Shown in pieces: positions 1-64,000 of a DNA stretch of 64,000 nt (its first letter is position 1; each line of letters starts with the position of its first letter). Source of the stretch: Oscillatoria nigro-viridis PCC 7112 (GTDB lineage: Bacteria > Cyanobacteriota > Cyanobacteriia > Cyanobacteriales > Microcoleaceae); assembly GCF_000317475.1 (NCBI RefSeq), contig NC_019729.1:5656501-5720500 (forward strand). Direction: 5' to 3'. The notes under the pieces were generated by a model, which saw only the letters and a program-made list of their open reading frames with translations, did not search any database and was not told where the DNA came from. The position numbers were made by a program, and so were the translations under genes.

Positions 1-731
1 GATCCGCCATGACTAACAATATTTATCGCGGACTGGGCGCGCCGCTGCATTCCCCAATTCCGCCCCAAAGCCCGTTCTACCTGTCCCCAGAACAGGGATT
101 GAAAACTTACAGTTACGATCGGCAAAAAGCCAAAGAGTTGCTGTTAAGTGCAGGTTTCAAATATAATAGTGAGGGTCAATTATTGGATGCGGAGGGCAAC
201 AAAGTCCGATTTACTTTGTTGATGGCTGCGGGTAAAAAAGTTCGAGAACAAATGGGAACGCAAATTAAACAAGATTTGGGCAAACTGGGGATGCAAATTG
301 ATACGCAGTTCCTGAGTTTTAACACTTATGTGGAAAAGCTGCGATTGACGCGGAATTGGGATACTTACCTCGGCGGTTTTACGGGAGGTACTGAACCGCA
401 CAGCGGCTACAATATTTGGTCTGTTAACGGGACTTTGCACAGTTTCAACCAGGGGCCGCAAGCCGGAGAACCGCCGATTAAGGGTTGGAAAGTTGACGAC
501 TGGGAGCAGAAAATAGATGACCTTTACGTGAAAGCTTCCCAGGAGCTTGATGAGGCGAAGCGCAAGGAAATTTATGGGGAGACGCAGCGGATTATAGCGG
601 AACAAGTGCCGTTTATCTATATGGTAAATCCGCTGACTTTTGAGGCGGTGCGCGATCGCGTTTCGGGAATTCGCTACAGTGCCCTCGGCGGTGCTTTCTG
701 GAATTTGTACGAGTTGAAAATAACAGAATAG
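1..731 (+). CDS. ABC transporter substrate-binding protein, family 5 (C-terminal part)
   Basis: C-terminal about 240 residues of a family 5 extracellular solute-binding protein, the periplasmic receptor of dipeptide/oligopeptide/nickel-type ABC importers. The frame is open to the left edge, so the true start lies upstream and the ATG at 9 is internal. The stretch YRGLGAPLHSPIPP followed by an AKELL-type helix, and the late part with AKRKEIYGETQRIIAEQVPFIYM, are typical of the closing lobe of this family. The substrate cannot be told from this half. No permease or ATPase gene follows, and the next gene is unrelated. Confidence 0.85.
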   Translation, partial: SAMTNNIYRGLGAPLHSPIPPQSPFYLSPEQGLKTYSYDRQKAKELLLSAGFKYNSEGQLLDAEGNKVRFTLLMAAGKKVREQMGTQIKQDLGKLGMQIDTQFLSFNTYVEKLRLTRNWDTYLGGFTGGTEPHSGYNIWSVNGTLHSFNQGPQAGEPPIKGWKVDDWEQKIDDLYVKASQELDEAKRKEIYGETQRIIAEQVPFIYMVNPLTFEAVRDRVSGIRYSALGGAFWNLYELKITE

Positions 732-780
732 TCAGTCGATTTTAGATTTTAGATTTTAGATTTTAGATTTGATTTACTCT
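732..780. repeat. TTTAGAT heptamer short tandem repeat
   Basis: Four to five tandem copies of the 7-mer TTTAGAT follow the solute-binding gene. The same heptamer recurs in many intergenic gaps of this window. It is a short tandemly repeated repetitive (STRR) sequence of the kind known from filamentous cyanobacteria. No coding content. Confidence 0.8.
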
Positions 781-908
781 AAAGATGAATCTGGGAACTT
801 GAACCTTAGTCTAAAATTTGGGGTCGATCGCGGCAGAAATGGGGGCGTGTATCCGTTTTTGGGCGATCGTTAATCAGCAGTCAGCAGTTATTAGTCAGTC
901 ATTAATTA

Positions 909-1742
909 ATGGAACCTGAAATTTTACAGAAGTTACTCGAATCTGTGGCTGCCGGCGATATTAGCCCGATCGCAGCTTTGGATAAATTAAAGCATTTTGA
1001 CTTTGAACAAGTCGGCGATTTTGCCAAAATTGACCACCACCGCACTCTCAGAACGGGTTTTCCCGAAGTAATTTGGGGCCCGGGGAAAACGCCAGACCAA
1101 ATTGTTGAAATTATCGAGGCGATGCGCGGGCGAAATTCTGCCGTGATGGCGACGCGAATCGAACCGGAAGTTTTCGAGCAATTGCAGCAAAAAATACCCG
1201 ATTTGTGCTACTACCAAAAGGCTCGAATTTGTGCAATTTCTGCTAATTCCCCAACTCCGCAGCATCCGGGTACTGTGACTATTATCAGTGCGGGAACGGC
1301 GGATTTAGCTGTAGCGGAAGAGGCTGCAGTTACTGCGGAACTTTGCGGTTTTCAGGTGCGGCGTTTGTGGGATGTCGGAGTTGCCGGCATTCACCGCTTG
1401 CTGAGCAACCGGCACGTTATTGTCGGTGCTGATGTGTTGATTGCGGTGGCGGGTATGGAAGGTGCTTTGGCGAGTGTGGTGGCGGGTTTGGCAGATTGTC
1501 CGGTGATTGCTGTGCCGACGAGTGTGGGTTACGGCGCGAGTTTTGGCGGGATTGCTCCTCTTTTAACTATGCTCAATTCTTGTGCGGCTGGTGTGGGCGT
1601 GGTGAATATTGATAACGGGTTTGGGGCGGCGATTTTGGCTTGTCAAATTCTCAGAAGTGCTGGGAAAGTAAAGAGAAGAGGAGAGGGGGAGAAGGGGAGA
1701 GAGGGGGAAGAGTTAGAAACCCCCTCGCTCAGTTCGGACTAA
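909..1742 (+). CDS. larB: Nickel-pincer cofactor biosynthesis protein LarB
   Basis: LarB carboxylates and hydrolyses nicotinate adenine dinucleotide, the first step of the nickel-pincer nucleotide cofactor used by lactate racemase and relatives. Residues 1-110 form the LarB-specific N-terminal part (HRTLRTGFPEVIWGPGKTP at about 44-62). Residues about 120-250 are the PurE/AIR-carboxylase-like core (TIISAGTADLAVAEEA, VGVAGIHRLL, VAGMEGALASVVAGL). The family is about 250 residues. The last 25 here (KVKRRGEGEKGREGEE and on) are charged, low complexity, and encoded by a purine-rich GAGAGGGG repeat. larC and larE are not adjacent. Confidence 0.9.
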   Translation: MEPEILQKLLESVAAGDISPIAALDKLKHFDFEQVGDFAKIDHHRTLRTGFPEVIWGPGKTPDQIVEIIEAMRGRNSAVMATRIEPEVFEQLQQKIPDLCYYQKARICAISANSPTPQHPGTVTIISAGTADLAVAEEAAVTAELCGFQVRRLWDVGVAGIHRLLSNRHVIVGADVLIAVAGMEGALASVVAGLADCPVIAVPTSVGYGASFGGIAPLLTMLNSCAAGVGVVNIDNGFGAAILACQILRSAGKVKRRGEGEKGREGEELETPSLSSD

Positions 1743-2083
1743 GGCCAACTGTCACAGGACGATCGATTTTTAGGGTGCATCTTGCACCATTCTCGCTTAA
1801 CAGGCTTTCCGGCAACTGAAGCGAAGAGTGAGTTTTCTTGTGGGGTGGGCAGGAGAGCCCGCCCCTAAAAAACCTAATTGAAAATGGTGCAACATCTCAG
1901 ATCCATCAGACTCCGTTATAGAAACTTTATTGAAGATTTCCGGTAGCAGAGCACCTTACTATATATGCCAGTTGCGTCCAGGACTGCCAGACTCGGAGGT
2001 TGAAACCGCGTCTAAACTTGCCTATCGTCCCAGCAGAGGGCGACTAAAAAATACAGGAGGTATTATTAAAGCCGGGTTTGATA
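1743..2083. other. Intergenic region without a convincing gene
   Basis: 341 bp. Contains a short perfect palindrome GGTGCATCTTGCACC near 1773-1787, a G-rich segment (GTGGGGTGGGCAGG), and an open frame from a TTG at 1930 that resembles nothing recognised. No terminator with a convincing T-run and no RNA gene is seen. Confidence 0.5.
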
Positions 2084-2695
2084 TTACTTGCTGCCCAGCC
2101 AAATCGGATAAGCAGAAGAATCCTCAGCTTTCAACTTTTGCGCCTGATAACTCTTGCTAGTCCAACTAGCTACTGTTTGCAGGCTTTCTGTCAAACAACT
2201 TTCGCTGCCAAACGCTTCAAATCCCAAAGTCCACCACGCGCTGCCGTTAATGTTCAACTGAGTAAGTTCCACGGTGCAACCTTGGGGAATTGGCGCTTCC
2301 ACAGGCACAGACATCAGGGAACCAGGGGTCGAAACTTGGTAAAGACGCTGCGCTCGCTTTTTCTTGACTCCCACCCACTTTCCTGTTGCCACAATATCCG
2401 CCGGTATCGGCGCCATCGTGTCCGCACAAACCCACTTCAACCACTTCTCGGCTTTGCCTTCCCAGCGGTTGCCGAACTGCATCGTCCCCAACTCTCCCTG
2501 GCGCCACTTTACCTCCAAGGTTTTCCCGCGCAGCTTCACTCCCAAGTAGTCGCAGTTTGGTACTAGCAAATATATGTCTTCCCGCTCTTCAGGAGGCGAA
2601 AGATACCCGCCGAGACTCTCGCTTCCAAACCATTGATTGATAGATTTTGGCAGTGCACCGCTATAAAACCACCGCATTTCCAGACTGGCCCGCAT
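2084..2695 (-). CDS. Conserved hypothetical protein, unrecognised
   Basis: Soluble-looking protein of 203 residues, not assigned to a family. It is rich in Trp and charged residues (MRWFYSGALP near the start, then EREDIYLLVPNCDYLGVKLR, LEVKWRQGELG, KAEKWLKWVCAD, KWVGVKKKRAQRLYQ), with no signal peptide and no membrane segment. The alternating basic and aromatic strands suggest a small beta-barrel or ligand-binding fold, but that is a guess. The start at 2695 is preferred because GGAGG sits 8 bases before the ATG. The frame is open upstream to 2800, which would add 35 poorly protein-like residues. Confidence 0.6.
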   Translation of the reverse strand: MRASLEMRWFYSGALPKSINQWFGSESLGGYLSPPEEREDIYLLVPNCDYLGVKLRGKTLEVKWRQGELGTMQFGNRWEGKAEKWLKWVCADTMAPIPADIVATGKWVGVKKKRAQRLYQVSTPGSLMSVPVEAPIPQGCTVELTQLNINGSAWWTLGFEAFGSESCLTESLQTVASWTSKSYQAQKLKAEDSSAYPIWLGSK

Positions 2696-2821
2696 AAATT
2701 TTTCCTCCGTTCCACAATTTTTGTCAAACCCAGACTGGATTTGCCACACACCATCGACTTTTGTGCCTCTCCACTCTATCCTCCCCCCTCCGGGGCCCAT
2801 AGTCTACCCACAGTCATACCA

Positions 2822-2852
2822 TTTTAGATTTTAGATTTTGGATTTTAGATTT
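2822..2852. repeat. TTTAGAT heptamer short tandem repeat
   Basis: Tandem copies of TTTAGAT/TTTTGGAT between the hypothetical gene and hli. Same STRR family as at 732 and elsewhere. Confidence 0.75.
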
Positions 2853-2953
2853 GGGAAAGACTGACTATATAAGGGTTTAGAGTACGGGCCTACAGTTGCA
2901 TTTTTTTTTACTGGTGTCCGATCGGGGTATTTAAAAAAAATTTCTCACAATCC

Positions 2954-2992
2954 TTTACATATCTTCACAAGTCTGTTACATTTATTTACAGT
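2954..2992 (+). promoter_or_regulatory. Two tandem HLR1-like RpaB sites upstream of hli
   Basis: HLR1, the site of the response regulator RpaB in cyanobacterial high-light promoters, is two TTACA half sites at a 10-bp period. GTTACATTTATTTACA at 2975-2990 matches both half sites. TTTACATATCTTCACA at 2954-2969 matches with one mismatch in the second half. The two sites start 21 bp apart, about two helical turns, and lie 30-65 bp before the hli start. RpaB binding is inferred from the motif only. Confidence 0.6.
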
Positions 2993-3010
2993 ACACGAAA
3001 AACAATTTAG

Positions 3011-3232
<222 letters not shown>

Positions 3233-3374
3233 TGATTTTGTTAAAAATTAGACTCTACGGCTATGCCTCGCGGGCAGTACGCAAACCGCGAGCATAGCTT
3301 AACTATTTTTAGGAGCGAGGTTTGGTGAGACAATTAAAATTAAATATTTTAGTGTTACCCTACCCGTAAAAATA

Positions 3375-3914
3375 ATGCTCAAACGAATTGCGGCAATACT
3401 TCTGGTGGTTCTCAGCCTCACTTTGACCGGTTGTGTCTCTAAAGTCACCGGACTCAAAAGCTACGTTGATACTGGCGACGGCTATCAATTTCTCTATCCT
3501 AACGGCTGGCTGCCGATCGCGGTTTCTAACGGGCCAGATGTTGTGTTCCGCGATTTGATTCAGCAAACCGAGAACGTCAGCGTGGTAATCAGTCCAGTCT
3601 CCGAGGGCAAAACTCTGGCAGATTTGGGCTCGCCGACGGATGTGGGATACAAGCTCAGCAAAAGTGCGATCGCCCCGGCTGATTCCGGTCGCGAAGCTGA
3701 ATTAGTCAATGCAGAAGCTCGCGAATCGCGATCGAAAAGCTATTACATTTTAGAATACGCCGTTAAGTTGCCAAACCAAGAACGCCACAACTTAGCGAGT
3801 GTAGCAGTCAGCCGCGGCAAACTTTTTACGCTTAACGTGTCCACTACCGAAGAACGCTGGCCCAAGGTAAAAGAAGCTTTTGAGAAAGTTGTTAAATCTT
3901 TCTCTGTTTATTAG
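3375..3914 (+). CDS. psbP2: Photosystem II CyanoP (PsbP-like lipoprotein)
   Basis: CyanoP, a lumenal lipoprotein that associates with photosystem II and acts early in its assembly. The N-terminus is a lipoprotein signal peptide with lipobox LTGC, so Cys20 would be lipidated. The PsbP fold follows, with hallmarks GYQFLYPNGWLPIAV, VVFRDLIQQTENVSVVISPV, YYILEYAVKLP and EERWPKVKEAFEKVVKSF. Length (179) is normal. It follows hli but 142 bp separate them, so independent transcription is likely. The naming of cyanobacterial PsbP homologues varies. Confidence 0.9.
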   Translation: MLKRIAAILLVVLSLTLTGCVSKVTGLKSYVDTGDGYQFLYPNGWLPIAVSNGPDVVFRDLIQQTENVSVVISPVSEGKTLADLGSPTDVGYKLSKSAIAPADSGREAELVNAEARESRSKSYYILEYAVKLPNQERHNLASVAVSRGKLFTLNVSTTEERWPKVKEAFEKVVKSFSVY

Positions 3915-4060
3915 GGCATCGGGCATGGGCCAAAGAGGGCATGGGCCAAAGAGGGCATGGGGCATGGGGCATCGGCCAAACAGGGCATGGGCCAAAGAGG
4001 GCATGGGGCATCGGGCATGGGTTAGTTGCCAACTGACAACTGACAACTGACAACTGTCAA
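3915..4060. repeat. Irregular GGGCATGGGCCAAAGA repeats and CAACTGA repeats
   Basis: About 100 bp of imperfect tandem copies built on GGGCATGGGCCAAAGAGG, followed by four copies of the heptamer CAACTGA (4027-4060). The first repeat recurs after eno at about 11246-11282. Intergenic only. Confidence 0.75.
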
Positions 4061-4075
4061 CTCACTTCTTAACTT

Positions 4076-4726
4076 ATGAAGATTCCAACTTTTGTATTAG
4101 CTTCAGCTTCTCCAGCGCGCCGCCGCCTGCTAGAAAATGCCGGCATTCAAGCTGTGATTTGCCCCAGCGACTTTGATGAAGGGGAAATACAAATGAGAGA
4201 TGCCACTAAATTAGTACAGGTTTTAGCAGAGGGAAAATCTGAGGCTGTAGCTAAGTTTTTACTGGCTAATTCTCACCCGCAAATCCCCAATCCCCAATCG
4301 TGTTTGGTGTTGGGATGCGATTCAATTTTGCTCGTAGATGGCGAAATTCACGGCAAACCCAAGGATGCGGAAGAAGCAATCTCGCGCTGGCATAAAATGC
4401 GCGGTAAGGTGGGCGAACTATATACGGGTCATGCTTTAATTGATACTAGATTCGATGACTTTGATGAGGCAAGGTCGCGATCGGTCATTCGCTGTCAAGT
4501 TACAAAAGTTCATTTTGCGGAAGTTACCTCGCGCAAAATTGCAGCCTACGTCGCTACCGGAGAGCCCCTCGCCTGTGCAGGCTGTTTTGCACTGGAAGGT
4601 AAAGGCGGCTTTTTTGTGGAAAAAATCGAAGGATGTCACACGAATGTGATCGGTTTGAGCTTACCTCTGCTGCGGCAAATGCTCACCGAAATGGGATATG
4701 ATGCGGCGGATTTCTGGCAATCTTAA
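4076..4726 (+). CDS. maf: Maf family nucleoside triphosphate pyrophosphatase
   Basis: Maf proteins hydrolyse non-canonical or modified nucleotides (dTTP/UTP or m7GTP type) to monophosphates and are linked to division arrest. The signature is plain: [16 protein letters not shown] at residues 8-23, the catalytic acidic segment [16 protein letters not shown] at about 82-97, and [13 protein letters not shown]. At 216 residues it is slightly longer than the usual 190-205, because of an insertion ([11 protein letters not shown]) before the catalytic strand and a longer end. Which substrate class it prefers cannot be read from this alone. Confidence 0.92.
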
Positions 4727-4906
4727 AGTTTGGTGGACAGGGGATAATTTACATGGCCCGTAATCTCATAAATCGGGAGGCAGAGCAACAGTGAAATGTG
4801 TTCCCAGGTATAGCCTAGGAAGAGTATGAATTTTGCCTTTCCTCTTGTGGAATGGGCATTTAGCCCGTCCGTGCTATGCAAATTAGCCTTGCCCACCAGT
4901 TGGTAA

Positions 4907-5821
4907 TTATCCTAGAGCGATCGTCCCGTCAGACACAGATATAAACTGAAGTTGACTCGGCGAAACATCCTTCACCAAACCCAAGATATTGCCGGTGCTA
5001 GCTTCCCGAATCACCGTCGCCTTAGTATTTAAAATTCTAAAATCAGCCGTTCGAGGAATTCCCGGAGGAAAAGGCCCGCTGCTATCGTAATCTCTGGCAT
5101 CACCAATTGTTAAAAACCTTTCGCTCAAAACAATATCATTTCGCGTCAATCCTCCCGCCAATCCAATTACATCACCTTCAGCCGGATTGTAATCGAGAAT
5201 AAAATCGGCAGGCACTTCATCTACATCAAAATTGCCACTAGGAGGCGGTTGAACCGAACCAATTTCCCCCGAAGTTGCTCCCACTTCTGTGCGGATGACA
5301 AACAAATCTGCGCCTTGACTTCCCCAAAGTCTATCAATTCCAGCATCACCGATTAGAGTATCATTTCCACTCTCTCCTACTAAAGCATCATTCCCTTTAC
5401 CGCCGCGAATAAAGTCATTTGCCGTGCCTCCAGAAACGTAATCATTACCTTGATCTCCGCTGACAAAATCGCTGCCACATTCTCCATAAAGAATGTCAAA
5501 ATCTTGGCCGCCGCGAATAGTATCGCTGCCGCAACCTCCGATTAAAGTATCTGTGCCGCTGTTGCCGTTCATCAGTTCCGCACCACCGGAACCTCTGACA
5601 AAATCGTTACCAGCTAAGGCACGCAAACCTCCGGGAGTATTCCGCAGAATTCCATTTGCTAATTGAACTGCGTCGTCATTGGGAGTTAAGTCAAAAAAGT
5701 TGGGGTCGCTGCCTGGATTTGGCAATGGCCCTGTGAGTAATTTGATGTTTGGGGGATCGGCAATCATTGGGTCTGGATTTTCAGCTAATGCTCTAATTTC
5801 TCCGAGATTTGTTTCTAACAT
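4907..5821 (-). CDS. RTX-type calcium-binding repeat protein
   Basis: 304 residues. Residues about 70-172 carry ten or so nonapeptides of the GGxGxDxLx type (GGCGSDTIRGGQDFDILYG, GGKGNDALVGESGNDTLIG), which wind into a calcium-bound beta-roll, as in type I secreted hemolysins. The C-terminal part (AGADLFVIR, then ADFILDYNPAEGDVIGLAGG) is the usual cap and secretion-type tail that follows such rolls in cyanobacteria. No N-terminal signal peptide, so type I export is likely. No hlyB/hlyD-like gene is nearby. Enzymatic activity is not evident. Confidence 0.88.
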   Translation of the reverse strand: MLETNLGEIRALAENPDPMIADPPNIKLLTGPLPNPGSDPNFFDLTPNDDAVQLANGILRNTPGGLRALAGNDFVRGSGGAELMNGNSGTDTLIGGCGSDTIRGGQDFDILYGECGSDFVSGDQGNDYVSGGTANDFIRGGKGNDALVGESGNDTLIGDAGIDRLWGSQGADLFVIRTEVGATSGEIGSVQPPPSGNFDVDEVPADFILDYNPAEGDVIGLAGGLTRNDIVLSERFLTIGDARDYDSSGPFPPGIPRTADFRILNTKATVIREASTGNILGLVKDVSPSQLQFISVSDGTIALG

Positions 5822-5928
5822 CCTAATTTTCTCCTTTTTTGATGGACTTTGTTAACATTCTGATTTTAACAAAGGTTCCAATTAAGAAATCTGCGGGAAT
5901 CTGGGGTTAAAACAATCCATTGATATAC

Positions 5929-7019
5929 TCACCGCCCTAAAAGGGCAGTGATTCTTGACGCTTCATTGGGAGATGCTACGGTCGTAGTCTTACTTTCCCT
6001 CTGCGTCCGTTTAGAGTCGTGGCAATATCCCATCCCGACTTTCTCTATATTTTTAGCGGCGTTTCCGTCTCTGTCGTGATGCGTCCCGCAATTGATGCAG
6101 ACAACTTCGCGAACAGAAAGGTCTAACTTTCCCCATCTAAAATCGCATTCAGAGCAAACTTGACTGGTAGGCTCCCACCTACTAATTACCCTAAAATCGC
6201 GTCCCAACTTATCGCACTTAGCTTCGCAGAGAACTCGGAATTGATACCATCCTTGCCCACTAATTGCTCTTGCCAAGCGTCGATTTTTTACCATCCCCGA
6301 CACGTTTAAATCTTCCAAAACAACAGTTTGGTTTTCTCTGACTATTTTGGTTGACAATTTGTGCAGGAAATCGGCGCGGGTGTCTGCTATCTTGTTGTAC
6401 TGGCGGGCTATCCGAATTCGAGTCTTGTTCCTGCGCCTTGAGTCATGCGGTTGGCGGGCTAACTTCCTTTGCAACTTCCTGATTTTGCGGTCGGGTTTCG
6501 AGTAATCCGGGCTTTTTACCTGCGTTCCATCACTGAGGGAGGCAAAAGTTTTTAGCCCCAAGTCTATCCCCACTGATTGGTTCTTCGGGAGCGGACTTGC
6601 AGGATTTATTTCGACTACAAAACTGAGGAAGTAGCGGTTTGCACAATCCTTAATTACCGTTACAGAGCTAGGTTCTGAAGGTAATTCCCTCGACAAAATC
6701 GGACTGACATCTCCTACCTTAGCTAAGTAGACTTGGCATCCCTTAATAGAGAACCCGGATTTGGTAAACTCCGCAGATTGGCTGTTGGTCTTTTTCTTAA
6801 ACTTGGGTGTCCCAACTTTTATTCCCTTTCTCTTCCCCTTGCGGGAATTGAAAAAATTTTTGTATGCTACTGATAAGTGCCGCAGAGATTGTTGCAAGGG
6901 AACGCAAGACACATTGTTAAGCCAACTCCGCTCTTGAGTCTTTTTGGATGCAGTTAATAAACCTGACAGTTGATTGTAATTGGGCAATTTTTCCGAACTT
7001 TTGCACAAATTTAAAGCAT
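5929..7019 (-). CDS. tnpB: TnpB RNA-guided nuclease, 3' exon
   Basis: Main part of an IS605-family TnpB, the ancestor-like relative of Cas12 that cuts DNA with a guide RNA from the element end. All catalytic parts are visible: RuvC-I GIDLGLKTFASLSDG, RuvC-II VVLEDLNVSGM, a zinc ribbon CSEC...CINC, and RuvC-III HHDRDGNAAKNI. The frame lacks the first 32 residues, because the N-terminus lies beyond the group II intron at 9509-9602. Joined, the protein would be about 394 residues and complete. It is made only if the intron splices. Confidence 0.9.
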
Positions 7020-7020
7020 G

Positions 7021-9508
7021 GTAAACTAAGCAAGGCTGTCACCAGCCCTGCTCGTCTTCAAAACCGGACGTGAAGCTTTCACCTCATCCGGCTCCTCAGT
7101 AATAAGGCTCTTGTCATGAGTACCTCTATTCCCCGTTTTTGAGGGTGAAGGCTTGGCGCGATTACAGCCAGATTTGTTGCCAAGACTTCCATCCTTGGTT
7201 GTCTTTTCATCGTGGCAATGTCGGTGGAGTAGTTGCAAATTGTCATAGCTATCCTTTCCGCCTTTCGACTTAGGGATAACGTGGTCTACTTCTAACACCG
7301 ATTCTTCTGTGAAGTGTAATCCGCAGTGGGTACATTTGCCTTTCTGTCGTTTCAAGAGTGTTGCCACATCTTTAGGGACTTCGGGGTTTTTGCCCATTCT
7401 TGCACTCCAGTACACAAGGTTGCCATCATAGGGACTAGCATCGCCTTTGACTTTCACATGACGCACGATATCTGTAGCGTTGTGATTTTGTAACCGCAAG
7501 GGGTTTTTCCTTTCTTGCCTGGTTGCGAATACCCAGTTATCATCGCCTATGGTTTGCCAATATTTGTTGGCTATCCATTCCCCTGATTTATTCGGGTGGC
7601 GTCTATGTGCCCAGCTTTTTAGCTTCTTGTACACTTTGTGTCCCAGTTCGGAGTATGTTTCCTTGCTGGTAACAGTGCGGTAATAGTTAGCCCATCCTCT
7701 GATGATTGGATTTAAATGAGTTATCAGCGCAGCTTGTGGAGCTGTTTTATGCTGTTCTATTACCTCAGAGATACTGTCATAGTGTAGCTTTAGCTTCTGC
7801 TTGCTGGGTTTGATGAGCGTCTTGAATCCAAGTGGTTCCCCATGAGGATTACAACCCGTGTTATATTTACCTACTGGGTACTGTCTGATATTAAACCCCA
7901 GGAAGTTAAACCCCGCGTCTTGCTCATCATGTTTATTCAATGTATGGGCAAGGCGCGTTTTACTTGGTTTCAATTCAAGTCCAATGCCGTTTAGCCACTC
8001 AGAAATCACTTCTTTACATCTATGGACAACGGTTAAGTCCTCGTGCAGTATTACGAAGTCGTCGGCGTACCGGATTAGGCTTAGAGATTGGCGATTTCCT
8101 CGCTTACTATGTCCTCGTGGTGTTGGCAATGTTTCAGCCACCTGCTTTATCCGTTCTTCCATCCCGTGAAGGGCAATGTTTGCCAGTAGCGGAGAGATGA
8201 CCCCGCCTTGTGGCGTACCCTCAGATGTGGGGAATAATTGATTGCCATCCATCACTCCCGATTTGAGCCAAGCGTTTATCTGGCGTCTTAAGGTCGGGAA
8301 TGTATTTAATTTTTTGAGAAGTTCCCCGTGGTTTATGCGGTCAAAGCATTTCGCGATGTCGGCATCCAGCACATATTTAGCCTTTGACTTAATAGCGTTA
8401 AAGATTGCCTCGACAGCATCATGGCATGAACGTCCTGGTCGGAATCCATAGGAGTTGGGTTCAAACCTTGCTTCCCACTCCGGTTCAAGCATCAATTTCA
8501 CTAACGCCTGAAGCGCTCTGTCGTACATCGTGGGAATACCAAGGGGGCGTTTTTCATCCGTTCCTGGTTTGTCAATCCATACCCGTCGAGTGGGTTTGGT
8601 TTTCCCCTTTAGCTCAAGTTTTTCCACCAGTGCTATCCTTTGGACGGGTGAGAGTGATTTAACTCCGTCTACTCCGGCTGTTTTCTTGCCCTGGTTGTCT
8701 TGCGTCACGCGACGTACAGCTAGCATCTTTCCTGACCAAGACCTCATCAATGTCTTCTGGAGTCTGCGGACTGCTTTCAAATCACCACGACTAGAGGCTT
8801 GGAATATTCTTTTTTGCAGCTTAAAGATTCGCCGTTCCAGCTTACGCCAGTCCGTCTCTCTCCATTCCACCATCTGATTGCTCAGTGTTTTAGACATTTG
8901 TACTGCTACTCTACACTATTCCTTCCTTATCACCGTGAGTCTGTCTGCATATCCTTGTCATTACAGCAAGGCGTTTGCTTCTGACTCAATCCCACCCACT
9001 CGCAGCATCCGGTTAGCACCTGCTCACGGTATTTGATTTCCGAGAGAACATACGAGGGGTTACTTCGTTCCGAACGACCATGCTATGAACCTTTAGAGCT
9101 CCACTATCCACCGGGTTTATTTAGAGATGCTGTTGGTCGGGGAACGAACCGCCAACCTTTTTTTCCTTTGCCTTTTTGGCTCCAGCTAATCAGTCCTTTT
9201 TGCTGGTTGTAGTTGACGATGGTTCAGTCGTGGATTCAGACGTAATGTTTTACTCATGGGTTCTTTGCTTGCCCCGCACTATCCTGAACTGGAAGTGTTG
9301 AGAGGCTTTCATCCCCGCTCTACGGATTGAGGGCTAGTCGCTACCGCAGGGGATGTGCTTTCACCTGGCATCTACAGGGGAGGGTTTTGCACCCTCATGG
9401 TCGCTCAGTTGTCAAGGTTCATTTTCGGGATTACTCCCTATTTTTGTCCTTGCTGCTAATCCCCCAAACCCTTCTTATTGGATTTGGTTTCTAGCAAACG
9501 AATCGCAC
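7021..9508 (-). mobile_element. Complete group II intron inserted in tnpB
   Basis: On the minus strand the intron starts with GTGCG (9508-9504) and ends near TTTAC (7021). It contains domains I-III (about 8900-9508), an ORF in domain IV, domain V (7060-7094, GAGCCGG...GAAAG...CCGG hairpin) and domain VI (about 7029-7051). Size is 2.49 kb. Removal joins TGGAAC of the 5' exon to ATGCTTTA of the 3' exon and restores tnpB as ...WN(D/H)ALNLC. One base at the junction is ambiguous. The structure looks complete and may be active. Confidence 0.9.
7026..8897 (-). CDS. ltrA: Group II intron-encoded reverse transcriptase/maturase with HNH nuclease
   Basis: 623-residue multifunctional intron protein. 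The reverse transcriptase domain spans about 60-370 with palm motifs DADIAKCFD (178-186), EGTPQGGVISPLLAN and the catalytic YADD at 277-280. The maturase X domain follows (IIRGWANYYRTV, KSWAHRRHPNKSGEWIANKYW). The C-terminal HNH endonuclease has CTHC, LEVDHVIPKSKGGKDSYDNL and HRHCHDEK. All catalytic residues are present, so retrohoming could be functional. The last 20 or so codons (EEPDEVKASRPVLKTSRAG) are translated from ribozyme domains V and VI, and the stop lies in domain VI. Confidence 0.95.
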   Translation of the reverse strand: MSKTLSNQMVEWRETDWRKLERRIFKLQKRIFQASSRGDLKAVRRLQKTLMRSWSGKMLAVRRVTQDNQGKKTAGVDGVKSLSPVQRIALVEKLELKGKTKPTRRVWIDKPGTDEKRPLGIPTMYDRALQALVKLMLEPEWEARFEPNSYGFRPGRSCHDAVEAIFNAIKSKAKYVLDADIAKCFDRINHGELLKKLNTFPTLRRQINAWLKSGVMDGNQLFPTSEGTPQGGVISPLLANIALHGMEERIKQVAETLPTPRGHSKRGNRQSLSLIRYADDFVILHEDLTVVHRCKEVISEWLNGIGLELKPSKTRLAHTLNKHDEQDAGFNFLGFNIRQYPVGKYNTGCNPHGEPLGFKTLIKPSKQKLKLHYDSISEVIEQHKTAPQAALITHLNPIIRGWANYYRTVTSKETYSELGHKVYKKLKSWAHRRHPNKSGEWIANKYWQTIGDDNWVFATRQERKNPLRLQNHNATDIVRHVKVKGDASPYDGNLVYWSARMGKNPEVPKDVATLLKRQKGKCTHCGLHFTEESVLEVDHVIPKSKGGKDSYDNLQLLHRHCHDEKTTKDGSLGNKSGCNRAKPSPSKTGNRGTHDKSLITEEPDEVKASRPVLKTSRAGDSLA

Positions 9509-9602
9509 CGTTCCAGACTACACGCACGCAGCCAAACAACTGAGCTAAACTCTGTCGTTGTTGGTCTGTTGGATAGAATCTGTAGCGATATCTTGCTTTC
9601 AT
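9509..9602 (-). CDS. tnpB: TnpB 5' exon (N-terminal 31 residues)
   Basis: Short exon reading MKARYRYRFYPTDQQRQSLA and on to FGCVRVVWN, the canonical TnpB N-terminus with the YRFYPT motif and GCVRVVWN helix. It ends exactly where the group II intron begins and continues in the 3' exon at 7019. It was found by reading the minus strand past the intron. ATG at 9602-9600. Confidence 0.9.
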
Positions 9603-9624
9603 AGCGGGGTTGATTTACTATCTA

Positions 9625-9664
9625 AAATAGTACCATATTGGCAGCGCACAAAATGGTACTATTT
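9625..9664. promoter_or_regulatory. Perfect 12-bp palindrome upstream of split tnpB
   Basis: AAATAGTACCAT (9625-9636) and its reverse complement ATGGTACTATTT (9653-9664) flank a 16-base loop, 23 bases before the tnpB start. It could be an operator, a 5' leader hairpin, or part of the transposon left end. The second tnpB has an unrelated palindrome in the same place. Confidence 0.5.
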
Positions 9665-9710
9665 ATGCGTATTTTTATTTCCATGCAACTTATGCAATTG
9701 AAGAGTAAAG

Positions 9711-11232
<1,522 letters not shown>

Positions 11233-11430
11233 CACTTGGTAATCGGGCATCGGCCAAAGAGGGCATCGGGCATGGGGCAAACAGGTAATTGGTAATTGGT
11301 AATGGGTGGGGGCTGGTTTACGAGATTGTTGGTTTTAGACAATTATTTCTGGTAAAACCCGCCCCTACAGGATGTAAATTGCCGATTCCCGATGCCCAAT
11401 TCCCGATGCCCAATTCCCCATGCCCAATAA
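11233..11430. repeat. Intergenic GGGCATCGGCCAAAGA and CCCAATTCCCCATGCCC repeats
   Basis: Between the convergent eno and argC genes, imperfect repeats based on GGGCATCGGCCAAAGAGG and, further on, inverted versions (GATGCCCAATTCCC). They are the same family as at 3915-4010. Opposed copies could pair into a hairpin between the convergent genes. Confidence 0.6.
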
Positions 11431-12489
11431 TTAAGGATAGAAAGCCAATTGTGGCAAACCCAAAGTTTCTTCCCAGCCCATCATCAAGTTCATGCACTGG
11501 ATGCCTTGACCGGCTTGTCCCTTAATTAAATTGTCGATCGCCGACAGCACGATCACCCTGTCAGTACGCGGATCGACTTCGATGCCGATATAACAAAGGT
11601 TTGTGCCGCAAGCCCATTTTGTTTGCGGATAAACTCCAGCCGGTAACACTTTTACCCAAGGACTATTGCGGTAAAAAGCGCTGAAAATAGTGATTAAATC
11701 TTCCCGCACCAAACCCGGATCGCGCAAAGTTGCGTACACAGTCGCCAGAATTCCGCGCACCATCGGAATTAGGTGGGGAGTAAACTGAACTTTAATATCG
11801 TGTCCCGCTAAATCGCTGCAAATTTGCTCGATTTCTGGCGTGTGGCGGTGGCGGCCAACGCCGTAAGCGCCCAGAGAACCCTCTGCTTCAGCCAACAACA
11901 GATTTATTTCGGCTTTGCGGCCCCCTCCCGAAGTACCGGATTTGGCGTCGATAATTGCTGTTTCTGGCACGATGAGCCCTTGTTTTAGCAAAGGTGCCAG
12001 GGCCAATAAACTAGCAGTGACGTAGCAGCCGGCACAGCCTACTAACTGAGCGTCTTTAATTCGATCGCGATACAATTCTGGCAAACCGTAAACAGCCGTT
12101 GCAGCCAGTTCAGAGTCCGATCGCTCGCCGCCGTACCAAGCTTTGTAAGTTTCCAGATTTTCAAATCTGTAGTCAGCCGACAAATCCAAGACTTTGCAAC
12201 CTTTTTCGATCAGCGTCGGTGCCATGTTGCAAGCTAAACCGTTCGGCAGCGACAGAAACACAACTTCACATTTTGCTGCTATTTTGTCTAGGTCGATCGC
12301 CTCGACTGTCAAATCAATGCAGTTAGTCAGATGCGGATAAAGGCTGGAAAAAGGTTTTCCCGCACTGCTATCCCCGCCCAAATAGACTACTTCAGCCCCT
12401 GGGTGATCTGCCAGCAGTCGCACAAGTTGCACGCCGCCGTACCCTGAAGCGCCGATAATTCCTACAGGCACACGTCCAACATCTCCCAT
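11431..12489 (-). CDS. argC: N-acetyl-gamma-glutamyl-phosphate reductase
   Basis: Third step of arginine synthesis, reducing N-acetylglutamyl phosphate to the semialdehyde with NADPH. The N-terminal Rossmann motif [17 protein letters not shown] lies at about residues 9-25. The active-site cysteine is in [15 protein letters not shown], and the family motif [11 protein letters not shown] and HRHTPEIEQ follow. Length 352 is normal. The start [16 protein letters not shown] gives the correct spacing to the dinucleotide loop. Other arg genes are not adjacent. Confidence 0.96.
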
Positions 12490-12734
12490 TTTCCTTTATC
12501 CCCTCAGCCGTTGAAGTCAAAAACGCTTGAACTTTTGCTGCATTGTAGTACCAAACGCCAACTTTGGTGGCAAAGAATTGTGTTGTTTTGTTTTGGAGGT
12601 GCATTTTTTTTAATTTTCGGCTGTTTGACACCGCCCAAAAACCGATACAAAGCCCCGACTCCTTTCCTGGAGAACCCAAAATTTTAGACTCCTGTTCCAT
12701 CTTCCAGATTCACTGCGCTGCAAGTAAATCTAAA

Positions 12735-12868
12735 GGCGTTGCATAATTTGAGGATGATTCTTTTGGGTAGTAGGGGTTAGGCGTCCCGCCTGCTGTGAAA
12801 ATACACGCTTTCGGGCGGGACGCCCATCCCGCAAAACAATCAAAATCATCCCGCAATTATGCAACGCC
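12735..12868. mobile_element. Small inverted-repeat element (MITE-like)
   Basis: 134-bp element with perfect 14-bp ends GGCGTTGCATAATT (12735-12748) and AATTATGCAACGCC (12855-12868), plus an internal inverted pair GGCGTCCCGCC/GGCGGGACGCC. It is flanked by AATCTAAA on both sides, as if it had inserted in the neighbouring AATCTAA heptamer repeat with an 8-bp duplication. No coding capacity. The flanking copies could also simply be part of the repeat array. Confidence 0.6.
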
Positions 12869-13100
12869 AATCTAAAATCTAAAATCTAAAATCTAAAATC
12901 AACTGACCGATCGCCAAAACCCTAAAATTAACAAACTGATGTGCGATCGTGCTATAAAAAAACTTACCTTAACCCATGCACAAACCGGAGATTAACATTT
13001 TTCCCTCTTGCCTCTTGCCTCTTGCTTCCTGTATCCTGCGTCTTCCCTCTTCCCTGTTCCCTCTTCCCTGTTCCCTCTTCCCTCTTCCTTCTTCCTACCT
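12869..13100. repeat. AATCTAA heptamers and polypyrimidine CTTCCCT/GTTCCCT repeat before the cysA-like gene
   Basis: Four copies of AATCTAA (12869-12900) are followed by a long pyrimidine-rich array built on CTTCCCT and GTTCCCT (about 13000-13098) that ends directly at the start of the cysA-like gene. The array keeps an open frame joined to the gene, but its translation is low complexity. Confidence 0.7.
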
Positions 13101-14117
13101 ATGGGCATCGTTGTAGAAAACGTATCAAAACAGTTTGGCAGTTTCCAAGCACTCGATCGAGTCAGCTTAAAAATTGAATCGGGTTCCCTAGTCGCATTGC
13201 TGGGCCCGTCGGGTTCCGGCAAGTCTACACTGCTGCGGCTGATTGCCGGTTTAGAAATGCCCGACTCCGGCAAAATCTGGCTGACAGGCCAAGATGCGAC
13301 CAATACTAGCGTCCAAGAGCGCAAAATTGGGTTCGTGTTTCAGCACTACGCGCTATTCAAGCACATGACAGTGCGAAAAAACATCGCTTTCGGGATGCAA
13401 ATTCAGAAAACACCACCCGCGAAAGTCAAAGCGCGGGTAGAACAATTGTTGAATTTAGTGCAATTGTCAGGATTGGGCGATAGATACCCGTCGCAACTTT
13501 CAGGAGGCCAGCGACAGCGGGTGGCCCTCGCCAGAGCCCTGGCTGTGGAACCGAAAGTGTTACTGCTAGACGAACCTTTTGGAGCTCTCGATGCCAAAGT
13601 TCGCAAAGATTTGCGTGCTTGGTTGCGGCGACTGCACGACGAAGTTCACGTTACCACAGTCTTTGTGACGCACGATCAAGAAGAAGCGATGGAAGTTGCC
13701 GATCGAATTACAGTAATGAATAAAGGTAAAATCGAACAAGTCGGCACACCCGCAGAAATTTACGACAATCCAGCGAGTGCTTTCGTAATGAGTTTTATCG
13801 GTCCAGTCAATGTATTGCCCAGCAGTTCAAGAATGTTTCAAGACAACGGCTTTGACTCAGCCAACCCAGAGATTTTCTTGCGTCCTCACGACGTAGTAAT
13901 TGAAACTACAGAAAATAATGCAACAGTGCCTGCAAGAATCAGTCGCTTGATTCATTTAGGATGGGAAATTCAGGTAGAATTAACCTTAGATGACGGTCAA
14001 GTAGTAAACGCTAATTTGACTAGAGAAAGATTCGATAGCTTGCAGTTGCAGCCCCAGCAAAGAGTGTTCGTAAAGCCAAAAGATGCCAAGTCCTTTCCAC
14101 TTTTTTATTCTATCTGA
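13101..14117 (+). CDS. cysA: ABC transporter ATP-binding protein, sulfate/thiosulfate (CysA) type
   Basis: Import ATPase of 338 residues. Walker [10 protein letters not shown] at 35-43, Q-loop QHYALF, signature [15 protein letters not shown] at 133-147, Walker [12 protein letters not shown] at about 154-164, and the switch His in [20 protein letters not shown]-like regulatory domain occupies the last 100 residues ([12 protein letters not shown]). The CysA assignment rests on overall resemblance ([19 protein letters not shown]). The permeases cysT and cysW and the binding protein are absent here, so it could serve another anion or act as an orphan. Start at 13101, because the upstream in-frame extension is repeat DNA. 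Confidence 0.82.
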
Positions 14118-14131
14118 TACCAATTCTGAAA

Positions 14132-14235
14132 ACTCGATCTAAATTTAAAACATAAAATATTTGGGTAGGAATGCGGCGATGGCGTCTCTACCCAGATATT
14201 TGCAGGGACACCGCATTGCCGTGTCCCTACTCTTT
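14132..14235. repeat. Palindromic GGGACACCGCATTGCCGTGTCCC intergenic repeat
   Basis: Contains paired segments GGGTAG/CTACCC and a GACAC...GTGTCCC palindrome of the same kind as at 38357 and around 53735/54095. It lies between convergent genes and could act as a bidirectional terminator. Confidence 0.45.
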
Positions 14236-14258
14236 GATACTGACTGCTGCGCGCTGAG

Positions 14259-14600
14259 TTAGTCTTTGATTTTGCTGACAGCTTTTTTGACTTGTTGCTC
14301 AAAGGATGTAGCTTGTGTATTGGAAGGATTTTTCATTTTATCAATGTCAGCGTCTCCCTGAACTTCGTTCGGACCTTTGCTGGCTTTTTCTTGAGTTTCT
14401 TCCAAGGACATGGGTTTTTTCAGTACAGCTTCTTGAGATTCTTTTTCAATCCCTAAAAGTTTATCTTCACCTTTGGTGGGGCTGCTGGTAACGGCAAAAG
14501 CCGGGAAAGCGTTAGAAACAAACATCAAGGCACAAAAACAAACAGCTATTAAAGTGCGAACTAAACGCTTGGCAGGGAGGTTAAAGCTGATAAAAGACAT
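14259..14600 (-). CDS. Small secreted protein, low-temperature-induced-like
   Basis: 113 residues: a hydrophobic signal peptide (TLIAVCFCALMFVSNAFPAFA, cleavage after AFA near residue 36) followed by a very hydrophilic, charged mature part with EETQEKASKGPNEVQGDADI. The combination of an AFAVTSS-type cleavage site, a PTKGE segment and EVQGxADxDKM is what I recall from cyanobacterial low temperature-induced proteins; this is a resemblance from memory. It is probably lumenal or periplasmic. Function unknown. Monocistronic, convergent with the cysA-like gene. Confidence 0.6.
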   Translation of the reverse strand: MSFISFNLPAKRLVRTLIAVCFCALMFVSNAFPAFAVTSSPTKGEDKLLGIEKESQEAVLKKPMSLEETQEKASKGPNEVQGDADIDKMKNPSNTQATSFEQQVKKAVSKIKD

Positions 14601-15032
14601 ACAAAATTTCTCCGTTTTTAGAAGTTTCGATCGCTAAGATTGTTAACAGGCTGAAGCTCAATCAAATTCTGCACAATCTTTAACTCAAGTTTGAGAAAAG
14701 CAACCGTTGCTCTCTCTCAACTTGAGCTAATATATAATATTTAGCTGAAAAAGCTGGTAGTTGAAATCCTTCTCAGGGAATATTTCTAGATGACTGGTGT
14801 CGATCGCCCCAAGAGATTGATGTAGAAGGCACTTGTGTAGAATCAAAAAATTCTCTATAAGTGCCTTCGGCTCCGCCTCACATAGCGGTATCAATGTCAG
14901 TAACTGGTTTGATCGTGGGGTGGGGGCGGGTTTATTTAGCCTGTTTGCAATGTGAGAGGGCGCTTGAGTGAACCCGCAGAGCGGTTTGTTGAAAATGCTG
15001 CAAGATATGAGATGCGCCCGACTATCCACTGA

Positions 15033-15824
15033 CTAATGACTAATAACTAATGGCTGCTGCTGTCGCACGGGAACTTGAAATTTTGCTAGATAAGTTTTAA
15101 TTTCTCCTACACTGAGTTGCCCGTAATGCAGCAGGGAAGCCAGCAGTGCAGCTTCTGCTTTGCCCTGTGTCACGGCTTCGTAGATGTGGTGGCAGTTGCC
15201 GGCGCCGCCGGAAGCAATGACGGGAATTTCGACCATTTCGGCAATGCTTCGAGTTAATGCCAAATCGTAACCGGCTTGAGTGCCGTCCGAGTCCATGCTT
15301 GTCACCAGAATTTCGCCGGCGCCGCGCTGTTCGGCTTCTTTTGCCCAGGCGAGTGCATCTAGCCCGGTATTTTCTCGCCCTCCGCGCACGTACACGTCCC
15401 AACCAGGATTATCCGCATCTTGCCGTTTGCGGGCGTCGATCGCCACTACAATGCACTGATTGCCAAATCGATCGCTCGCTTTGTCAATTAAACTCGGATC
15501 GCGCACCGCCGCCGAATTAATGCTCACCTTATCAGCGCCCGCCCTCAACAAACTTTTAATTGTGTCTAAGGATTGGATGCCGCCGCCCACCGTCAAAGGG
15601 ATAAATACTCGATCGGCCGTTCGGTACACCACATCGATCATAATATTCCGGTCTTCGTGAGTCGCCGTAATGTCCAGAAACACCAACTCGTCAGCACCCG
15701 CATCATTGTAAACCTGAGCCATTTCTACCGGATCGCCAGCATCCTGAAGATTGACAAAATTGACACCTTTGACGACGCGACCGGCTTTCACATCCAAACA
15801 AGGCAAAATTCTTTTCGACAACAT
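15033..15824 (-). CDS. hisF: Imidazole glycerol phosphate synthase cyclase subunit
   Basis: HisF uses ammonia from the HisH glutaminase to turn PRFAR into imidazole glycerol phosphate plus AICAR, joining histidine and purine synthesis. It is a (beta/alpha)8 barrel with catalytic Asp11 in [14 protein letters not shown] and the second Asp in VVAIDARKR (about residue 130). Phosphate-binding loops are TVGGGIQS and IASGGAGN. Length 263 is slightly above the usual 253-258. No hisH or other his genes adjoin, as is common in cyanobacteria. Confidence 0.97.
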
Positions 15825-16338
15825 AAAATTCTCGTATGTCCAACTTATTGACCGCCGCAGCGAGGAAAAGGCTTTGTTGATATCTTCAAAAACCTGAAGT
15901 TAAGCAACAAATCTTAAAGATACCTTGTGTTTAACAATTCTCGGTCGGAGCCGGAGAGCCATTTTTCAGTTTTTTTATGCCCCGTTAGTATAAATAAAAC
16001 TTGGCTCGCAGTGGGAGCCGTGACATTACGTAGAATATTGGTAGACAGTTGTATTTTCAGCAAAAAAGCACAAAATTTAACTCCCCAGATAGATCTTTGG
16101 GGTGAAAAACATGACAATTTCGCTTATGATCGAACCATAACTACCTTTGCCGGCGATCGAATTGTGGTTCGGCAATCCTGTATGGTTTTGTGCATCGACG
16201 ATCGACTAAACAATTTTAGATTTGAGAACGGTCGATTTGAGGTTTTTTAACAGCAATCTCAGTCATAAGCCACGCGGTAAAGTTAAAATTTAAAGTTTAA
16301 AACCTCAAACCGGTTGACTTGATGTCGTTTTTAGGGCT
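15825..16338. other. Intergenic region without a convincing gene
   Basis: 514 bp between the divergent hisF and FHA-cyclase genes. Open frames here (for example 15927-16250) lack any recognisable motif and a ribosome binding site. No repeats of note. Promoters for both genes should lie here but cannot be pinned down. Confidence 0.5.
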
Positions 16339-17328
16339 GTGGTGACTTTGCAAGCCAATCCACATTTGGTACTTCGTACAGAGAAAGGCGGCAATCGCTA
16401 CTTGCCGCTCTCCGGCAGCAATTGCTGGACAGTAGGGCGGAGCGATGACAATAATTTTGTACTGACAGATCGCTGGATTTCCCGCAATCACGCGATGTTA
16501 CAGCAAATGGAGACAGGAGAGTTCTACCTGATCGACTTGGGCAGCCGCAATGGTTCTTTTGTCAACGGGCGGCGGGTCAGTATTCCTGTAACTCTCAGAA
16601 ATGGCGATCGGATTATTTTCGGTCAAACCGAATTGGACTTCTACAACCCAACCGCCGGCCACCGCCACGATCCAATACACGAGACAGACTCTGAAGATTT
16701 TACGGCGACTTTGACGGTGCGTAGCCTGATTAGCGTCATGGTAATGGACATCCGAGACTTTACAGTTTTGACTAGGCAGCTAGACGAAACCCTCCTCTCG
16801 GAAGTCATCGGTAATTGGTTCCGCAAAGCAGGACAGATCATTCGCGAACACGGCAGTTGGGTGGACAAATACATCGGCGATGCCATCATGGCAGTCTGGT
16901 TCCACAAAACCAGCGGTGTCAGCAGCGAGGAAATGATGCGGATTTGCCAAGCTTTGAGCGAACTGCACAAGGCAACAGACGAACTCAGCAGCCGTTACCC
17001 CCTGCCTTTTCCTTTGCGAGTCGGGGCTGGCATCAATACCGGTTATGCAATGGTGGGAAATTCTGGCAGCAGCGACCGATCGGACTATACCGCCTTGGGT
17101 GATACTGTAAACGCAGCATTTCGCCTGGAATCTTGCACCAAGCAAATCGGCAAGGATATCGCTGTGGGAAAAACCACCTACGAATACCTGACGGAATTGG
17201 GGGCCCAGGGCGCTTTCGAGCAGCACACCGTTGCTTTGAAGGGTTACGACACTCCCAGCGTGATTTACGGCGGTACTTACGGTGACTTGAACGCTTTTCT
17301 CAAAAGGAAAGGAAAGAGTTCTCAATAG
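16339..17328 (+). CDS. FHA domain-class III nucleotide cyclase
   Basis: An N-terminal forkhead-associated domain (about 28-103: VGRSDDNNF, SRNH at 48-51, LGSRNGSFVNG) binds phosphothreonine. It is fused to a class III cyclase domain (about 131-310). Metal-binding Asp137 (VMDIRDF) and Asp181 (KYIGDAIMAVW), adenine-specifying Lys177 and the TALGDTVNAAFRLES segment are intact, which points to cAMP production. No signal peptide or membrane helix. The start is GTG, at 16339 or 16342. The fusion implies cyclase activity tied to a Ser/Thr-kinase signal. Partner unknown. Confidence 0.9.
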   Translation: MVTLQANPHLVLRTEKGGNRYLPLSGSNCWTVGRSDDNNFVLTDRWISRNHAMLQQMETGEFYLIDLGSRNGSFVNGRRVSIPVTLRNGDRIIFGQTELDFYNPTAGHRHDPIHETDSEDFTATLTVRSLISVMVMDIRDFTVLTRQLDETLLSEVIGNWFRKAGQIIREHGSWVDKYIGDAIMAVWFHKTSGVSSEEMMRICQALSELHKATDELSSRYPLPFPLRVGAGINTGYAMVGNSGSSDRSDYTALGDTVNAAFRLESCTKQIGKDIAVGKTTYEYLTELGAQGAFEQHTVALKGYDTPSVIYGGTYGDLNAFLKRKGKSSQ

Positions 17329-17580
17329 CTAGAAAATTCCGTACCGGGCAAAAATTAAACCTTTAAAATGGCAGTCCGAGCTTTTAATTGGGAGTGCCTT
17401 CCATCAACTTGCCTGCGATGCTTCAAAGTCGCTTAATATCATATATCGTCGGCTTTGTCAATACCTAAATGTAAAGTTTATAACAGCCATCTACCTATTG
17501 CGGATTTATCTGAAAAACTGCATAAGCAAAATGGTAGTCTCTACATAAATGCTGTGTATGAAATTGGGAGACAAAACTTC

Positions 17581-18015
17581 ATGAAACGATTGGGTCGTCT
17601 ATTGGCAGTATTGGGCTTAGTGCTGGGCTGCTTTGCATGGGCAGGAGACCAAAGCGCGATGGCGGCGTCCTTAAGCCGTATCGTCTTGCCATCCTCCTCG
17701 CTCCTAGCTGTTGAAGCTCCGGCTAGAACCAATCGCGCCGATGAGAAGCTTGCCACAGAATACGGCAAAAAACTTGATTTGAACAACAGCGCCGTCCGGG
17801 ATTTTCGGGAATTTCGAGGGTTGTATCCCACTTTAGCTCGACTAATTATTAAGAATGCTCCTTACGAAAAGGTTGAGGACGTACTCAATATTTCAGACTT
17901 GACGGAAGCTCAGAAAAAATTGCTGCAAGCTAACATGGACAAATTCACCGTAACTGATGTTGAATCAGTCTTTATTGAAGGAGACAACCGGTTGAATAAT
18001 GGTCTCTACGACTAG
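17581..18015 (+). CDS. psbU: Photosystem II 12-kDa extrinsic protein PsbU
   Basis: PsbU is a lumenal extrinsic subunit that stabilises the oxygen-evolving complex and its chloride and heat tolerance. The signal peptide is residues 1-30 or so ([13 protein letters not shown] ... QSAMAASL). The mature part contains [33 protein letters not shown] in two pieces and the helix-hairpin-helix-like [13 protein letters not shown] and [19 protein letters not shown]. Start at 17581 is chosen for the signal peptide. The frame is open 42 codons further up, but that part is not protein-like. Monocistronic. Confidence 0.96.
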
Positions 18016-18189
18016 GTAGCACCGGGTCTCATTTGAAGGCATAAGTCATTGGGCAGAAGGTATTCGGCAGAAAGAAAAGATTTTTTTCTCTTAGGCTGAT
18101 GACTTCTGCCTTTAATTTCTCAAGACTTACTTTCAACCACCATTGGGCAAAAGCCGACCAAAATTCGCTAGATTGAAATAAGCGGGTTC

Positions 18190-18300
18190 CCCTGATTCAT
18201 CTAAAATCTAAAATCTAAAATCTAAAATCCCTTGACTGACATTAGTTCAAGTCCCCAGATTCATCTGTAGACTAAAATCTAAAATCTAAAATCGACTGGC
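18190..18300. repeat. ATCTAAA heptamer repeats before nadB
   Basis: Two clusters of tandem ATCTAAA (18198-18229 and 18270-18293), separated by a degenerate copy of the same flanking sequence (CCCCTGATTCAT / CCCAGATTCATC). STRR family. Confidence 0.75.
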
Positions 18301-18309
18301 GGCAGACTT

Positions 18310-19962
18310 ATGACTGACAAATTTGACGTATTGGTAATAGGTGCTGGCGCGGCGGGTTTGTACACAGCACTTTGCCTGCCAGAGCATTTGCAGGTGGGCT
18401 TGATCAATAAAAATACCCTGCCTGTTTCTGCCAGCGATTGGGCTCAAGGAGGGATTGCGGCGGCGATCGCCCCTGAAGATTCCGCAGCGCTGCACGTTCA
18501 GGATACACTGGCTGCGGGAGCCGGTCTTTGCGATTTGGAGGCGGTGAAATTTTTAGTCGAGGAAGCTGCTGCTTGCATTGACTCCCTGGTCAAAATGGGC
18601 GTTGCATTCGATCGCACCGGCCCAGATTTAGCCCTCACCCTAGAAGCCGCCCACTCCCGCCGCCGAGTTCTCCACGCCGCCGACACTACGGGCAAAGCCG
18701 TTATCAGTACGCTGACAGCAAAAGTATTGAGCCGCAAAAACATTCAACTCGTATCCCCTGCCTTTGCTTTGAGTCTGTGGCTAGACGAAACCGGGCGCTG
18801 CCAGGGGATTAGCTCGATTTGCGGCTCACAAGTCAAGTGGCTGCGGGCCGGGGCCGTGGTGCTGGCGACAGGCGGCGGCGGACAGGTTTTTGCTCAAACG
18901 ACCAATCCGTCAGTAAGTACCGGGGACGGGGTGGCAATTGCTTGGCGCGCCGGGGCGCTGCTGCGAGATTTAGAATTTGTGCAGTTTCATCCGACGGCGC
19001 TGAGCAAAGCGGGCGCGCCTCGGTTTCTCATTAGCGAAGCGGTGCGCGGAGAAGGAGCTCATTTGGTAGACAGTAAGGGATATCGCTTTGCTTTTGACTT
19101 TCACCCCAGCGGGGAACTCGCCCCTCGGGATGTTGTCAGCCGCGCAATTTTCCGCCACTTGCAGAAGACGGGGGAACCTCACGTTTGGCTGGATTTGCGC
19201 CCGATTGCGGTCGATCGACTGCGCTACAGGTTTCCGAATATTATTCAAGTGTGCGCTGACTGGGGAATTGATATTTTTTCCGAACCGGTGCCGGTGACGC
19301 CCGCAGCCCATTACTGGATGGGAGGGATTGTGGCTGACAAGTTCAACCAAACATCCATTCCGGGTTTGTACGCGGTGGGAGAAACTGCAAGCACGGGGGT
19401 ACACGGCGCTAATCGGTTGGCGAGCAATTCGCTGCTGGAATGTCTGGTTTTTGGGGCGCAGATGGGACTTTTGCAGCTAGAAGGTGGAAAGCCCAAAACA
19501 CTCACAGATGAGTTCGAGGCGGGGGAAATCTTGGAAAAATGGATTTCTGAAAAGGATATTGAGGCGATCGAAAAGTTGCGGGTAGAATTGCCGAATTTGG
19601 TGTGGCAGAGTGCGGGAATTTGCCGGGGACAGCGGGATTTGGAAAGGGCGATCGTCCAAGTTGAGATTTGGCGGCAAGAATTTGCCTTGTTGCCATTGAG
19701 TCAAACTTTGCTGAAGTTGCGGGCTGGAAAAATCCTTGATTTCTCACCTGCGGATGAGGAAACCAGCCTGCTGCTGAGAAATTGGGGAGAAGTTGGCAAT
19801 TTATTGGATATCGGCTATTTAATTCTCAAAAGTGCGGCTTTTCGGACTGAAAGTAGAGGCGGACATTACCGACTTGACTATCCCCTCACCGATCCGGGTT
19901 GGTGCAGTCACACTTTAATCCAGAAAACCCATTGGTACAAATCTCCGCGAATAGAAGATTGA
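18310..19962 (+). CDS. nadB: L-aspartate oxidase
   Basis: FAD enzyme oxidising L-aspartate to iminoaspartate, the first step of de novo NAD synthesis. The FAD-binding loop VIGAGAAGLYTALCLP is at about residues 9-24. Flavoprotein motifs SDWAQGGIAAA, AHSRRRVLHAADTTGKAV, LRDLEFVQFHPTAL, YWMGGI and HGANRLASNSLLECLVFG follow in order, and the C-terminal helical domain ends with ESRGGHYRLDYP. Length 550 is normal. Monocistronic; nadA and nadC are not nearby. Confidence 0.95.
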   Translation: MTDKFDVLVIGAGAAGLYTALCLPEHLQVGLINKNTLPVSASDWAQGGIAAAIAPEDSAALHVQDTLAAGAGLCDLEAVKFLVEEAAACIDSLVKMGVAFDRTGPDLALTLEAAHSRRRVLHAADTTGKAVISTLTAKVLSRKNIQLVSPAFALSLWLDETGRCQGISSICGSQVKWLRAGAVVLATGGGGQVFAQTTNPSVSTGDGVAIAWRAGALLRDLEFVQFHPTALSKAGAPRFLISEAVRGEGAHLVDSKGYRFAFDFHPSGELAPRDVVSRAIFRHLQKTGEPHVWLDLRPIAVDRLRYRFPNIIQVCADWGIDIFSEPVPVTPAAHYWMGGIVADKFNQTSIPGLYAVGETASTGVHGANRLASNSLLECLVFGAQMGLLQLEGGKPKTLTDEFEAGEILEKWISEKDIEAIEKLRVELPNLVWQSAGICRGQRDLERAIVQVEIWRQEFALLPLSQTLLKLRAGKILDFSPADEETSLLLRNWGEVGNLLDIGYLILKSAAFRTESRGGHYRLDYPLTDPGWCSHTLIQKTHWYKSPRIED

Positions 19963-19983
19963 AAATTTATTGAAAATTTGGGG

Positions 19984-20220
19984 TCAGCGCGTTCCCGTAC
20001 CGTCACTTTTCGGGTTCCCGTTCGGGGGTGGTTCGTATTCTTGGGGATTTCCCAACCTAGAGGTTGGTGTAACTGTCCAAACCGTGGAGGTCGATCGATC
20101 TTTTGTGAAGTTGGTGGTTGAGTTGCTGGCAAGTCGAGCCGCATTTGCGGTGCCGACTGTATTCACTTGCAGGCAGGCAGTCAGGGTTGCCGTTGTTGTG
20201 AGCTGAATCAATGTACGCAT
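19984..20220 (-). CDS. Small secreted hypothetical protein
   Basis: 78 residues starting MRTLIQLTTTATLTACLQV, a probable signal peptide ending near TANAA. The mature part is about 50 residues, rich in Ser/Thr/Asn, ending with PPPNGNPKSDGTGTR. A Pro-rich stretch ending in a G(S/T)GTR-like tail is familiar from other small secreted cyanobacterial proteins (recalled, not checked). Start ATG at 20220 is chosen for the signal peptide. Function unknown. It is convergent with nadB, 21 bp away. Confidence 0.55.
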   Translation of the reverse strand: MRTLIQLTTTATLTACLQVNTVGTANAARLASNSTTNFTKDRSTSTVWTVTPTSRLGNPQEYEPPPNGNPKSDGTGTR

Positions 20221-20802
20221 AGTATTCACAGCCTTATTCAAATCACCGCAATAGATCCACGTCTGTACCACCTATTATATCTATCAATTTCAGTATTTCC
20301 ACTGATATTTTTACATTTACTTTAATTAACTTTCATAAGTTTACATAAATTTGTTTACATTAAGGCTTTTTAGCGATTTGAATTTGGTTTCAGGTTGTGA
20401 TTTATTTTAATATTTTGTAACATTTAGGTGAGACGGCAAGTTGGTCTCATAAGTTTTATATTTTGCTAAATCTATCTAATGACAGATGACAGATGAGATA
20501 ATTTTAAGTTATGTGATTTTAGATTTGAGATTTCACTACTTTGGACATTTTTTTGAACGGTTTCAAAAAGCTTAGATGCCTTACAGTTTAAGGATCGAGC
20601 TATTTTTTTAAGTTAGCTGTACGGGGGACGCCTGAAATAATATCTCCCTCACCGCCCAATTAGGATTTGAGGTCTAAAAATTGCTCAAATTTTGTCTGCA
20701 ATAATTGAGATTTTAGATAAAAAATTGAATAAATACAAATGACTTATCAAGCTCGGGGTGGGGACTTTACCTACAGTTGCATTATGTTTTTAACTGTCTT
20801 AA
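20221..20802. other. AT-rich intergenic region
   Basis: 582 bp, strongly AT-rich, with several TTTACA hexamers between about 20310 and 20370. They do not fall on the 10-bp period needed for HLR1. A few TTTAGATTTGAG-type repeats near 20516. No gene seen. Confidence 0.5.
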
Positions 20803-22938
20803 TTAATAAAAGTTATATTGATTTTTCCCGCGTTCCTTAGCACGATACATCGCAACATCAGCATTCTTAACTAAAATCTCTGGCTCTTGACCGTCAATGG
20901 GATATAAACTAATGCCAATACTTGTAGTTACAGAAACTGTATGTTCTTCTAAAATAAAAGGCTGCATGATGGCGTCGCAAATTTTTTTAGCTACTTTCGC
21001 AGCTTCCTCGCGACCTGGAATTGCGGGCAAAATGACTGTGAACTCGTCGCCACCCAACCGCGAGATAGTATCGCTGCCGCGCAAGCATTTTTTGAGCCGA
21101 CTGGCAACTGTTTTTAAGAGTAAATCGCCCACATTGTGTCCGAGAGTGTCGTTGATTGACTTAAATCCATCTAAATCTAAAAACAGTAAAGCTACCAATT
21201 TCTGATTGCTGGAGGCTCTTTCTAGAGAGGAATGCAAGCATTCGTAGAACATTTGGCGGTTCGGCAAACCGGTCAGAGCATCGTGATAAGCTTGGTGGCT
21301 GAGCTCAGCATTTTTTTGTTCTAGGGCATTTGCCCGAAGTTGGCGCTCGGTAATATCTCTGATTGCTCCGACTAAAAATAGGTTGCCGGCAGCATCTTTA
21401 TGCAGGGATCTTTTAGTGGCAATCAGATGCGTAATTCCGTTAGCGTCAGTAAAATATTCTTCATTTTCTCGGGGCTGGTGAGTTTGAAATACTAATTCGT
21501 TTTGCTGCCAAAATATCTCGGCTTCGGCTTGGGGAAATAAATCGTAATCGGTTCGGCAAGTTAAAATTTCTAAAGGATAGCCAATAAACCGACAATATGC
21601 CTGATTCAAAACTACGCAGCGGTGATTTCGATCTTTGACAAAAATGGGGTCGGGAATTGTATCGATTAGCGATTGTAAAAATTCTTTAGATCGTTTTAAT
21701 TCTTCTTGCAAGTGAGCCAGATAACCCACAACTGCGACACCAGAACCCACAAGACTGAGGATTGGAGGAATTAACGGTAGCCACCAACCTGCTAAAAATG
21801 CTAAGTATAAACTGGCACTCAGACCTAGAGAGATACTTAATAAACAGTAAGCCGATCGACCGAGCGATCGCAAATTCCAACTCACATTTGCTCCCGCCCA
21901 AGACCACAGTAAAATCCACAGCAACTCCGCAGCCTCTGGCCAGACATTGATACCCCCGCGCCCGTCGATGGCTGCACTCAAAATTTGGCTCAAGAAATGA
22001 GCCTGAAGCTCGACTCCCGGTATTTGCTGGGGAGGAGCAAACCAACCTGAACTGTAAGCATTTTGGTAAAAGTCTCTGAGGCTGGGGGCATTTGAGCCGA
22101 TCAAGACAACGCGCGACCGTACAAAATCAGCAGGTACTTTGCCAGAGAGCACATCGCCCATCGATGCAGTGCGAAAACTGCCTCGCGGGCCGCGCAGGTT
22201 GGTCAAAATTTGATAGCCGCGGCTGTCCGAGCGAACGTAAGCACCGTCATTCGGTTGAAAAGGTCGAAAAACCCCCTTGCCTAACTGCAAGTATTTAGGA
22301 TTGATTCTTGCTGGTTGAGGGGAAATTCCTTCGCTTTTGAGGTAAAGCAAAGCCAGTCTGAGTGCGAAACTTTGATGAGTTTTGCCGTCTCCGGGCCAAG
22401 CGTAGAGCAAAGTTCGCCGCACTTTTGAGTCAGCGTCGGTGACAACGTTGTTAAAACCGATTCGATCGAGCTTGTCAAGTACCGGAGGCGGGCGAACTCC
22501 GAAGCGGGTTTCGTCTGGCATCAACTCAATCCCGATTAAGTTGGGAATAGTTTTAAAAGTTTTGAGCAATTCGGCGTTACCCGGTTGAGTTGGCAAATCT
22601 CGGTAAACGTCGAGGCCGATCGCCCGCGGCTTGCCCGCGTGCAATTTTTGCAGCAACTGGGCCAAGACAGCATCCGAAATTGGGTAGCCGTATTTTTGCA
22701 AGTCAGCTTCCTTAATTTCTACAATGACGATGCGCGAGTCAATTGGTTCGGGCGACCGCCAGCGCACAAAGTGGTCGAAAGCAGCCCATTCCCACACCTG
22801 AAAAAATCCGAACCAGCGCATTACAATTACCGTACTAGCCACGGCACTCGCAGTAATCAATACTCGGCGTTCTCGATCGACCCATTTTTTGATATTTTTT
22901 AGCATATTTTGGGGATTTGGGCACCGCCCTGTGAGCAT
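20803..22938 (-). CDS. CHASE2-PAS-GGDEF diguanylate cyclase
   Basis: Membrane sensor making cyclic-di-GMP. One N-terminal helix (about 25-45) leads into an extracytoplasmic CHASE2 domain (about 50-310, VIVEIKEADLQKYGYP, RAIGLDVYRDLP, FNNVVTDADSKVRR). Three hydrophobic segments (about 325-405), a PAS domain (about 420-540, DPIFVKDRNHRCVVLNQAYC) and a GGDEF domain follow. The GGDEF motif is exact (629-633), with an inhibitory RGSD I-site five residues before it, so the enzyme should be active and product-inhibited. No EAL domain. The start could also be the Met 12 codons further in. Confidence 0.93.
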   Translation of the reverse strand: MLTGRCPNPQNMLKNIKKWVDRERRVLITASAVASTVIVMRWFGFFQVWEWAAFDHFVRWRSPEPIDSRIVIVEIKEADLQKYGYPISDAVLAQLLQKLHAGKPRAIGLDVYRDLPTQPGNAELLKTFKTIPNLIGIELMPDETRFGVRPPPVLDKLDRIGFNNVVTDADSKVRRTLLYAWPGDGKTHQSFALRLALLYLKSEGISPQPARINPKYLQLGKGVFRPFQPNDGAYVRSDSRGYQILTNLRGPRGSFRTASMGDVLSGKVPADFVRSRVVLIGSNAPSLRDFYQNAYSSGWFAPPQQIPGVELQAHFLSQILSAAIDGRGGINVWPEAAELLWILLWSWAGANVSWNLRSLGRSAYCLLSISLGLSASLYLAFLAGWWLPLIPPILSLVGSGVAVVGYLAHLQEELKRSKEFLQSLIDTIPDPIFVKDRNHRCVVLNQAYCRFIGYPLEILTCRTDYDLFPQAEAEIFWQQNELVFQTHQPRENEEYFTDANGITHLIATKRSLHKDAAGNLFLVGAIRDITERQLRANALEQKNAELSHQAYHDALTGLPNRQMFYECLHSSLERASSNQKLVALLFLDLDGFKSINDTLGHNVGDLLLKTVASRLKKCLRGSDTISRLGGDEFTVILPAIPGREEAAKVAKKICDAIMQPFILEEHTVSVTTSIGISLYPIDGQEPEILVKNADVAMYRAKERGKNQYNFY

Positions 22939-23431
22939 CTCAACTACTACTAGGTATAGGTTTTACATCTTCGAGGCGATCGGCTCAGTCGATTTGAGAT
23001 TTGAGATTTGAGATTTGAGATTTTAGATTATCCAATTTTTTGGTTTTTCGGTGCGGGCGAGTAGATTTGAGATTGGAGATTTTAGATTATCCAATTTTTT
23101 GGTTTTTCGGTGCGATCGGGCTGCAACAGCAGAAACCGGGTTTCGCGCAACCAAAATATGTCATTTCAACAATCATTCTGGAAGCAGAAACCCGGTTTCT
23201 GGCATTTTTATGTAAAAGTTTTAGTAGTTATTCGCCGATTTAAATACTAGAAACCCACAACTTGTTTTAAAATTTTTCGTTCTCACTAATTTTTACTATT
23301 TTTTAATTGATTATAGATGTAAGATTTTAGATTGATTTCGCAGCACGAACCCACGATAAACTAAGTTAAAAACCAGGATATTTCCTGCACCTCAATCTAA
23401 AATCTGTCATCTAACATCTGCAACTTTCCTG
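22939..23431. repeat. Intergenic repeats: GATTTGA heptamers and AGAAACCGGGTTTC palindromes
   Basis: 493 bp without a gene. Tandem GATTTGA/GATTTTA heptamers (22993-23030), then a 45-bp segment that occurs twice (GATTATCCAATTTTTTGGTT at about 23026 and 23084). Two copies of a near-palindrome CAGAAACCGGGTTTC / AGAAACCCGGTTTCTGG lie about 50 bp apart at 23131-23200. Confidence 0.65.
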
Positions 23432-24355
23432 TCAGTTTTGAAAGTTGCGGGGGCCCGTGTAACCGGATACATCAGCGAGTTTACCCAAAGATTGCGTCCC
23501 CGAATAAAACTGACCGTTAATCTCCCAAGTCGGGAAACCTTTAACATTCGCAGCAGCAGCTTGGCAAATTTCAGCGCGGGAATTTTGCCCCCTGGGATCG
23601 CATTCAAAATAATCAATTATTTTGGCTGCTTCTTTGCCGAACAGCATTTTTTGGTCGTGGCAGTGGGGACACCAGTAAGCGCCGTACTCTTTAGCGCCGA
23701 TTTGTCGGAGATGGCGGGCCAAAGCAATTTCGGCCGGGCCGGAGGTTGTAGTGACGGCAGGGGGTGCAATACCTGCGGTAGAGACAGTAGGAGGAGGTGA
23801 GTTGACGCTGTTATAAAGTCCCAAGGCGCCGATCGAACTCACCATTGCCACCAAAATGCCTGTAAACACCAACTGTCCGATATCTTCCCACTCGCGCCCG
23901 ACTAGCACCAGCACAAACAGCGACAGCGAAAATAAGGCAGAAGTGACGCAGTAAATGCACAAGTCCTGAATTTCAAAAGCCATCAAATACATCAAATAGC
24001 TGCTGAAAATTACCATCGCAGCCGTGATGATAAATAGGGCTTGCCAAGTTTTGTTTTCTAGTTGAGAGTGCAATCCTTTCTTGGTGTCGGGATTTACAGC
24101 TTTGGGAGCCAAGGCTAGGATTGCTATAGTCAAGTAAGCTAAAAAACCTAACAAGCTTAAAGGCACTGTGCCAAAGACTGTAGCGTAGGGACTGTTTAGA
24201 ACTTTGTCGCAGCCGCTGGTGGGACAAATGACCGAGCCAGTCGTGAATTTAGCGATCGTGAGATAGGCCGTTTCTACGACGCCTATGGCTGCGATCGCTG
24301 CCATCACAGTCCTAGACCAGCGATGAATCCAAGGGGTTGAACGTCGGCGAATCAT
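23432..24355 (-). CDS. VKOR-thioredoxin fusion disulfide-bond enzyme
   Basis: Bacterial vitamin K epoxide reductase homologue that reoxidises periplasmic/lumenal thiol oxidants using quinone. The VKOR domain (about 15-180) has four to five membrane helices, the loop cysteine pair CPTSGCDKVLNS and the quinone-side CIYC motif. A soluble linker leads to a thioredoxin-like domain (about 210-300) with active site WCPHC and a cis-Pro loop GFPTWEING. This full fusion is the typical cyanobacterial form, needed for disulfide formation in thylakoid-lumen proteins. All eight expected cysteines are present by eye. Confidence 0.95.
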   Translation of the reverse strand: MIRRRSTPWIHRWSRTVMAAIAAIGVVETAYLTIAKFTTGSVICPTSGCDKVLNSPYATVFGTVPLSLLGFLAYLTIAILALAPKAVNPDTKKGLHSQLENKTWQALFIITAAMVIFSSYLMYLMAFEIQDLCIYCVTSALFSLSLFVLVLVGREWEDIGQLVFTGILVAMVSSIGALGLYNSVNSPPPTVSTAGIAPPAVTTTSGPAEIALARHLRQIGAKEYGAYWCPHCHDQKMLFGKEAAKIIDYFECDPRGQNSRAEICQAAAANVKGFPTWEINGQFYSGTQSLGKLADVSGYTGPRNFQN

Positions 24356-24369
24356 TTTTTGATTGGGTA

Positions 24370-24660
24370 ATTAATAATTGGGACGTTGAAAGAAGAAGGA
24401 ATTTGGGCAACTAGCAATGTCAGGGTTTTAAGGGATTGAACGGATGGATGTTGAGGGAAAACGTCAGAAGTCAGAGAAAAGAAATAGCTATCCGTGTATC
24501 TGTGACTTCCGTGTCGTGAATCAAGGAAATTGGGAATTGGTGATTGGGAATTGGTGATAGATAATTGGTTATTTTTTCACGGTTAGCTCTTCGTTTTCAG
24601 CGATTACCGATTACCCGTTACCGATTACCCGTTACCGATTACCCATTACCCCTTCCCATT
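24370..24660. repeat. Tandem CGATTACCCGTTAC repeats and GGGAATTGGTGATT repeats
   Basis: Intergenic. A 13-base unit close to CCGATTACCCGTTA is repeated about four times at 24600-24655, preceded by TTGGGAATTGGTGA-type copies at 24530-24560. No gene seen. Confidence 0.7.
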
Positions 24661-25575
24661 TTACGTTTTACTTGTGACTTTGCCCGGTTCCGGTGTGGGC
24701 CCTCTTGAGCCATTAGCATCTCTATTTTCCTGTTCGCGCTCTTGCTGTGACAAGCTGCGGCGGGCGGCTTCTACAAACTGACTGACGCGGATCGGATCTA
24801 TAGGCTGCTCGATGCGGCCGTTTCGTTTCAGGGAACTCGATACGATTACGCCGTCAGCGGCCTGCATGAGGGTGGAAATGTTTTCCCACGACGCGCCACT
24901 ACCGATGAAAACTGGAATTCCCGCCGCTGCTGCACTCGCGAGTTCTAAGTCTTGGAGATTGGGAGGGCTACCAGTTGTCCAGCCGGAAAGGATTACGGCG
25001 TCGGCTAAAGCTCGCCCGATCGTCTCTTGGACGGCTGTGGTCAAGTTGGGGCTGCCTAGGGGTCGCCCGTGCTTGACTAACACGTCTGCTAATATTTTGA
25101 CATCGCTGCCCAATTCCCGGCGGTAGCGCAGTAGCTGGTGAGCTTGGCCTTCAATTAAGCCTTGGTCTGTAGCCATGATGCCGTTGAGGACGTTGACGCG
25201 GATGAATTGAGCTCCTGTGCAGGAGGCGATGGCGATCGCGCTGTGGGCGTCGTTTCGCAGCACGTTAACGCCGATCGGCAGCGTCACGAGATTTGTCAGC
25301 CTCTCAACTACCAGAGTCATGGCACTTACCACAGCCGGATCTACGCTGTCTTTGGCAAAAGGAGCGTCGAAAAAGTTCTCAACTATGATACCGTTTGCGC
25401 CACCAGAAGCCAGCGCTGTAGCCTCTTGCTCGGCTCTTCCGATAATAGCTTTGAGGTTTCCGCCCCAGCGGGGAGAAGTTGGCAAAGGCTGTAAATGTAC
25501 GACACCGATTATGGGATTCGGCGTTTTGAATATTTGTTTTAAGTCCACGGATTTTCCTGAAACCACCAAGTTCAC
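24661..25575 (-). CDS. btpA: BtpA family photosystem I biogenesis protein
   Basis: BtpA is a thylakoid-associated factor needed for stable photosystem I reaction-centre proteins in Synechocystis. It is a TIM-barrel-like fold with family motifs IIGVVHLQPLPTSPRW (about 21-36), GANGIIVENFFDAPF, LPIGVNVLRNDAHSAIAIA, FIRVNVLNGIMATDQGLI and VFIGSGASWEN. Length 304 includes a hydrophilic C-terminal tail (QEREQENRDANGSRG) beyond the usual end. Monocistronic. Its biochemical activity is not known. Confidence 0.93.
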   Translation of the reverse strand: MNLVVSGKSVDLKQIFKTPNPIIGVVHLQPLPTSPRWGGNLKAIIGRAEQEATALASGGANGIIVENFFDAPFAKDSVDPAVVSAMTLVVERLTNLVTLPIGVNVLRNDAHSAIAIASCTGAQFIRVNVLNGIMATDQGLIEGQAHQLLRYRRELGSDVKILADVLVKHGRPLGSPNLTTAVQETIGRALADAVILSGWTTGSPPNLQDLELASAAAAGIPVFIGSGASWENISTLMQAADGVIVSSSLKRNGRIEQPIDPIRVSQFVEAARRSLSQQEREQENRDANGSRGPTPEPGKVTSKT

Positions 25576-25717
25576 TGACTGCTGACGGCGGATGAGTCAC
25601 GGTATATTCTAGAATTCTATAGCAAATATGCTGAGAACCCCGTGTCTTTAGACCGGGGATGAAAGCTAGAGGCAGGCTTTAGCCTGCAAGTTACCTTCGA
25701 TTGCTTTGCTTGTCGTT

Positions 25718-25751
25718 GACTCTACAAAATGCTACTTTATTTTGTAGAGTC
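25718..25751. promoter_or_regulatory. Perfect 13-bp palindrome upstream of second tnpB
   Basis: GACTCTACAAAAT (25718-25730) and ATTTTGTAGAGTC (25739-25751) form a perfect 13-bp stem with an 8-base loop, 14 bases before the GTG start of tnpB. Same position, but different sequence, as the palindrome before the split tnpB. Confidence 0.5.
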
Positions 25752-25765
25752 AGGGAAAACGAGCA

Positions 25766-26902
25766 GTGTTAAACCTTAGTTACGAGTACAAATTGAAGCC
25801 AACCGCAGAGCAAGCTCAAGAAATTGAGCGCCTTCTAACGGTTTGTCGCAAGGTTTGGAACTACGCCTTGCGGGAACGCAAGGACTGGATCGACTCTCGT
25901 AAATGTGCGGTCAATGCTTGCTCGATTTCTAAGGAATACATCATTCCGCTTGATGCAGCTTACCCAAATTATTTCCAGCAAAGCAAATCATTGACAGAAG
26001 CAAAAGAGCAAATCCCAGAGCTAAAAACTGTGAACGCTCAAGTACTCCAACAAATCTTAAGACGACTGGAGACAGCTTTTGTGGATGTGCAGCGCAAAGG
26101 AATGGGTTTCCCAAGGTTTAAAAACCAGTATCGGATGAGGTCGTTTGTATTCCCCCAAATGCTTAAAAATTGCATCCAAGGGAATTCGATTCAGCTTCCC
26201 CAACTGGGTCAAGTGGAGTTCATTAAGTCTAGGGAGATACCAGACGGATTTGTAATCAAGCAAGCTCGGATAGTTCGCAGGGCTTCAGGGTATTTTGTCG
26301 TGATGTCACTGAGGTGTGATGTTAACGTGCCCGACCCTGTAGCATCGGGAAATCCAATAGGGCTCGATCTTGGTTTGGATCAATTCTTGGCAACATCTGA
26401 TGGTGAAGTAGTTAAACGTCCCAAGTTTTTGAAGACCAAACATCGCAAGCTGAAATTGCTGCAACGTCGGTTAAAGAACAAGAAAAAAGGGTCAAACAAC
26501 CGCCACAAGCTAAACAGAAAGATAGCTAGACATCATCAGCATATTGCCGACACCCGCAAAGATTGGCATTTTAAGCAAGCTAATCATATTTGTGACCAGG
26601 CCGGAATGGTATTCGTCGAAGATATCGATTTCAGGGTTTGGGCTAAAGGGATGTTTTGCAAGCATACGCTAGATACTGGGTTTGCCCAATTCGTGTCAAT
26701 ACTGCAATGGGTTTGCTGGAAACGAGGCGTATATTTTGGCAAGGTGAATAAAGATTACACCTCGCAGGTATGCCCTCAATGCGATACGCACACAGGTAAA
26801 AAGCAGCTTAAAGAAAGACTCCACCAATGCCCTGAGTGTGGTTACACGACGCATAGAGACGTAGCAGCAGCTCAAGTTATCCGCTTTTCAAGGATTGTCT
26901 GA
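25766..26902 (+). pseudogene. tnpB: TnpB RNA-guided nuclease with C-terminal frameshift
   Basis: 378 residues from a GTG start. RuvC-I GLDLGLDQFLATSDG, RuvC-II FVEDIDFRVW, zinc ribbon CPQC...CPEC and RuvC-III THRDVAAAQVI are all present. After VIRF the frame stops early. Shifting by one base at the run TTTT (26884-26887) continues for 38 more codons (GLSEEGRFLDIKENACGDG and on to KSRGSKKKKA, stop at 27006-27008), the usual TnpB tail. All catalytic parts precede the shift, so the protein may still work. A sequencing error in the T run is possible. Confidence 0.85.
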
Positions 26903-27080
26903 GGAGGGACGCTTCTTGGACATTAAAGAAAATGCTTGTGGAGACGGTCTGACGGGGACTGGCAACGGTCTAGTTAAGAGTCGCGGAAGCAAGAAGAAGA
27001 AAGCTTGAGGGTGTGGCCCCGGCCCACCCTCAAGCAGCCTTTAAGAATCCCCGCGCTGGTCTGCCGGGGAGTACCGTCAA
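26892..27080 (+). ncRNA. Candidate omega (guide) RNA region at right end of second tnpB element
   Basis: In TnpB systems the guide RNA comes from the 3' part of tnpB plus the element's right end, with the guide just beyond the end. Here this stretch contains the frameshifted tail and two stable hairpins (27003-27035; 27049-27069). A guide would be read from about 27082, the first bases of the next gene's leader. Inferred from the architecture only. Confidence 0.35.
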
Positions 27081-27092
27081 CGAGGTTAAGTC

Positions 27093-28079
27093 GTGAAAGT
27101 TGTTCTCATAATTTTGGCTGTCACCGCAGGATTGGGGGCGGCAATCGAAGTGCTGCTGCGGGTGCTGCTGGGTTTTGGTAATCCCTTGATTTATATTGCC
27201 GATGCCGAGTGCGGCTATTTGTTGGCGCCCAACCAGAAAGTGCGCCGCTTGGGCAACCGGATTGAGATTAACGAGTATTCGATGCGTAGCGGACCGATCG
27301 CCCCGATCGCCTCTCCAGAAACTCTGCGCGTCTTGCTGTTGGGAGATTCTGTCGCCAACGGCGGTTGGTGGACTCATCAGACAGATACGATCTCGGAAAT
27401 TATGGCTCGGAATTTGAGACTGCTAGTACAGAATCTGGCGAGCGATGCACAATTACGTTCACAAGTCAACTATTCAAATTTTGAAGTTCTCAACGCCTCA
27501 GCCAATTCTTGGGGGCCGAGGAATCAACTTGCTTACGCCAAGCGGTTCGGTGTTTTTGGGGCAAAGGCTGTGGTTTTGCTGCTCAATACGGACGATTTGT
27601 TTGCATCGGCTCCTTGCGATCTGGTTGTGGGGCGCGATCGATCTTACCCGGATCGCAAACCCCGATCGGCTACGCTAGAGTTATTGAGCCGCTACCTGCT
27701 ACCTGCAGTGCCGACTCGCCAATTGGCAGCACCCGGAGCCACAAGCGGCGATGTAGTAGGCTGCAACTTAGAGGCTATTCGCCAAATCCAGAAAATAGCT
27801 GTATCCGCCAACGTCGAGTTTTTGCTAGCCGTCACGCCCAAGCGGGGCGAACTCGGCGGCCCGGGCCCTCGCGACTGGGAAGTCAATGCTAGAGCGCGTC
27901 TCGCCGAACTCGTAGAAACAGAGAAAATTACTTACATAGATTTTCTTCCCATTTTCAATTGTGCGACCGAATTTCCAACTTTGTATCGAGACAGCATTCA
28001 CCTCAGTCCTCAAGGAAATCAGCTAGTTAGCAAAACCATCAGTCGTCAAATAGTCGCTCTTTTTTGGCATAAATCGTGA
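27093..28079 (+). CDS. SGNH-hydrolase-like membrane-anchored protein
   Basis: 328 residues with an N-terminal membrane anchor or uncleaved signal (residues 1-28, VVLIILAVTAGLGAAIEVLLRVLLG). It has the SGNH/GDSL esterase layout: GDS nucleophile block LLLGDSVANG (Ser86), an Asn-containing block NASANSWGPRNQLAYA, and the C-terminal DSIHLSPQGN with Asp300 and His303 as the other catalytic residues. Proteins like this are often acyl-transfer or deacylation enzymes for exported polysaccharide. Start GTG at 27093, immediately after the tnpB element end, so the promoter may have been altered by the insertion. Confidence 0.82.
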   Translation: MKVVLIILAVTAGLGAAIEVLLRVLLGFGNPLIYIADAECGYLLAPNQKVRRLGNRIEINEYSMRSGPIAPIASPETLRVLLLGDSVANGGWWTHQTDTISEIMARNLRLLVQNLASDAQLRSQVNYSNFEVLNASANSWGPRNQLAYAKRFGVFGAKAVVLLLNTDDLFASAPCDLVVGRDRSYPDRKPRSATLELLSRYLLPAVPTRQLAAPGATSGDVVGCNLEAIRQIQKIAVSANVEFLLAVTPKRGELGGPGPRDWEVNARARLAELVETEKITYIDFLPIFNCATEFPTLYRDSIHLSPQGNQLVSKTISRQIVALFWHKS

Positions 28080-28506
28080 CTTCACCTAAAGACGGATACT
28101 TGCCTACAACTCCTGTTGTCGAGAGCAAAAAAGTTGAAACCTTAGTTCAAGCCCCCAGATTCATCTGCAGAGTCAATCGATTTGAGATTTGAGATTTGAG
28201 ATTTTAGATTAAAGCCTTGACTTGCGCGAGATAAATACGTTCGGCTCTTTATCGGATACAGGTTTTTTATTTCTGGACGGATGAATCCGGGGGCTTGTAT
28301 CCTGGATGCTTGATTGTCAATCTAAAGTCTAAAATCGTTCGACGCTCGCGCAACTCGACGCACGCGCTCGCCGAACTTCTCACGCCGAATTGTCCAATCT
28401 CAAATCGACTGACATCGAATCCGGTTGCATGGGAACAGTTACCCTCTTCAACGAACAACAAACCCAAACTGTAAAAGCACCCGGAAACGACAGGATTTGT
28501 CTCGAT
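28080..28506. other. Intergenic region with heptamer repeats
   Basis: 427 bp between convergent genes. Contains GATTTGA/GATTTTA heptamers (28181-28212) and two copies of CCCCAGATTCATC-type sequence that also precede nadB. No gene seen. Confidence 0.55.
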
Positions 28507-29604
28507 TTAGCTAACTTGCAATGTAGACTCTAGCTCTTTCGGATACCAAGCTTGACCGTCGAGAGCCATTTGCTCGATCGAACTCGCAAGCCGCAGAGCT
28601 TTGAGAGCTTGTTCTCCTCCCACAGAAGGCTGATTTCCACCCCGCACGCAATTAATAAAATGCTCCAATTCTGCGTGGAGCGGTTCAATATTGCTGGTGT
28701 AAACTTTCTCGATCAACCCATCTTGACGGTAAAGCACCTGACCGTAATCCGTCACGTAATTGGCGGTTGTTTGCCGGTGAATCAAGATTTCGTTGTTGAG
28801 AAAATCTGCCTCTGTCAGAGAATTCTTGCAGTGAGCCACGATTGAACGGAGTTTGCGGTGCGTCACCTTACTGGCAGTCAGGGTGGCGACAATGCCGTTA
28901 GCAAAGTTCAACGTCGCTGTCACGTAGTCTAAATAACCGGAATCTGAGGCCCTGCTGCCGCTGGCCGTCAGCTTCACCACTTGGGAATCTGCCAATTCCA
29001 AAAGCAAGTCGATGTCGTGGATCATTAAATCCAAAACTACCGATACGTCGTTAGCCCGCTGGGAATAGGGACTCATCCGGTGAGCTTCCAATGCCAGTAA
29101 CTCTTCAGTTTTCAGCACTTTGCCGAGTTCCTGAAAAGCTGGATTGAAGCGCTCGATGTGACCCACTTGTAAAATCCGGTGGGCCTCAGCAGCCGCGTTG
29201 ACCAAAGATTCGGCTTCGGCAATGCTAGCCGCGATCGGCTTTTCAATTAAAACGTGAACACCCGCTTGGAGACAAGACATCCCCACAGGGTGGTGCAGGC
29301 GAGTTGGAACGGCGACGCAAACTGCATCTACGTGGGCGAGCAAATCTCGGTAGTCTTCAAAGAAGCGAACCCGGTATTTGCTTGCTACATCTATTCCCCG
29401 CTCTACATTTATGTCTGCAACACCCACGAGTTCGATATCTTTTAGCAAGCTCAGAACTCGCGTGTGGTGCTGGCCCATATTGCCAACCCCAATCACCCCA
29501 ATGCGGAGGGGTTCGGGTTGACTTCGCTGGGCGAAAACGTTTGCGTATCCCAATGACATCCTATCTAGCACTCCTGGATTCTCCTCCACCACCACAGGAA
29601 TCAA
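28507..29604 (-). CDS. Gfo/Idh/MocA family oxidoreductase
   Basis: NAD(P)-dependent sugar dehydrogenase-like protein of 365 residues. The Rossmann loop IGVIGVGNMGQHHTRVL lies at about 35-51, after a 30-residue extension. The family hallmark EKPIAAS follows VHVLIEKP, and the catalytic-His helix contains MIHDIDLLLEL. The C-terminal alpha/beta domain is complete. Such enzymes oxidise the 3-position of UDP-sugars or act on inositol-like substrates; the substrate here is not clear. The start at 29604 may be early; MSLGYANVFAQ (Met at residue 17) is an alternative. Confidence 0.9.
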   Translation of the reverse strand: MIPVVVEENPGVLDRMSLGYANVFAQRSQPEPLRIGVIGVGNMGQHHTRVLSLLKDIELVGVADINVERGIDVASKYRVRFFEDYRDLLAHVDAVCVAVPTRLHHPVGMSCLQAGVHVLIEKPIAASIAEAESLVNAAAEAHRILQVGHIERFNPAFQELGKVLKTEELLALEAHRMSPYSQRANDVSVVLDLMIHDIDLLLELADSQVVKLTASGSRASDSGYLDYVTATLNFANGIVATLTASKVTHRKLRSIVAHCKNSLTEADFLNNEILIHRQTTANYVTDYGQVLYRQDGLIEKVYTSNIEPLHAELEHFINCVRGGNQPSVGGEQALKALRLASSIEQMALDGQAWYPKELESTLQVS

Positions 29605-30178
29605 GCCCCTTGGCTTCCCTCAGCTACTCACAGCCATCCAGATAGTACCACAGTCAAACTATTTGTGAAGAATTTCTAAGTTCAGTTGCGATTATCGCAT
29701 CAGGCAACTAAGCAGTAGCGAATCATACACAAGGGCAGAATACAGGGGTAAAATGCCTGGAAATTGCGTATTGACACAATTTATTAAGTGTGCGTATACA
29801 TCGGGACGATCGTCTGCAGCATCGCCACAACACAAACCCGTCGGAATATTTGGCGATTGCGATCGAACATTTTTCTGGTTTGCGTTCAAAAGTAATAGTA
29901 AAAGTCATAAATTATACAAATAAAACAGGTGACACATCAGTATTACTTCGGTTGTTTACATTCGGCAATCTTGGAATTCAAAAAAATTTACTTTAAGAAT
30001 GCGGATAATTACGGGCGATCGCTAACTCACATAAATTAGACTTACGTAAAGCTTAATAAAAAACAATGAGTCAAAAACAAAGGCCCAGATTAGGAAGTGC
30101 GATCGCTAAGCTGTCGCGCATTTAAATTGTATATTCTCCGCGGGCTCATAGGCCCACCCCACAAGACGGGGATTTTTT
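29605..30178. other. Intergenic region
   Basis: 574 bp with no convincing gene. Near 30150-30178 a CCCC/GGGG mini-hairpin followed by eight T (CCCCACAAGACGGGGATTTT) looks like a weak factor-independent terminator pointing right. Confidence 0.4.
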
Positions 30179-30202
30179 TTAACAGACAATTTAAATGTAG
30201 AA

Positions 30203-30675
30203 CAGCTTAGCACAATTTTAAGTTATGCAGCGGTGTCATTCGTAGGAGTTGACCAAGCACAAGCCGCTGTACTAACCTACAATTTCCAAGTGGAAAATAG
30301 TTCACGTAGCGGTTTTTTTAAGTTGAATAACTCCTCGCTTACAGGAATAGGATATGAAGAAATTGCCGTTTCCGAGGGAAGATTGGAAGGATGGGAAAAA
30401 TATTACAATTTGGCAGGGGCTACAGCTTCTTTTGAGCAAGGAGATTTTCGCGGACTGCGTACAGACAGATGAACTATCAATCATATATAGACGATGGATT
30501 GCTCATCGTCGATACCTATATTCCATACTCTAGAGGGTGGGGGTACTCTGATGTTTATTACACCCTAGTGAATACCGAACCCGAACCAGTTCCCGAACCT
30601 CTCGCCGCTGGGGGCACAGCTTTAGCATTGGCAGGTTTAACCTGGTTAAAACACAAGAAAAAAATGGCAGTTTGA
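30203..30675 (+). pseudogene. PEP-CTERM exosortase-substrate protein, decayed
   Basis: Two adjoining frames read as one broken protein. The first (to 30472) gives STILSYAAVSFVGVDQAQAA, a signal-peptide end without a usable start codon, and a short beta-rich part. The second (30469-30675) ends with EPVPEPLAAGGTALALAGLTW and then KHKKK, the PEP-CTERM anchor: PEP motif, hydrophobic helix, basic tail. It would have been exported and cut by exosortase. The overlap at ATGA marks a frameshift. An alternative is two genuine short genes, which is less likely because neither has both ends. Confidence 0.7.
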
Positions 30676-30711
30676 AGTGCGATCGCACCTTAACAATTAA
30701 GCACTCAGCAG

Positions 30712-32049
30712 TCACTTTTCAGAAAATATTCGAGTTGCAAAATTTTGCTTTCGATTCGGAGACAGAGCTCTGGCTTTCAAAATCGCGGCTACCAAAAACG
30801 CATAGGACAAAACTCCCACCAATGCCAGCAAAAGTACGCTGGCTGCTCCTGACGCATTCCACAAAGCGTGAAGTGCGGAAGCGCTGAAATAACCTACGCC
30901 CAAAATTTGCCAGCGCTTCCTGGGTTTGAGGGCGCTCAAACCGATAAAATATCCCAAATAGCCGCTGTAAGCCATGTGTCCGGCGGCCGAACCCAAAATG
31001 CGGGGAATTAGCAACTGCAATCCTACTAATTGTCCGGCGTCCGGCCCTGCTTGCAGGGTGACATTTTGGATGATATTGGGAACGTACTGTCCCAGAGTTT
31101 CTAACAGTGTAAAGCCGACTGCCGAGGCACTTCCTAAGAGAATTCCGTCTAAAGGTTCCCAAACGCCGATTCGATCGCGCCACGGATTTTTCAGCCAATT
31201 TCCCAGCAACATCGCTCCCAAAACGGGCAGGGCTTTCAGCAATTCTTCCATTAGACCCGCCCCGAAAAACATTCTGGTCAAAAAAGGCAAAAAACTGATT
31301 GTTTCGCCTTCGGTTGGCAGGCGGCCGGGCAAAATTTCTCTAAATACTAATATAAATCCAATTAATAAGGGGCTGATCACAATCAGGACTGTAGCTAAAG
31401 CCGAACCAAGCAACATCCACCAAGGCTTGTGTTTGCCACAGAGTTGATAGATAAAGTAGTAAGCCGCACCGGCGAGGTAAGCTGACAGCAGCAGGTTGAA
31501 TGCTGCGGAATTTCCAACCGCGACAAACATCGACACGACAACAATAACTGTGGCGATACCTGGATATAAGTAAGCTTTTTGGCTTAATTGTTTGCCAGTG
31601 GAGGCGATCGGGAATAATTGAGTTAAAGTGAGAGCGTCTTTTTCGCTACCAGCAAAATTGCCCGTTTCTGGTGCTCTTAATCCGGGTTTATTTTGGTAAG
31701 GGGTTACGGGAGATTCAAATACAAATTCAGGGCCGTCAAGGCCGAGACTGATGCGATCGCCTGTTTCTAAAGTTTGGCAGCCAAAGAGCTTTTTTCCGTT
31801 GATATAAGTTCCGTTAGCGCTGTTGAGGTCGCAAATTTCCCATCTCGTCAAAGTACCCTGAGTTAGGGGACGGATCGTGGCGTGGCGACGGGAAACCATG
31901 CCGTGACCGATCGACTCTAAAGCTATTTGACAATTGCGATCGCGTCCGATGACCAATTCCCCATCTTCAGAAAGTTGGTATTTGGATGCTGGGGTTCCCA
32001 CAGCGTCTTTGGCTGGCACTTGTCGCAGAAATCCGATTTCATTAGTCAT
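30712..32049 (-). CDS. FHA domain-PrsW intramembrane protease
   Basis: 445 residues. The N-terminal FHA domain (about 25-115: VIGRDRNCQI, SRRH at 53-56, LNSANGTYINGKKLFG) reads phosphothreonine. After a linker come about eight membrane helices (from 162). They contain the PrsW glutamic-protease motif EELLK (268-272) and downstream conserved His in AAGHMAYSGYLGYFIG and SALHALWN. PrsW cleaves membrane anti-sigma factors in Bacillus. The fusion suggests proteolysis switched by Ser/Thr phosphorylation. No sigma or anti-sigma gene is adjacent. Start MTNEIGFLRQV. Confidence 0.9.
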   Translation of the reverse strand: MTNEIGFLRQVPAKDAVGTPASKYQLSEDGELVIGRDRNCQIALESIGHGMVSRRHATIRPLTQGTLTRWEICDLNSANGTYINGKKLFGCQTLETGDRISLGLDGPEFVFESPVTPYQNKPGLRAPETGNFAGSEKDALTLTQLFPIASTGKQLSQKAYLYPGIATVIVVVSMFVAVGNSAAFNLLLSAYLAGAAYYFIYQLCGKHKPWWMLLGSALATVLIVISPLLIGFILVFREILPGRLPTEGETISFLPFLTRMFFGAGLMEELLKALPVLGAMLLGNWLKNPWRDRIGVWEPLDGILLGSASAVGFTLLETLGQYVPNIIQNVTLQAGPDAGQLVGLQLLIPRILGSAAGHMAYSGYLGYFIGLSALKPRKRWQILGVGYFSASALHALWNASGAASVLLLALVGVLSYAFLVAAILKARALSPNRKQNFATRIFSEK

Positions 32050-32226
32050 GAGTTATGAGTCATTAGTCATTAGTCATTAGTCATTGGTCATGAGCTCGCG
32101 AGCTGTTAGCTGATGTTATTTTTGAGCAGTCTTTATTCCACAGTTATTGGTTGTTAGCTGCTGACTAATTAGTAATTACTAATTACTAATAACTGCTGAC
32201 TAATGACTAATGACTAATAACTCTGC
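32041..32226. repeat. CATTAGT / AGTCATT heptamer repeats
   Basis: Tandem AGTCATT copies (32050-32092) and, after 70 bp, the inverted orientation ACTAATGACTAATGACTAAT (32180-32220). The opposed arrays could pair into a long hairpin between these same-strand genes. Confidence 0.7.
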
Positions 32227-32430
32227 TTATAGATTTGCCCTGGCATCCTGAACGGCTGCATAGAAAAATATGCCAGTTAGCGGTACGCTGAGGGCGAGAA
32301 TGATGCCCGTGACTAAATTGCCAAGTTGAGCTTCTCCCGAGGACAGCTCAAAGATGGAGCCGACTGCTGCGATCGCAGTGATGCACGAAAGAGCTAAGAG
32401 TAAACCACTTTTCGGAGTTCCTGCCATCAT
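32227..32430 (-). CDS. Small two-helix membrane protein
   Basis: 67 residues with two hydrophobic helices (about 8-27, SGLLLALSCITAIAAVGSIF, and 38-59, LVTGIILALSVPLTGIFFYAAV). Not recognised. Its ATG overlaps the stop of def (ATGA at 32430-32427), so the two are translationally coupled. Coupling to peptide deformylase suggests co-expression, but no functional link is known to me. Confidence 0.7.
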   Translation of the reverse strand: MMAGTPKSGLLLALSCITAIAAVGSIFELSSGEAQLGNLVTGIILALSVPLTGIFFYAAVQDARANL

Positions 32431-32987
32431 ACTGATTTTACTGCCTTTGGCGAAAATTTATGCTTGATTAATGCTTCATTCAGTGCCAGCTTGTTTTCTA
32501 CTCTGTCTACAAACAGCACTCCGTTGAGGTGATCCATTTCGTGCTGAATTGCCCTCGACAGTAACTCTTTTGCTATCAGGGTTTGTGGGCGGCCGTATTC
32601 GTCGCGGTAGGATACTTCAATGACTTCTGGGCGTTTGACTTCTAAATAAACTCCCGGAATGCTCAAACACCCTTCTTGCAAGATGCAGATATCGCTGCTG
32701 CTACTTTTGATGGTGGGATTGATCAAAACGATTGGGGGTGTGGCGGGGTTTTCCGGGTCGCAGTCGAGGACGATTACTTGTTTGTGGACTCCGACTTGGG
32801 GGGCGGCCAAACCGATACCGTCGGCACTGTACATGGTTTGCAGCATTTCTCGGACTAGCTGCCGAATTTCTGCATCGACGCTTTTGACGCGCTTGGCTGG
32901 CTGCCGCAGGACGCGATCGCCTAATGTGTGTATTGTTAGGGGCGGTTTTTCTAACTTTTTCTTTTCAATCAAGACCTGAGCCGTCAT
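32427..32987 (-). CDS. def: Peptide deformylase
   Basis: Removes the formyl group from N-terminal Met of new proteins; metal enzyme, cytoplasmic. The three family motifs are intact: GIGLAAPQVG (58-67), EGCLSIPG (105-112, metal ligand Cys107) and QHEMDHLNGVLFVDR (148-162, ligands His149 and His153, catalytic Glu150). Start MTAQVLIEKKK at 32987 gives 186 residues, the usual length. The frame is open upstream but that part is implausible and overlaps the divergent gene. A 20-residue N-terminal extension before the core resembles other cyanobacterial deformylases. Confidence 0.96.
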   Translation of the reverse strand: MTAQVLIEKKKLEKPPLTIHTLGDRVLRQPAKRVKSVDAEIRQLVREMLQTMYSADGIGLAAPQVGVHKQVIVLDCDPENPATPPIVLINPTIKSSSSDICILQEGCLSIPGVYLEVKRPEVIEVSYRDEYGRPQTLIAKELLSRAIQHEMDHLNGVLFVDRVENKLALNEALIKHKFSPKAVKSV

Positions 32988-33088
32988 AAGACCTCGCGGG
33001 ATGTTTGGAAACCCCAACGAAAGCTGTTGGGGGATGAAATTGGAACCAATACTATGTATTTTCAATATACATCTAATTTTAAGTAGCC

Positions 33089-33601
33089 ATGACTGGAAAC
33101 GCACCAAACCAACGGCCGGTTATTTCTCTGGGGCTTTCGCCTGTTTTAGTGACGGTAGAACTTTTAGCTGCGATCGCGGTTTTGCTGGCTGTTTTGCTCA
33201 TCGTACAGTTTTGGGGGGTTTTGCCCGATCGAATTCCGATTCATTTCGGCTTGGGGGGGCAGCCTGATACTTGGGGCGACAAGCTGACGATTTGGATCGT
33301 GCCAGCGACCGCTGCAATTACTTTTGCAGTTTTAACTGCGGTATCTCGTTATCCGCATACTTTTAATTATCCGGTACGGATTACTGAGGAAAATGCGCGC
33401 CAGCAATATCTGTTGGCGCGAAGCCTTTTGGTTTGGCTGAAAGCTGAGGCTTGTTGGCTGTTGGCATTTGTGGTGCGACAGCAAATTCTCGTGGCTTTGG
33501 GCAATGCTCAAAGGTTTAGTGTGGAGTTAGTTTTGGGGATAATTGTTTTGATATTTGCGACGGTTGGCGTGTATTTTCGCAAGGCTTATTTGGCTCGCTA
33601 G
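33089..33601 (+). CDS. DUF1648 domain membrane protein
   Basis: 170 residues with four membrane helices (about 22-45, 66-85, 112-128, 143-162). The segment LPDRIPIHFGLGGQPDTWGDK between helices 1 and 2 is the DUF1648 signature, a domain shared with SdpI-type immunity proteins of Bacillus. Role here unknown. Divergent from def. Confidence 0.85.
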   Translation: MTGNAPNQRPVISLGLSPVLVTVELLAAIAVLLAVLLIVQFWGVLPDRIPIHFGLGGQPDTWGDKLTIWIVPATAAITFAVLTAVSRYPHTFNYPVRITEENARQQYLLARSLLVWLKAEACWLLAFVVRQQILVALGNAQRFSVELVLGIIVLIFATVGVYFRKAYLAR

Positions 33602-33772
33602 ATGTAGGGCAAAACAATTACAGATACCAACATTTTTTTGGTTATAAAAGTATTAACAGCTAATGATATTATGTCCCGTCGAACAAATCAAATATTTTGT
33701 TTAAGCTAGTAATTAACTGGACATGATAAGAATCACAGGCGAGATGTTTGTGCTAGGGTAAACGCCGATCGA

Positions 33773-34192
33773 CTAACCCATCAGATATGTTTGCTGATTG
33801 TTCATCGGCAATACTCGCAACCGTCTATTTTTCAAATCGGGTTCTAAGCCTAGTTCTTCCATTGGAATCACGCCCAGCAAAACAGCCGCAACGCCTTCGG
33901 GCAATTCTAAACAATCAAATCTGCCTTCTCTCCCCTCTACAATAATTTGAGCGCCTGCAAAAATTCGACCTTTTTTGATGCCAGCCGATGTTTCTACATC
34001 TCTTTCTCCTACTTGTCTTAAACCTAGTTGGCTAATAATGGGAGCTGGCAAGGAAAGCAGAGTAGCTCCGGTATCGACAACAACGTTATCGAGGTAAACA
34101 GAGCGAACTTCCTCAGCAGGAATGAAACCCCGTTCAGCCATAACTAGATCGATAAAATTCGTGAGGGTGATTGTAGTGATTACTTGACCCAT
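33773..34192 (-). CDS. Retropepsin-like aspartic protease domain protein
   Basis: 139 residues from MGQVITTITL. The catalytic triplet is in NVVVDTGATLLSLP, followed by the second hydrophobic strand pair and the flap-like AGIKKGRIFAGAQI, then VAAVLLGVIPMEELGL, the conserved psi-loop with LLG. These single-domain clan AA proteases would act as dimers. Often found alone in cyanobacteria, some in toxin-antitoxin-like settings, but no partner is seen here. An upstream Met at 34228 is possible; 34192 starts at the conserved part. Confidence 0.85.
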   Translation of the reverse strand: MGQVITTITLTNFIDLVMAERGFIPAEEVRSVYLDNVVVDTGATLLSLPAPIISQLGLRQVGERDVETSAGIKKGRIFAGAQIIVEGREGRFDCLELPEGVAAVLLGVIPMEELGLEPDLKNRRLRVLPMNNQQTYLMG

Positions 34193-34347
34193 TTGTTTTT
34201 CTTGCAGATTGGGGAGTACCAGGGCCATAGTATGTTACCTCTTTGAGTGTAATTAGTGGAGATTTATATTGTAATATTATCTAGAATCCTGCTTGGTTAG
34301 TTAAAATCGTTTTATTGACCAGCCACAGTTAGAATTTGCCTCAACGC

Positions 34348-35640
34348 ATGACACCAGAACCAAACTCTTCTCAACCCAATCGCCCTGAGTCTAACGTGAC
34401 TGTAGAAAGTCTGAACGGTGCGAACCCGACTGTGCCACCAGAATCAGGGAAAATCGTCGCTACTGCTGAACCCGAAAAACCGGTGCCGCCACCTCCAAGT
34501 CGCAAGGTTTTATTGCCGCGGCAGCCGGAACAAACGACTGCTGAGAAGTCGGGGTCGGTGCTGACGCTGGGGTCGATCGCAGCGATGATTTTTGGGCTGG
34601 CAAATGACAACATTTGGCTGGGTTTAATTGGCGCTGTCGGTGCGATCGGCATATCGCTGCGGCTGATGTGGCCGAGTTGGGGCAAAATCTGGGCGCAGGT
34701 AATTCCGCCTACTTGGCGCACGCTGATTGTCGCCTGCTTTGGGCTTTTAGCTGGGATTGTTGGCTTGCTGATGCTCAGCGGTACTAATACTGAACCGGGA
34801 AGCCGCAACATCCAAATCAACTGGGACGCCATCGGCGCTCTAGGCGAGCTGATCGGCGCTTTGGGCCAAATTTTGATCGCAATTTTGGGCGTTTACGTGG
34901 CTTGGCGGCAGTACGTGATCTCGAAAGATTTGACGATTCAGCAAAATCGAATTACGCAGCAGCAAACGATCGATGCTTATTTTCAAGGGGTTTCGGACTT
35001 AGCCCTTGACGAACAAGGGTTTTTGGAAGACTGGCCGCAGGAAAGGGCGATCGCAGAAGGGCGCACCGCTGCAATTATGAGCAGTGTAGATGCTGAAGGT
35101 AAAGCTAAAATTCTGCGGTTTTTGTCGCAGTCGAGATTGGTTACTCCTCTGAAGCGCGATCGGCTTTTAGGCCGCGCCATCCTTGACGGCGACGGCGGCT
35201 ACGCTGAAGATAGAGAGCACGGTATCCGCGTTATCGATCTCAATGTCATGTTAGCGGGTGCTGACCTGGCTGGCACTGATTTGCGGTGGACGGATTTGAG
35301 CGAAGCCAACCTCGTCCGCGCCAATCTCAGCAAGTGCGATTTAGTGAAAGCCAACCTCTCCCGCGCTGTCTTGTACGACGCCAATCTCGCTCGCGCCGAC
35401 ATGAGAGGCGCCGCTTTATTCTACGGCTCGGCAGAAACTGCATCCCCCCGCAGCCGTACCGAATTTCCCAACTATCAAACGGGCGAACATACCGGCGCTG
35501 TGGTTGAACGTGTTGATTTCACCGGTGTCAAGCGGCTATCGGAGGAGCAGCGCTATTACTGCTGCGCTTGGTGCGGCTCGAAGTCGAGAGAGACTATTCC
35601 CGGCGGCTGCGAAGGGATTCCCAATAAACTCGGACGGTGA
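34348..35640 (+). CDS. Membrane protein with pentapeptide repeats
   Basis: 430 residues from ATG 34348 (a TTG at 34336 is possible). Pro-rich N-terminus to about 70, then four hydrophobic helices (about 71-95, 98-112, 128-147, 160-185). A cytoplasmic part follows, in which about eight pentapeptides of the A(D/N)LxX type occur at about 305-365 (ADLAGTDLRWTDLSEANLVR and on), folding as a right-handed quadrilateral beta-helix. The C-terminus carries Cys residues (CCAWCGS). Function unknown. Confidence 0.85.
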   Translation: MTPEPNSSQPNRPESNVTVESLNGANPTVPPESGKIVATAEPEKPVPPPPSRKVLLPRQPEQTTAEKSGSVLTLGSIAAMIFGLANDNIWLGLIGAVGAIGISLRLMWPSWGKIWAQVIPPTWRTLIVACFGLLAGIVGLLMLSGTNTEPGSRNIQINWDAIGALGELIGALGQILIAILGVYVAWRQYVISKDLTIQQNRITQQQTIDAYFQGVSDLALDEQGFLEDWPQERAIAEGRTAAIMSSVDAEGKAKILRFLSQSRLVTPLKRDRLLGRAILDGDGGYAEDREHGIRVIDLNVMLAGADLAGTDLRWTDLSEANLVRANLSKCDLVKANLSRAVLYDANLARADMRGAALFYGSAETASPRSRTEFPNYQTGEHTGAVVERVDFTGVKRLSEEQRYYCCAWCGSKSRETIPGGCEGIPNKLGR

Positions 35641-35679
35641 CATCCTCCTATGCTGAATCAAAGATTACAGCGTAAGCTT

Positions 35680-36130
35680 GTTAAACGAAGCCGCCCCGTC
35701 ACCGGAGCGACTCGTCTTCAGAACCGTGCTTGCGGATTTCTCCGCACACGGCTCCTCTGTGCTTTGGTGCTGGTTACGCATACCGCCAGCTCGATCGTCC
35801 TTGGCTGTTTTAACATCGTGGCAATGTCGATGGAGGAGTGTTGTCACTGTAGTTGAGATTTCAGGGTGCTTGCCCATTCTCGTACTCCAGTATAGAAAAT
35901 CTCCGTCATAAGGGCTGCGATTCCCTTGCACTTTTATGTGTCTGCCGATGGGTGTTTCAGAGTGCTTTTTGAGGCGCATTACTTTTCCTTTTTTCCTAGA
36001 GGCAAAACTCCAATTATCGTTTTCTATGGTTGGCCAGTATTTCTTAGCTACCCATCCCGGAGTTTTGTTCGGATGACGAGAATTTGCCCAAGCTCTAAGT
36101 TGCTGGTAGGTAAGCATATCCGCTTTCTTA
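35680..36130 (-). mobile_element. 3' remnant of a group II intron
   Basis: Minus strand. A maturase X-domain frame (35665-36117) reads RAWANSRHPNKTPGWVAKKYW, matching the intact intron's protein, but the HNH nuclease is missing: TTLL joins directly to HRHCHD. Domain V (GAGCCGTG...GAAA...CACGG hairpin, about 35723-35757), domain VI and a 3' end near GTTTAAC (35680) remain. Everything upstream is cut off exactly at the IS630 inverted repeat (36129). Confidence 0.88.
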
Positions 36131-37267
36131 TAGCGCTCCTAAATTAGATGTGAACACCCATCTGGTAAAATATAAAAGACATAACTAACAAAATATTCTC
36201 AGAATGGATAGCCAGGTACTCGAACCCAAAAAGCAAGAACTAGAACATTTTATTCAAGGAAATCCAGATGCTAGAGAAGTCAAAGGAGCATTAGCGGTTA
36301 AATGGAGTTTTTCAGGAATATCCTATCGTCAAATTAGAAAACTGTTAAATGTCTCTTTAGGATTTATTAGTAAGTGGCATAAATTTTTTTCAACCTGGGG
36401 AGTGAACGGGCTAAAAATAGCTGACCAAGGGAAGCCTAGCTATTTAAGCCAATCAGACAAAGAAGAAATTATCCTCTGGTTAAGTCAGAAGTAAATATGG
36501 GATTTGGCAGAATTAGCTATCCATATAGAGTCAAAATATGACGTAATTTATCAGTCTCAACAAAGTTACTATTCTTTATGATAATCAGCCAAAATTAGCT
36601 GGAAAAAGTCCCAGAAGAAAAATCCCCAAGGCGATCCTAAATTCGTAAGTGAAAAAAAAAGAAATTAATCAGTACCTAGAAACATGGAAGTCAGATCTAG
36701 AAAAAGATAAGTTATGCGTGTTTATGTTGGATTAGTGTCACTTATTGTGGGAAGATTTATGCGGGTATATCTGGGGAAAAAGCGATAGGAGAATAGAAGT
36801 AGAGATGACAAATCAGAAACAGAGACAAACCTATTATGGGGCATGAGATTATGGAAATAAAGAATTTTTAGTCCGACCATATAAGAAAGGAGATTCATCA
36901 AATACAATTAGGTTTTTGAAAATTTTAATAAAACAACGCCCCAACTCAAGACTGACAATTATTTGGGAGGGAGCAAGTTATCATAAATCACAAGAGTTAA
37001 GGGATTATTTAGACTTAGTAAATAAAGGAAAAAGCCCCGAGGAATGGAAAATAAATTGTATCTCCTAAGCTCCGAATGCCCCTGAACAAAATCCACTCGA
37101 AGATATTTGGCTACCAGGAAAAAATCTCCTGAGAAAATTCGCAGATCGCTGTAAATCTTTTGCAATCGTCAAGAGATTATTTATGTTTTTTCTTAATCGT
37201 CAAGTATTTGGCTTTCCGAAAATTTATATGTATGGGTAGTGTTCACAAGTCATTTAGGATAGCTATA
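36129..37267 (+). mobile_element. IS630 family insertion sequence, decayed
   Basis: 1.14-kb element bounded by imperfect inverted repeats: TATAGCGCTCCTAAAT and TGTGAACAC on the left (36129-36160), TATAGCTATCCTAAAT and TGTGAACAC on the right (complement of 37234-37267). IS630 elements insert at TA, which fits both ends. The right end supplies the stop codon of the truncated XRE gene. Confidence 0.85.
36204..37239 (+). pseudogene. IS630 transposase pseudogene
   Basis: The first frame (36204-36494) is the helix-turn-helix domain (REVKGALAVKWSFSGISYRQ, SKWHKFFSTWGVNGLK), stopped by TAA after LSQK. The same protein continues past the stop as IWDLAELAIHIESKYDVIYQ, then with several stops and frame changes to the DDE domain (TIIWEGASYHKSQELRDYL, LAPN-type segment) and the usual end FGFPKIYMYG. 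At least one TAG replaces a Glu codon near 36736 (LD*CHLLWGDLCGYIWG). Inactive. Confidence 0.9.
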
Positions 37268-37472
37268 TGAGTGATTCAAACTCGGGCGGCAGCATATTTT
37301 CGGCATTCCAATCTTTTGGATCAACAATATCTGTGGCTTCTATTCCTAATGCTTTAGCTATGTTGGTAACTTGCCATCTTTCTACGCCATTAGGACAGTC
37401 TTTTGTACCGAGTAAGCGCTTAATTGTGTCCTCGGAAACATTAGTTTTGTCCGCGAGTTTTTTTATCGTCAA
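37263..37472 (-). pseudogene. XRE-type DNA-binding N-terminus, truncated by IS630
   Basis: 69 residues of a Cro/CI-like helix-turn-helix: TIKKLADKTNVSEDTIKRLL, then NGVERWQVTNIAKALGIEAT and LPPEFESLI. I recall this module at the front of cyanobacterial STAND NTPases, where it continues EKTxxFxGRxFVF. Here the frame is cut after ESLI, and the stop TAG comes from the IS630 end. The start is a TTG; the frame is open about 20 codons further upstream, so the true start is uncertain. Confidence 0.7.
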
Positions 37473-37599
37473 TCCAGCTTCTTGGTATGATGCTATGAGC
37501 TTAATTTTTCCAGTTGCACTCGATTGAACTTGATCGAATTAGCGCATAGTATTTTTTAGGTATCGTTGTTAGTTTTTCAGTTAATTCGATAATTCTATA

Positions 37600-37730
37600 A
37601 TCCGACAGTCCGACAGGGAATGAATTCCCTGTCTCATAGCGAAAGTCCTCTCAAAGAGGACTAAAAATTAGTATTTTAGTCGGTTTTAACCAACTTTTGC
37701 TATTAGCCAGGGAATGAATTACCTGGCTAG
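37600..37730. repeat. Composite palindromic repeat (GACAGGGAATTCCCTG / AGTCCTC-GAGGACT)
   Basis: Three palindromes in a row: GACAGGGAATGAATTCCCTGTC-type at 37612-37633, AGTCCTCTCAAAGAGGACT at 37644-37662, and CCAGGGAATGAATTACCTGG at 37707-37726, joined by CATAGCGAA and GCTATTAG. The same parts in related order occur in the element at 53749-54089. The rest of the gap 37473-37996 holds GGGCAGAT-type repeats and no gene. Confidence 0.75.
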
Positions 37731-37996
37731 TTTCGGGGGAATGAAACAGCATTGGGGCTAGCGGGAGCGAGATTGCAGGATTATTCATCCGTAACTCCGA
37801 TCGCACTCACATTCTATATTTAAATATTTCTGTCTGTATAGGACAGATAGTTTGTAATCTCTTGCCCTATCTGCCCCAAAAATTAGGGCAGATCGCAAAT
37901 TAAAACTCGCCCTATCTCCCCTAGACTCTGGCTGTTTGCTTCGGTAGAGTAATTGTAGAAACAAAAACTTATCAGTATTTAGGAAAGGAAACTGTT

Positions 37997-38290
37997 ATGA
38001 ATTTTAACTTATTCGGCAACTCGCAACCTGATGAAGATTATAGCGAAATTAAGCAAGAAATGCTGCGAGAATCATTGTGGCAAGTTCGCCAAAGCTACAA
38101 TCTTGCCCTTTTTGTCACCGCTGCATCGGCAATGGTTACTTTCGGAGCGATCGCACTTCTATTTTGTGAGAAAATCTCAGAGGCTACTCTCACTGCTTCG
38201 GGCGGATTGTTGACAAGTTTGGGCAGCATTGAGTTTGCCCAGCAAAAGAAGAAGGAATTGCTGCAGATGATGGATGATTTGGAAGACTAA
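37997..38290 (+). CDS. Small membrane protein resembling the cyanobacterial TRADD-N-associated membrane domain
   Basis: 97 residues: an acidic amphipathic start, then SLWQVRQSYNLALFVTAASA, two hydrophobic helices (about 35-57 and 64-80) split by CEKISEATLTASGG, and a coiled basic-acidic tail (QQKKKELLQMMDDLED). The layout (RQSxNLAL, helix, G.(I/V)SE..(L/V)TA.GG, helix, charged helix) matches my memory of the two-helix domain linked with TRADD-N in predicted cyanobacterial death/immunity systems. It usually sits in larger proteins; here it is free-standing. Good ribosome site AGGAAAGGAAACTGTT before ATG. Confidence 0.6.
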   Translation: MNFNLFGNSQPDEDYSEIKQEMLRESLWQVRQSYNLALFVTAASAMVTFGAIALLFCEKISEATLTASGGLLTSLGSIEFAQQKKKELLQMMDDLED

Positions 38291-38339
38291 CATCCAGTTT
38301 TAGCTTCCCAACTTCTTTCCTCCTCCCCCGGGGCTGGAA

Positions 38340-38396
38340 CGCAGCTAAATTCTAGGGACACGGCAGTGCCGTGTCCTGACTTAGATATCCTAGTTT
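38340..38396. terminator. Palindromic GGACACGGCAGTGCCGTGTCC between convergent genes
   Basis: Perfect stem GGACACGGCA/TGCCGTGTCC around TG... at 38356-38376. Same palindrome family as 14205 and the split copy around 53735/54095. It lies between convergent genes, so it may end transcription both ways, but lacks a T run. Confidence 0.45.
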
Positions 38397-39362
38397 TTAG
38401 CCGCCCCAAACTTTCTTCAAAACCTCTTGAGGAGAGATGTCTGCCATTTTGCCAGTAGGAGATTTAATGCCCAAAAATCGATCGCTTTTTGGCAACAATT
38501 TCGCCGGTTCAGTCGGGCCAAACAAAGCTATTGTATAAGTTTGAACCGCCACAGCTAAGTGCATCGGCGCACTGTCAGTACATATCATCAAATTAGCAGC
38601 AGCAATAGTGGCCGCCAACTTGCCGACATCATCCGGCGAGATAACTTTTACATTCGGACATAACTCGACTAACTTTGTTACGAAGTCTGCATCTTCGGGG
38701 CCTTTCACAACAACAACGGGCAAATTCGGCTGCCGCTGCTGACAGTCTTCGATGATTTGTTTCCAGTTGTCTGTAGGGTAAATTTTGTCAATACCTTTAG
38801 ACACAGCTAATTGACTGGAACCGCCGTGAATTAGAATGTAGCCGCTTTCTTTTACGCCCAACCGCTGCTGTTCGGCTTCCGCCCACTGAATGTCCTGTTT
38901 TGGTACATTAATTGCCAGTGGCGGACAAGGATTTTTAATGTTAAATCCTTGCAGCAAATCGTGGTACATTGAAGCGGCGTACTGTTCAGTTTTCAGCGGT
39001 ACAGCAGCAGTGAGAAATCGAGCGCCGTTGGTTCCCGAATAGCCTACTCTCTGCGGAATGCCGGTCAGCCACAGCAGCAGCCCTACAGTCCACCGCTGGC
39101 CGAGGGAAATCACTGCTTCGTATTCGCGATCGCGAATTACGCCTAGTAAATTGCCCCAATCTGCCATAGCGTTGCGGTCTTTGAAATTGTACGTCAAGAC
39201 TTCTTTGACGGATTTGCAGACTCGGTAAGCGCCCTTTGCCCTCGGTTCCACCATGACATCAATTTGCGCCTCTGGATAAGACTGCTTGAGGTCATCGAGG
39301 GTGGGGAAAAATAAAATTTGGTCGCCAATGCCGCCAGGGACAAGTGCTAGTATTCGCATCAT
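38397..39362 (-). CDS. Glycosyltransferase family 9 (heptosyltransferase-like)
   Basis: 321-residue GT-B fold enzyme of the ADP-heptose:LPS heptosyltransferase family. Start MMRILALVPGGIGDQILFFP has the GGIGD loop. The acceptor/donor regions include LTGIPQRVGYSGTNG and YILIHGGSSQ, and the C-terminal donor site has ICTDSAPMHLAVAVQTYTIALFGPTEP, the family's D(S/T)xxxHxA...G block. Probably adds a sugar to lipopolysaccharide or a surface glycan. A heptose bisphosphatase-like gene lies at 54.2 kb. Confidence 0.9.
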   Translation of the reverse strand: MMRILALVPGGIGDQILFFPTLDDLKQSYPEAQIDVMVEPRAKGAYRVCKSVKEVLTYNFKDRNAMADWGNLLGVIRDREYEAVISLGQRWTVGLLLWLTGIPQRVGYSGTNGARFLTAAVPLKTEQYAASMYHDLLQGFNIKNPCPPLAINVPKQDIQWAEAEQQRLGVKESGYILIHGGSSQLAVSKGIDKIYPTDNWKQIIEDCQQRQPNLPVVVVKGPEDADFVTKLVELCPNVKVISPDDVGKLAATIAAANLMICTDSAPMHLAVAVQTYTIALFGPTEPAKLLPKSDRFLGIKSPTGKMADISPQEVLKKVWGG

Positions 39363-39531
39363 AAACGATCGGGCTATTATTGATCGAGGTAGCTCTCAGA
39401 GATCGGCTCTCAACTATCAGCTTATAGTATTTCTAGACCTTAAAAGCTACTGGCTGACAGCTAAACAACTGACTCAAAAGTACAGGACGCTCTTATTATA
39501 TATATCTAGTTGGGTTAAAAACGGTTAGTAA

Positions 39532-40224
39532 ATGCACTTATTAATTCCTGCAGCGGGTTCGGGGCGACGGATGGGGAGTCAGCGGAACAAACTGCTGCTG
39601 ACTTTGCTCTCTAAACCATTGCTGAGTTGGACTTTGGCTGCGGCTGAAGCTTCGCAGCACATTAGCTGGATTGGCATCATGGGCCAGCCAGACGATTTTC
39701 CTGATTTTAAAGCAATTCTGAGCGATTTATCTTTGGTTAAGCCTGTGGAACTGATTCAAGGAGGCGCCACCAGGCAAGAGTCAGTTTACAACGGTTTGCA
39801 GGCTTTGCCGCCCAATGCCGATCGAGTGTTGATTCACGACGGCGCGAGGTGTTTGGCAACTGCTGAATTGTTCGATCGATCGGCAGAGGCCCTCTTGACC
39901 TGTCCGGGCTTGATTGTCGCCGTCCCGGTCAAGGATACGATTAAGGTCGTAGATGAGCGTCGGATCGTGCGAGACACCCCTGAAAGAAGCAATTTGTGGG
40001 CAGCCCAGACTCCCCAAGGATTTGAAGTGAAATTGTTAAAGCAGTGTCACGAAGAAGGGCGACAGAAAGGTTGGGAAGTTACCGACGATGCGGCTTTGTT
40101 TGAAAAATGCGGTTTACCAGTGCAAATTGTGGAGGGAGAAGAGACGAATTTGAAAGTCACAACACCCGTTGATTTAGCACTAGCGGAATTTATTTTGCGG
40201 CAGAGAACAGAGCAGAGTAAATAG
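39532..40224 (+). CDS. ispD: 2-C-methyl-D-erythritol 4-phosphate cytidylyltransferase
   Basis: Third step of the MEP isoprenoid pathway: CTP + MEP to CDP-ME, feeding chlorophyll phytol, carotenoids and quinones. Nucleotidyltransferase fold with LIPAAGSGRRMG (4-15, CTP phosphate loop), QGGATRQESVYNGLQAL, VLIHDGARCLATAEL, TPQGFEVKLL and VTDDAALFEKCGLPVQIVEG. Length 230 normal. Divergent from the GT9 gene; ispF is not adjacent. Confidence 0.96.
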   Translation: MHLLIPAAGSGRRMGSQRNKLLLTLLSKPLLSWTLAAAEASQHISWIGIMGQPDDFPDFKAILSDLSLVKPVELIQGGATRQESVYNGLQALPPNADRVLIHDGARCLATAELFDRSAEALLTCPGLIVAVPVKDTIKVVDERRIVRDTPERSNLWAAQTPQGFEVKLLKQCHEEGRQKGWEVTDDAALFEKCGLPVQIVEGEETNLKVTTPVDLALAEFILRQRTEQSK

Positions 40225-40239
40225 AATTTGTTGAGTATT

Positions 40240-40400
40240 TTTAATAACGGGCTCTTCGGCCTGTTCCACAATCATAATTTGTTAGTTGTGGCACAGGCAT
40301 CTTGCCTGTTCAATAATAATTTATTTGTGGCACAGGCATCTTGCCCGTTCAATAAAAATTTGTTAGTTGTGGAACAGGCATCTTGCCTGTTCCTTATGTT
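40240..40400. repeat. Tandem CACAGGCATCTTGCCTGTTC repeats
   Basis: Three copies of a ~45-bp unit ((A/T)GTTGTGG(C/A)ACAGGCATCTTGCC plus (T/C)GTTCAATAAxAATTT) between about 40281 and 40400, with a degenerate fourth at 40240. The core AACAGGCATCTTGCCTGTT is itself a palindrome, so each copy can form a hairpin. Confidence 0.8.
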
Positions 40401-40432
40401 ATCTTAGAAATATCATATCTGGAAGTAAACAT

Positions 40433-41083
40433 ATGATTTCTGTTGCACCGATCGCACCTCCGTTACTCATAGGCGAAAAGCGAGTATTGTTGAGAAATAT
40501 TACTTGGCAGGGTTATCAACAACTGCTACAGATTTTAGGCGATAACCGAGCGGCTACATTGATATTCGATCGAGGGACTTTAGAAATTACCATGCCTTTA
40601 GAAGAACACGAATTTTCAGCACGCTTAATCGAAAAACTGATTTGGATTTTGGTGGTAGAACTAGGTTTGAAGATTAAAACGATGGGTTCGACAACCCTGG
40701 ATCGATCGGACTTAAATCGCGGCGCAGAACCAGATAATGCCTATTATATCCAAAATCAGCCCCTCGTCGCCGGTCGTACAGTAGATTTAGCCACAGATCC
40801 GCCACCCGATTTAGTCGTAGAAGTAGATATCACCCATACCGATATTGATAAGCCAGCTCTCTATGCCAGTATGGGAGTACCCGAGTTTTGGCGGTACAAT
40901 GGTAGAGAATGGCGAATTTATAAGCTAGAGAACGATGAGTATTTGGAAGTATCGGTCAGCCCCACTTTTCCGATCGTTCCCAAGGAAAAGCTCTACGAAT
41001 TCTTGGCAGCAGCGCAGCTAGATGAAGTAGAAGCGGAGGTTAATTTCCGCAACTGGGTGAGAGATATGGCGAAATCTAACTAG
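40433..41083 (+). CDS. Uma2 family (DUF820) restriction-endonuclease-fold protein
   Basis: 216 residues of the Uma2/DUF820 family, very common in cyanobacteria, with a PD-(D/E)xK nuclease-like fold. Motifs: LEITMPLEEHEFSARLIEKL (conserved E and H), DPPPDLVVEVDITHTDIDK (the catalytic-like D...ExD), YASMGVPEFWRYNGREWRIYKL. The true activity of the family is unproven. Start ATG 40433 is at the end of the hairpin repeats; an upstream in-frame Met runs into repeat DNA. Confidence 0.92.
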   Translation: MISVAPIAPPLLIGEKRVLLRNITWQGYQQLLQILGDNRAATLIFDRGTLEITMPLEEHEFSARLIEKLIWILVVELGLKIKTMGSTTLDRSDLNRGAEPDNAYYIQNQPLVAGRTVDLATDPPPDLVVEVDITHTDIDKPALYASMGVPEFWRYNGREWRIYKLENDEYLEVSVSPTFPIVPKEKLYEFLAAAQLDEVEAEVNFRNWVRDMAKSN

Positions 41084-41158
41084 GGAATTGGGCATTAGCG
41101 GCCGCCAAATTACGAGCTTCATCATACCGTATTTTCAAGAGAGAAGTTTCCTGTTTCG

Positions 41159-41896
41159 TTAGTAAGGGCTTGCTGTTGGTCTGACGATAATTTCGCTAAC
41201 ATCAACATCGTCAGGTTGTTCGATCGCAAATAGAATCGATCGCGCGATCGCAGCAGCAGGAATAGCTATTTTGCGAAATTCTTGCATTCCCGATCTTGCA
41301 GTTTCATCAGTGATGCTCTCGGCTAACTCAGACTCCGTTACTCCAGGAGAAATCACCGTCACCCGAATGTCGCCCCCAACTTCTTGTCTCAAGCCTTCTG
41401 AGATGGCTCTAACGGCGAATTTAGTAGCACAGTAAACAGCAGCAGTAGGAGAAACCGCGTGTCCGCCGATCGAGGAAAGATTAATAATCTGACCAGATTT
41501 TTGTGCTTTCATGACCGGAAGTGCCGCCGCGATGCCGTACAAAACACCTTTGATATTGACATCAATCATGCGATCCCATTCTTCAACTTTCAGTTGTTCG
41601 AGTGCGGATAGGGGCATGATGCCAGCATTGTTAATCAGGACATCTACGCGATCGAACTTACTTTGGGCAAATTGAACGAGATCCTCGATTTGACTGCGTT
41701 GCGTCACATCTAGAGCCTGGTATTCGACTGTTCCACCCTCGGTGCCAATGTCCTTGGCGATCGCTTCTAGGCGATCGGTGCGACGTGCGCCTAAAACCAC
41801 TCGCGCGCCGTTTTTAGCAAGCAATTTAGCAGTGGCTTCACCAATTCCGCTACTCGCTCCAGTGATGATAATGACCTTTCCATTTAAGTTTGACAT
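41159..41896 (-). CDS. SDR family oxidoreductase
   Basis: Classical short-chain dehydrogenase of 245 residues. NADP-binding GASSGIGEA at about 13-21 with Arg-rich second strand (GARRTDRLEAI), NNAGIMPLSAL, catalytic Ser in INLSSIGG and YxxxK as YCATKFAVRAIS. Closely similar to the YdfG/serine dehydrogenase-like group. Nine bases separate it from the next gene upstream, so they form an operon with the CMD protein, under a divergent AraC regulator. Confidence 0.93.
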   Translation of the reverse strand: MSNLNGKVIIITGASSGIGEATAKLLAKNGARVVLGARRTDRLEAIAKDIGTEGGTVEYQALDVTQRSQIEDLVQFAQSKFDRVDVLINNAGIMPLSALEQLKVEEWDRMIDVNIKGVLYGIAAALPVMKAQKSGQIINLSSIGGHAVSPTAAVYCATKFAVRAISEGLRQEVGGDIRVTVISPGVTESELAESITDETARSGMQEFRKIAIPAAAIARSILFAIEQPDDVDVSEIIVRPTASPY

Positions 41897-41905
41897 TGAT
41901 ATCTC

Positions 41906-42397
41906 CTATTTTTGTGATGTTACTGGGAATTTGATGTTATTTTCCTGAAACAACTCTTTGAGAGTTCCTGCCGCAATCAAGGCGCGGGGGAAACCGGAAG
42001 TCACTGTGGTGATATAAATAACTTCCATCAGCTCTTCCGGGGTAGCACCGTAATTCAAGGCATATTGAGCGTGAACTTTGAATTGCGGCATTGTGCCTTG
42101 TGCCGCAAACCCTGCAAGTGATATAAGCTGGCGGGTTTTATTATCTAGCACCTCACGAGCCCAGATATCGCCTAGGGAATATTTGAGCGTCATGTCGGCA
42201 AGTTCTGGGAAATCTTTTTGAAGCTGAACAAAATGCGGCGGCAAACCTTTTCCACCTGACAAACTATTCAGAACTTTTTCGCCCCGATCTTGGCGTGTCA
42301 TTGTTTCAGAAGGTTGTAGAACTGTTTCTGGCGATCGGGTAGGTGAAACCATAAATATTAATCCCGCTACGGTGAAAGTTAAAAATTGCTTGTTCAT
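41906..42397 (-). CDS. Carboxymuconolactone decarboxylase family protein, exported
   Basis: 163 residues with an N-terminal hydrophobic signal (FLTFTVAGLIFMVSPTRS). The CMD/AhpD-like core has DLLDNKTRQLISLAGF-type and QYALNYGATPEELMEVIYITTVTSGFPRAL segments. The CxxC or catalytic Cys of AhpD is absent, as in gamma-carboxymuconolactone decarboxylase-like proteins. Neighbour of two SDR sequences and an AraC regulator, a combination common in redox or aldehyde-response loci. Confidence 0.85.
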   Translation of the reverse strand: MNKQFLTFTVAGLIFMVSPTRSPETVLQPSETMTRQDRGEKVLNSLSGGKGLPPHFVQLQKDFPELADMTLKYSLGDIWAREVLDNKTRQLISLAGFAAQGTMPQFKVHAQYALNYGATPEELMEVIYITTVTSGFPRALIAAGTLKELFQENNIKFPVTSQK

Positions 42398-42434
42398 GAT
42401 TTTGCCTCGCTGATAGATTTGCTAACATTTTCCT

Positions 42435-42653
42435 TCAAGCGAGGCTGATTTTAATTAAAGAAACATATTGCAGTGCAACAGCTTTAGCCCCGATCGCTTC
42501 GATCGCACATACAACACTTTTGGCTTCTTCATCGCTGTTGCGATCGGTCACGATCGCATCGACCCCTTTCTTGGCCAGACTCAACGCGGTATTTTTGCCA
42601 AGCCCTCTGCTCGCCCCTGTTACCAATGCGATTTTTGTCTTCTCTTCGGTCAT
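42435..42653 (-). pseudogene. SDR oxidoreductase N-terminal fragment
   Basis: 72 residues: MTEEKTKIALVTGASRGLGK and on through AIEAIGAKAVALQ is the first third of a classical SDR (NADP loop GASRGLG). After ALQ the sequence changes to YVSLIKISLA and stops. The catalytic Ser-Tyr-Lys part is missing, so this is a remnant left by deletion upstream of the CMD/SDR operon. Confidence 0.85.
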
Positions 42654-42826
42654 TGCCTTATCCTTTTACTGTTTTATTCGCCTGCCTTCATAGTATGAGT
42701 AAGAGCAAGAATCCTAAATACACAGACCTCGCACTTTATTGCCTAATCCTCCAAACCCAGATTTCCCGAACCGATAAAGATGCTCTATAATGCAAAAGAG
42801 AATGGTTAAATCAATCAAAAACTAGC
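42654..42826. promoter_or_regulatory. Divergent promoter region, AraC regulator/SDR operon
   Basis: 173-bp gap between the start of the SDR fragment and the start of araC-like gene. It must carry both promoters. AraC regulators commonly control the divergent genes, so operators are expected here, but no clear repeat is visible. Confidence 0.4.
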
Positions 42827-43762
42827 ATGGCGATTGAAAAGGTCAACCAAGCAATCAACCAAAATGCGATCGGCGATCGGTGTCAAGAACTGGCGACATT
42901 GCTAACTCGGCACACCGACGGCAAAGGGAACGGCTTTCATAAAACAGAGATAGATAAGCTGGAATTTACGCGAGAATCTTCTGTTCCCGCCGCAATGCAC
43001 GGTGTCTATCAACCTGTTCTCGGCATCGTCATTCAGGGCAAAAAAGAAGCCTTGCTGGGTGAGGAAACCTATCGTTATGGCCAGGCTCAATATCTTGTCA
43101 TTTCGGTTGATTTGCCGATTAGCGGATTTGTTGTAGAGGCTACCCCAGACAAGCCGTATTTAGGATTCAAGCTGAATCTAGATCCGCGCCAACTCTGCGA
43201 CATTATTACTGCCCAAACCAAGCCAAGTGCAAATAAGACAGAAAACTCTGTTAGAGGATTGTTCGTCAGCAATGCCGATGCACCGTTGCTCGATTGTGCT
43301 CTCAGATTGACAAGACTTTTGGATACACCGCAGGATATCCCTATCCTGGCACCGATGATTATCCGCGAAATCTATTACCGCCTTTTAATAGGCGAACAAG
43401 GCGAAGCAGTCCGCCAGATTGCGACATCTGGCAGCAATATGCAGCGCATCGCTTCGGCGATAAAACTCATCAAAACTGATTTTACAAAGCCGATGCGGGT
43501 TGAGTATCTCGCAGGACAAGCCAATATGTCTCCTTCATCTTTCCATCACCATTTCAAGGAAGTGACATCGATGAGTCCACTTCAATATCAAAAGCAATTA
43601 AGACTATTAGAAGCACGTCGCCTGATGCTTGCCGAAAACTTCGATGCGGCAAATGCTGCCTATCAGGTGGGTTATGAAAGCCCCTCACAGTTCAGCCGCG
43701 AATATTCTCGTATGTTTGGTGCACCGCCGATCCGGGATATTGAGCGTTTGCGTACTGCTTGA
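42827..43762 (+). CDS. AraC family transcriptional regulator
   Basis: 311 residues. N-terminal AraC_N-type cupin (about 30-200: QPVLGIVIQGKKEALLGEETYRYGQAQYLVISVDLPISG in pieces) and a C-terminal double helix-turn-helix: MRVEYLAGQANMSPSSFHHHFKEVTSMSPLQY in pieces and AAYQVGYESPSQFSREYSRMFGAPP. Divergent from the SDR/CMD cluster, which it probably controls. The inducer is unknown; related regulators respond to aldehydes or alcohols. Confidence 0.93.
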   Translation: MAIEKVNQAINQNAIGDRCQELATLLTRHTDGKGNGFHKTEIDKLEFTRESSVPAAMHGVYQPVLGIVIQGKKEALLGEETYRYGQAQYLVISVDLPISGFVVEATPDKPYLGFKLNLDPRQLCDIITAQTKPSANKTENSVRGLFVSNADAPLLDCALRLTRLLDTPQDIPILAPMIIREIYYRLLIGEQGEAVRQIATSGSNMQRIASAIKLIKTDFTKPMRVEYLAGQANMSPSSFHHHFKEVTSMSPLQYQKQLRLLEARRLMLAENFDAANAAYQVGYESPSQFSREYSRMFGAPPIRDIERLRTA

Positions 43763-43812
43763 GCGTAACTGTTTCGACTATATTGGTTTTGTTCGATTAA
43801 TACAAGTGGAGG

Positions 43813-44145
43813 ATGAAACGAATGCAATATAGCGGTAAATGGCGGATCGCAGAGATGGAACTGTGGGATAGTGATTACTTAGACATGGAAGTTGAAGCCT
43901 ATATCGAGATTGAACCCACAGGTTCGGGAGAATTTCAATTCGGTTTAGTATCAGGTCAAATTGACGGCGAAGTGGTAAAAGATCGAGATGATGAGCGATT
44001 CGAGTTTACATGGGATGGCAATGACGAATGTGAGCCTGCATCTGGTAGCGGTTGGCTGAGATTAAAGGGTAAAAATTCACTAGACGGTCGAATCAAATTC
44101 CACCAAGGCGACAGTTCTAGTCTTGTTGCCAAACGCATGAAATAG
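43813..44145 (+). CDS. Conserved small hypothetical protein
   Basis: 110 residues (Met at residue 4, 43822, is an alternative start), acidic, beta-strand rich: MQYSGKWRIAEMELWDSDYL, FEFTWDGNDECEPASGSGWL, GRIKFHQGDSSSLVAKRMK. The pattern of a small barrel with W and D/E residues is seen in many bacteria as a solitary gene. No function known. Follows the AraC gene by 50 bp and may be co-transcribed. Confidence 0.75.
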   Translation: MKRMQYSGKWRIAEMELWDSDYLDMEVEAYIEIEPTGSGEFQFGLVSGQIDGEVVKDRDDERFEFTWDGNDECEPASGSGWLRLKGKNSLDGRIKFHQGDSSSLVAKRMK

Positions 44146-44311
44146 GCAATCAGCGATCGTACTATTGCTGATGCGAATTTTTTTAAACAGCAGATGAAAG
44201 CAGATAAACGCACATACAATCCCATCCGCGTTCATCTGTGTTCATCTGCTGATATCTGCGGTAACAAAATCCCAATCTAACCAATAACCAATAACAACTG
44301 ACTTAAGTTTA

Positions 44312-45244
44312 TCATGAAGGATTAATCGGAAAATCGCCCTCACTATCAACCTCTGCGGCACTTTTAACTAAATCCAAAAACGCAAACACGGCCGGAATCA
44401 ACAACCCATCCCTCAAAACAGCCACCCCAATTACCCTTTCAAAATCCGCAGGCAAACTGCAAACTTTCACCGAAGTAGGTATCGGTTCCGCCGCCAAACG
44501 GGGAAGAATTGCTGTACCCAAACCTTGCATCACCATACTGACAATCGTTGAATCTTCGCTGAGTTCGTAAGCGATATTTAAGGGAAACCCCGAAGTTGTC
44601 AAATATTTTCGCAGCGGTACAGAACAAGAATTTTCGACCGGCTGCAAAATCAACGGATAAGCCGCTAATTCTTTCCAGGTAATCTTAGCACTTGACAATT
44701 TTGCAGTTGGCGGCAGCAATACAACATATTTATCCCGCAAAATTTCCCTTGTTTCAAATTCATGGGAGATGGGAAGAGAGACAAAACCGATGTCTGCTTT
44801 GCCCGATCGCAAAGCCTCTTCCACAGCTTGGGTATAATAAACTTCGGTAATGCTAACCGTAATTTTGGGAAAGCAACTGCGAAATTTAGCAATAATACCC
44901 GGTAGGATATGAGTTGCGACACTCCGAAAAGTAACTATCCGTACCTGGCCTCCCTGCAAACCTTTTTCTAAATCCGCTTCTTTTACCATCATTTCTAAGG
45001 CGCAGGCTATTTGACGCCCGTGACTCACTACCCTTTGCCCCACTGGCGTCAGTTGAGCACCGTGTCGCCCCCGGTGGAACAATTGCACTCCCAATTCTGT
45101 TTCTAAAGAGGCGATGGCGTGGCTGATGGCGGATTGGGACAGTTCCAATTGCAAAGCCGCCTCGCTAAAGTTTTCACAGTCTGCTACAGCTATCAAAGCT
45201 TGAATCTGAGAGAGTTTCATCCGCCGCGTATTGATTTCCTTCAT
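44312..45244 (-). CDS. LysR family transcriptional regulator
   Basis: 310 residues from MKEINTRRMKLSQIQ. N-terminal winged helix-turn-helix (about 9-67: FSEAALQLELSQSAISHAIASLE) and a periplasmic-binding-like effector domain (about 95-295: VRIVTFRSVATHILPGII, GKADIGFVSLPIS). Effector unknown. No divergent gene is near enough to name a target; the small gene on the opposite strand starts 260 bp away. Of the CynR/CysB-like general class. Confidence 0.92.
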   Translation of the reverse strand: MKEINTRRMKLSQIQALIAVADCENFSEAALQLELSQSAISHAIASLETELGVQLFHRGRHGAQLTPVGQRVVSHGRQIACALEMMVKEADLEKGLQGGQVRIVTFRSVATHILPGIIAKFRSCFPKITVSITEVYYTQAVEEALRSGKADIGFVSLPISHEFETREILRDKYVVLLPPTAKLSSAKITWKELAAYPLILQPVENSCSVPLRKYLTTSGFPLNIAYELSEDSTIVSMVMQGLGTAILPRLAAEPIPTSVKVCSLPADFERVIGVAVLRDGLLIPAVFAFLDLVKSAAEVDSEGDFPINPS

Positions 45245-45505
45245 AGCGTTTGTGCCAGTAGTACCCAAATTGTCACAAGGGTTTCGATATATCGATTTTA
45301 TTCATACAACCTATGCAAGCAATGCTTTGATTGTCAATTGCCCCAGAGTTAAGGTTAATTTATCAGGTAACAGATCAACTTTTACAGGACTTGCACGACA
45401 ACGATATTCTGCTGTAATTGCGATGCAATTATTGCAGTTCAAAGCTATTTTTTGTAATTTTATTGGTGCAATTTTTGTAGGAGTTATCACTTTAAGGTGT
45501 TGGCT

Positions 45506-45799
45506 ATGTCTACTTACAAAAGTCGGATAAACCCCCGAATAACGATGTTTTTTTGGATAGCCGATCGAGCTAAACCATCCGAAAAACAGCAAGGGCAATC
45601 TCTCTTTTCAGCTATAAATAAAATTTGGCATTTTTTGCTCTACCTCATTTCTGGTGAGGACGAACTGAGAATTTGGCAGACGTGCGATCGCTATGGTAAC
45701 ACTTGGTGGCACGGTTGCGATCGGGCGACCGGTCGTTCTACCTGCGTGGCGACGGAGGATGAAATGCGCGCTTGGATCGATCGGCGTTATTGCCAATAG
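45506..45799 (+). CDS. Conserved small cyanobacterial hypothetical protein
   Basis: 97 residues from MSTYKSRINPRI. The second half, DELRIWQTCDRYGNTWWHGC and DRATGRSTCVATEDEMRAWI, is Trp- and Arg-rich and resembles a small conserved cyanobacterial family of unknown role seen as solitary genes (recalled, not checked). No signal peptide. The start at 45506 is chosen over 45497 only by context. Confidence 0.65.
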   Translation: MSTYKSRINPRITMFFWIADRAKPSEKQQGQSLFSAINKIWHFLLYLISGEDELRIWQTCDRYGNTWWHGCDRATGRSTCVATEDEMRAWIDRRYCQ

Positions 45800-45897
45800 T
45801 AGTGTGTGGGTTGCGTGGAAATGAAGTGAAATACAGTCCTCGATTAGCAATTACCAATTAGCAGTTACCAATGAGCAATTACCAAGTAGGAGATGCT

Positions 45898-46185
45898 ATG
45901 CTTCAAATATCTTCCGAATGTGCAGCGCCCGTTAGCGGAGCCCTCGAAGAGGATCGCATTATTCTGATGGAAAACGAGGTATACAGATTGCCTCAAACTC
46001 ATCGAGAAATTCAAGTTTTGTCAGGAACTGCTTGGATCACGCTAGACCAACAGGACATTATCTTGCAAAGCTCTGAAAAAGCATCGCTTCCACCCAGCAA
46101 AAACTTTGCTCTCATATCCGCTCTCAACAATATGCCGCTGATTATGGCCGTCTGGCAAGACAAAAACCCAGTCATGCGATTTTAG
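45898..46185 (+). CDS. DUF2917-like small cupin-type protein
   Basis: 95 residues from the ATG at 45898, which has a good AGTAGGAG ribosome site 4-5 bases before it. RLPQTHREIQVLSGTAWITL followed by DQQDIILQSSEKASLPPSKN fits the DUF2917 pattern (a single-strand repeat of the type vLsGtaWiT.dgeDi.L..G). Function unknown. Confidence 0.7.
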   Translation: MLQISSECAAPVSGALEEDRIILMENEVYRLPQTHREIQVLSGTAWITLDQQDIILQSSEKASLPPSKNFALISALNNMPLIMAVWQDKNPVMRF

Positions 46186-46376
46186 ATTTTAGATTTTAGA
46201 TTTTGGATTGAAGAATTGGGAACGACTGATTATGTATGGGTTTGAAGCACGGGTCTACAGTTGCCTTCTTTTTTGAAACTGGTATCGGAACCTAGGGATT
46301 GAGAAAAAATTCGGCAGGAACAACCCAAAAAGCTCTATCTTAATAGTGATCACTTAGCTATTGGAGGACTCGATCG
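46186..46376. repeat. TTTAGAT heptamers and TPR-gene upstream region
   Basis: Three to four TTTAGAT copies start immediately after the preceding stop (46182-46207). The sequence GACTGA.TATATAxGGGTTT.GAG.ACGGG.CTACAGTTGC at about 46226-46264 is also found before hli (about 2868-2900), so the spacer is partly a dispersed repeat. Confidence 0.65.
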
Positions 46377-47465
46377 GTGCACTGCCGCTCTTATCACTTC
46401 AGCTATCTCGCAGCTATAAGTATTGTCTTATCGCCCGCACTCAGCCTGCTGGCAATTTCAGACGCTCGGGCTTATGGCCCAATTATAAACGCGAGGCGCG
46501 CCCAAGCGATCGATTCCCTACGGGATAGCTTCGCTTCAGGCGCTCAGGCAACTGACCCCAAAACGCAAGCAGACGAACTCTTTGAAACAGGAGTAAAACA
46601 GCACCGCGAGGGTTTGTTTCGAGAAGCAATCGAGACTTTTGAGCAAGTTTTGGCAATCCGCAAGCAACTCGGCGACAAAGCCGGAATCGGAGAAACCCTC
46701 AACAATATGGGGGAAGCTTATGGCGAAATGGGTTTGAGGCCCAAAGCTTTGGAAGTTCTGCAGCAAGCTTTAGTCATTCACCGAGAAATCAGCGGAGGGC
46801 GTCGTATCGCGCGCACTCTCAATCTCATCGGTTTCATTAACCGGATTGGGGACAATTTTTCCGAAGCGATGAAACTGCACCAAGAAGCTTTGGAACTTGC
46901 CAAAACTACTGACGACAAAATTGAAATCGGAGAATCCCTCCACAACATCGCGGCCGTGTACGCAGAACAGGCAGATTACGCCAAGGCGATCGAATTTTAC
47001 CAGCAAGCGCGGACGATTCGCACGGCCGCCGGCGATCGGCGCGATTTAGGCCGTACCCTCAATAACATGGGCGGCGTCTACTACAACATCGGCGACTTTA
47101 ATAGAGCGATGGAATTTTACCACCAAGCTTTAGCAATTCGCCGGGAAATCGGAGACCGGGCTGGTGTCGGCCGCCTCCTCAACAACATGGCACTTACCTC
47201 TCGCAAACTCGGCAAAGATACTCAAGCGCTGATCTATTTTCAGCAAGCAATACCGATGTTAGAAGCAATCGGCGACAAGACAAGTATCGGACGCTTGCTC
47301 AACAATATGGGCGCAATTCATGAAAGTCTCGGTCAATATGCTCAAGCTCTCGAATCCTACGAGGGAGCTTTAAAAATTGCTCGTGAGGGCGGTGACCAAG
47401 CCGGAGAAAATACAGCGATGGAGGGTATTAAGCGATTGTCTTCCGGTCAGCTTGTACCGCAATAA
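46377..47465 (+). CDS. Secreted tetratricopeptide-repeat protein
   Basis: 362 residues from a GTG start. Signal peptide about 1-32 (AAISIVLSPALSLLAISDARA). Then about seven kinesin-light-chain-type TPR repeats at 40-residue period from about 60 to 350, each with GETLNNMGEAYGEMG-like and ALEVLQQALVIHRE-like helices. TPRs bind proteins. The repeats are highly alike (NNMGxxY...G), so recombination between them is possible. No catalytic domain. Role unknown; likely periplasmic or surface scaffold. Confidence 0.9.
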   Translation: MHCRSYHFSYLAAISIVLSPALSLLAISDARAYGPIINARRAQAIDSLRDSFASGAQATDPKTQADELFETGVKQHREGLFREAIETFEQVLAIRKQLGDKAGIGETLNNMGEAYGEMGLRPKALEVLQQALVIHREISGGRRIARTLNLIGFINRIGDNFSEAMKLHQEALELAKTTDDKIEIGESLHNIAAVYAEQADYAKAIEFYQQARTIRTAAGDRRDLGRTLNNMGGVYYNIGDFNRAMEFYHQALAIRREIGDRAGVGRLLNNMALTSRKLGKDTQALIYFQQAIPMLEAIGDKTSIGRLLNNMGAIHESLGQYAQALESYEGALKIAREGGDQAGENTAMEGIKRLSSGQLVPQ

Positions 47466-47698
47466 TGACAGTTAAGCGGTTCCGCATCGGGCGTGAAGAT
47501 TGGAAGCGATCGACTTTGGCGGCGATTGGGCATTCATCTGCAAGTGGTTGTATAATTGGTTGCCAAAAATACATAGCTCAAAAAGAGGAAAAAAGCTTCA
47601 GGTGCACTATAATTTGATTAATATCGCGCTCGAAAGATAGCAAGAGTTTCTGTAGTAATTCGTCTGCAATCTCGGCTGCAAAACAATTAATCTAAGCT

Positions 47699-48208
47699 AT
47701 GGATATCCGTACTGAAAAACCAGAAGATGTAGAAGCTGTTCGCAACGTCAATATTGCCGCATTCGGACGAGAAAATGAGGCTAACTTAGTCGATCGATTG
47801 CGGGGAATTGCATCTACATTTTCCTTCGTTGCGGTACAATCCGATCGCGTTGTCGGACACATTTTCTTCAGTCCGGTTGTCGTCGCAGGAAAATGTTCCA
47901 GCAATTTGTCGATTCAGGGGTTGGCACCAGTCGCAGTTCTACCCGAATACCAGCGGCAAGGTATAGGAACGCTGCTGATCCAGCAGGGTTTAAAAGAGTG
48001 CGGGCGATCGGGATTTCACGCAGTGGTTGTGCTTGGTCATCCAGATTTTTATCCGCGTTTTGGGTTCATTCCTGCTAGTAGAAAGAATTTGGGATGTGAA
48101 TATGATGTGCCCGATGAGGCTTTTATGGTGTTGGAGTTAGAAAGTGGAGCCTTGCAGGATTGCAGCGGAACGGTCAAGTATCGATCGGAGTTTAGTCTAT
48201 GCGAGTGA
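47699..48208 (+). CDS. GNAT family N-acetyltransferase
   Basis: 169 residues. Acetyl-CoA binding loop LPEYQRQGIGTLLIQQGLKEC (about 81-101, RQGIG as the R/QxxGxG/A motif) and the beta-bulge strands before it (GLAPVAV). The end AVVVLGHPDFYPRFGFIPAS is typical of the YhbS-like group. Acceptor unknown. Solitary gene. Confidence 0.93.
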   Translation: MDIRTEKPEDVEAVRNVNIAAFGRENEANLVDRLRGIASTFSFVAVQSDRVVGHIFFSPVVVAGKCSSNLSIQGLAPVAVLPEYQRQGIGTLLIQQGLKECGRSGFHAVVVLGHPDFYPRFGFIPASRKNLGCEYDVPDEAFMVLELESGALQDCSGTVKYRSEFSLCE

Positions 48209-48451
48209 TATTAATTTCGTCCTTCACCGGAATTATTCATCTCTCTCTTGTCTCCCTCTGCGTTCTCTGCGTTCTCTGCGGTTAAATCATTCCGATGCAA
48301 CCGGAACCGATCTGACGAAGTGGCGGTTTTTATTGTGATGTATAGTAAAAAATTATAAAAATAACATTTAGTAGTCAGACTGGAAAGCGGTTGTGCTGTA
48401 CTTGCCTTGGTGAACCATAAAACCTGTACAACTATTGCCCAGCCGAGTTAT

Positions 48452-50029
48452 TTAAACGCCCGCTTTTCCCTTCTCCCCTTTGGCACCTTGCAAAGCAAAG
48501 ATCGGAGTTGGAGCAGATTTCCCCTTCAGAACAACAGATCCCAAAGCCTCGCAAATAAAGTTTAGCTCGATCGACTCACACACCCTTTCACCAATCAAAA
48601 TTTGGTTTTCCGCCGCCTTGCTCATCAACCGAGCCGCCGTATTCACCGTATCGCCGAGGATATTAAACTCCCTGCGCCCTCGCGGTTCTCCAACCTCAGC
48701 AGCAAACACCGGCCCCAGGGACAGCCCAATTTGACAGCTTACTTTTACTTCTTCACCCGCGATAATTACCAGAGGCAAACCTGCAATGATATCTCGGATC
48801 GCAATCGCCGCACTAGCGGCGCGGCTGGCGTCATCCGTGTGAGCGTCGGGCACGCCAAAATAAATCAGCATATCCGAACCGTCTAAGTGCGCCGTTACTT
48901 TTTGCAACACGCCCCCTTTAGCTGACACTACAGCATCGATCGACGCAAACACCCGAGAATAACTCACTACCAGATTGACTTCTTCCTCCGGCGAAGCTTT
49001 CTCCACAGACTCCGGTAAACCTATCAAGTTGACAAACATCACCGTCGGTTCAGGAAAATCCGGCGGTATTTTCCGCCTGTCTGCATTTTCCACCAGCAGT
49101 CTCAGGATAGTTTTGGGAATATAACTAGCAAGGGGTTCAAGCCGATTCACAGCTTCCCCGATTTCTTTTACCAAGCCCGCAACGCTGCGATCGAGCAATA
49201 CCGAACTCGGCATCCGCCGCCCAGTCAAAGTGATATCATACTCTCCGAGTCGATCGTCCGTGAAATCGTCCGCCACCAAAAAATAACCCAGTTTCCCGGG
49301 TTCAAAACGGAATTGCTCTCCCACAGACTCTCTGGCAGTTTCAGTCACACACACCCGCCCCACAGTCCCACAACCCTCAGCTTGCTTGGCTTGCTGGACT
49401 GAATGCCCCAGCAGTACGTGAGCCATCCGCAGCGGGGTACCGATGTCAGCACTAATATAGCGACCGCAGTGGATGCCCACCCGCATCGTCAAAGACAAAA
49501 CACCCCGCGCCGTTTCAATATTGGCAAATTCAGCCATCGCCCGCTGCATCCGCAAACCCGCCCGCACCGCCCTCGCTGTATCCTCTTGGTAAACTCCTGA
49601 CGGAAACTGCACCAGCATCGCATCTCCGGTAAACTCCAGCAAATCTCCGCCCGATTTGCTGACAATTTCAATCATCGAGGCAAAATAGTCGTTAATAACG
49701 CCCAGCAGGCTTTCAGCTCCCTTGCGCCCTTGGGCCGCATTCGCTTCCAACAGCGAGGTAAACCCTGCCAAATCCGTGAACAGCAAGGTGCCTGTTTGCC
49801 ACTGGTAGCGCACCTCGCCCGGGTTGGGCGGAGATTCGGACACGGGTCTGGGCACGTAGTCGTGGAGGATGTAGCGCAGAGTTCGCAGGTGATCGAAAAC
49901 CCCCATGAGCGTTGCGGGGGACGGATCTACCCACGCAGCAGCGTACAGTTGAGCGGAAAGGAGCGATCGCAGCCGCAGTTCGATCGCGGCTAAGGGAGGA
50001 TTGTAGGTTAATCTATTAATAATTTCCAC
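48452..50029 (-). CDS. Tandem class III cyclase domain protein (soluble-adenylyl-cyclase-like)
   Basis: 525 residues with two cyclase homology domains, C1 (about 78-225) and C2 (about 335-500). C1 keeps both metal Asp, Asp86 (FTDLAGF) and Asp136 (FTGDAML), but the adenine-specifying Lys is Glu132. C2 has VMFVNLIG, where the first Asp is Asn, a KVTAHLDGSDMLIYFG segment, and ILGDTVNTAARL. One catalytic half plus one degenerate half is the arrangement of soluble adenylyl cyclase. No membrane helix; nothing else in the protein except an N-terminal 60-residue helical part. Product (cAMP or cGMP) undetermined. Confidence 0.88.
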   Translation of the reverse strand: MEIINRLTYNPPLAAIELRLRSLLSAQLYAAAWVDPSPATLMGVFDHLRTLRYILHDYVPRPVSESPPNPGEVRYQWQTGTLLFTDLAGFTSLLEANAAQGRKGAESLLGVINDYFASMIEIVSKSGGDLLEFTGDAMLVQFPSGVYQEDTARAVRAGLRMQRAMAEFANIETARGVLSLTMRVGIHCGRYISADIGTPLRMAHVLLGHSVQQAKQAEGCGTVGRVCVTETARESVGEQFRFEPGKLGYFLVADDFTDDRLGEYDITLTGRRMPSSVLLDRSVAGLVKEIGEAVNRLEPLASYIPKTILRLLVENADRRKIPPDFPEPTVMFVNLIGLPESVEKASPEEEVNLVVSYSRVFASIDAVVSAKGGVLQKVTAHLDGSDMLIYFGVPDAHTDDASRAASAAIAIRDIIAGLPLVIIAGEEVKVSCQIGLSLGPVFAAEVGEPRGRREFNILGDTVNTAARLMSKAAENQILIGERVCESIELNFICEALGSVVLKGKSAPTPIFALQGAKGEKGKAGV

Positions 50030-50117
50030 CTAGTCTATTCTTAAAAAATAAGGTAAGTTCGATCGCTCTAGAGGCAACACCAATAGCTCGACTTAATACC
50101 ATTATGATAAGTTTCCA

Positions 50118-50378
50118 GTGAACCCATACCAACCAAACCCAGAACCCACGAGAGAAACTTCCGAAAGTCACAGCTTGCTAGCTCCCGATTTAATCCGAGC
50201 TGCTCGATCGGCCTATGGTATGTATCTGAAAGTGCATTCCGAGCAGATGCAGCGTCCGGCGGGTGTAGTTGTCAGTCAAGGAAGCGATCGAGGTCAGGTA
50301 ATTTTTGCTTCGCAACCGATTTTATTACCCGGTGAACGTTTTGTTACTTTTGACGAAATTGAATCTCAAATGTATTAA
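50118..50378 (+). CDS. Small hypothetical protein
   Basis: 86 residues from a GTG (SD unclear). Hydrophilic N-terminus, then LLAPDLIRAARSAYGMYLKV, PAGVVVSQGSDRGQVIFASQ and LPGERFVTFDEIESQMY. Unrecognised; no membrane segment. The coding probability rests mainly on reasonable codon use and length, so it may be a false call. Confidence 0.45.
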   Translation: MNPYQPNPEPTRETSESHSLLAPDLIRAARSAYGMYLKVHSEQMQRPAGVVVSQGSDRGQVIFASQPILLPGERFVTFDEIESQMY

Positions 50379-50470
50379 TTGGTAATTGGGCATTGGTAAT
50401 TGGGCATTGGGAATTGCGAATTGCGAGTGGGAAATTGCGAGTGGGAAATTGACAACTAATATTTATGTTT
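50379..50470. repeat. TTGGTAATTGGGCA / GGGAAATTGCGAGT repeats
   Basis: Tandem TTGGTAATTGGGCA (2-3 copies) followed by tandem GCGAGTGGGAAATT (2 copies). Intergenic low-complexity DNA. Confidence 0.7.
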
Positions 50471-50623
50471 GCTCGAACGCTTGTCAAAAAATAGGTTGGT
50501 AGTGAGGACTAAAGCTGACGGAGTGACAACCCCGTAGAAAGCATTCCCTGTAAAGCTTTGGGACGTTTTGTTGTAAAAAAAGATGGGGTCGCGATTGTAA
50601 AAAAGCCCCATCTGTTAAATATG

Positions 50624-50881
50624 TTTCCTTAATTTTACCTTCTCCACCTACAACAACAACTAAAAGCCACCGAATATCTGACTCTAAAGATTTTGGTATA
50701 TCTGCTTGCTTGCCATAAACAAGTAAGCCTGGAATTGCTAGCTGCTTTAATGCCTTATCCGATTCAATTTGAAAGCCGCAGGCGCAGCTTACAAAGATTT
50801 TTCGGCTTTGCTGATTTACGGTATGAAAGACTAAATATGCCAATCATAGAAACCAGTACCAACAAAGCTTCTGGATTTTAA
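50624..50881 (+). pseudogene. IS4-type transposase N-terminal fragment
   Basis: An 85-codon frame reading FYLLHLQQQLKATEYLTLKI, then LVYLLACHKQVSLELLAALM, PYPIQFESRRRSLQRFFGFA and on to MPIIETS. The segment PIxFESRRRxLQRF is typical of the N-terminus of an IS4-group transposase. No DDE domain follows. A reverse-strand ORF over the same bases is a shadow. Confidence 0.75.
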
Positions 50882-50918
50882 ACTTATTTTTTTCATACCC
50901 TGATTAATCAAGGCAGAT

Positions 50919-51497
50919 TTGTTAATGCTCAGAAGCTACGCAAACCGACTGTTAGCAGTACGACAAATCACTCAAACTAACGAGGGTAAAAAGACGGCTG
51001 GGATAGATAAGGAGGTTATAAACACCCCAGCACAGAGAATGGAATTTGTACGCAAATGGAAGGAAATAAAGCCTAGTCCCACAAGACGGGTAATGATTCC
51101 AAAACCAAACGGCAAAAAGCGTCTTCTTGGTATCCCAACCATTAGATATAGAGTCATGAAAACAGTAGTCAAAAATGCACTATTACCTGAATGTGAAGCC
51201 ATGTTTGAAGGCAATTCCTATGGCTTCATACCTGGTATAAGTTGTCAAGATGCCATCGAAAAATCTTTCATTAGACTACAAAAAGGCAGAGACAACTGGG
51301 TTCTAGAAGCTGATATCAAAGGCTTCTTTGACAACATTGCCCATGAAGGCATTCTCGACAGTATCAGTAACTTCCCGCACAGAGAACTGATAAGAGAATG
51401 GTTAAAAGCTGGATTCCTGTTCCAAGGGAAAATAAACCTAACAGAACAAGGCACACCACAAGGAGGAGTAAGTGCGCTGCGAAGCGTACAGTGGTAA
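50919..51497 (+). pseudogene. Group II intron reverse transcriptase fragment
   Basis: 192 codons equivalent to residues about 48-235 of an intron reverse transcriptase: SYANRLLAVRQITQTNEGKK, TAGIDKEVINTPAQR, WVLEADIKGFFDNIAHEGIL and LTEQGTPQGGVS. It breaks off directly after QGGVS (ALRSVQW is junction sequence), before the YADD block. No ribozyme domains are recognised. It differs from both other intron remnants in this window. Confidence 0.9.
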
Positions 51498-51610
51498 TGC
51501 TCAAGGAGAGCGAAAACTACCAAGAGATAGTATCGGGAGCATCTCACCTTTGCAAGTGAGCGAATTTATAGTGTGATATTATAACACTAATCTATTTTTG
51601 AAATAAAGCC

Positions 51611-51820
51611 ATGACACCTGAGCAAGAACAAACCATAAATCAGCATATTCAAGCGATCGCCCAAATTCTGTACGAGGATACCCCAAAAGAAAAACTGACA
51701 ACTCTGGCTGGTATTGAAGAAGCTGTGCGACAACAAATGCTGACTCAAGTTATGCCAAAAGTAGGAGTTTTTTTATCGAATCAACAACAAACACCACTGC
51801 CGGACGCACCCGCCTGCTAA
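51611..51820 (+). pseudogene. ISKra4-like transposase N-terminal fragment
   Basis: 69 residues: MTPEQEQTINQHIQAIAQIL, YEDTPKEKLTTLAGIEEAVR, QQMLTQVMPKVGVFLSNQQ. The pattern MTPEQE...LY(E/K)xTxPEKLxTxxxIExxVRxQxLExVxPxVGxFF resembles my memory of ISKra4-type transposase beginnings. It then ends. Could also be a genuine small gene; no partner found. Confidence 0.5.
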
Positions 51821-51868
51821 AAAGTATTTGGCGTTGCTGAGTTAGAGTATGAATAGGAGGAATAATTT

Positions 51869-52572
51869 ATGCAATGCCCAGAATGTAAATCAACCCATAT
51901 ACGTAAAAAAGGCAAGAAGAAAGGAAAACAGAATCACATTTGTGTCCAATGTGGTCGTCAATTCATTAATCAGTATGAATCCCATCGAGGTGATAACGAG
52001 AGCATCAAACGTGATTGCCTAAAAATGTACGTCAATGGTATGGGTTTACGGGCTAGAGAACGAGTTAAGGGAGTTCATCATACCGGGCGTAATAAATTGG
52101 GTAAAACAAGTCGGAAAACTGTTACCAGAGGTTTATGACCCTGAAGTCATTCCAGAAGTTGGTGAGCTCGATGAATTACAAACTTATGTAAAAAAAACAG
52201 ACAAAATCTGGTTGCCGACGGCGGTTGACCACTTTCAACCAGGAATTTTAGGATGGTATTAGGGGATCGTGCGTGCTAAGATATTTGAACCATTATGTAA
52301 CCAAGTAAGTGCATGGAAATGCTACTTTTATGTAACTGATGGATGGTCTGTATATCCCATGTTTATTCCTGATGAGGCTCAGCTCATCAGTAAGACTTAT
52401 ATGACAATCCTTAGAAGGAGAAAATACAAGACTAAGACATTATTTAACCAGACTACATCGGAAGACTCTTTGTTATTCTAAGTGTGAAAAAATGCTCGAG
52501 CATTCTATTAAGTTACTAATACATTACTTGAAATTTCACGATATTCCCACTCCTGGGGCATTCATACCTTGA
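51869..52572 (+). pseudogene. IS1 family transposase, frameshifted and interrupted
   Basis: Begins with the InsA-type zinc ribbon (MQCPECKSTHIRKKGKKKGK, CVQCGRQFI). A frame change near 52088 leads to HHTTVINWVKQVGKLLPEVY-type and ELDELQTYVKKTDKIWLPTA sequence, an in-frame stop follows GWY (52260), then AKIFEPLCNQVSAWKCYFYV, YVTDGWSVYPMFIP, another shift near 52410, and GENTRLRHYLTRLHRKTLCY to the end at 52572. Dead remnant with at least two shifts and one nonsense codon. Confidence 0.88.
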
Positions 52573-52573
52573 T

Positions 52574-53728
52574 TCAGCAAGGCCAAATTCCTCACCTCTG
52601 CCAACTCCTCTCTCTACCGATTCTTACCCAAAAGAATTTCAGCAACTCCTGCGAGAAAAAACCGAGAATTTTGCAGGGGGCAAATTTGTTTTTTCTGCGA
52701 TTTCCGACTTTCTGAACTCCCACAGCCGCGGTTATTTCACAATAGTCGGCACTCCCGGCTGCGGCAAAAGTTCCATCCTCGCTCAATATGTCAGGGCCCA
52801 TCCTCGCAGTATCTATTACAACGCTGCAGTCGATCGCAAAAATCGAGCTGAAGATTTTCTCGCTTCAGTCTGCACTCAACTGATTGACAAATACCTTGCC
52901 GCCAATGGGGAAACATCGGAAATTGTCAGGCTCAAATCTCAAATTCAACATCTCGAATCCGATGATGGGAGTTGGTTTCTGTCTTTGTTGCTTCAGCAAA
53001 TTAGCGATAAATTGGTCGTAGCTTGCGAGACGGCACGTCATCGCCAAAAGTCGATCGTAGTCATTGATTCTGTAGACGCGATCGCCCGCACGAGTCAGCC
53101 TCCGAGCTCAAATCTGTTTTACCTGCCGAGATATTTGGGCGATCGTACTTATTTTATCGTCGCCCGCCGGCCGTTTTTGAGAGAGAAATCCGGTTTGTTA
53201 ATTGAAACGCCCTCTCAAACTCTCGATTTAAGAGATTATCCCGCTCAAAATCGGGAGGATGCCCTGAACTACATTCAGCAATACCGATCGACCGCACCAG
53301 ATTTAACTCAACCGGAATTGGGCCAACAACTCGCAACTGTCAGCGAAAACAATTTCATGTATCTGAGTCAGATGTTAAGGGCGATCGGCGAGAATTCACG
53401 CCCCGATGCTAATCTGGGACAGTCCTCACTTCTCTCTGAACTTCCTCCCGGTTTAGCAGCGTATTATCACAACCACTGGCTGCGGATGACAGGTGATGGC
53501 TGATCCGAAGTTGACTTGTCTGTGCTGAATGTTTTAGTACAATCCACAACAGGTTTATCTGTAAGTGCGATATCCAATATAATCGATCGGGATGAATACG
53601 ATGTTGAAAAAGTGTTAGACAATTGGATCGAGTTCTTAAATAAGCAGGAAATCGGAGGAGAAATTTGCTATAGTTTGTATCATGATAGTTTCCGCGAATG
53701 GCTGGGAAAACAATTTATTTTAGAATGA
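52574..53728 (+). pseudogene. STAND/NACHT-type NTPase, N-terminally cut with one internal stop
   Basis: The open frame begins at the IS1 end without a start codon. It reads PKEFQQLLREKTENFAGGKF, Walker A IVGTPGCGKSSILAQY (about 52750-52797), a Walker B-like KSIVVIDSVDAIAR (about 53050-53090) and sensor-type RTYFIVARRPFLRE. One in-frame TGA (53501-53503) breaks MTGDG*SEVDL; the same frame continues LSVLNVLVQSTTGLSVSAIS to YHDSFREWL and stops at 53728. The effector part (WD40 or TPR) is absent. Such ATPases act in signalling or defence. Confidence 0.8.
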
Positions 53729-53748
53729 TGATGAGGACACGGCAGTGT

Positions 53749-54089
53749 CCAAGGCGTGTCAACTTAACGTTACACCGATAGTCCGACAGGGGTTGAAACC
53801 CCTGCCTCAAAGCTGAAGTCCTCTAAAAGAGGACTAATTAATGAATTATTCATATCATGTCCGATCGAGAGATCGTGATTTTTGTAGGGGCGGGTTCACA
53901 AATAATACCTGCCAACAAAGGACAATCTCAAAAACCAGCCCCGACCGGGATATTATGGTTAATCGATCGGATATGATATCAGTCCTCTTTTAGAGGACTT
54001 TCGCTATTAGACAGGGAATTCATTCCCTGGCGGGCTGGCGGGTAGGTGGGAGGACTAGCGAACGAAAAGCTTAAGTTGACACGCCTTGG
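53749..54089. mobile_element. 341-bp inverted-repeat element inside a palindromic repeat
   Basis: Perfect 19-bp ends CCAAGGCGTGTCAACTTAA (53749-53767) and its complement (54071-54089). Inside are AGTCCTCTAAAAGAGGACT (53817-53835), its exact reverse complement (53981-53999), and CAGGG...CCCTG palindromes. It splits a GGACACGGCA / TGCCGTGTCC stem (53735-53744 and 54094-54103) that is continuous at 38356. No coding capacity; MITE-like. Confidence 0.8.
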
Positions 54090-54166
54090 GCATTGCCGTG
54101 TCCTGAATGTCGGTAATATCAATTCCGATGCCACCGGTTTTATATTATATCAAAAACAATACAACC

Positions 54167-54748
54167 ATGAAACGAGCAGTATTTCTTGACAGAGATGGCG
54201 TTCTCAATATCGAAGTGGGCTACATCCACAAAGTAGAAGATTTGCATTTAATCCCCGGAATAGCCCAAGCTGTACGCCGCTTAAATGACAAAGAAATATT
54301 TTGCTGTTTGGTTTCCAATCAATCGGGCCCAGCGAGGGATTATAATCCAATTAGCCACGTAGAAGCTTTGCACAAACGCCTGTGTCAGCTATTAGAAAAT
54401 GAAGCAGGAGCGAGGTTAGATGCTCTTTATTACTGTCCTTATTTAAGCGCAGCCGAAGGCGGAACCAACCCCGAATTTACGCGGTATTCGACTTGGCGAA
54501 AACCAAATACAGGGATGTTGGTAGCGGCGGCTTGGGAATACGATTTGGATTTGCCGAATAGTTTTATGGTCGGGGATAAAGCGACTGATGTTGATATGGC
54601 TCACAATGCCGGCTGTACTGGCATTTTGGTGCAGACTGGTTACGGGACAAGCGTGTTGAGCGGTGAGTATCAGCATCATACTAAACCGGATTTTATTACA
54701 GCAAATTTAGCGACTGCGGTTGAGTGGATTTTGCAACACTTTGATTAG
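54167..54748 (+). CDS. gmhB: D-glycero-D-manno-heptose 1,7-bisphosphate 7-phosphatase-like HAD phosphatase
   Basis: 193 residues from MKRAVFLDRDGVLNIEVGYI. HAD-superfamily catalytic Asp pair in FLDRDGVLN (8-16), TxS-like VSNQSG, and GDKATDVDMAHNAGCTGILV. GmhB removes the 7-phosphate in ADP-heptose synthesis for LPS. The family's zinc-binding cysteines are partly visible (YYCPYL). Start at 54167 is preferred because the upstream frame is not protein-like. A GT9 heptosyltransferase-like gene is at 38.4 kb; the two may share a pathway. Confidence 0.9.
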   Translation: MKRAVFLDRDGVLNIEVGYIHKVEDLHLIPGIAQAVRRLNDKEIFCCLVSNQSGPARDYNPISHVEALHKRLCQLLENEAGARLDALYYCPYLSAAEGGTNPEFTRYSTWRKPNTGMLVAAAWEYDLDLPNSFMVGDKATDVDMAHNAGCTGILVQTGYGTSVLSGEYQHHTKPDFITANLATAVEWILQHFD

Positions 54749-54763
54749 TGTTTGTAGTGGCAT

Positions 54764-55987
54764 TTAAGTTGTTTCTTGTTGAGTCTTAGAGGAAAGTGCT
54801 ACGTAAGGAAGGGCGACTGTGAAGGTTGTACCCACGCCCATTTTGCTTTCGCAGGCGATCGCCCCTCCTTGCAATTCCACAGCTTTTTTAACAATTGTTA
54901 ATCCCAAACCATTACCTTTAATCTTCCCAGTATTCTTGCAGCGGTAAAACATTTCAAATATTTTCCCTACTTCAGTTTCTGGGATACCGATACCTTCGTC
55001 TCGGATACGCAGAATTAGTAAGGGAAAGTTAATATTTGTAAATCTGGAATTGGGAAACAAACACTGAGGAGACAAGCAGAAAATAGCTTTTTTTTCTCCT
55101 TCGCCTGCTTGACGGTATTCCAATTCCAAGGTGACTTGCCCGCCGTTTGGGGAATATTTGATGGCGTTGACGATTAAGTTAGAAATAATGCCGTGCAGCA
55201 ATTGCCGATCTAATATTGCACTGGTCACATCTGAAGGGATTAATGTTAGTTTGTGCTTGGCTTCATTTCCTAACTGCAATTGAGCCAGCAAGTCTTGACA
55301 AAATTCGACTAAATTTATCGGTAATGGATTGCATTTGAGTTGACCTGCTTCTGCCCTGCCCATGAACAGCATATCGTCGATTAGCTGGTTCATCTTTTGG
55401 GTAGCTGAGTGCACCAGCCGCAGGGTTCTAACTTGGGATTCGTCACTGCTGCGAGTTCGATCGAGAAGTTCCGCAGAAATTAAAATCGCGTTGAGGGGAT
55501 TCCGCAATTCGTGAGCGGCCATTGAAATATACTGGTTTTGGCGGTGCGATTTTTCTTCCACCGACTCTCTGACCGCTTCTGCAGCTTTGAGAGATTCTCG
55601 CATCTTGGTTTCGATTTCGTGTCTGTGCAGGGCAATCTCGATCGCCACCCGCAAATCATTTTGTTGAAATGGTTTGATAATATAACCGAATGGGTCTGTA
55701 AGTTTCGCTCTTTGCAGCGTTTGATCGTCGGCATACGCTGTTAAAAATACTGTCGGCACATTCCTATTAGTTCGGATTTTCTCGGCTGCTGTTACCCCGT
55801 CCATGTCACCTTTCAGCACGATATCCATCAACACTAAATCGGGCGGGTTTTCTATAGCTTTTTGAATTGCTTCTTCTCCTGACGAAACTGTAGCTGTTAC
55901 TGCATATCCCAGTTTTGTTAATCGACCTGCTATGTCTTGGGCTACAATAACTTCGTCTTCGACAACCAAAATTTGTATAGGGTTCAT
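54764..55987 (-). CDS. Response regulator-histidine kinase hybrid (REC-HisKA-HATPase)
   Basis: 407 residues. N-terminal receiver (about 1-125: VVEDEVIVAQDI, phospho-acceptor Asp in LVLMDIVLKGD, Thr in VFLTAYAD, Lys in IIKPF), then a coiled linker, HisKA with MAAHELRNPLNAILISAELL (His about residue 160), and an HATPase (NLIVNAIKYSPNGG, IRDEGIGIPE, GNGLGLTIVKK). Starts 6 bp after the PAS-kinase stop, so the two form one operon. The receiver may be phosphorylated by that kinase and relay to its own kinase domain. Output unknown. Confidence 0.93.
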   Translation of the reverse strand: MNPIQILVVEDEVIVAQDIAGRLTKLGYAVTATVSSGEEAIQKAIENPPDLVLMDIVLKGDMDGVTAAEKIRTNRNVPTVFLTAYADDQTLQRAKLTDPFGYIIKPFQQNDLRVAIEIALHRHEIETKMRESLKAAEAVRESVEEKSHRQNQYISMAAHELRNPLNAILISAELLDRTRSSDESQVRTLRLVHSATQKMNQLIDDMLFMGRAEAGQLKCNPLPINLVEFCQDLLAQLQLGNEAKHKLTLIPSDVTSAILDRQLLHGIISNLIVNAIKYSPNGGQVTLELEYRQAGEGEKKAIFCLSPQCLFPNSRFTNINFPLLILRIRDEGIGIPETEVGKIFEMFYRCKNTGKIKGNGLGLTIVKKAVELQGGAIACESKMGVGTTFTVALPYVALSSKTQQETT

Positions 55988-55993
55988 TTTTCG

Positions 55994-58984
55994 TTAAATA
56001 CGCTGCCGATAATTTAACTCTTGGAAAATCAGAGTGTAGCAGGTTCCACGCTGACTGTCAATGGCAATACTCGCCTCTAATTGGTAAGCCAACATTCTGA
56101 CTAATCGCAATCCTAATGTTTCAGCATTGTCTACGTCGAAACCCGCCGGGAATCCGCTACCATTATCTTGAATAATTAATTGGAGTTGCTGAGAATTAAA
56201 TTCAGTAAATTCTATGTTAATTTCACCTGTTAAACTTTGGCTAAAAGCATATTTTAAGGAATTAGAAACTACTTCGTTAATAATTAAACCGCAAGGAATT
56301 GCTGTTTCTATGTTTAAATAAATTGGATCGAGGTTGAGATTGAATTGGATGGCAGTGTTGCCACAACCAAAAGATTGATACAAATTAGCAACCAAATTTT
56401 CGACGTAGAGGGGAAGGTCGATGCGATCGAGATGTTCGGATTGATACAGTTGCTCGTGAATCAGAGCCATTGAATGGATGCGAGTCTGGCTTTCTTCAAA
56501 TAAAGCTAGCGTCGCTTCATCTTCAATATATTGAGCTTGAAGTTGCAGCAAGCTAGAAATTACCTGCATATTATTTTTGACTCGGTGGTGAATTTCTTTG
56601 AGCAATACTTCTTTTTCGCGGAGTGCTGCTTGGATGCGGGCCTCGGTAAATTTGCGATCGCTGATATCTTCGGCAATACCCGCGATGCGGTAAATTTTGC
56701 CCGATTCGTCGTAAATGGGAAAAGCTCGATCGCACAGCCAGCGAATTGTGCCGTCTGGCAGAAAAATCCGATATTCGTTACTGGTGGACTCGCCCTGCAA
56801 CACACGCCCCATTGCCTCTTCCAACAGGAGTTTATCTTCTGGATGCACCCACTCCATCATTTTTAAGGGCTCGGCATACAATTCTTCGCGACTGCGCCCC
56901 CAGATTTGTTCGTAAGCTGGACTCAGATACAATAAATCGGTGAATTCCGCAGACATTAGCCAGACGGAATCTTGAATATTTTCTGCTAACTGGCGGAAGC
57001 GTTCTTCACTTTCGCGGATGGTTTTTTCTGCCTGTTTGCGTGCGGTAATATCTACTGCAATGCCCACGACACGGTAAACTTTACCAGATTGATTTTTAAT
57101 CGGAAAAGCCCGATCGCGAATCCAGCGGATTTTGCCGTCCGGCCTGACAATTCGATATTCTATCTCGTTTTCAGACTCAATTTGTCTAGTTAAATTAGCA
57201 ATAACGCGCTCGCGATCTTCTGGATGGATGGAATCTGTAAAAAAGCGCCCGTAAGCATACAAATCAGCGCAGCTTCTGCCCCAAATCTTTTCGTAAGCCG
57301 GACTGATATAAATAATTTCCTGGGGTTGAACGTTTACCATCCAAAACACGCTTTCAATGTTTTCTGCTAGCTGTCGGAACCTTTCTTCGCTTTCTTTGAG
57401 TGCTGCTTCTGTTTTTTTGCGATCGCTAATATCTTCTGTCACTACTACATTGTAAATTGCCCCGCTCAGCGGTTCTTGGATGAGCGATACTGTAATATTT
57501 ACCCAAACTACAGTGCCGTCTTTGTGCAGCAAGCGTTTTTCCATTTTAAAACTGTCAATTTCCCCGGCAAATAATTTCTTGTTTTGTTCTAAATCTGCAT
57601 CTATATCTTCTGGGTAAGTAACGTCCATCCAAGTTCGCGACAGCAGTTCGCTCGCAGTATATCCCACTATCTCGCAAAATTTTTGATTGACTCGCAAATA
57701 GCGGCCTGTTTGGTCAGGGTGGGTAATGCCGACTGCCGCTTGTTCGACGGTTGCCCGAAAGCGTTCTTCGCTATCTCTGAGGGTTGCTTCTGCTTTTTTG
57801 CGATCGCTAATATCGCGCTGCACGCCAAAATACCCGATGATTCTGCCGTGGGAGTCGTAAATGCAAATATAGTCGCCTTCCACCCAAACTGGAACCCCGT
57901 CAAACTTGCGATGCTCATTTTCGATGTGAATTCTGCCAGCATCAAAAAATTGCTTGATTATCTCTCTGCTACCAGTCAAGTTGTGCGACAAGAAAGAGTA
58001 AAGCGTCCGGCCAATAAACTCTTCCCTAGTACCTCCGTATTGAGCTATCAAAGCATCGTTTGCCTTCGTTACCCGCCCGTTAGCAAATACGTAATCCAAA
58101 ACTTTTTCTTTGTCAACGCTATTGTCCCAGTGCACGGGGTCGTCCAGCATCATAAAGAAAAAGCCATCTAAAGATTGAGAGAAAAACAATTCTAGCTGTT
58201 CCTGGCTTTCTCGCAGAGCTTCTTCGGCATGCCAGCGATAGATAATTTCTTCCCGCAATTGAGTGTTGGCTGTTTTTAAGTCTTCAGTGCGCTTTTGATA
58301 TTTAATTTTTAGCCGATCTTTGATTTCTTGCAGCGCTATTTCTACCTGTTTTTTTTCGGTGATATCTTGAGTAACTACCATGCCGGCAAAAATTTCTTCC
58401 CGGTCGTTTTTGACTGGAGCAATTGTTGTTGAATAAACGCGATCGCGGTATTTATATTCAAAAGTATTCTCTTTTCCTGCCAAAGCCGCGCGATATTTAG
58501 TCTCAAAAAGTTGCCAATCTTCAGGTGGCGATACTTCCCACAACGTTTTGCCTTCCAACTGTTCTTTGGACAAACCAACTGCTGCCAAACCTTGGCCGTC
58601 AACCAGAGTATAGCGCAAATCGCGATCGAACAAAAACACCGACCCATTGGGATAATGTTTGATGAGAGTTCGGTACATTTCCTGGCTTTTTTCCAGAGAT
58701 GCGATTAACTGAATGCGATTGTCGTCTGTGATATCCAATTCAGTTACGGAACCGGAAAATCCAGCATTCTCGACTGCTTTGAGTTGTGCTGCTAATTTCT
58801 GGCACAATTCTCTCTGCTGCTGCAAATCCTCTTCAAGTTGCCGAATTGTTGCTTTTTGCTCTGCTACTAATGCTTCGCAGGTTTCCAGAGGTCGATCGAT
58901 CTTGGTAGGATCAATACACATAATTGCTCTAGGTTTTGCAGTTGCGGACTTGAGCTTTTTCAAGTTAATACTAACAAAGCTCAA
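55994..58984 (-). CDS. Multi-PAS sensor histidine kinase (HisKA_2 type)
   Basis: 996 residues, no membrane helix. An N-terminal coiled coil (about 35-90) leads to five PAS domains in a row (about 95-215, 265-390, 395-520, 525-645 and 650-775, each with a PAC end such as RDISDRKKAEATL). They are followed by HisKA_2 dimerisation domain LLKEIHHRVKNNMQVISSLL (His about 789) and an HATPase (IINEVVSNSLKYAF, DNGSGFPAG, GLRLVRML). The signals could be light, redox or oxygen; no cofactor-binding motif is evident. The start may be the Met 21 codons further in. Confidence 0.93.
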   Translation of the reverse strand: MSFVSINLKKLKSATAKPRAIMCIDPTKIDRPLETCEALVAEQKATIRQLEEDLQQQRELCQKLAAQLKAVENAGFSGSVTELDITDDNRIQLIASLEKSQEMYRTLIKHYPNGSVFLFDRDLRYTLVDGQGLAAVGLSKEQLEGKTLWEVSPPEDWQLFETKYRAALAGKENTFEYKYRDRVYSTTIAPVKNDREEIFAGMVVTQDITEKKQVEIALQEIKDRLKIKYQKRTEDLKTANTQLREEIIYRWHAEEALRESQEQLELFFSQSLDGFFFMMLDDPVHWDNSVDKEKVLDYVFANGRVTKANDALIAQYGGTREEFIGRTLYSFLSHNLTGSREIIKQFFDAGRIHIENEHRKFDGVPVWVEGDYICIYDSHGRIIGYFGVQRDISDRKKAEATLRDSEERFRATVEQAAVGITHPDQTGRYLRVNQKFCEIVGYTASELLSRTWMDVTYPEDIDADLEQNKKLFAGEIDSFKMEKRLLHKDGTVVWVNITVSLIQEPLSGAIYNVVVTEDISDRKKTEAALKESEERFRQLAENIESVFWMVNVQPQEIIYISPAYEKIWGRSCADLYAYGRFFTDSIHPEDRERVIANLTRQIESENEIEYRIVRPDGKIRWIRDRAFPIKNQSGKVYRVVGIAVDITARKQAEKTIRESEERFRQLAENIQDSVWLMSAEFTDLLYLSPAYEQIWGRSREELYAEPLKMMEWVHPEDKLLLEEAMGRVLQGESTSNEYRIFLPDGTIRWLCDRAFPIYDESGKIYRIAGIAEDISDRKFTEARIQAALREKEVLLKEIHHRVKNNMQVISSLLQLQAQYIEDEATLALFEESQTRIHSMALIHEQLYQSEHLDRIDLPLYVENLVANLYQSFGCGNTAIQFNLNLDPIYLNIETAIPCGLIINEVVSNSLKYAFSQSLTGEINIEFTEFNSQQLQLIIQDNGSGFPAGFDVDNAETLGLRLVRMLAYQLEASIAIDSQRGTCYTLIFQELNYRQRI

Positions 58985-59147
58985 GCCTGCACTGCCAACT
59001 TACAGCAGATTCAATTTATATGCGGTACACACAATCAAGTTGTAAGTAAGGTGCGTCGCCACCCGTCTGGCGAGCAAATTCCATTGAACCATAGAACAGC
59101 GACGCACCCTACATAAATCGTTTCCGGTTGCATCGGTATTGTTCAAA

Positions 59148-59185
59148 CAGTCAACAGTCAACAGTCAACAGTCAACAGTCAACAA
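59148..59185. repeat. CAGTCAA heptamer short tandem repeat
   Basis: Six tandem copies of CAGTCAA after the kinase operon start and before pepP's stop. STRR family. Confidence 0.85.
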
Positions 59186-60475
59186 TTATTTAGGAACTCC
59201 CGCCGTCAAGACTTCATGACAATCAACTGTCACCAAAACATCATCTTCAATTCTCACGCCAATACCGCGCCATTTTTCAGGAACCTCCGGCTGTCCTTCA
59301 ACGGGTTTAATAGAAGGAGAAATATAAATCCCCGGTTCCACCGTCAGCACTTGTCCTGCCTGCAAAACTTGCGGATTTTCGCCGTACTGATAAACGCCGA
59401 CATCGTGCACGTCCAATCCCAGCCAATGACCTGTGCGGTGCATATAAAATGGCTTGTATTTCTCTTCTTTAATTATCTCTTCAATGTCCCCCACCAAAAG
59501 TTTTAAATCCATTAAACCTTCCACCAAAACGCGCACCGCCGTTTCGTGAATTTTGCTGTAAGGATTTCCGGGATATACTTGACTAATTGCCTGCAATTGT
59601 GCTTGCAAAACTAAGTCATAGATTATCTGTTGTTCGGCTGTAAATTTGCCGCTAACAGGAAAGGTGCGAGTAATATCAGCGTTGTAGTACCCGCAAGCAC
59701 AACCGGCATCGATTAGCAGCAAATCGTTTTCCTGCATTTGGCGGTTGTTTTCGATGTAGTGGAGGACGCAGGAATTGTAACCTGATGCAACAATTGAAGG
59801 GTAAGCCGGAGTGCAGCCATTTAAACCAAAAGTATGTTCTATTTCAGCTTGAATTTCATATTCGTACCTGCCCGGTTTGGCGAATTCTCGGGCGCGGTTG
59901 TGGGCGGCAACTGAGATATTAGCGGCTTTTCGCATTAATGCTAATTCTGTTTTGCTTTTCACCAGCCGCATTGGGTGTAAAATGATATTGGAATCTTCTA
60001 TGGCTGTGGGGCCTGTGCCGCGTTTCGGGTAGGTTGCCATCAAGCGCTGCCAGTGATTGAGGACTGTTTGGTCGAAAGTACGATCGCGCCCGAAGTGATA
60101 GTATATGCGATCGGCTTTTTCTAAATATTTCGGCAATTTTTCCGCAAGTTCATTAATCGGGAAAGCTTCATCCGCGCCGTACAATTCCTTAGCCCCTTCT
60201 ACTCCGGCGCGATAACCGTGCCAAGTTTCTTTTTCCAAGTCTTTTGGCTGCACAAACAAAACAAATTTGTGTTCTTCGTGGTGGGGCGCGAGCACTGCTA
60301 CCGCCGCAGCTTCGTTGAAACCGGTTAAGTAGAAAAAATCGCTATCTTGTCGGTAGGCATATTCTACATCGTTGTGCATGACGGCTGCGGGGGCGCTGCG
60401 AAATATCGCCGTACCGCTGCCAATTTTTGCCATTAACTGTTCGCGTCTTTGCCGGTATTCGGTGGGGTCGATCAT
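59186..60475 (-). CDS. pepP: Xaa-Pro aminopeptidase (aminopeptidase P)
   Basis: Cytoplasmic metallopeptidase removing N-terminal residues before proline. An N-terminal creatinase-like domain (about 1-160) and a pita-bread catalytic domain with all five metal ligands: LLIDAGCACGYYNADITRTF (two Asp), HRTGHWLGLDVHDVG (His), LTVEPGIYI (Glu) and GVRIEDDVLVT (Glu). Length 429 normal. Solitary gene. Its ATG lies directly against the 55-bp tandem repeat array. Confidence 0.95.
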   Translation of the reverse strand: MIDPTEYRQRREQLMAKIGSGTAIFRSAPAAVMHNDVEYAYRQDSDFFYLTGFNEAAAVAVLAPHHEEHKFVLFVQPKDLEKETWHGYRAGVEGAKELYGADEAFPINELAEKLPKYLEKADRIYYHFGRDRTFDQTVLNHWQRLMATYPKRGTGPTAIEDSNIILHPMRLVKSKTELALMRKAANISVAAHNRAREFAKPGRYEYEIQAEIEHTFGLNGCTPAYPSIVASGYNSCVLHYIENNRQMQENDLLLIDAGCACGYYNADITRTFPVSGKFTAEQQIIYDLVLQAQLQAISQVYPGNPYSKIHETAVRVLVEGLMDLKLLVGDIEEIIKEEKYKPFYMHRTGHWLGLDVHDVGVYQYGENPQVLQAGQVLTVEPGIYISPSIKPVEGQPEVPEKWRGIGVRIEDDVLVTVDCHEVLTAGVPK

Positions 60476-60476
60476 T

Positions 60477-60634
60477 CGATTTTAGATTTTAGATTTTAGA
60501 TTTTAGATTGATTGTAATATTAACACTCATCCGATTTTAGATTTTAGATTTTAGATTTTAGATTGATTGTAATATTAACACTCATCCGATTTTAGATTTT
60601 AGATTTTAGATTGATTGTAATATTAACACTCGGC
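60477..60634. repeat. 55-bp tandem repeat array containing TTTAGAT heptamers
   Basis: Three tandem units at 60477-60531 (55 bp), 60532-60586 (55 bp) and 60587-60634 (48 bp). Each is a run of TTTAGAT heptamers plus TTGATTGTAATATTAACACT. The third has one heptamer less, showing expansion in 7-base steps. The array begins 2 bp from the pepP start codon. Confidence 0.9.
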
Positions 60635-60713
60635 GGTTTCAATCGCTGCTTGTCAGACTTGCACCCGCAAGCCCAGGGTTGAAGATATAGGTGCTATGTT
60701 TTTTTTCGGGGAC

Positions 60714-61103
60714 TTATTTATTCTCTTGTTCTGCGATCGCCAATTGACAAGTATAGTCAACCAGCCCAGACAAAGATGAGTTGCGATCGACTAAAGTCCA
60801 TCTCGGATCGAAATTCGACCAATTTTCGCCATCTGCGCTAACTCTGACAGTTCTCAACTGTCGCTGCTGGCAGTTAACTTCCATTTGCGCCAACAATTTC
60901 TGGTTACTAAACTGTTGAGTTCCTAAAATAATTCTGACTGGATAAGAGGGAGCACCGGGAATATCGGATTTGCTTAATTCAACGCTGCTGGGGTCGATGC
61001 AAATCTCTACAAAACATCTTAATTTTTCGGCGCGGGCGCTCAAATTTATTCCAAAAATTAATGTTGAAATTACTATCAAACAAATCGATGAACTCTTAAT
61101 CAT
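60714..61103 (-). CDS. Small secreted hypothetical protein
   Basis: 129 residues with a clear signal peptide (SICLIVISTLIFGINLSARA, cleavage near residue 25). Mature part about 104 residues with four Cys (KLRCFVEICIDPSS, EVNCQQRQLR, DYTCQLAIAE), probably two disulfides. Strand-rich; contains WSNFDPRWTLVDR. Unrecognised. Possibly lumenal or periplasmic. Confidence 0.7.
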   Translation of the reverse strand: MIKSSSICLIVISTLIFGINLSARAEKLRCFVEICIDPSSVELSKSDIPGAPSYPVRIILGTQQFSNQKLLAQMEVNCQQRQLRTVRVSADGENWSNFDPRWTLVDRNSSLSGLVDYTCQLAIAEQENK

Positions 61104-61258
61104 ATATCAGGAGGAAGAAGTTTCTTTTGACTCGGCGGTTGAAACCGATGCTACACAGACAAAACCCGCCGGCGCGGGTTGAATTTCTTCAGTCCGCGCA
61201 GGCGGACTTTGTTTGTGTAGCAGCGAATTCTATTCGCCCTCAATATTCACTCTTCTTT

Positions 61259-63145
<1,887 letters not shown>

Positions 63146-63467
63146 AAATGCGGATGCCTTGAATTGGGGACAGATCGGGTAAGATCGCGGTGTCGGAGAA
63201 GTGCGACAAAAGTTTACACTCAGAATCTTAACTAAATTTAACTTAACAATGCACTCTCAGGCAACAGAGCTTCGAGGACGATCGCTCCAGAAAAAGTTAG
63301 GTTAGTTACGGTAAGGGCGATCGTCCCGAATATAATGTTTGGTGCTGATTTCGATACCGATATAGGTAGAGTTAGAAGAATCGCCGCAAAACCCACTGTC
63401 TTTAAGCGTGGCAGTGTCAAGGGATAAGGCATGATAATGGTGAGGCTCAGTGAGGTAACACATTTCA

Positions 63468-64000
63468 ATGACAACTAGACAGCTTGTTCCTAATTCGGCT
63501 ATGCTGACCCAGCAGACTAAAGTCGCTTCTAACAAATCGATTATTAGTGCTGATTTGGGTCGGACGGCAACTAAAGCTTGCGTGAGTCGCAACCCTAGTA
63601 GCGTTGTTTTCATCCCTGCCAACGTGGCTGCTATGCCCGTGGAAAAGGTGCGGGGTGGCAGCTTTGAGTCCAAAGCAACAGACCCTCTGTTGGATATGTG
63701 GCTGGAGTACCAGGGCAGGGGTTACGCGATCGGTCAATTGGCGGCAGATTTTGGCGCTAATCTCGGCGGCGCCGACCAGTCGAAAGTAGTAGATGCTTTG
63801 GTTAAGGTTTTTTCCTGTGCTGGATATTTCCAGATGAAGGGCGAAATAGCAGTTGTGCTGGGTTTGCCGTTTTATTCGCAGGATCAGTTTGAGAAGGAAA
63901 AGGAAGAGATTATCAGCCAACTGCGCTCTCCCCACGTTGTGGTGTACCGGGGCGAGCGTGTGGATCTTAACATCAGTCACGTTTGGGTGATGCCCGAAGG
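63468..64000 (+). CDS. ParM/StbA-like actin-type ATPase (5' part)
   Basis: Open frame of 177 complete codons running off the right edge, so it is missing from simple ORF lists. It starts MTTRQLVPNSAMLTQQTKVA. The actin-fold phosphate-1 loop ISADLGRTATKACVS, then VVFIPANVAAM and GQLAADFGANLGG, and later VVLGLPFYSQDQF (the phosphate-2 region) match ParM/StbA and archaeal-type actin homologues. ParM drives plasmid segregation, but chromosomal copies in cyanobacteria have unknown roles. No parR-like gene or repeat centromere is visible upstream in this window. Confidence 0.85.
   Translation, partial: MTTRQLVPNSAMLTQQTKVASNKSIISADLGRTATKACVSRNPSSVVFIPANVAAMPVEKVRGGSFESKATDPLLDMWLEYQGRGYAIGQLAADFGANLGGADQSKVVDALVKVFSCAGYFQMKGEIAVVLGLPFYSQDQFEKEKEEIISQLRSPHVVVYRGERVDLNISHVWVMPE

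Follow-up and report, generated by a model that had tools for sequence, protein, structure and literature searches.

A group II intron nested in a tnpB gene of Oscillatoria nigro-viridis PCC 7112: exact junction, empty allele and traces of spread among tnpB copies

The window, a stretch of 64,000 nucleotides of contig NC_019729.1, contains an IS200/IS605-type element whose tnpB gene is split by a group II intron. A preliminary description made from the letters alone had proposed such nested mobile elements, and the sequence supports this. The element and its gene comprise the following features.

5920..9753, minus strand: tnpB-only IS200/IS605-type element with intron; right end at 5920, beyond which other copies are no longer similar, with the same end motif in other copies
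9754..9757, minus strand: TGAC adjoining the left end, likely target motif (TAM), by comparison with the left end of other copies
9711..9727, minus strand: left-end hairpin CCGTCCTTATAGGACGG, from the sequence and other copies
5930..5950, minus strand: right-end hairpin CACTGCCCTTTTAGGGCGGTG, from the sequence and other copies
9509..9602, minus strand: tnpB 5' exon, 31 codons from ATG and the opening G of codon 32 (GAT); runs without a break into exon 2 in the empty allele L220
5929..7019, minus strand: tnpB 3' exon up to the stop codon, bearing the RuvC residues and two CxxC pairs (PF01385, PF07282; L220 aligned to solved relatives)

The left end of the element (9753) is less certain than the right end. 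No tnpA was found among the open reading frames of the window's copy. TGAC adjoins the left end of all 7 related copies listed from the same genome; it was absent immediately upstream of L220's copy.

A search for an empty site in sister strains, suggested at the outset, was successful. L220, in a sister genome, is an empty allele of the window's tnpB (98.4% identical over 1,345 nt), whose junction reads TGGAACG^ATGC and which encodes an open TnpB of 394 residues. A near-identical element without the intron (L240) was found in another genome. The L220 protein scored 300.6 against NF040570 (guided_TnpB, cut-off 100) and 320.6 against the narrower NF038281 (IS200_TnpB), below the cut-off of 425. 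The split gene itself retains the motifs of a TnpB nuclease, as had been claimed: the 3' exon matches OrfB_IS605 (PF01385) and Cas12f1-like_TNB (PF07282), and carries the RuvC residues D184, E267 and D349 and a zinc ribbon with two CxxC pairs (CSEC 320, CINC 339; L220 numbering). The three RuvC residues are taken to be catalytic by analogy with ISDra2 TnpB. The first D of HDRD had been considered as the third residue and was replaced by the second (D349) on the basis of the empty-allele alignment.

The 5' exon boundaries (9602-9509) were confirmed. Unspliced RNA would yield a frame of only 48 codons, and the sequence supports the view that full-length TnpB is possible only from spliced RNA. 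The claim that only splicing yields a nuclease with a complete active site is incorrect in its detail, because all RuvC residues lie in the 3' exon, so that splicing would restore the 31 N-terminal residues and not the active site.

The intron has the following anatomy.

7020..9508, minus strand: group II intron, delimited by the empty allele L220, EBS/IBS covariation, Rfam domain V/VI matches and four copies in the genome
7057..7097, minus strand: domain V (RF04357, 57.7 bits; predicted fold)
7027, minus strand: bulged adenosine of domain VI, presumed branch point, 8 nt from the 3' end (predicted domain VI fold)
9141..9146, minus strand: EBS1 CGTTCC, partner of IBS1 GGAACG at 9514-9509 (covariation)
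9209..9213, minus strand: EBS2 ACTAC, partner of IBS2 GTAGT at 9521-9517 (covariation)
9106, minus strand: EBS3 T, partner of IBS3, the A at 7019 (covariation)
7026..8897, minus strand: open frame for the intron-encoded protein, 623 aa, with reverse transcriptase, maturase and HNH domains (RVT_N, RVT_1, GIIM and HNH matches)

The intron was initially called complete, and the sequence bears this out. It begins at 9508 with GTGCG (GUGYG), as first described, and domains V and VI (7097-7021) exceed the Rfam gathering scores (RF00029, 55.4 against 40 bits; RF04357, 57.7 against 53). The encoded reverse transcriptase/maturase scores 330.8 against TIGR04416 (cut-off 300), and its frame runs open through domains V and VI. 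All 12 EBS/IBS positions, covering EBS1, EBS2 and EBS3 and their partners, are paired in the window's intron. Among 62 relatives, thinned at 90% identity and with kinship beyond that thinning ignored, 12 of 12 positions paired more often than in any of 2,000 permutations.

The 3' end had been placed at 7021 (TTTAC), with one ambiguous base at the join. This is one base short. The intron of 2,489 nt ends with TTTACC at 7020, and exon 2 begins at 7019. Joining the exons in this way gives VVWN-D-ALNLCKSSEK in frame, whereas an end at TTTAC joins them out of frame. ALNLCKSSEK, described as the start of the 3' exon, does follow the junction, but an aspartate (codon 32, G/AT) comes first. Since the end at 7020 restores codon 32 in frame, no unusual splice requirement is left; the one originally reported was an artefact of placing the splice site one base early. 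Several observations fix the junction and rule out TTTAC/C. The empty alleles read ATGC, and the extra C must therefore leave with the intron; empty copies within the same genome also support the end at 7020. A related intron in the same tnpB codon ends TTTAAC/ATGC. EBS3 and IBS3 form Watson-Crick pairs in 46 of 62 relatives, against 18.7 expected by permutation, but if IBS3 is moved one base earlier the count is 10 of 62 against 10.8, which is no covariation. Close empty alleles of the split gene would be expected to carry TGGAACGATGC.

A 3'-terminal AY is usual in group II introns, although not essential. The window's intron has CC instead, and this counts against the explanation favoured below. 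Terminal dinucleotides of 80 related introns were AT in 39, AC in 21 and CC in 11 (the window's intron being counted twice among the latter), and an A at -2 was absent in 20 of the 80. Both flanks were available for 83 related introns, and in 16 of them a TnpB match, at low identity in some cases, runs across the joined flanks; the reference set consisted of 25 proteins plus L220's own, assigned by position and all related to L220's TnpB. The match spanned the junction in 16 of 16 cases as aligned, in 9 of 16 with the end one base earlier and in 12 of 16 with the end one base later, a test that does not discriminate because TnpB matches continue for a short distance out of frame. Ranked by bit score, 13 of 16 favoured the aligned end and three did not: L108, in which the upstream frame itself is broken, L118 and L158. 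The joined TnpB frame was open in 5 of 5 loci with the intron at the same codon.

Such arrangements had been called rare to see so clearly. The 16 of 83 related introns make this doubtful, as do published group II introns inside IS genes (PMC4238363, PMC2882425); the arrangement is a known one, to which the tnpB case adds a member. Among 388 genomes of the class, 16 had the junction pattern with at most one mismatch. A short one-frame translation was applied to 16 matched loci outside the window's genome, and a single one, L207 (located at the same place as L081), read as tnpB. Related introns were mapped at 12 loci in other tnpB genes; at 6 of these (5 of 11 distinct positions) no more than 10 residues separate the insertion from a RuvC catalytic residue, whether D349 or the first D of HDRD is taken as the third, and one insertion falls inside the codon of the third RuvC aspartate. 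These introns showed no significant general preference for conserved residues (P 0.18). As far as the excerpts of PMC2814812 go, published group II introns have no such preference, and together these points argue against reading the positions as a choice of catalytic codons.

Four tnpB copies in this genome carry the same intron, each at the same codon. Introns L002 and L003 match the window's copy at all 2,489 nt; L004 has lost 1 nt, and its intron protein gene is frameshifted. In contrast to these near-identical introns, the three tnpB lineages share only 67-77% identity in their 3' exons. Two of the four copies (L190 and L191) are one 4,168-bp element with tnpA, tnpB and intron at two places, and the other two intron-bearing tnpB genes are divergent. 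Over 17 kb, the only match between L190 and L191 is one of 4,168 bp (99.98%), and their tnpA scores 132.4 bits against NF033573 (cut-off 55). The presence of one such element at two places suggests that the composite probably transposes. Each could also have gained the intron separately after an empty copy had moved.

A trace of transfer is found next to the window's intron.

9509..9547, minus strand: 5' exon stretch identical to the donor-type copy L190 (five informative sites at 9522-9534)

At all five informative sites (-26 to -14), which are also its five differences from L220 within this stretch, the window has the L190 base; at all 11 of the next L190 differences upstream (-40 to -100) it has the recipient base. 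The probability that 5 or more of 7 differences fall within the last 39 of 245 nt is 0.0013. The tract fits homing with co-conversion of the 5' exon; gene conversion between copies of the already inserted intron could also produce it. No tnpB more than 85% identical to L192's was found among 61 genomes of the family. Spread between copies is traceable base by base, here for one transfer with the likely donor type and the recipient allele identified.

We consider it most probable (roughly 0.88) that a retrohoming group II intron of cyanobacterial type entered tnpB at codons V-V-W-N/D. Its RNA would recognise the target through EBS1, EBS2 and EBS3, with IBS1 GGAACG, IBS2 GTAGT and the A as first exon-2 base. 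It would spread by homing into other tnpB lineages having the target and by carriage inside transposing, tnpA-bearing IS605-type elements, TnpB being made via splicing. The anatomy, the insertion point to the base, the pairing with the target, the number of copies, the composite copies and the 5' exon tract are read directly from the sequence. Splicing in vivo, nuclease activity of TnpB, any regulation, and transfer by retrohoming rather than gene conversion are inferred.

Known systems offer partial parallels. In the available portions of the sources, RmInt1 of Sinorhizobium meliloti likewise lies within an IS transposase region (ISRm2011-2), the IS protein needs splicing as here, and the intron has been proposed to restrain the IS (PMC4238363). 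Its host IS belongs to the IS630-Tc1 family, whereas the host gene here is tnpB, and RmInt1 (IIB3/class D) encodes a protein without an endonuclease domain (PMC8914252), unlike the HNH-bearing protein here. Three F4 introns of Thermosynechococcus elongatus, also a cyanobacterium, occupy a conserved site in the IS200-family ISEL1, and insertion into other mobile elements is named as a route of F4 proliferation (PMC2882425). The excerpts of that report name no ISEL1 target gene, IS carriage or 5' exon tract. IStrons combine a self-splicing intron with a TnpB (ORF B) element of IS200/IS605 or IS607, as here, but in them a group I intron is joined to the IS at its 5' end and the host gene is spared (excerpts of PMC4227781), whereas we find a group II intron inside tnpB, where it breaks up a gene of the IS itself.

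Less likely, although worth serious thought, is that with the same anatomy the intron acts only as a retroelement, few or no exons are ligated and tnpB is effectively silent, its exons being intact since insertion was recent. Exon ligation by RmInt1 in vivo was under 1% (PMC4238363, in part), and the near-identity of the intron copies implies that the exons had no time to decay. Against this stand the intact domains V and VI, EBS/IBS pairings and intron protein frame, and the open joined TnpB at 5 of 5 loci. This alternative overlaps the retrohoming explanation and denies only the splicing step.

A broader proposal, which we regard as speculative, makes tnpB genes a standing niche for this lineage of cyanobacterial introns and the intron a splicing valve on an RNA-guided nuclease, with retrohoming and 5' exon co-conversion, IS carriage, and weak or slippery splicing at the ACC end limiting the TnpB dose. 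Occurring as occupied and as empty alleles, the locus offers a natural system for the mutual effects of a retroelement and an RNA-guided nuclease that share one transposon. It raises the questions whether TnpB is limited by splicing and whether the intron, too, is kept when TnpB retains the transposon.

Movement between tnpB lineages by homologous recombination or gene conversion instead of retrohoming appears improbable. It would account for the donor-matching tract and the identical introns, but the window's exon 2 is of recipient type from its first bases, donor exon 2 being only 68% identical, and the junctions coincide with ribozyme splice sites and pairing rules. Hardly credible is splicing at TTTAC/C with a frameshifted mRNA and no TnpB, since EBS3 is U and pairs with A and not C, and the ATGC of empty alleles and the lost covariation outweigh the commoner AC ends (21/80 against 11/80). 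An intron end that looks like AC/C can thus be ACC, as predicted by EBS3.

The tnpB gene is split by a group II intron on the minus strand, and tnpB sequence flanks both intron ends. The window sequence bears out the 5' end given in the preliminary description, GTGCG at 9508. The intron contains a gene for an RT/maturase/HNH protein of 623 aa, the frame of which is open. The frame continues through domains V and VI, and its stop codon (TAG, window 7026-7028) includes the bulged adenosine of domain VI; several relatives also match up to residue 623. The following intron features were located:

7097-7021, minus strand: domains V and VI (Rfam)
intron nt 363-368: EBS1 (covariation)
intron nt 296-300: EBS2 (covariation)
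intron nt 403: EBS3 (covariation)

The 3' end had previously been placed at TTTAC, 7021, with one base of ambiguity. Read as TTTAC/C, the placement joins the exons out of frame. The own-genome empty sites, an empty allele in a sister genome, the end of a related intron and covariation all led us to shift the end by one base to 7020 (TTTACC/A). The codon at the junction is GAT (TGGAAT-GAT-GC) in five of the six uninterrupted own-genome tnpB sites examined, four of these five being copies of one element; the sixth, the more distant L063, has AAA. The search for an empty site in sister strains, proposed in the preliminary description, yielded L220 from the same genus, 98.4% identical to the joined sequence over 1,345 nt, with the junction GGTAGTCTGGAACG-ATGCTTTAAATTTG and two single-base indels relative to the window in exon 2, 11 nt apart. 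A related intron from another family of the order, 84% identical, shares this codon as its insertion site and has TTTAAC/ATGC at its 3' end.

For the covariation analysis, in which intron positions were screened for pairing with exon bases, we collected 104 3' ends by pattern, 89 of them with a start found by pattern, 84 with usable flanks and 80 distinct. The EBS3 test was run after removal of the window intron's two rows and thinning to below 90% identity (n = 62), with 2,000 permutations and with kinship handled by the thinning alone. Nucleotide 403 paired with the first base of exon 2 in 46 of 62 introns (permutation 18.7; 0/2,000 permutations as high), with the base one earlier in 10 (permutation 10.8), and with the base one later in 23 (permutation 18.6). 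In the window intron, EBS3 is U and the first base of exon 2 is A. The 3' dinucleotides of the 80 introns were AT (39), AC (21), CC (11), CT (6), GC (2) and TT (1). Nine of the 11 CC-ending introns, among which the window intron makes up two rows, pair at the aligned end and two pair one base earlier.

The predicted spliced product reads MKARYRYRFYPT...VVWN-D-ALNLCKSSEK..., and no stop codon interrupts the joined tnpB frame in any of the five loci bearing the intron at this codon. Unspliced, the frame from the tnpB start comprises 48 codons, including 17 that lie within the intron or span its 5' boundary. The 394-aa product of L220 matches solved TnpB structures (for example 8bf8, residues 6-360, E 2.1e-59), the top-scoring structure being 9yyg, an AI-designed relative. 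It scores above the NCBIfam guided_TnpB cut-off and below the narrower IS200_TnpB cut-off. In its alignment, RuvC residues D184, E267 and D349, presumed catalytic as in ISDra2 TnpB, all fall in exon 2.

The nested element is real, sharply bounded and of an already known kind. Earlier reports describe RmInt1 in the transposase region of ISRm2011-2, with poor splicing proposed to restrict that IS (PMC4238363), three F4 introns of T. elongatus at one conserved site of the IS200-family element ISEL1 (PMC2882425), IStrons joining group I introns with IS605- or IS607-type elements (PMC4227781), and, in a survey, frequent nesting of group II introns in other mobile elements (PMC8919778). Among the titles and abstract openings of the matches listed, where subscription literature is thinly covered, no description of a group II intron inside tnpB was found.

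The 8.27-Mb genome holds four intron copies, all at the same tnpB codon. Two (L002, L003) do not differ from the window intron, and L004 has a 1-nt deletion at intron nt 828, within the intron protein gene. With more flank, the L002 and L004 loci (L190 and L191) share a single match of 4,168 bp at 99.98% identity, containing tnpA, tnpB and the intron, and no other match in 17 kb. Another genome of the genus has a near-identical L190-type element without the intron (L240). The window copy and L192 occupy other tnpBs, the 3' exons of the three lineages being 67-77% identical; a tnpA ORF is present in L192 and none was found in the window's copy. In the simplest reading, the intron would have been carried by transposition and also transferred between tnpB lineages, a route for which the sequence evidence is good. 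The tnpB start is TTG in L190 and L191 versus ATG in L240. Genes resembling tnpB are very abundant, with 95 stretches of the genome matching TnpB at E <=0.001.

IBS1 is GGAACG at the occupied own-genome sites, matching EBS1 in full; in the four nearest empty copies it is GGAATG, with one wobble. This contrast is only suggestive, because these four all represent a single element and the related intron L081 occupies a GGAATG site.

The 5' exon may preserve the trace of a single transfer. We compared the 100 nt upstream of the intron in the window, L220 and the donor-type copy L190. The window differs from L220 at -26, -23, -19, -17 and -14, and has the L190 base at all five positions; at all 11 sites between -40 and -100 where L190 is unlike both others, it follows L220. 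Two further differences from L220, near -195 and -236, occur in the 245 nt of element compared. Exon 2 of the window is L220-type: its first difference from L220 comes at +50, whereas differences from L190 begin at +5. The empty allele of L190 bears the L190 bases across the tract. On sequence grounds, this pattern fits homing in which an L190-type donor contributed a short stretch of 5' exon by co-conversion. The tract may alternatively have arisen after the insertion, by gene conversion between copies of the intron. Such 5' exon co-conversion tracts are not commonly known from bacterial retrohoming; titles and abstract openings yielded nothing on them for bacterial introns.

Other copies cease to resemble the window's element at 5920. 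Seven related own-genome copies have TGAC at their start, and those examined at the right end terminate in GTATTTCAA. In seven relatives fetched by flank (L248-L254) the flanks lie close together and the element is absent; L248-L250 have TGAC at the same place. No TGAC was found directly upstream of L220's copy, and the L248-L250 junction is about 6 nt longer than in the window, so that neither the left end nor the target motif is more than probable.

Related introns with at least 60 nt of each flank numbered 83, and in 16 of them a TnpB match spanned the joined flanks; the 83, all fetched by likeness to the window's intron, are no random sample. The 16 include the four own-genome copies and six loci (L087, L093, L118, L120, L158, L166) with just 26-32% identity to the TnpB used, and the junction-spanning open frame is short in L108 (66 aa) and L118 (58 aa). 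With the shared codon counted as one row and a threshold set after seeing the data, six of 12 mapped loci are no more than 10 residues away from a catalytic RuvC residue (expected 16%; P 0.006), or five of 11 when L093 and L120 are merged as one position (P 0.02). The introns of L086, L087, L108 and L189 split other tnpBs next to RuvC-I, -II and -III motifs, that of L108 within the codon aligned to the third catalytic Asp.

Tandem insertions, an intron end directly followed by another intron's start (GTGCGATTCGTT), were seen in L109, L127 and L151, the last with one base between. In L107 and L181, translated by eye, the intron end is followed by apparent group II RT coding sequence, as for an intron in another intron's RT gene. 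Elsewhere in the window, at 35665-36117, lies what appears to be the degraded remnant of another group II intron, with a 150-aa piece of intron protein and a D5/D6 (35672-35756) above the Rfam gathering score.
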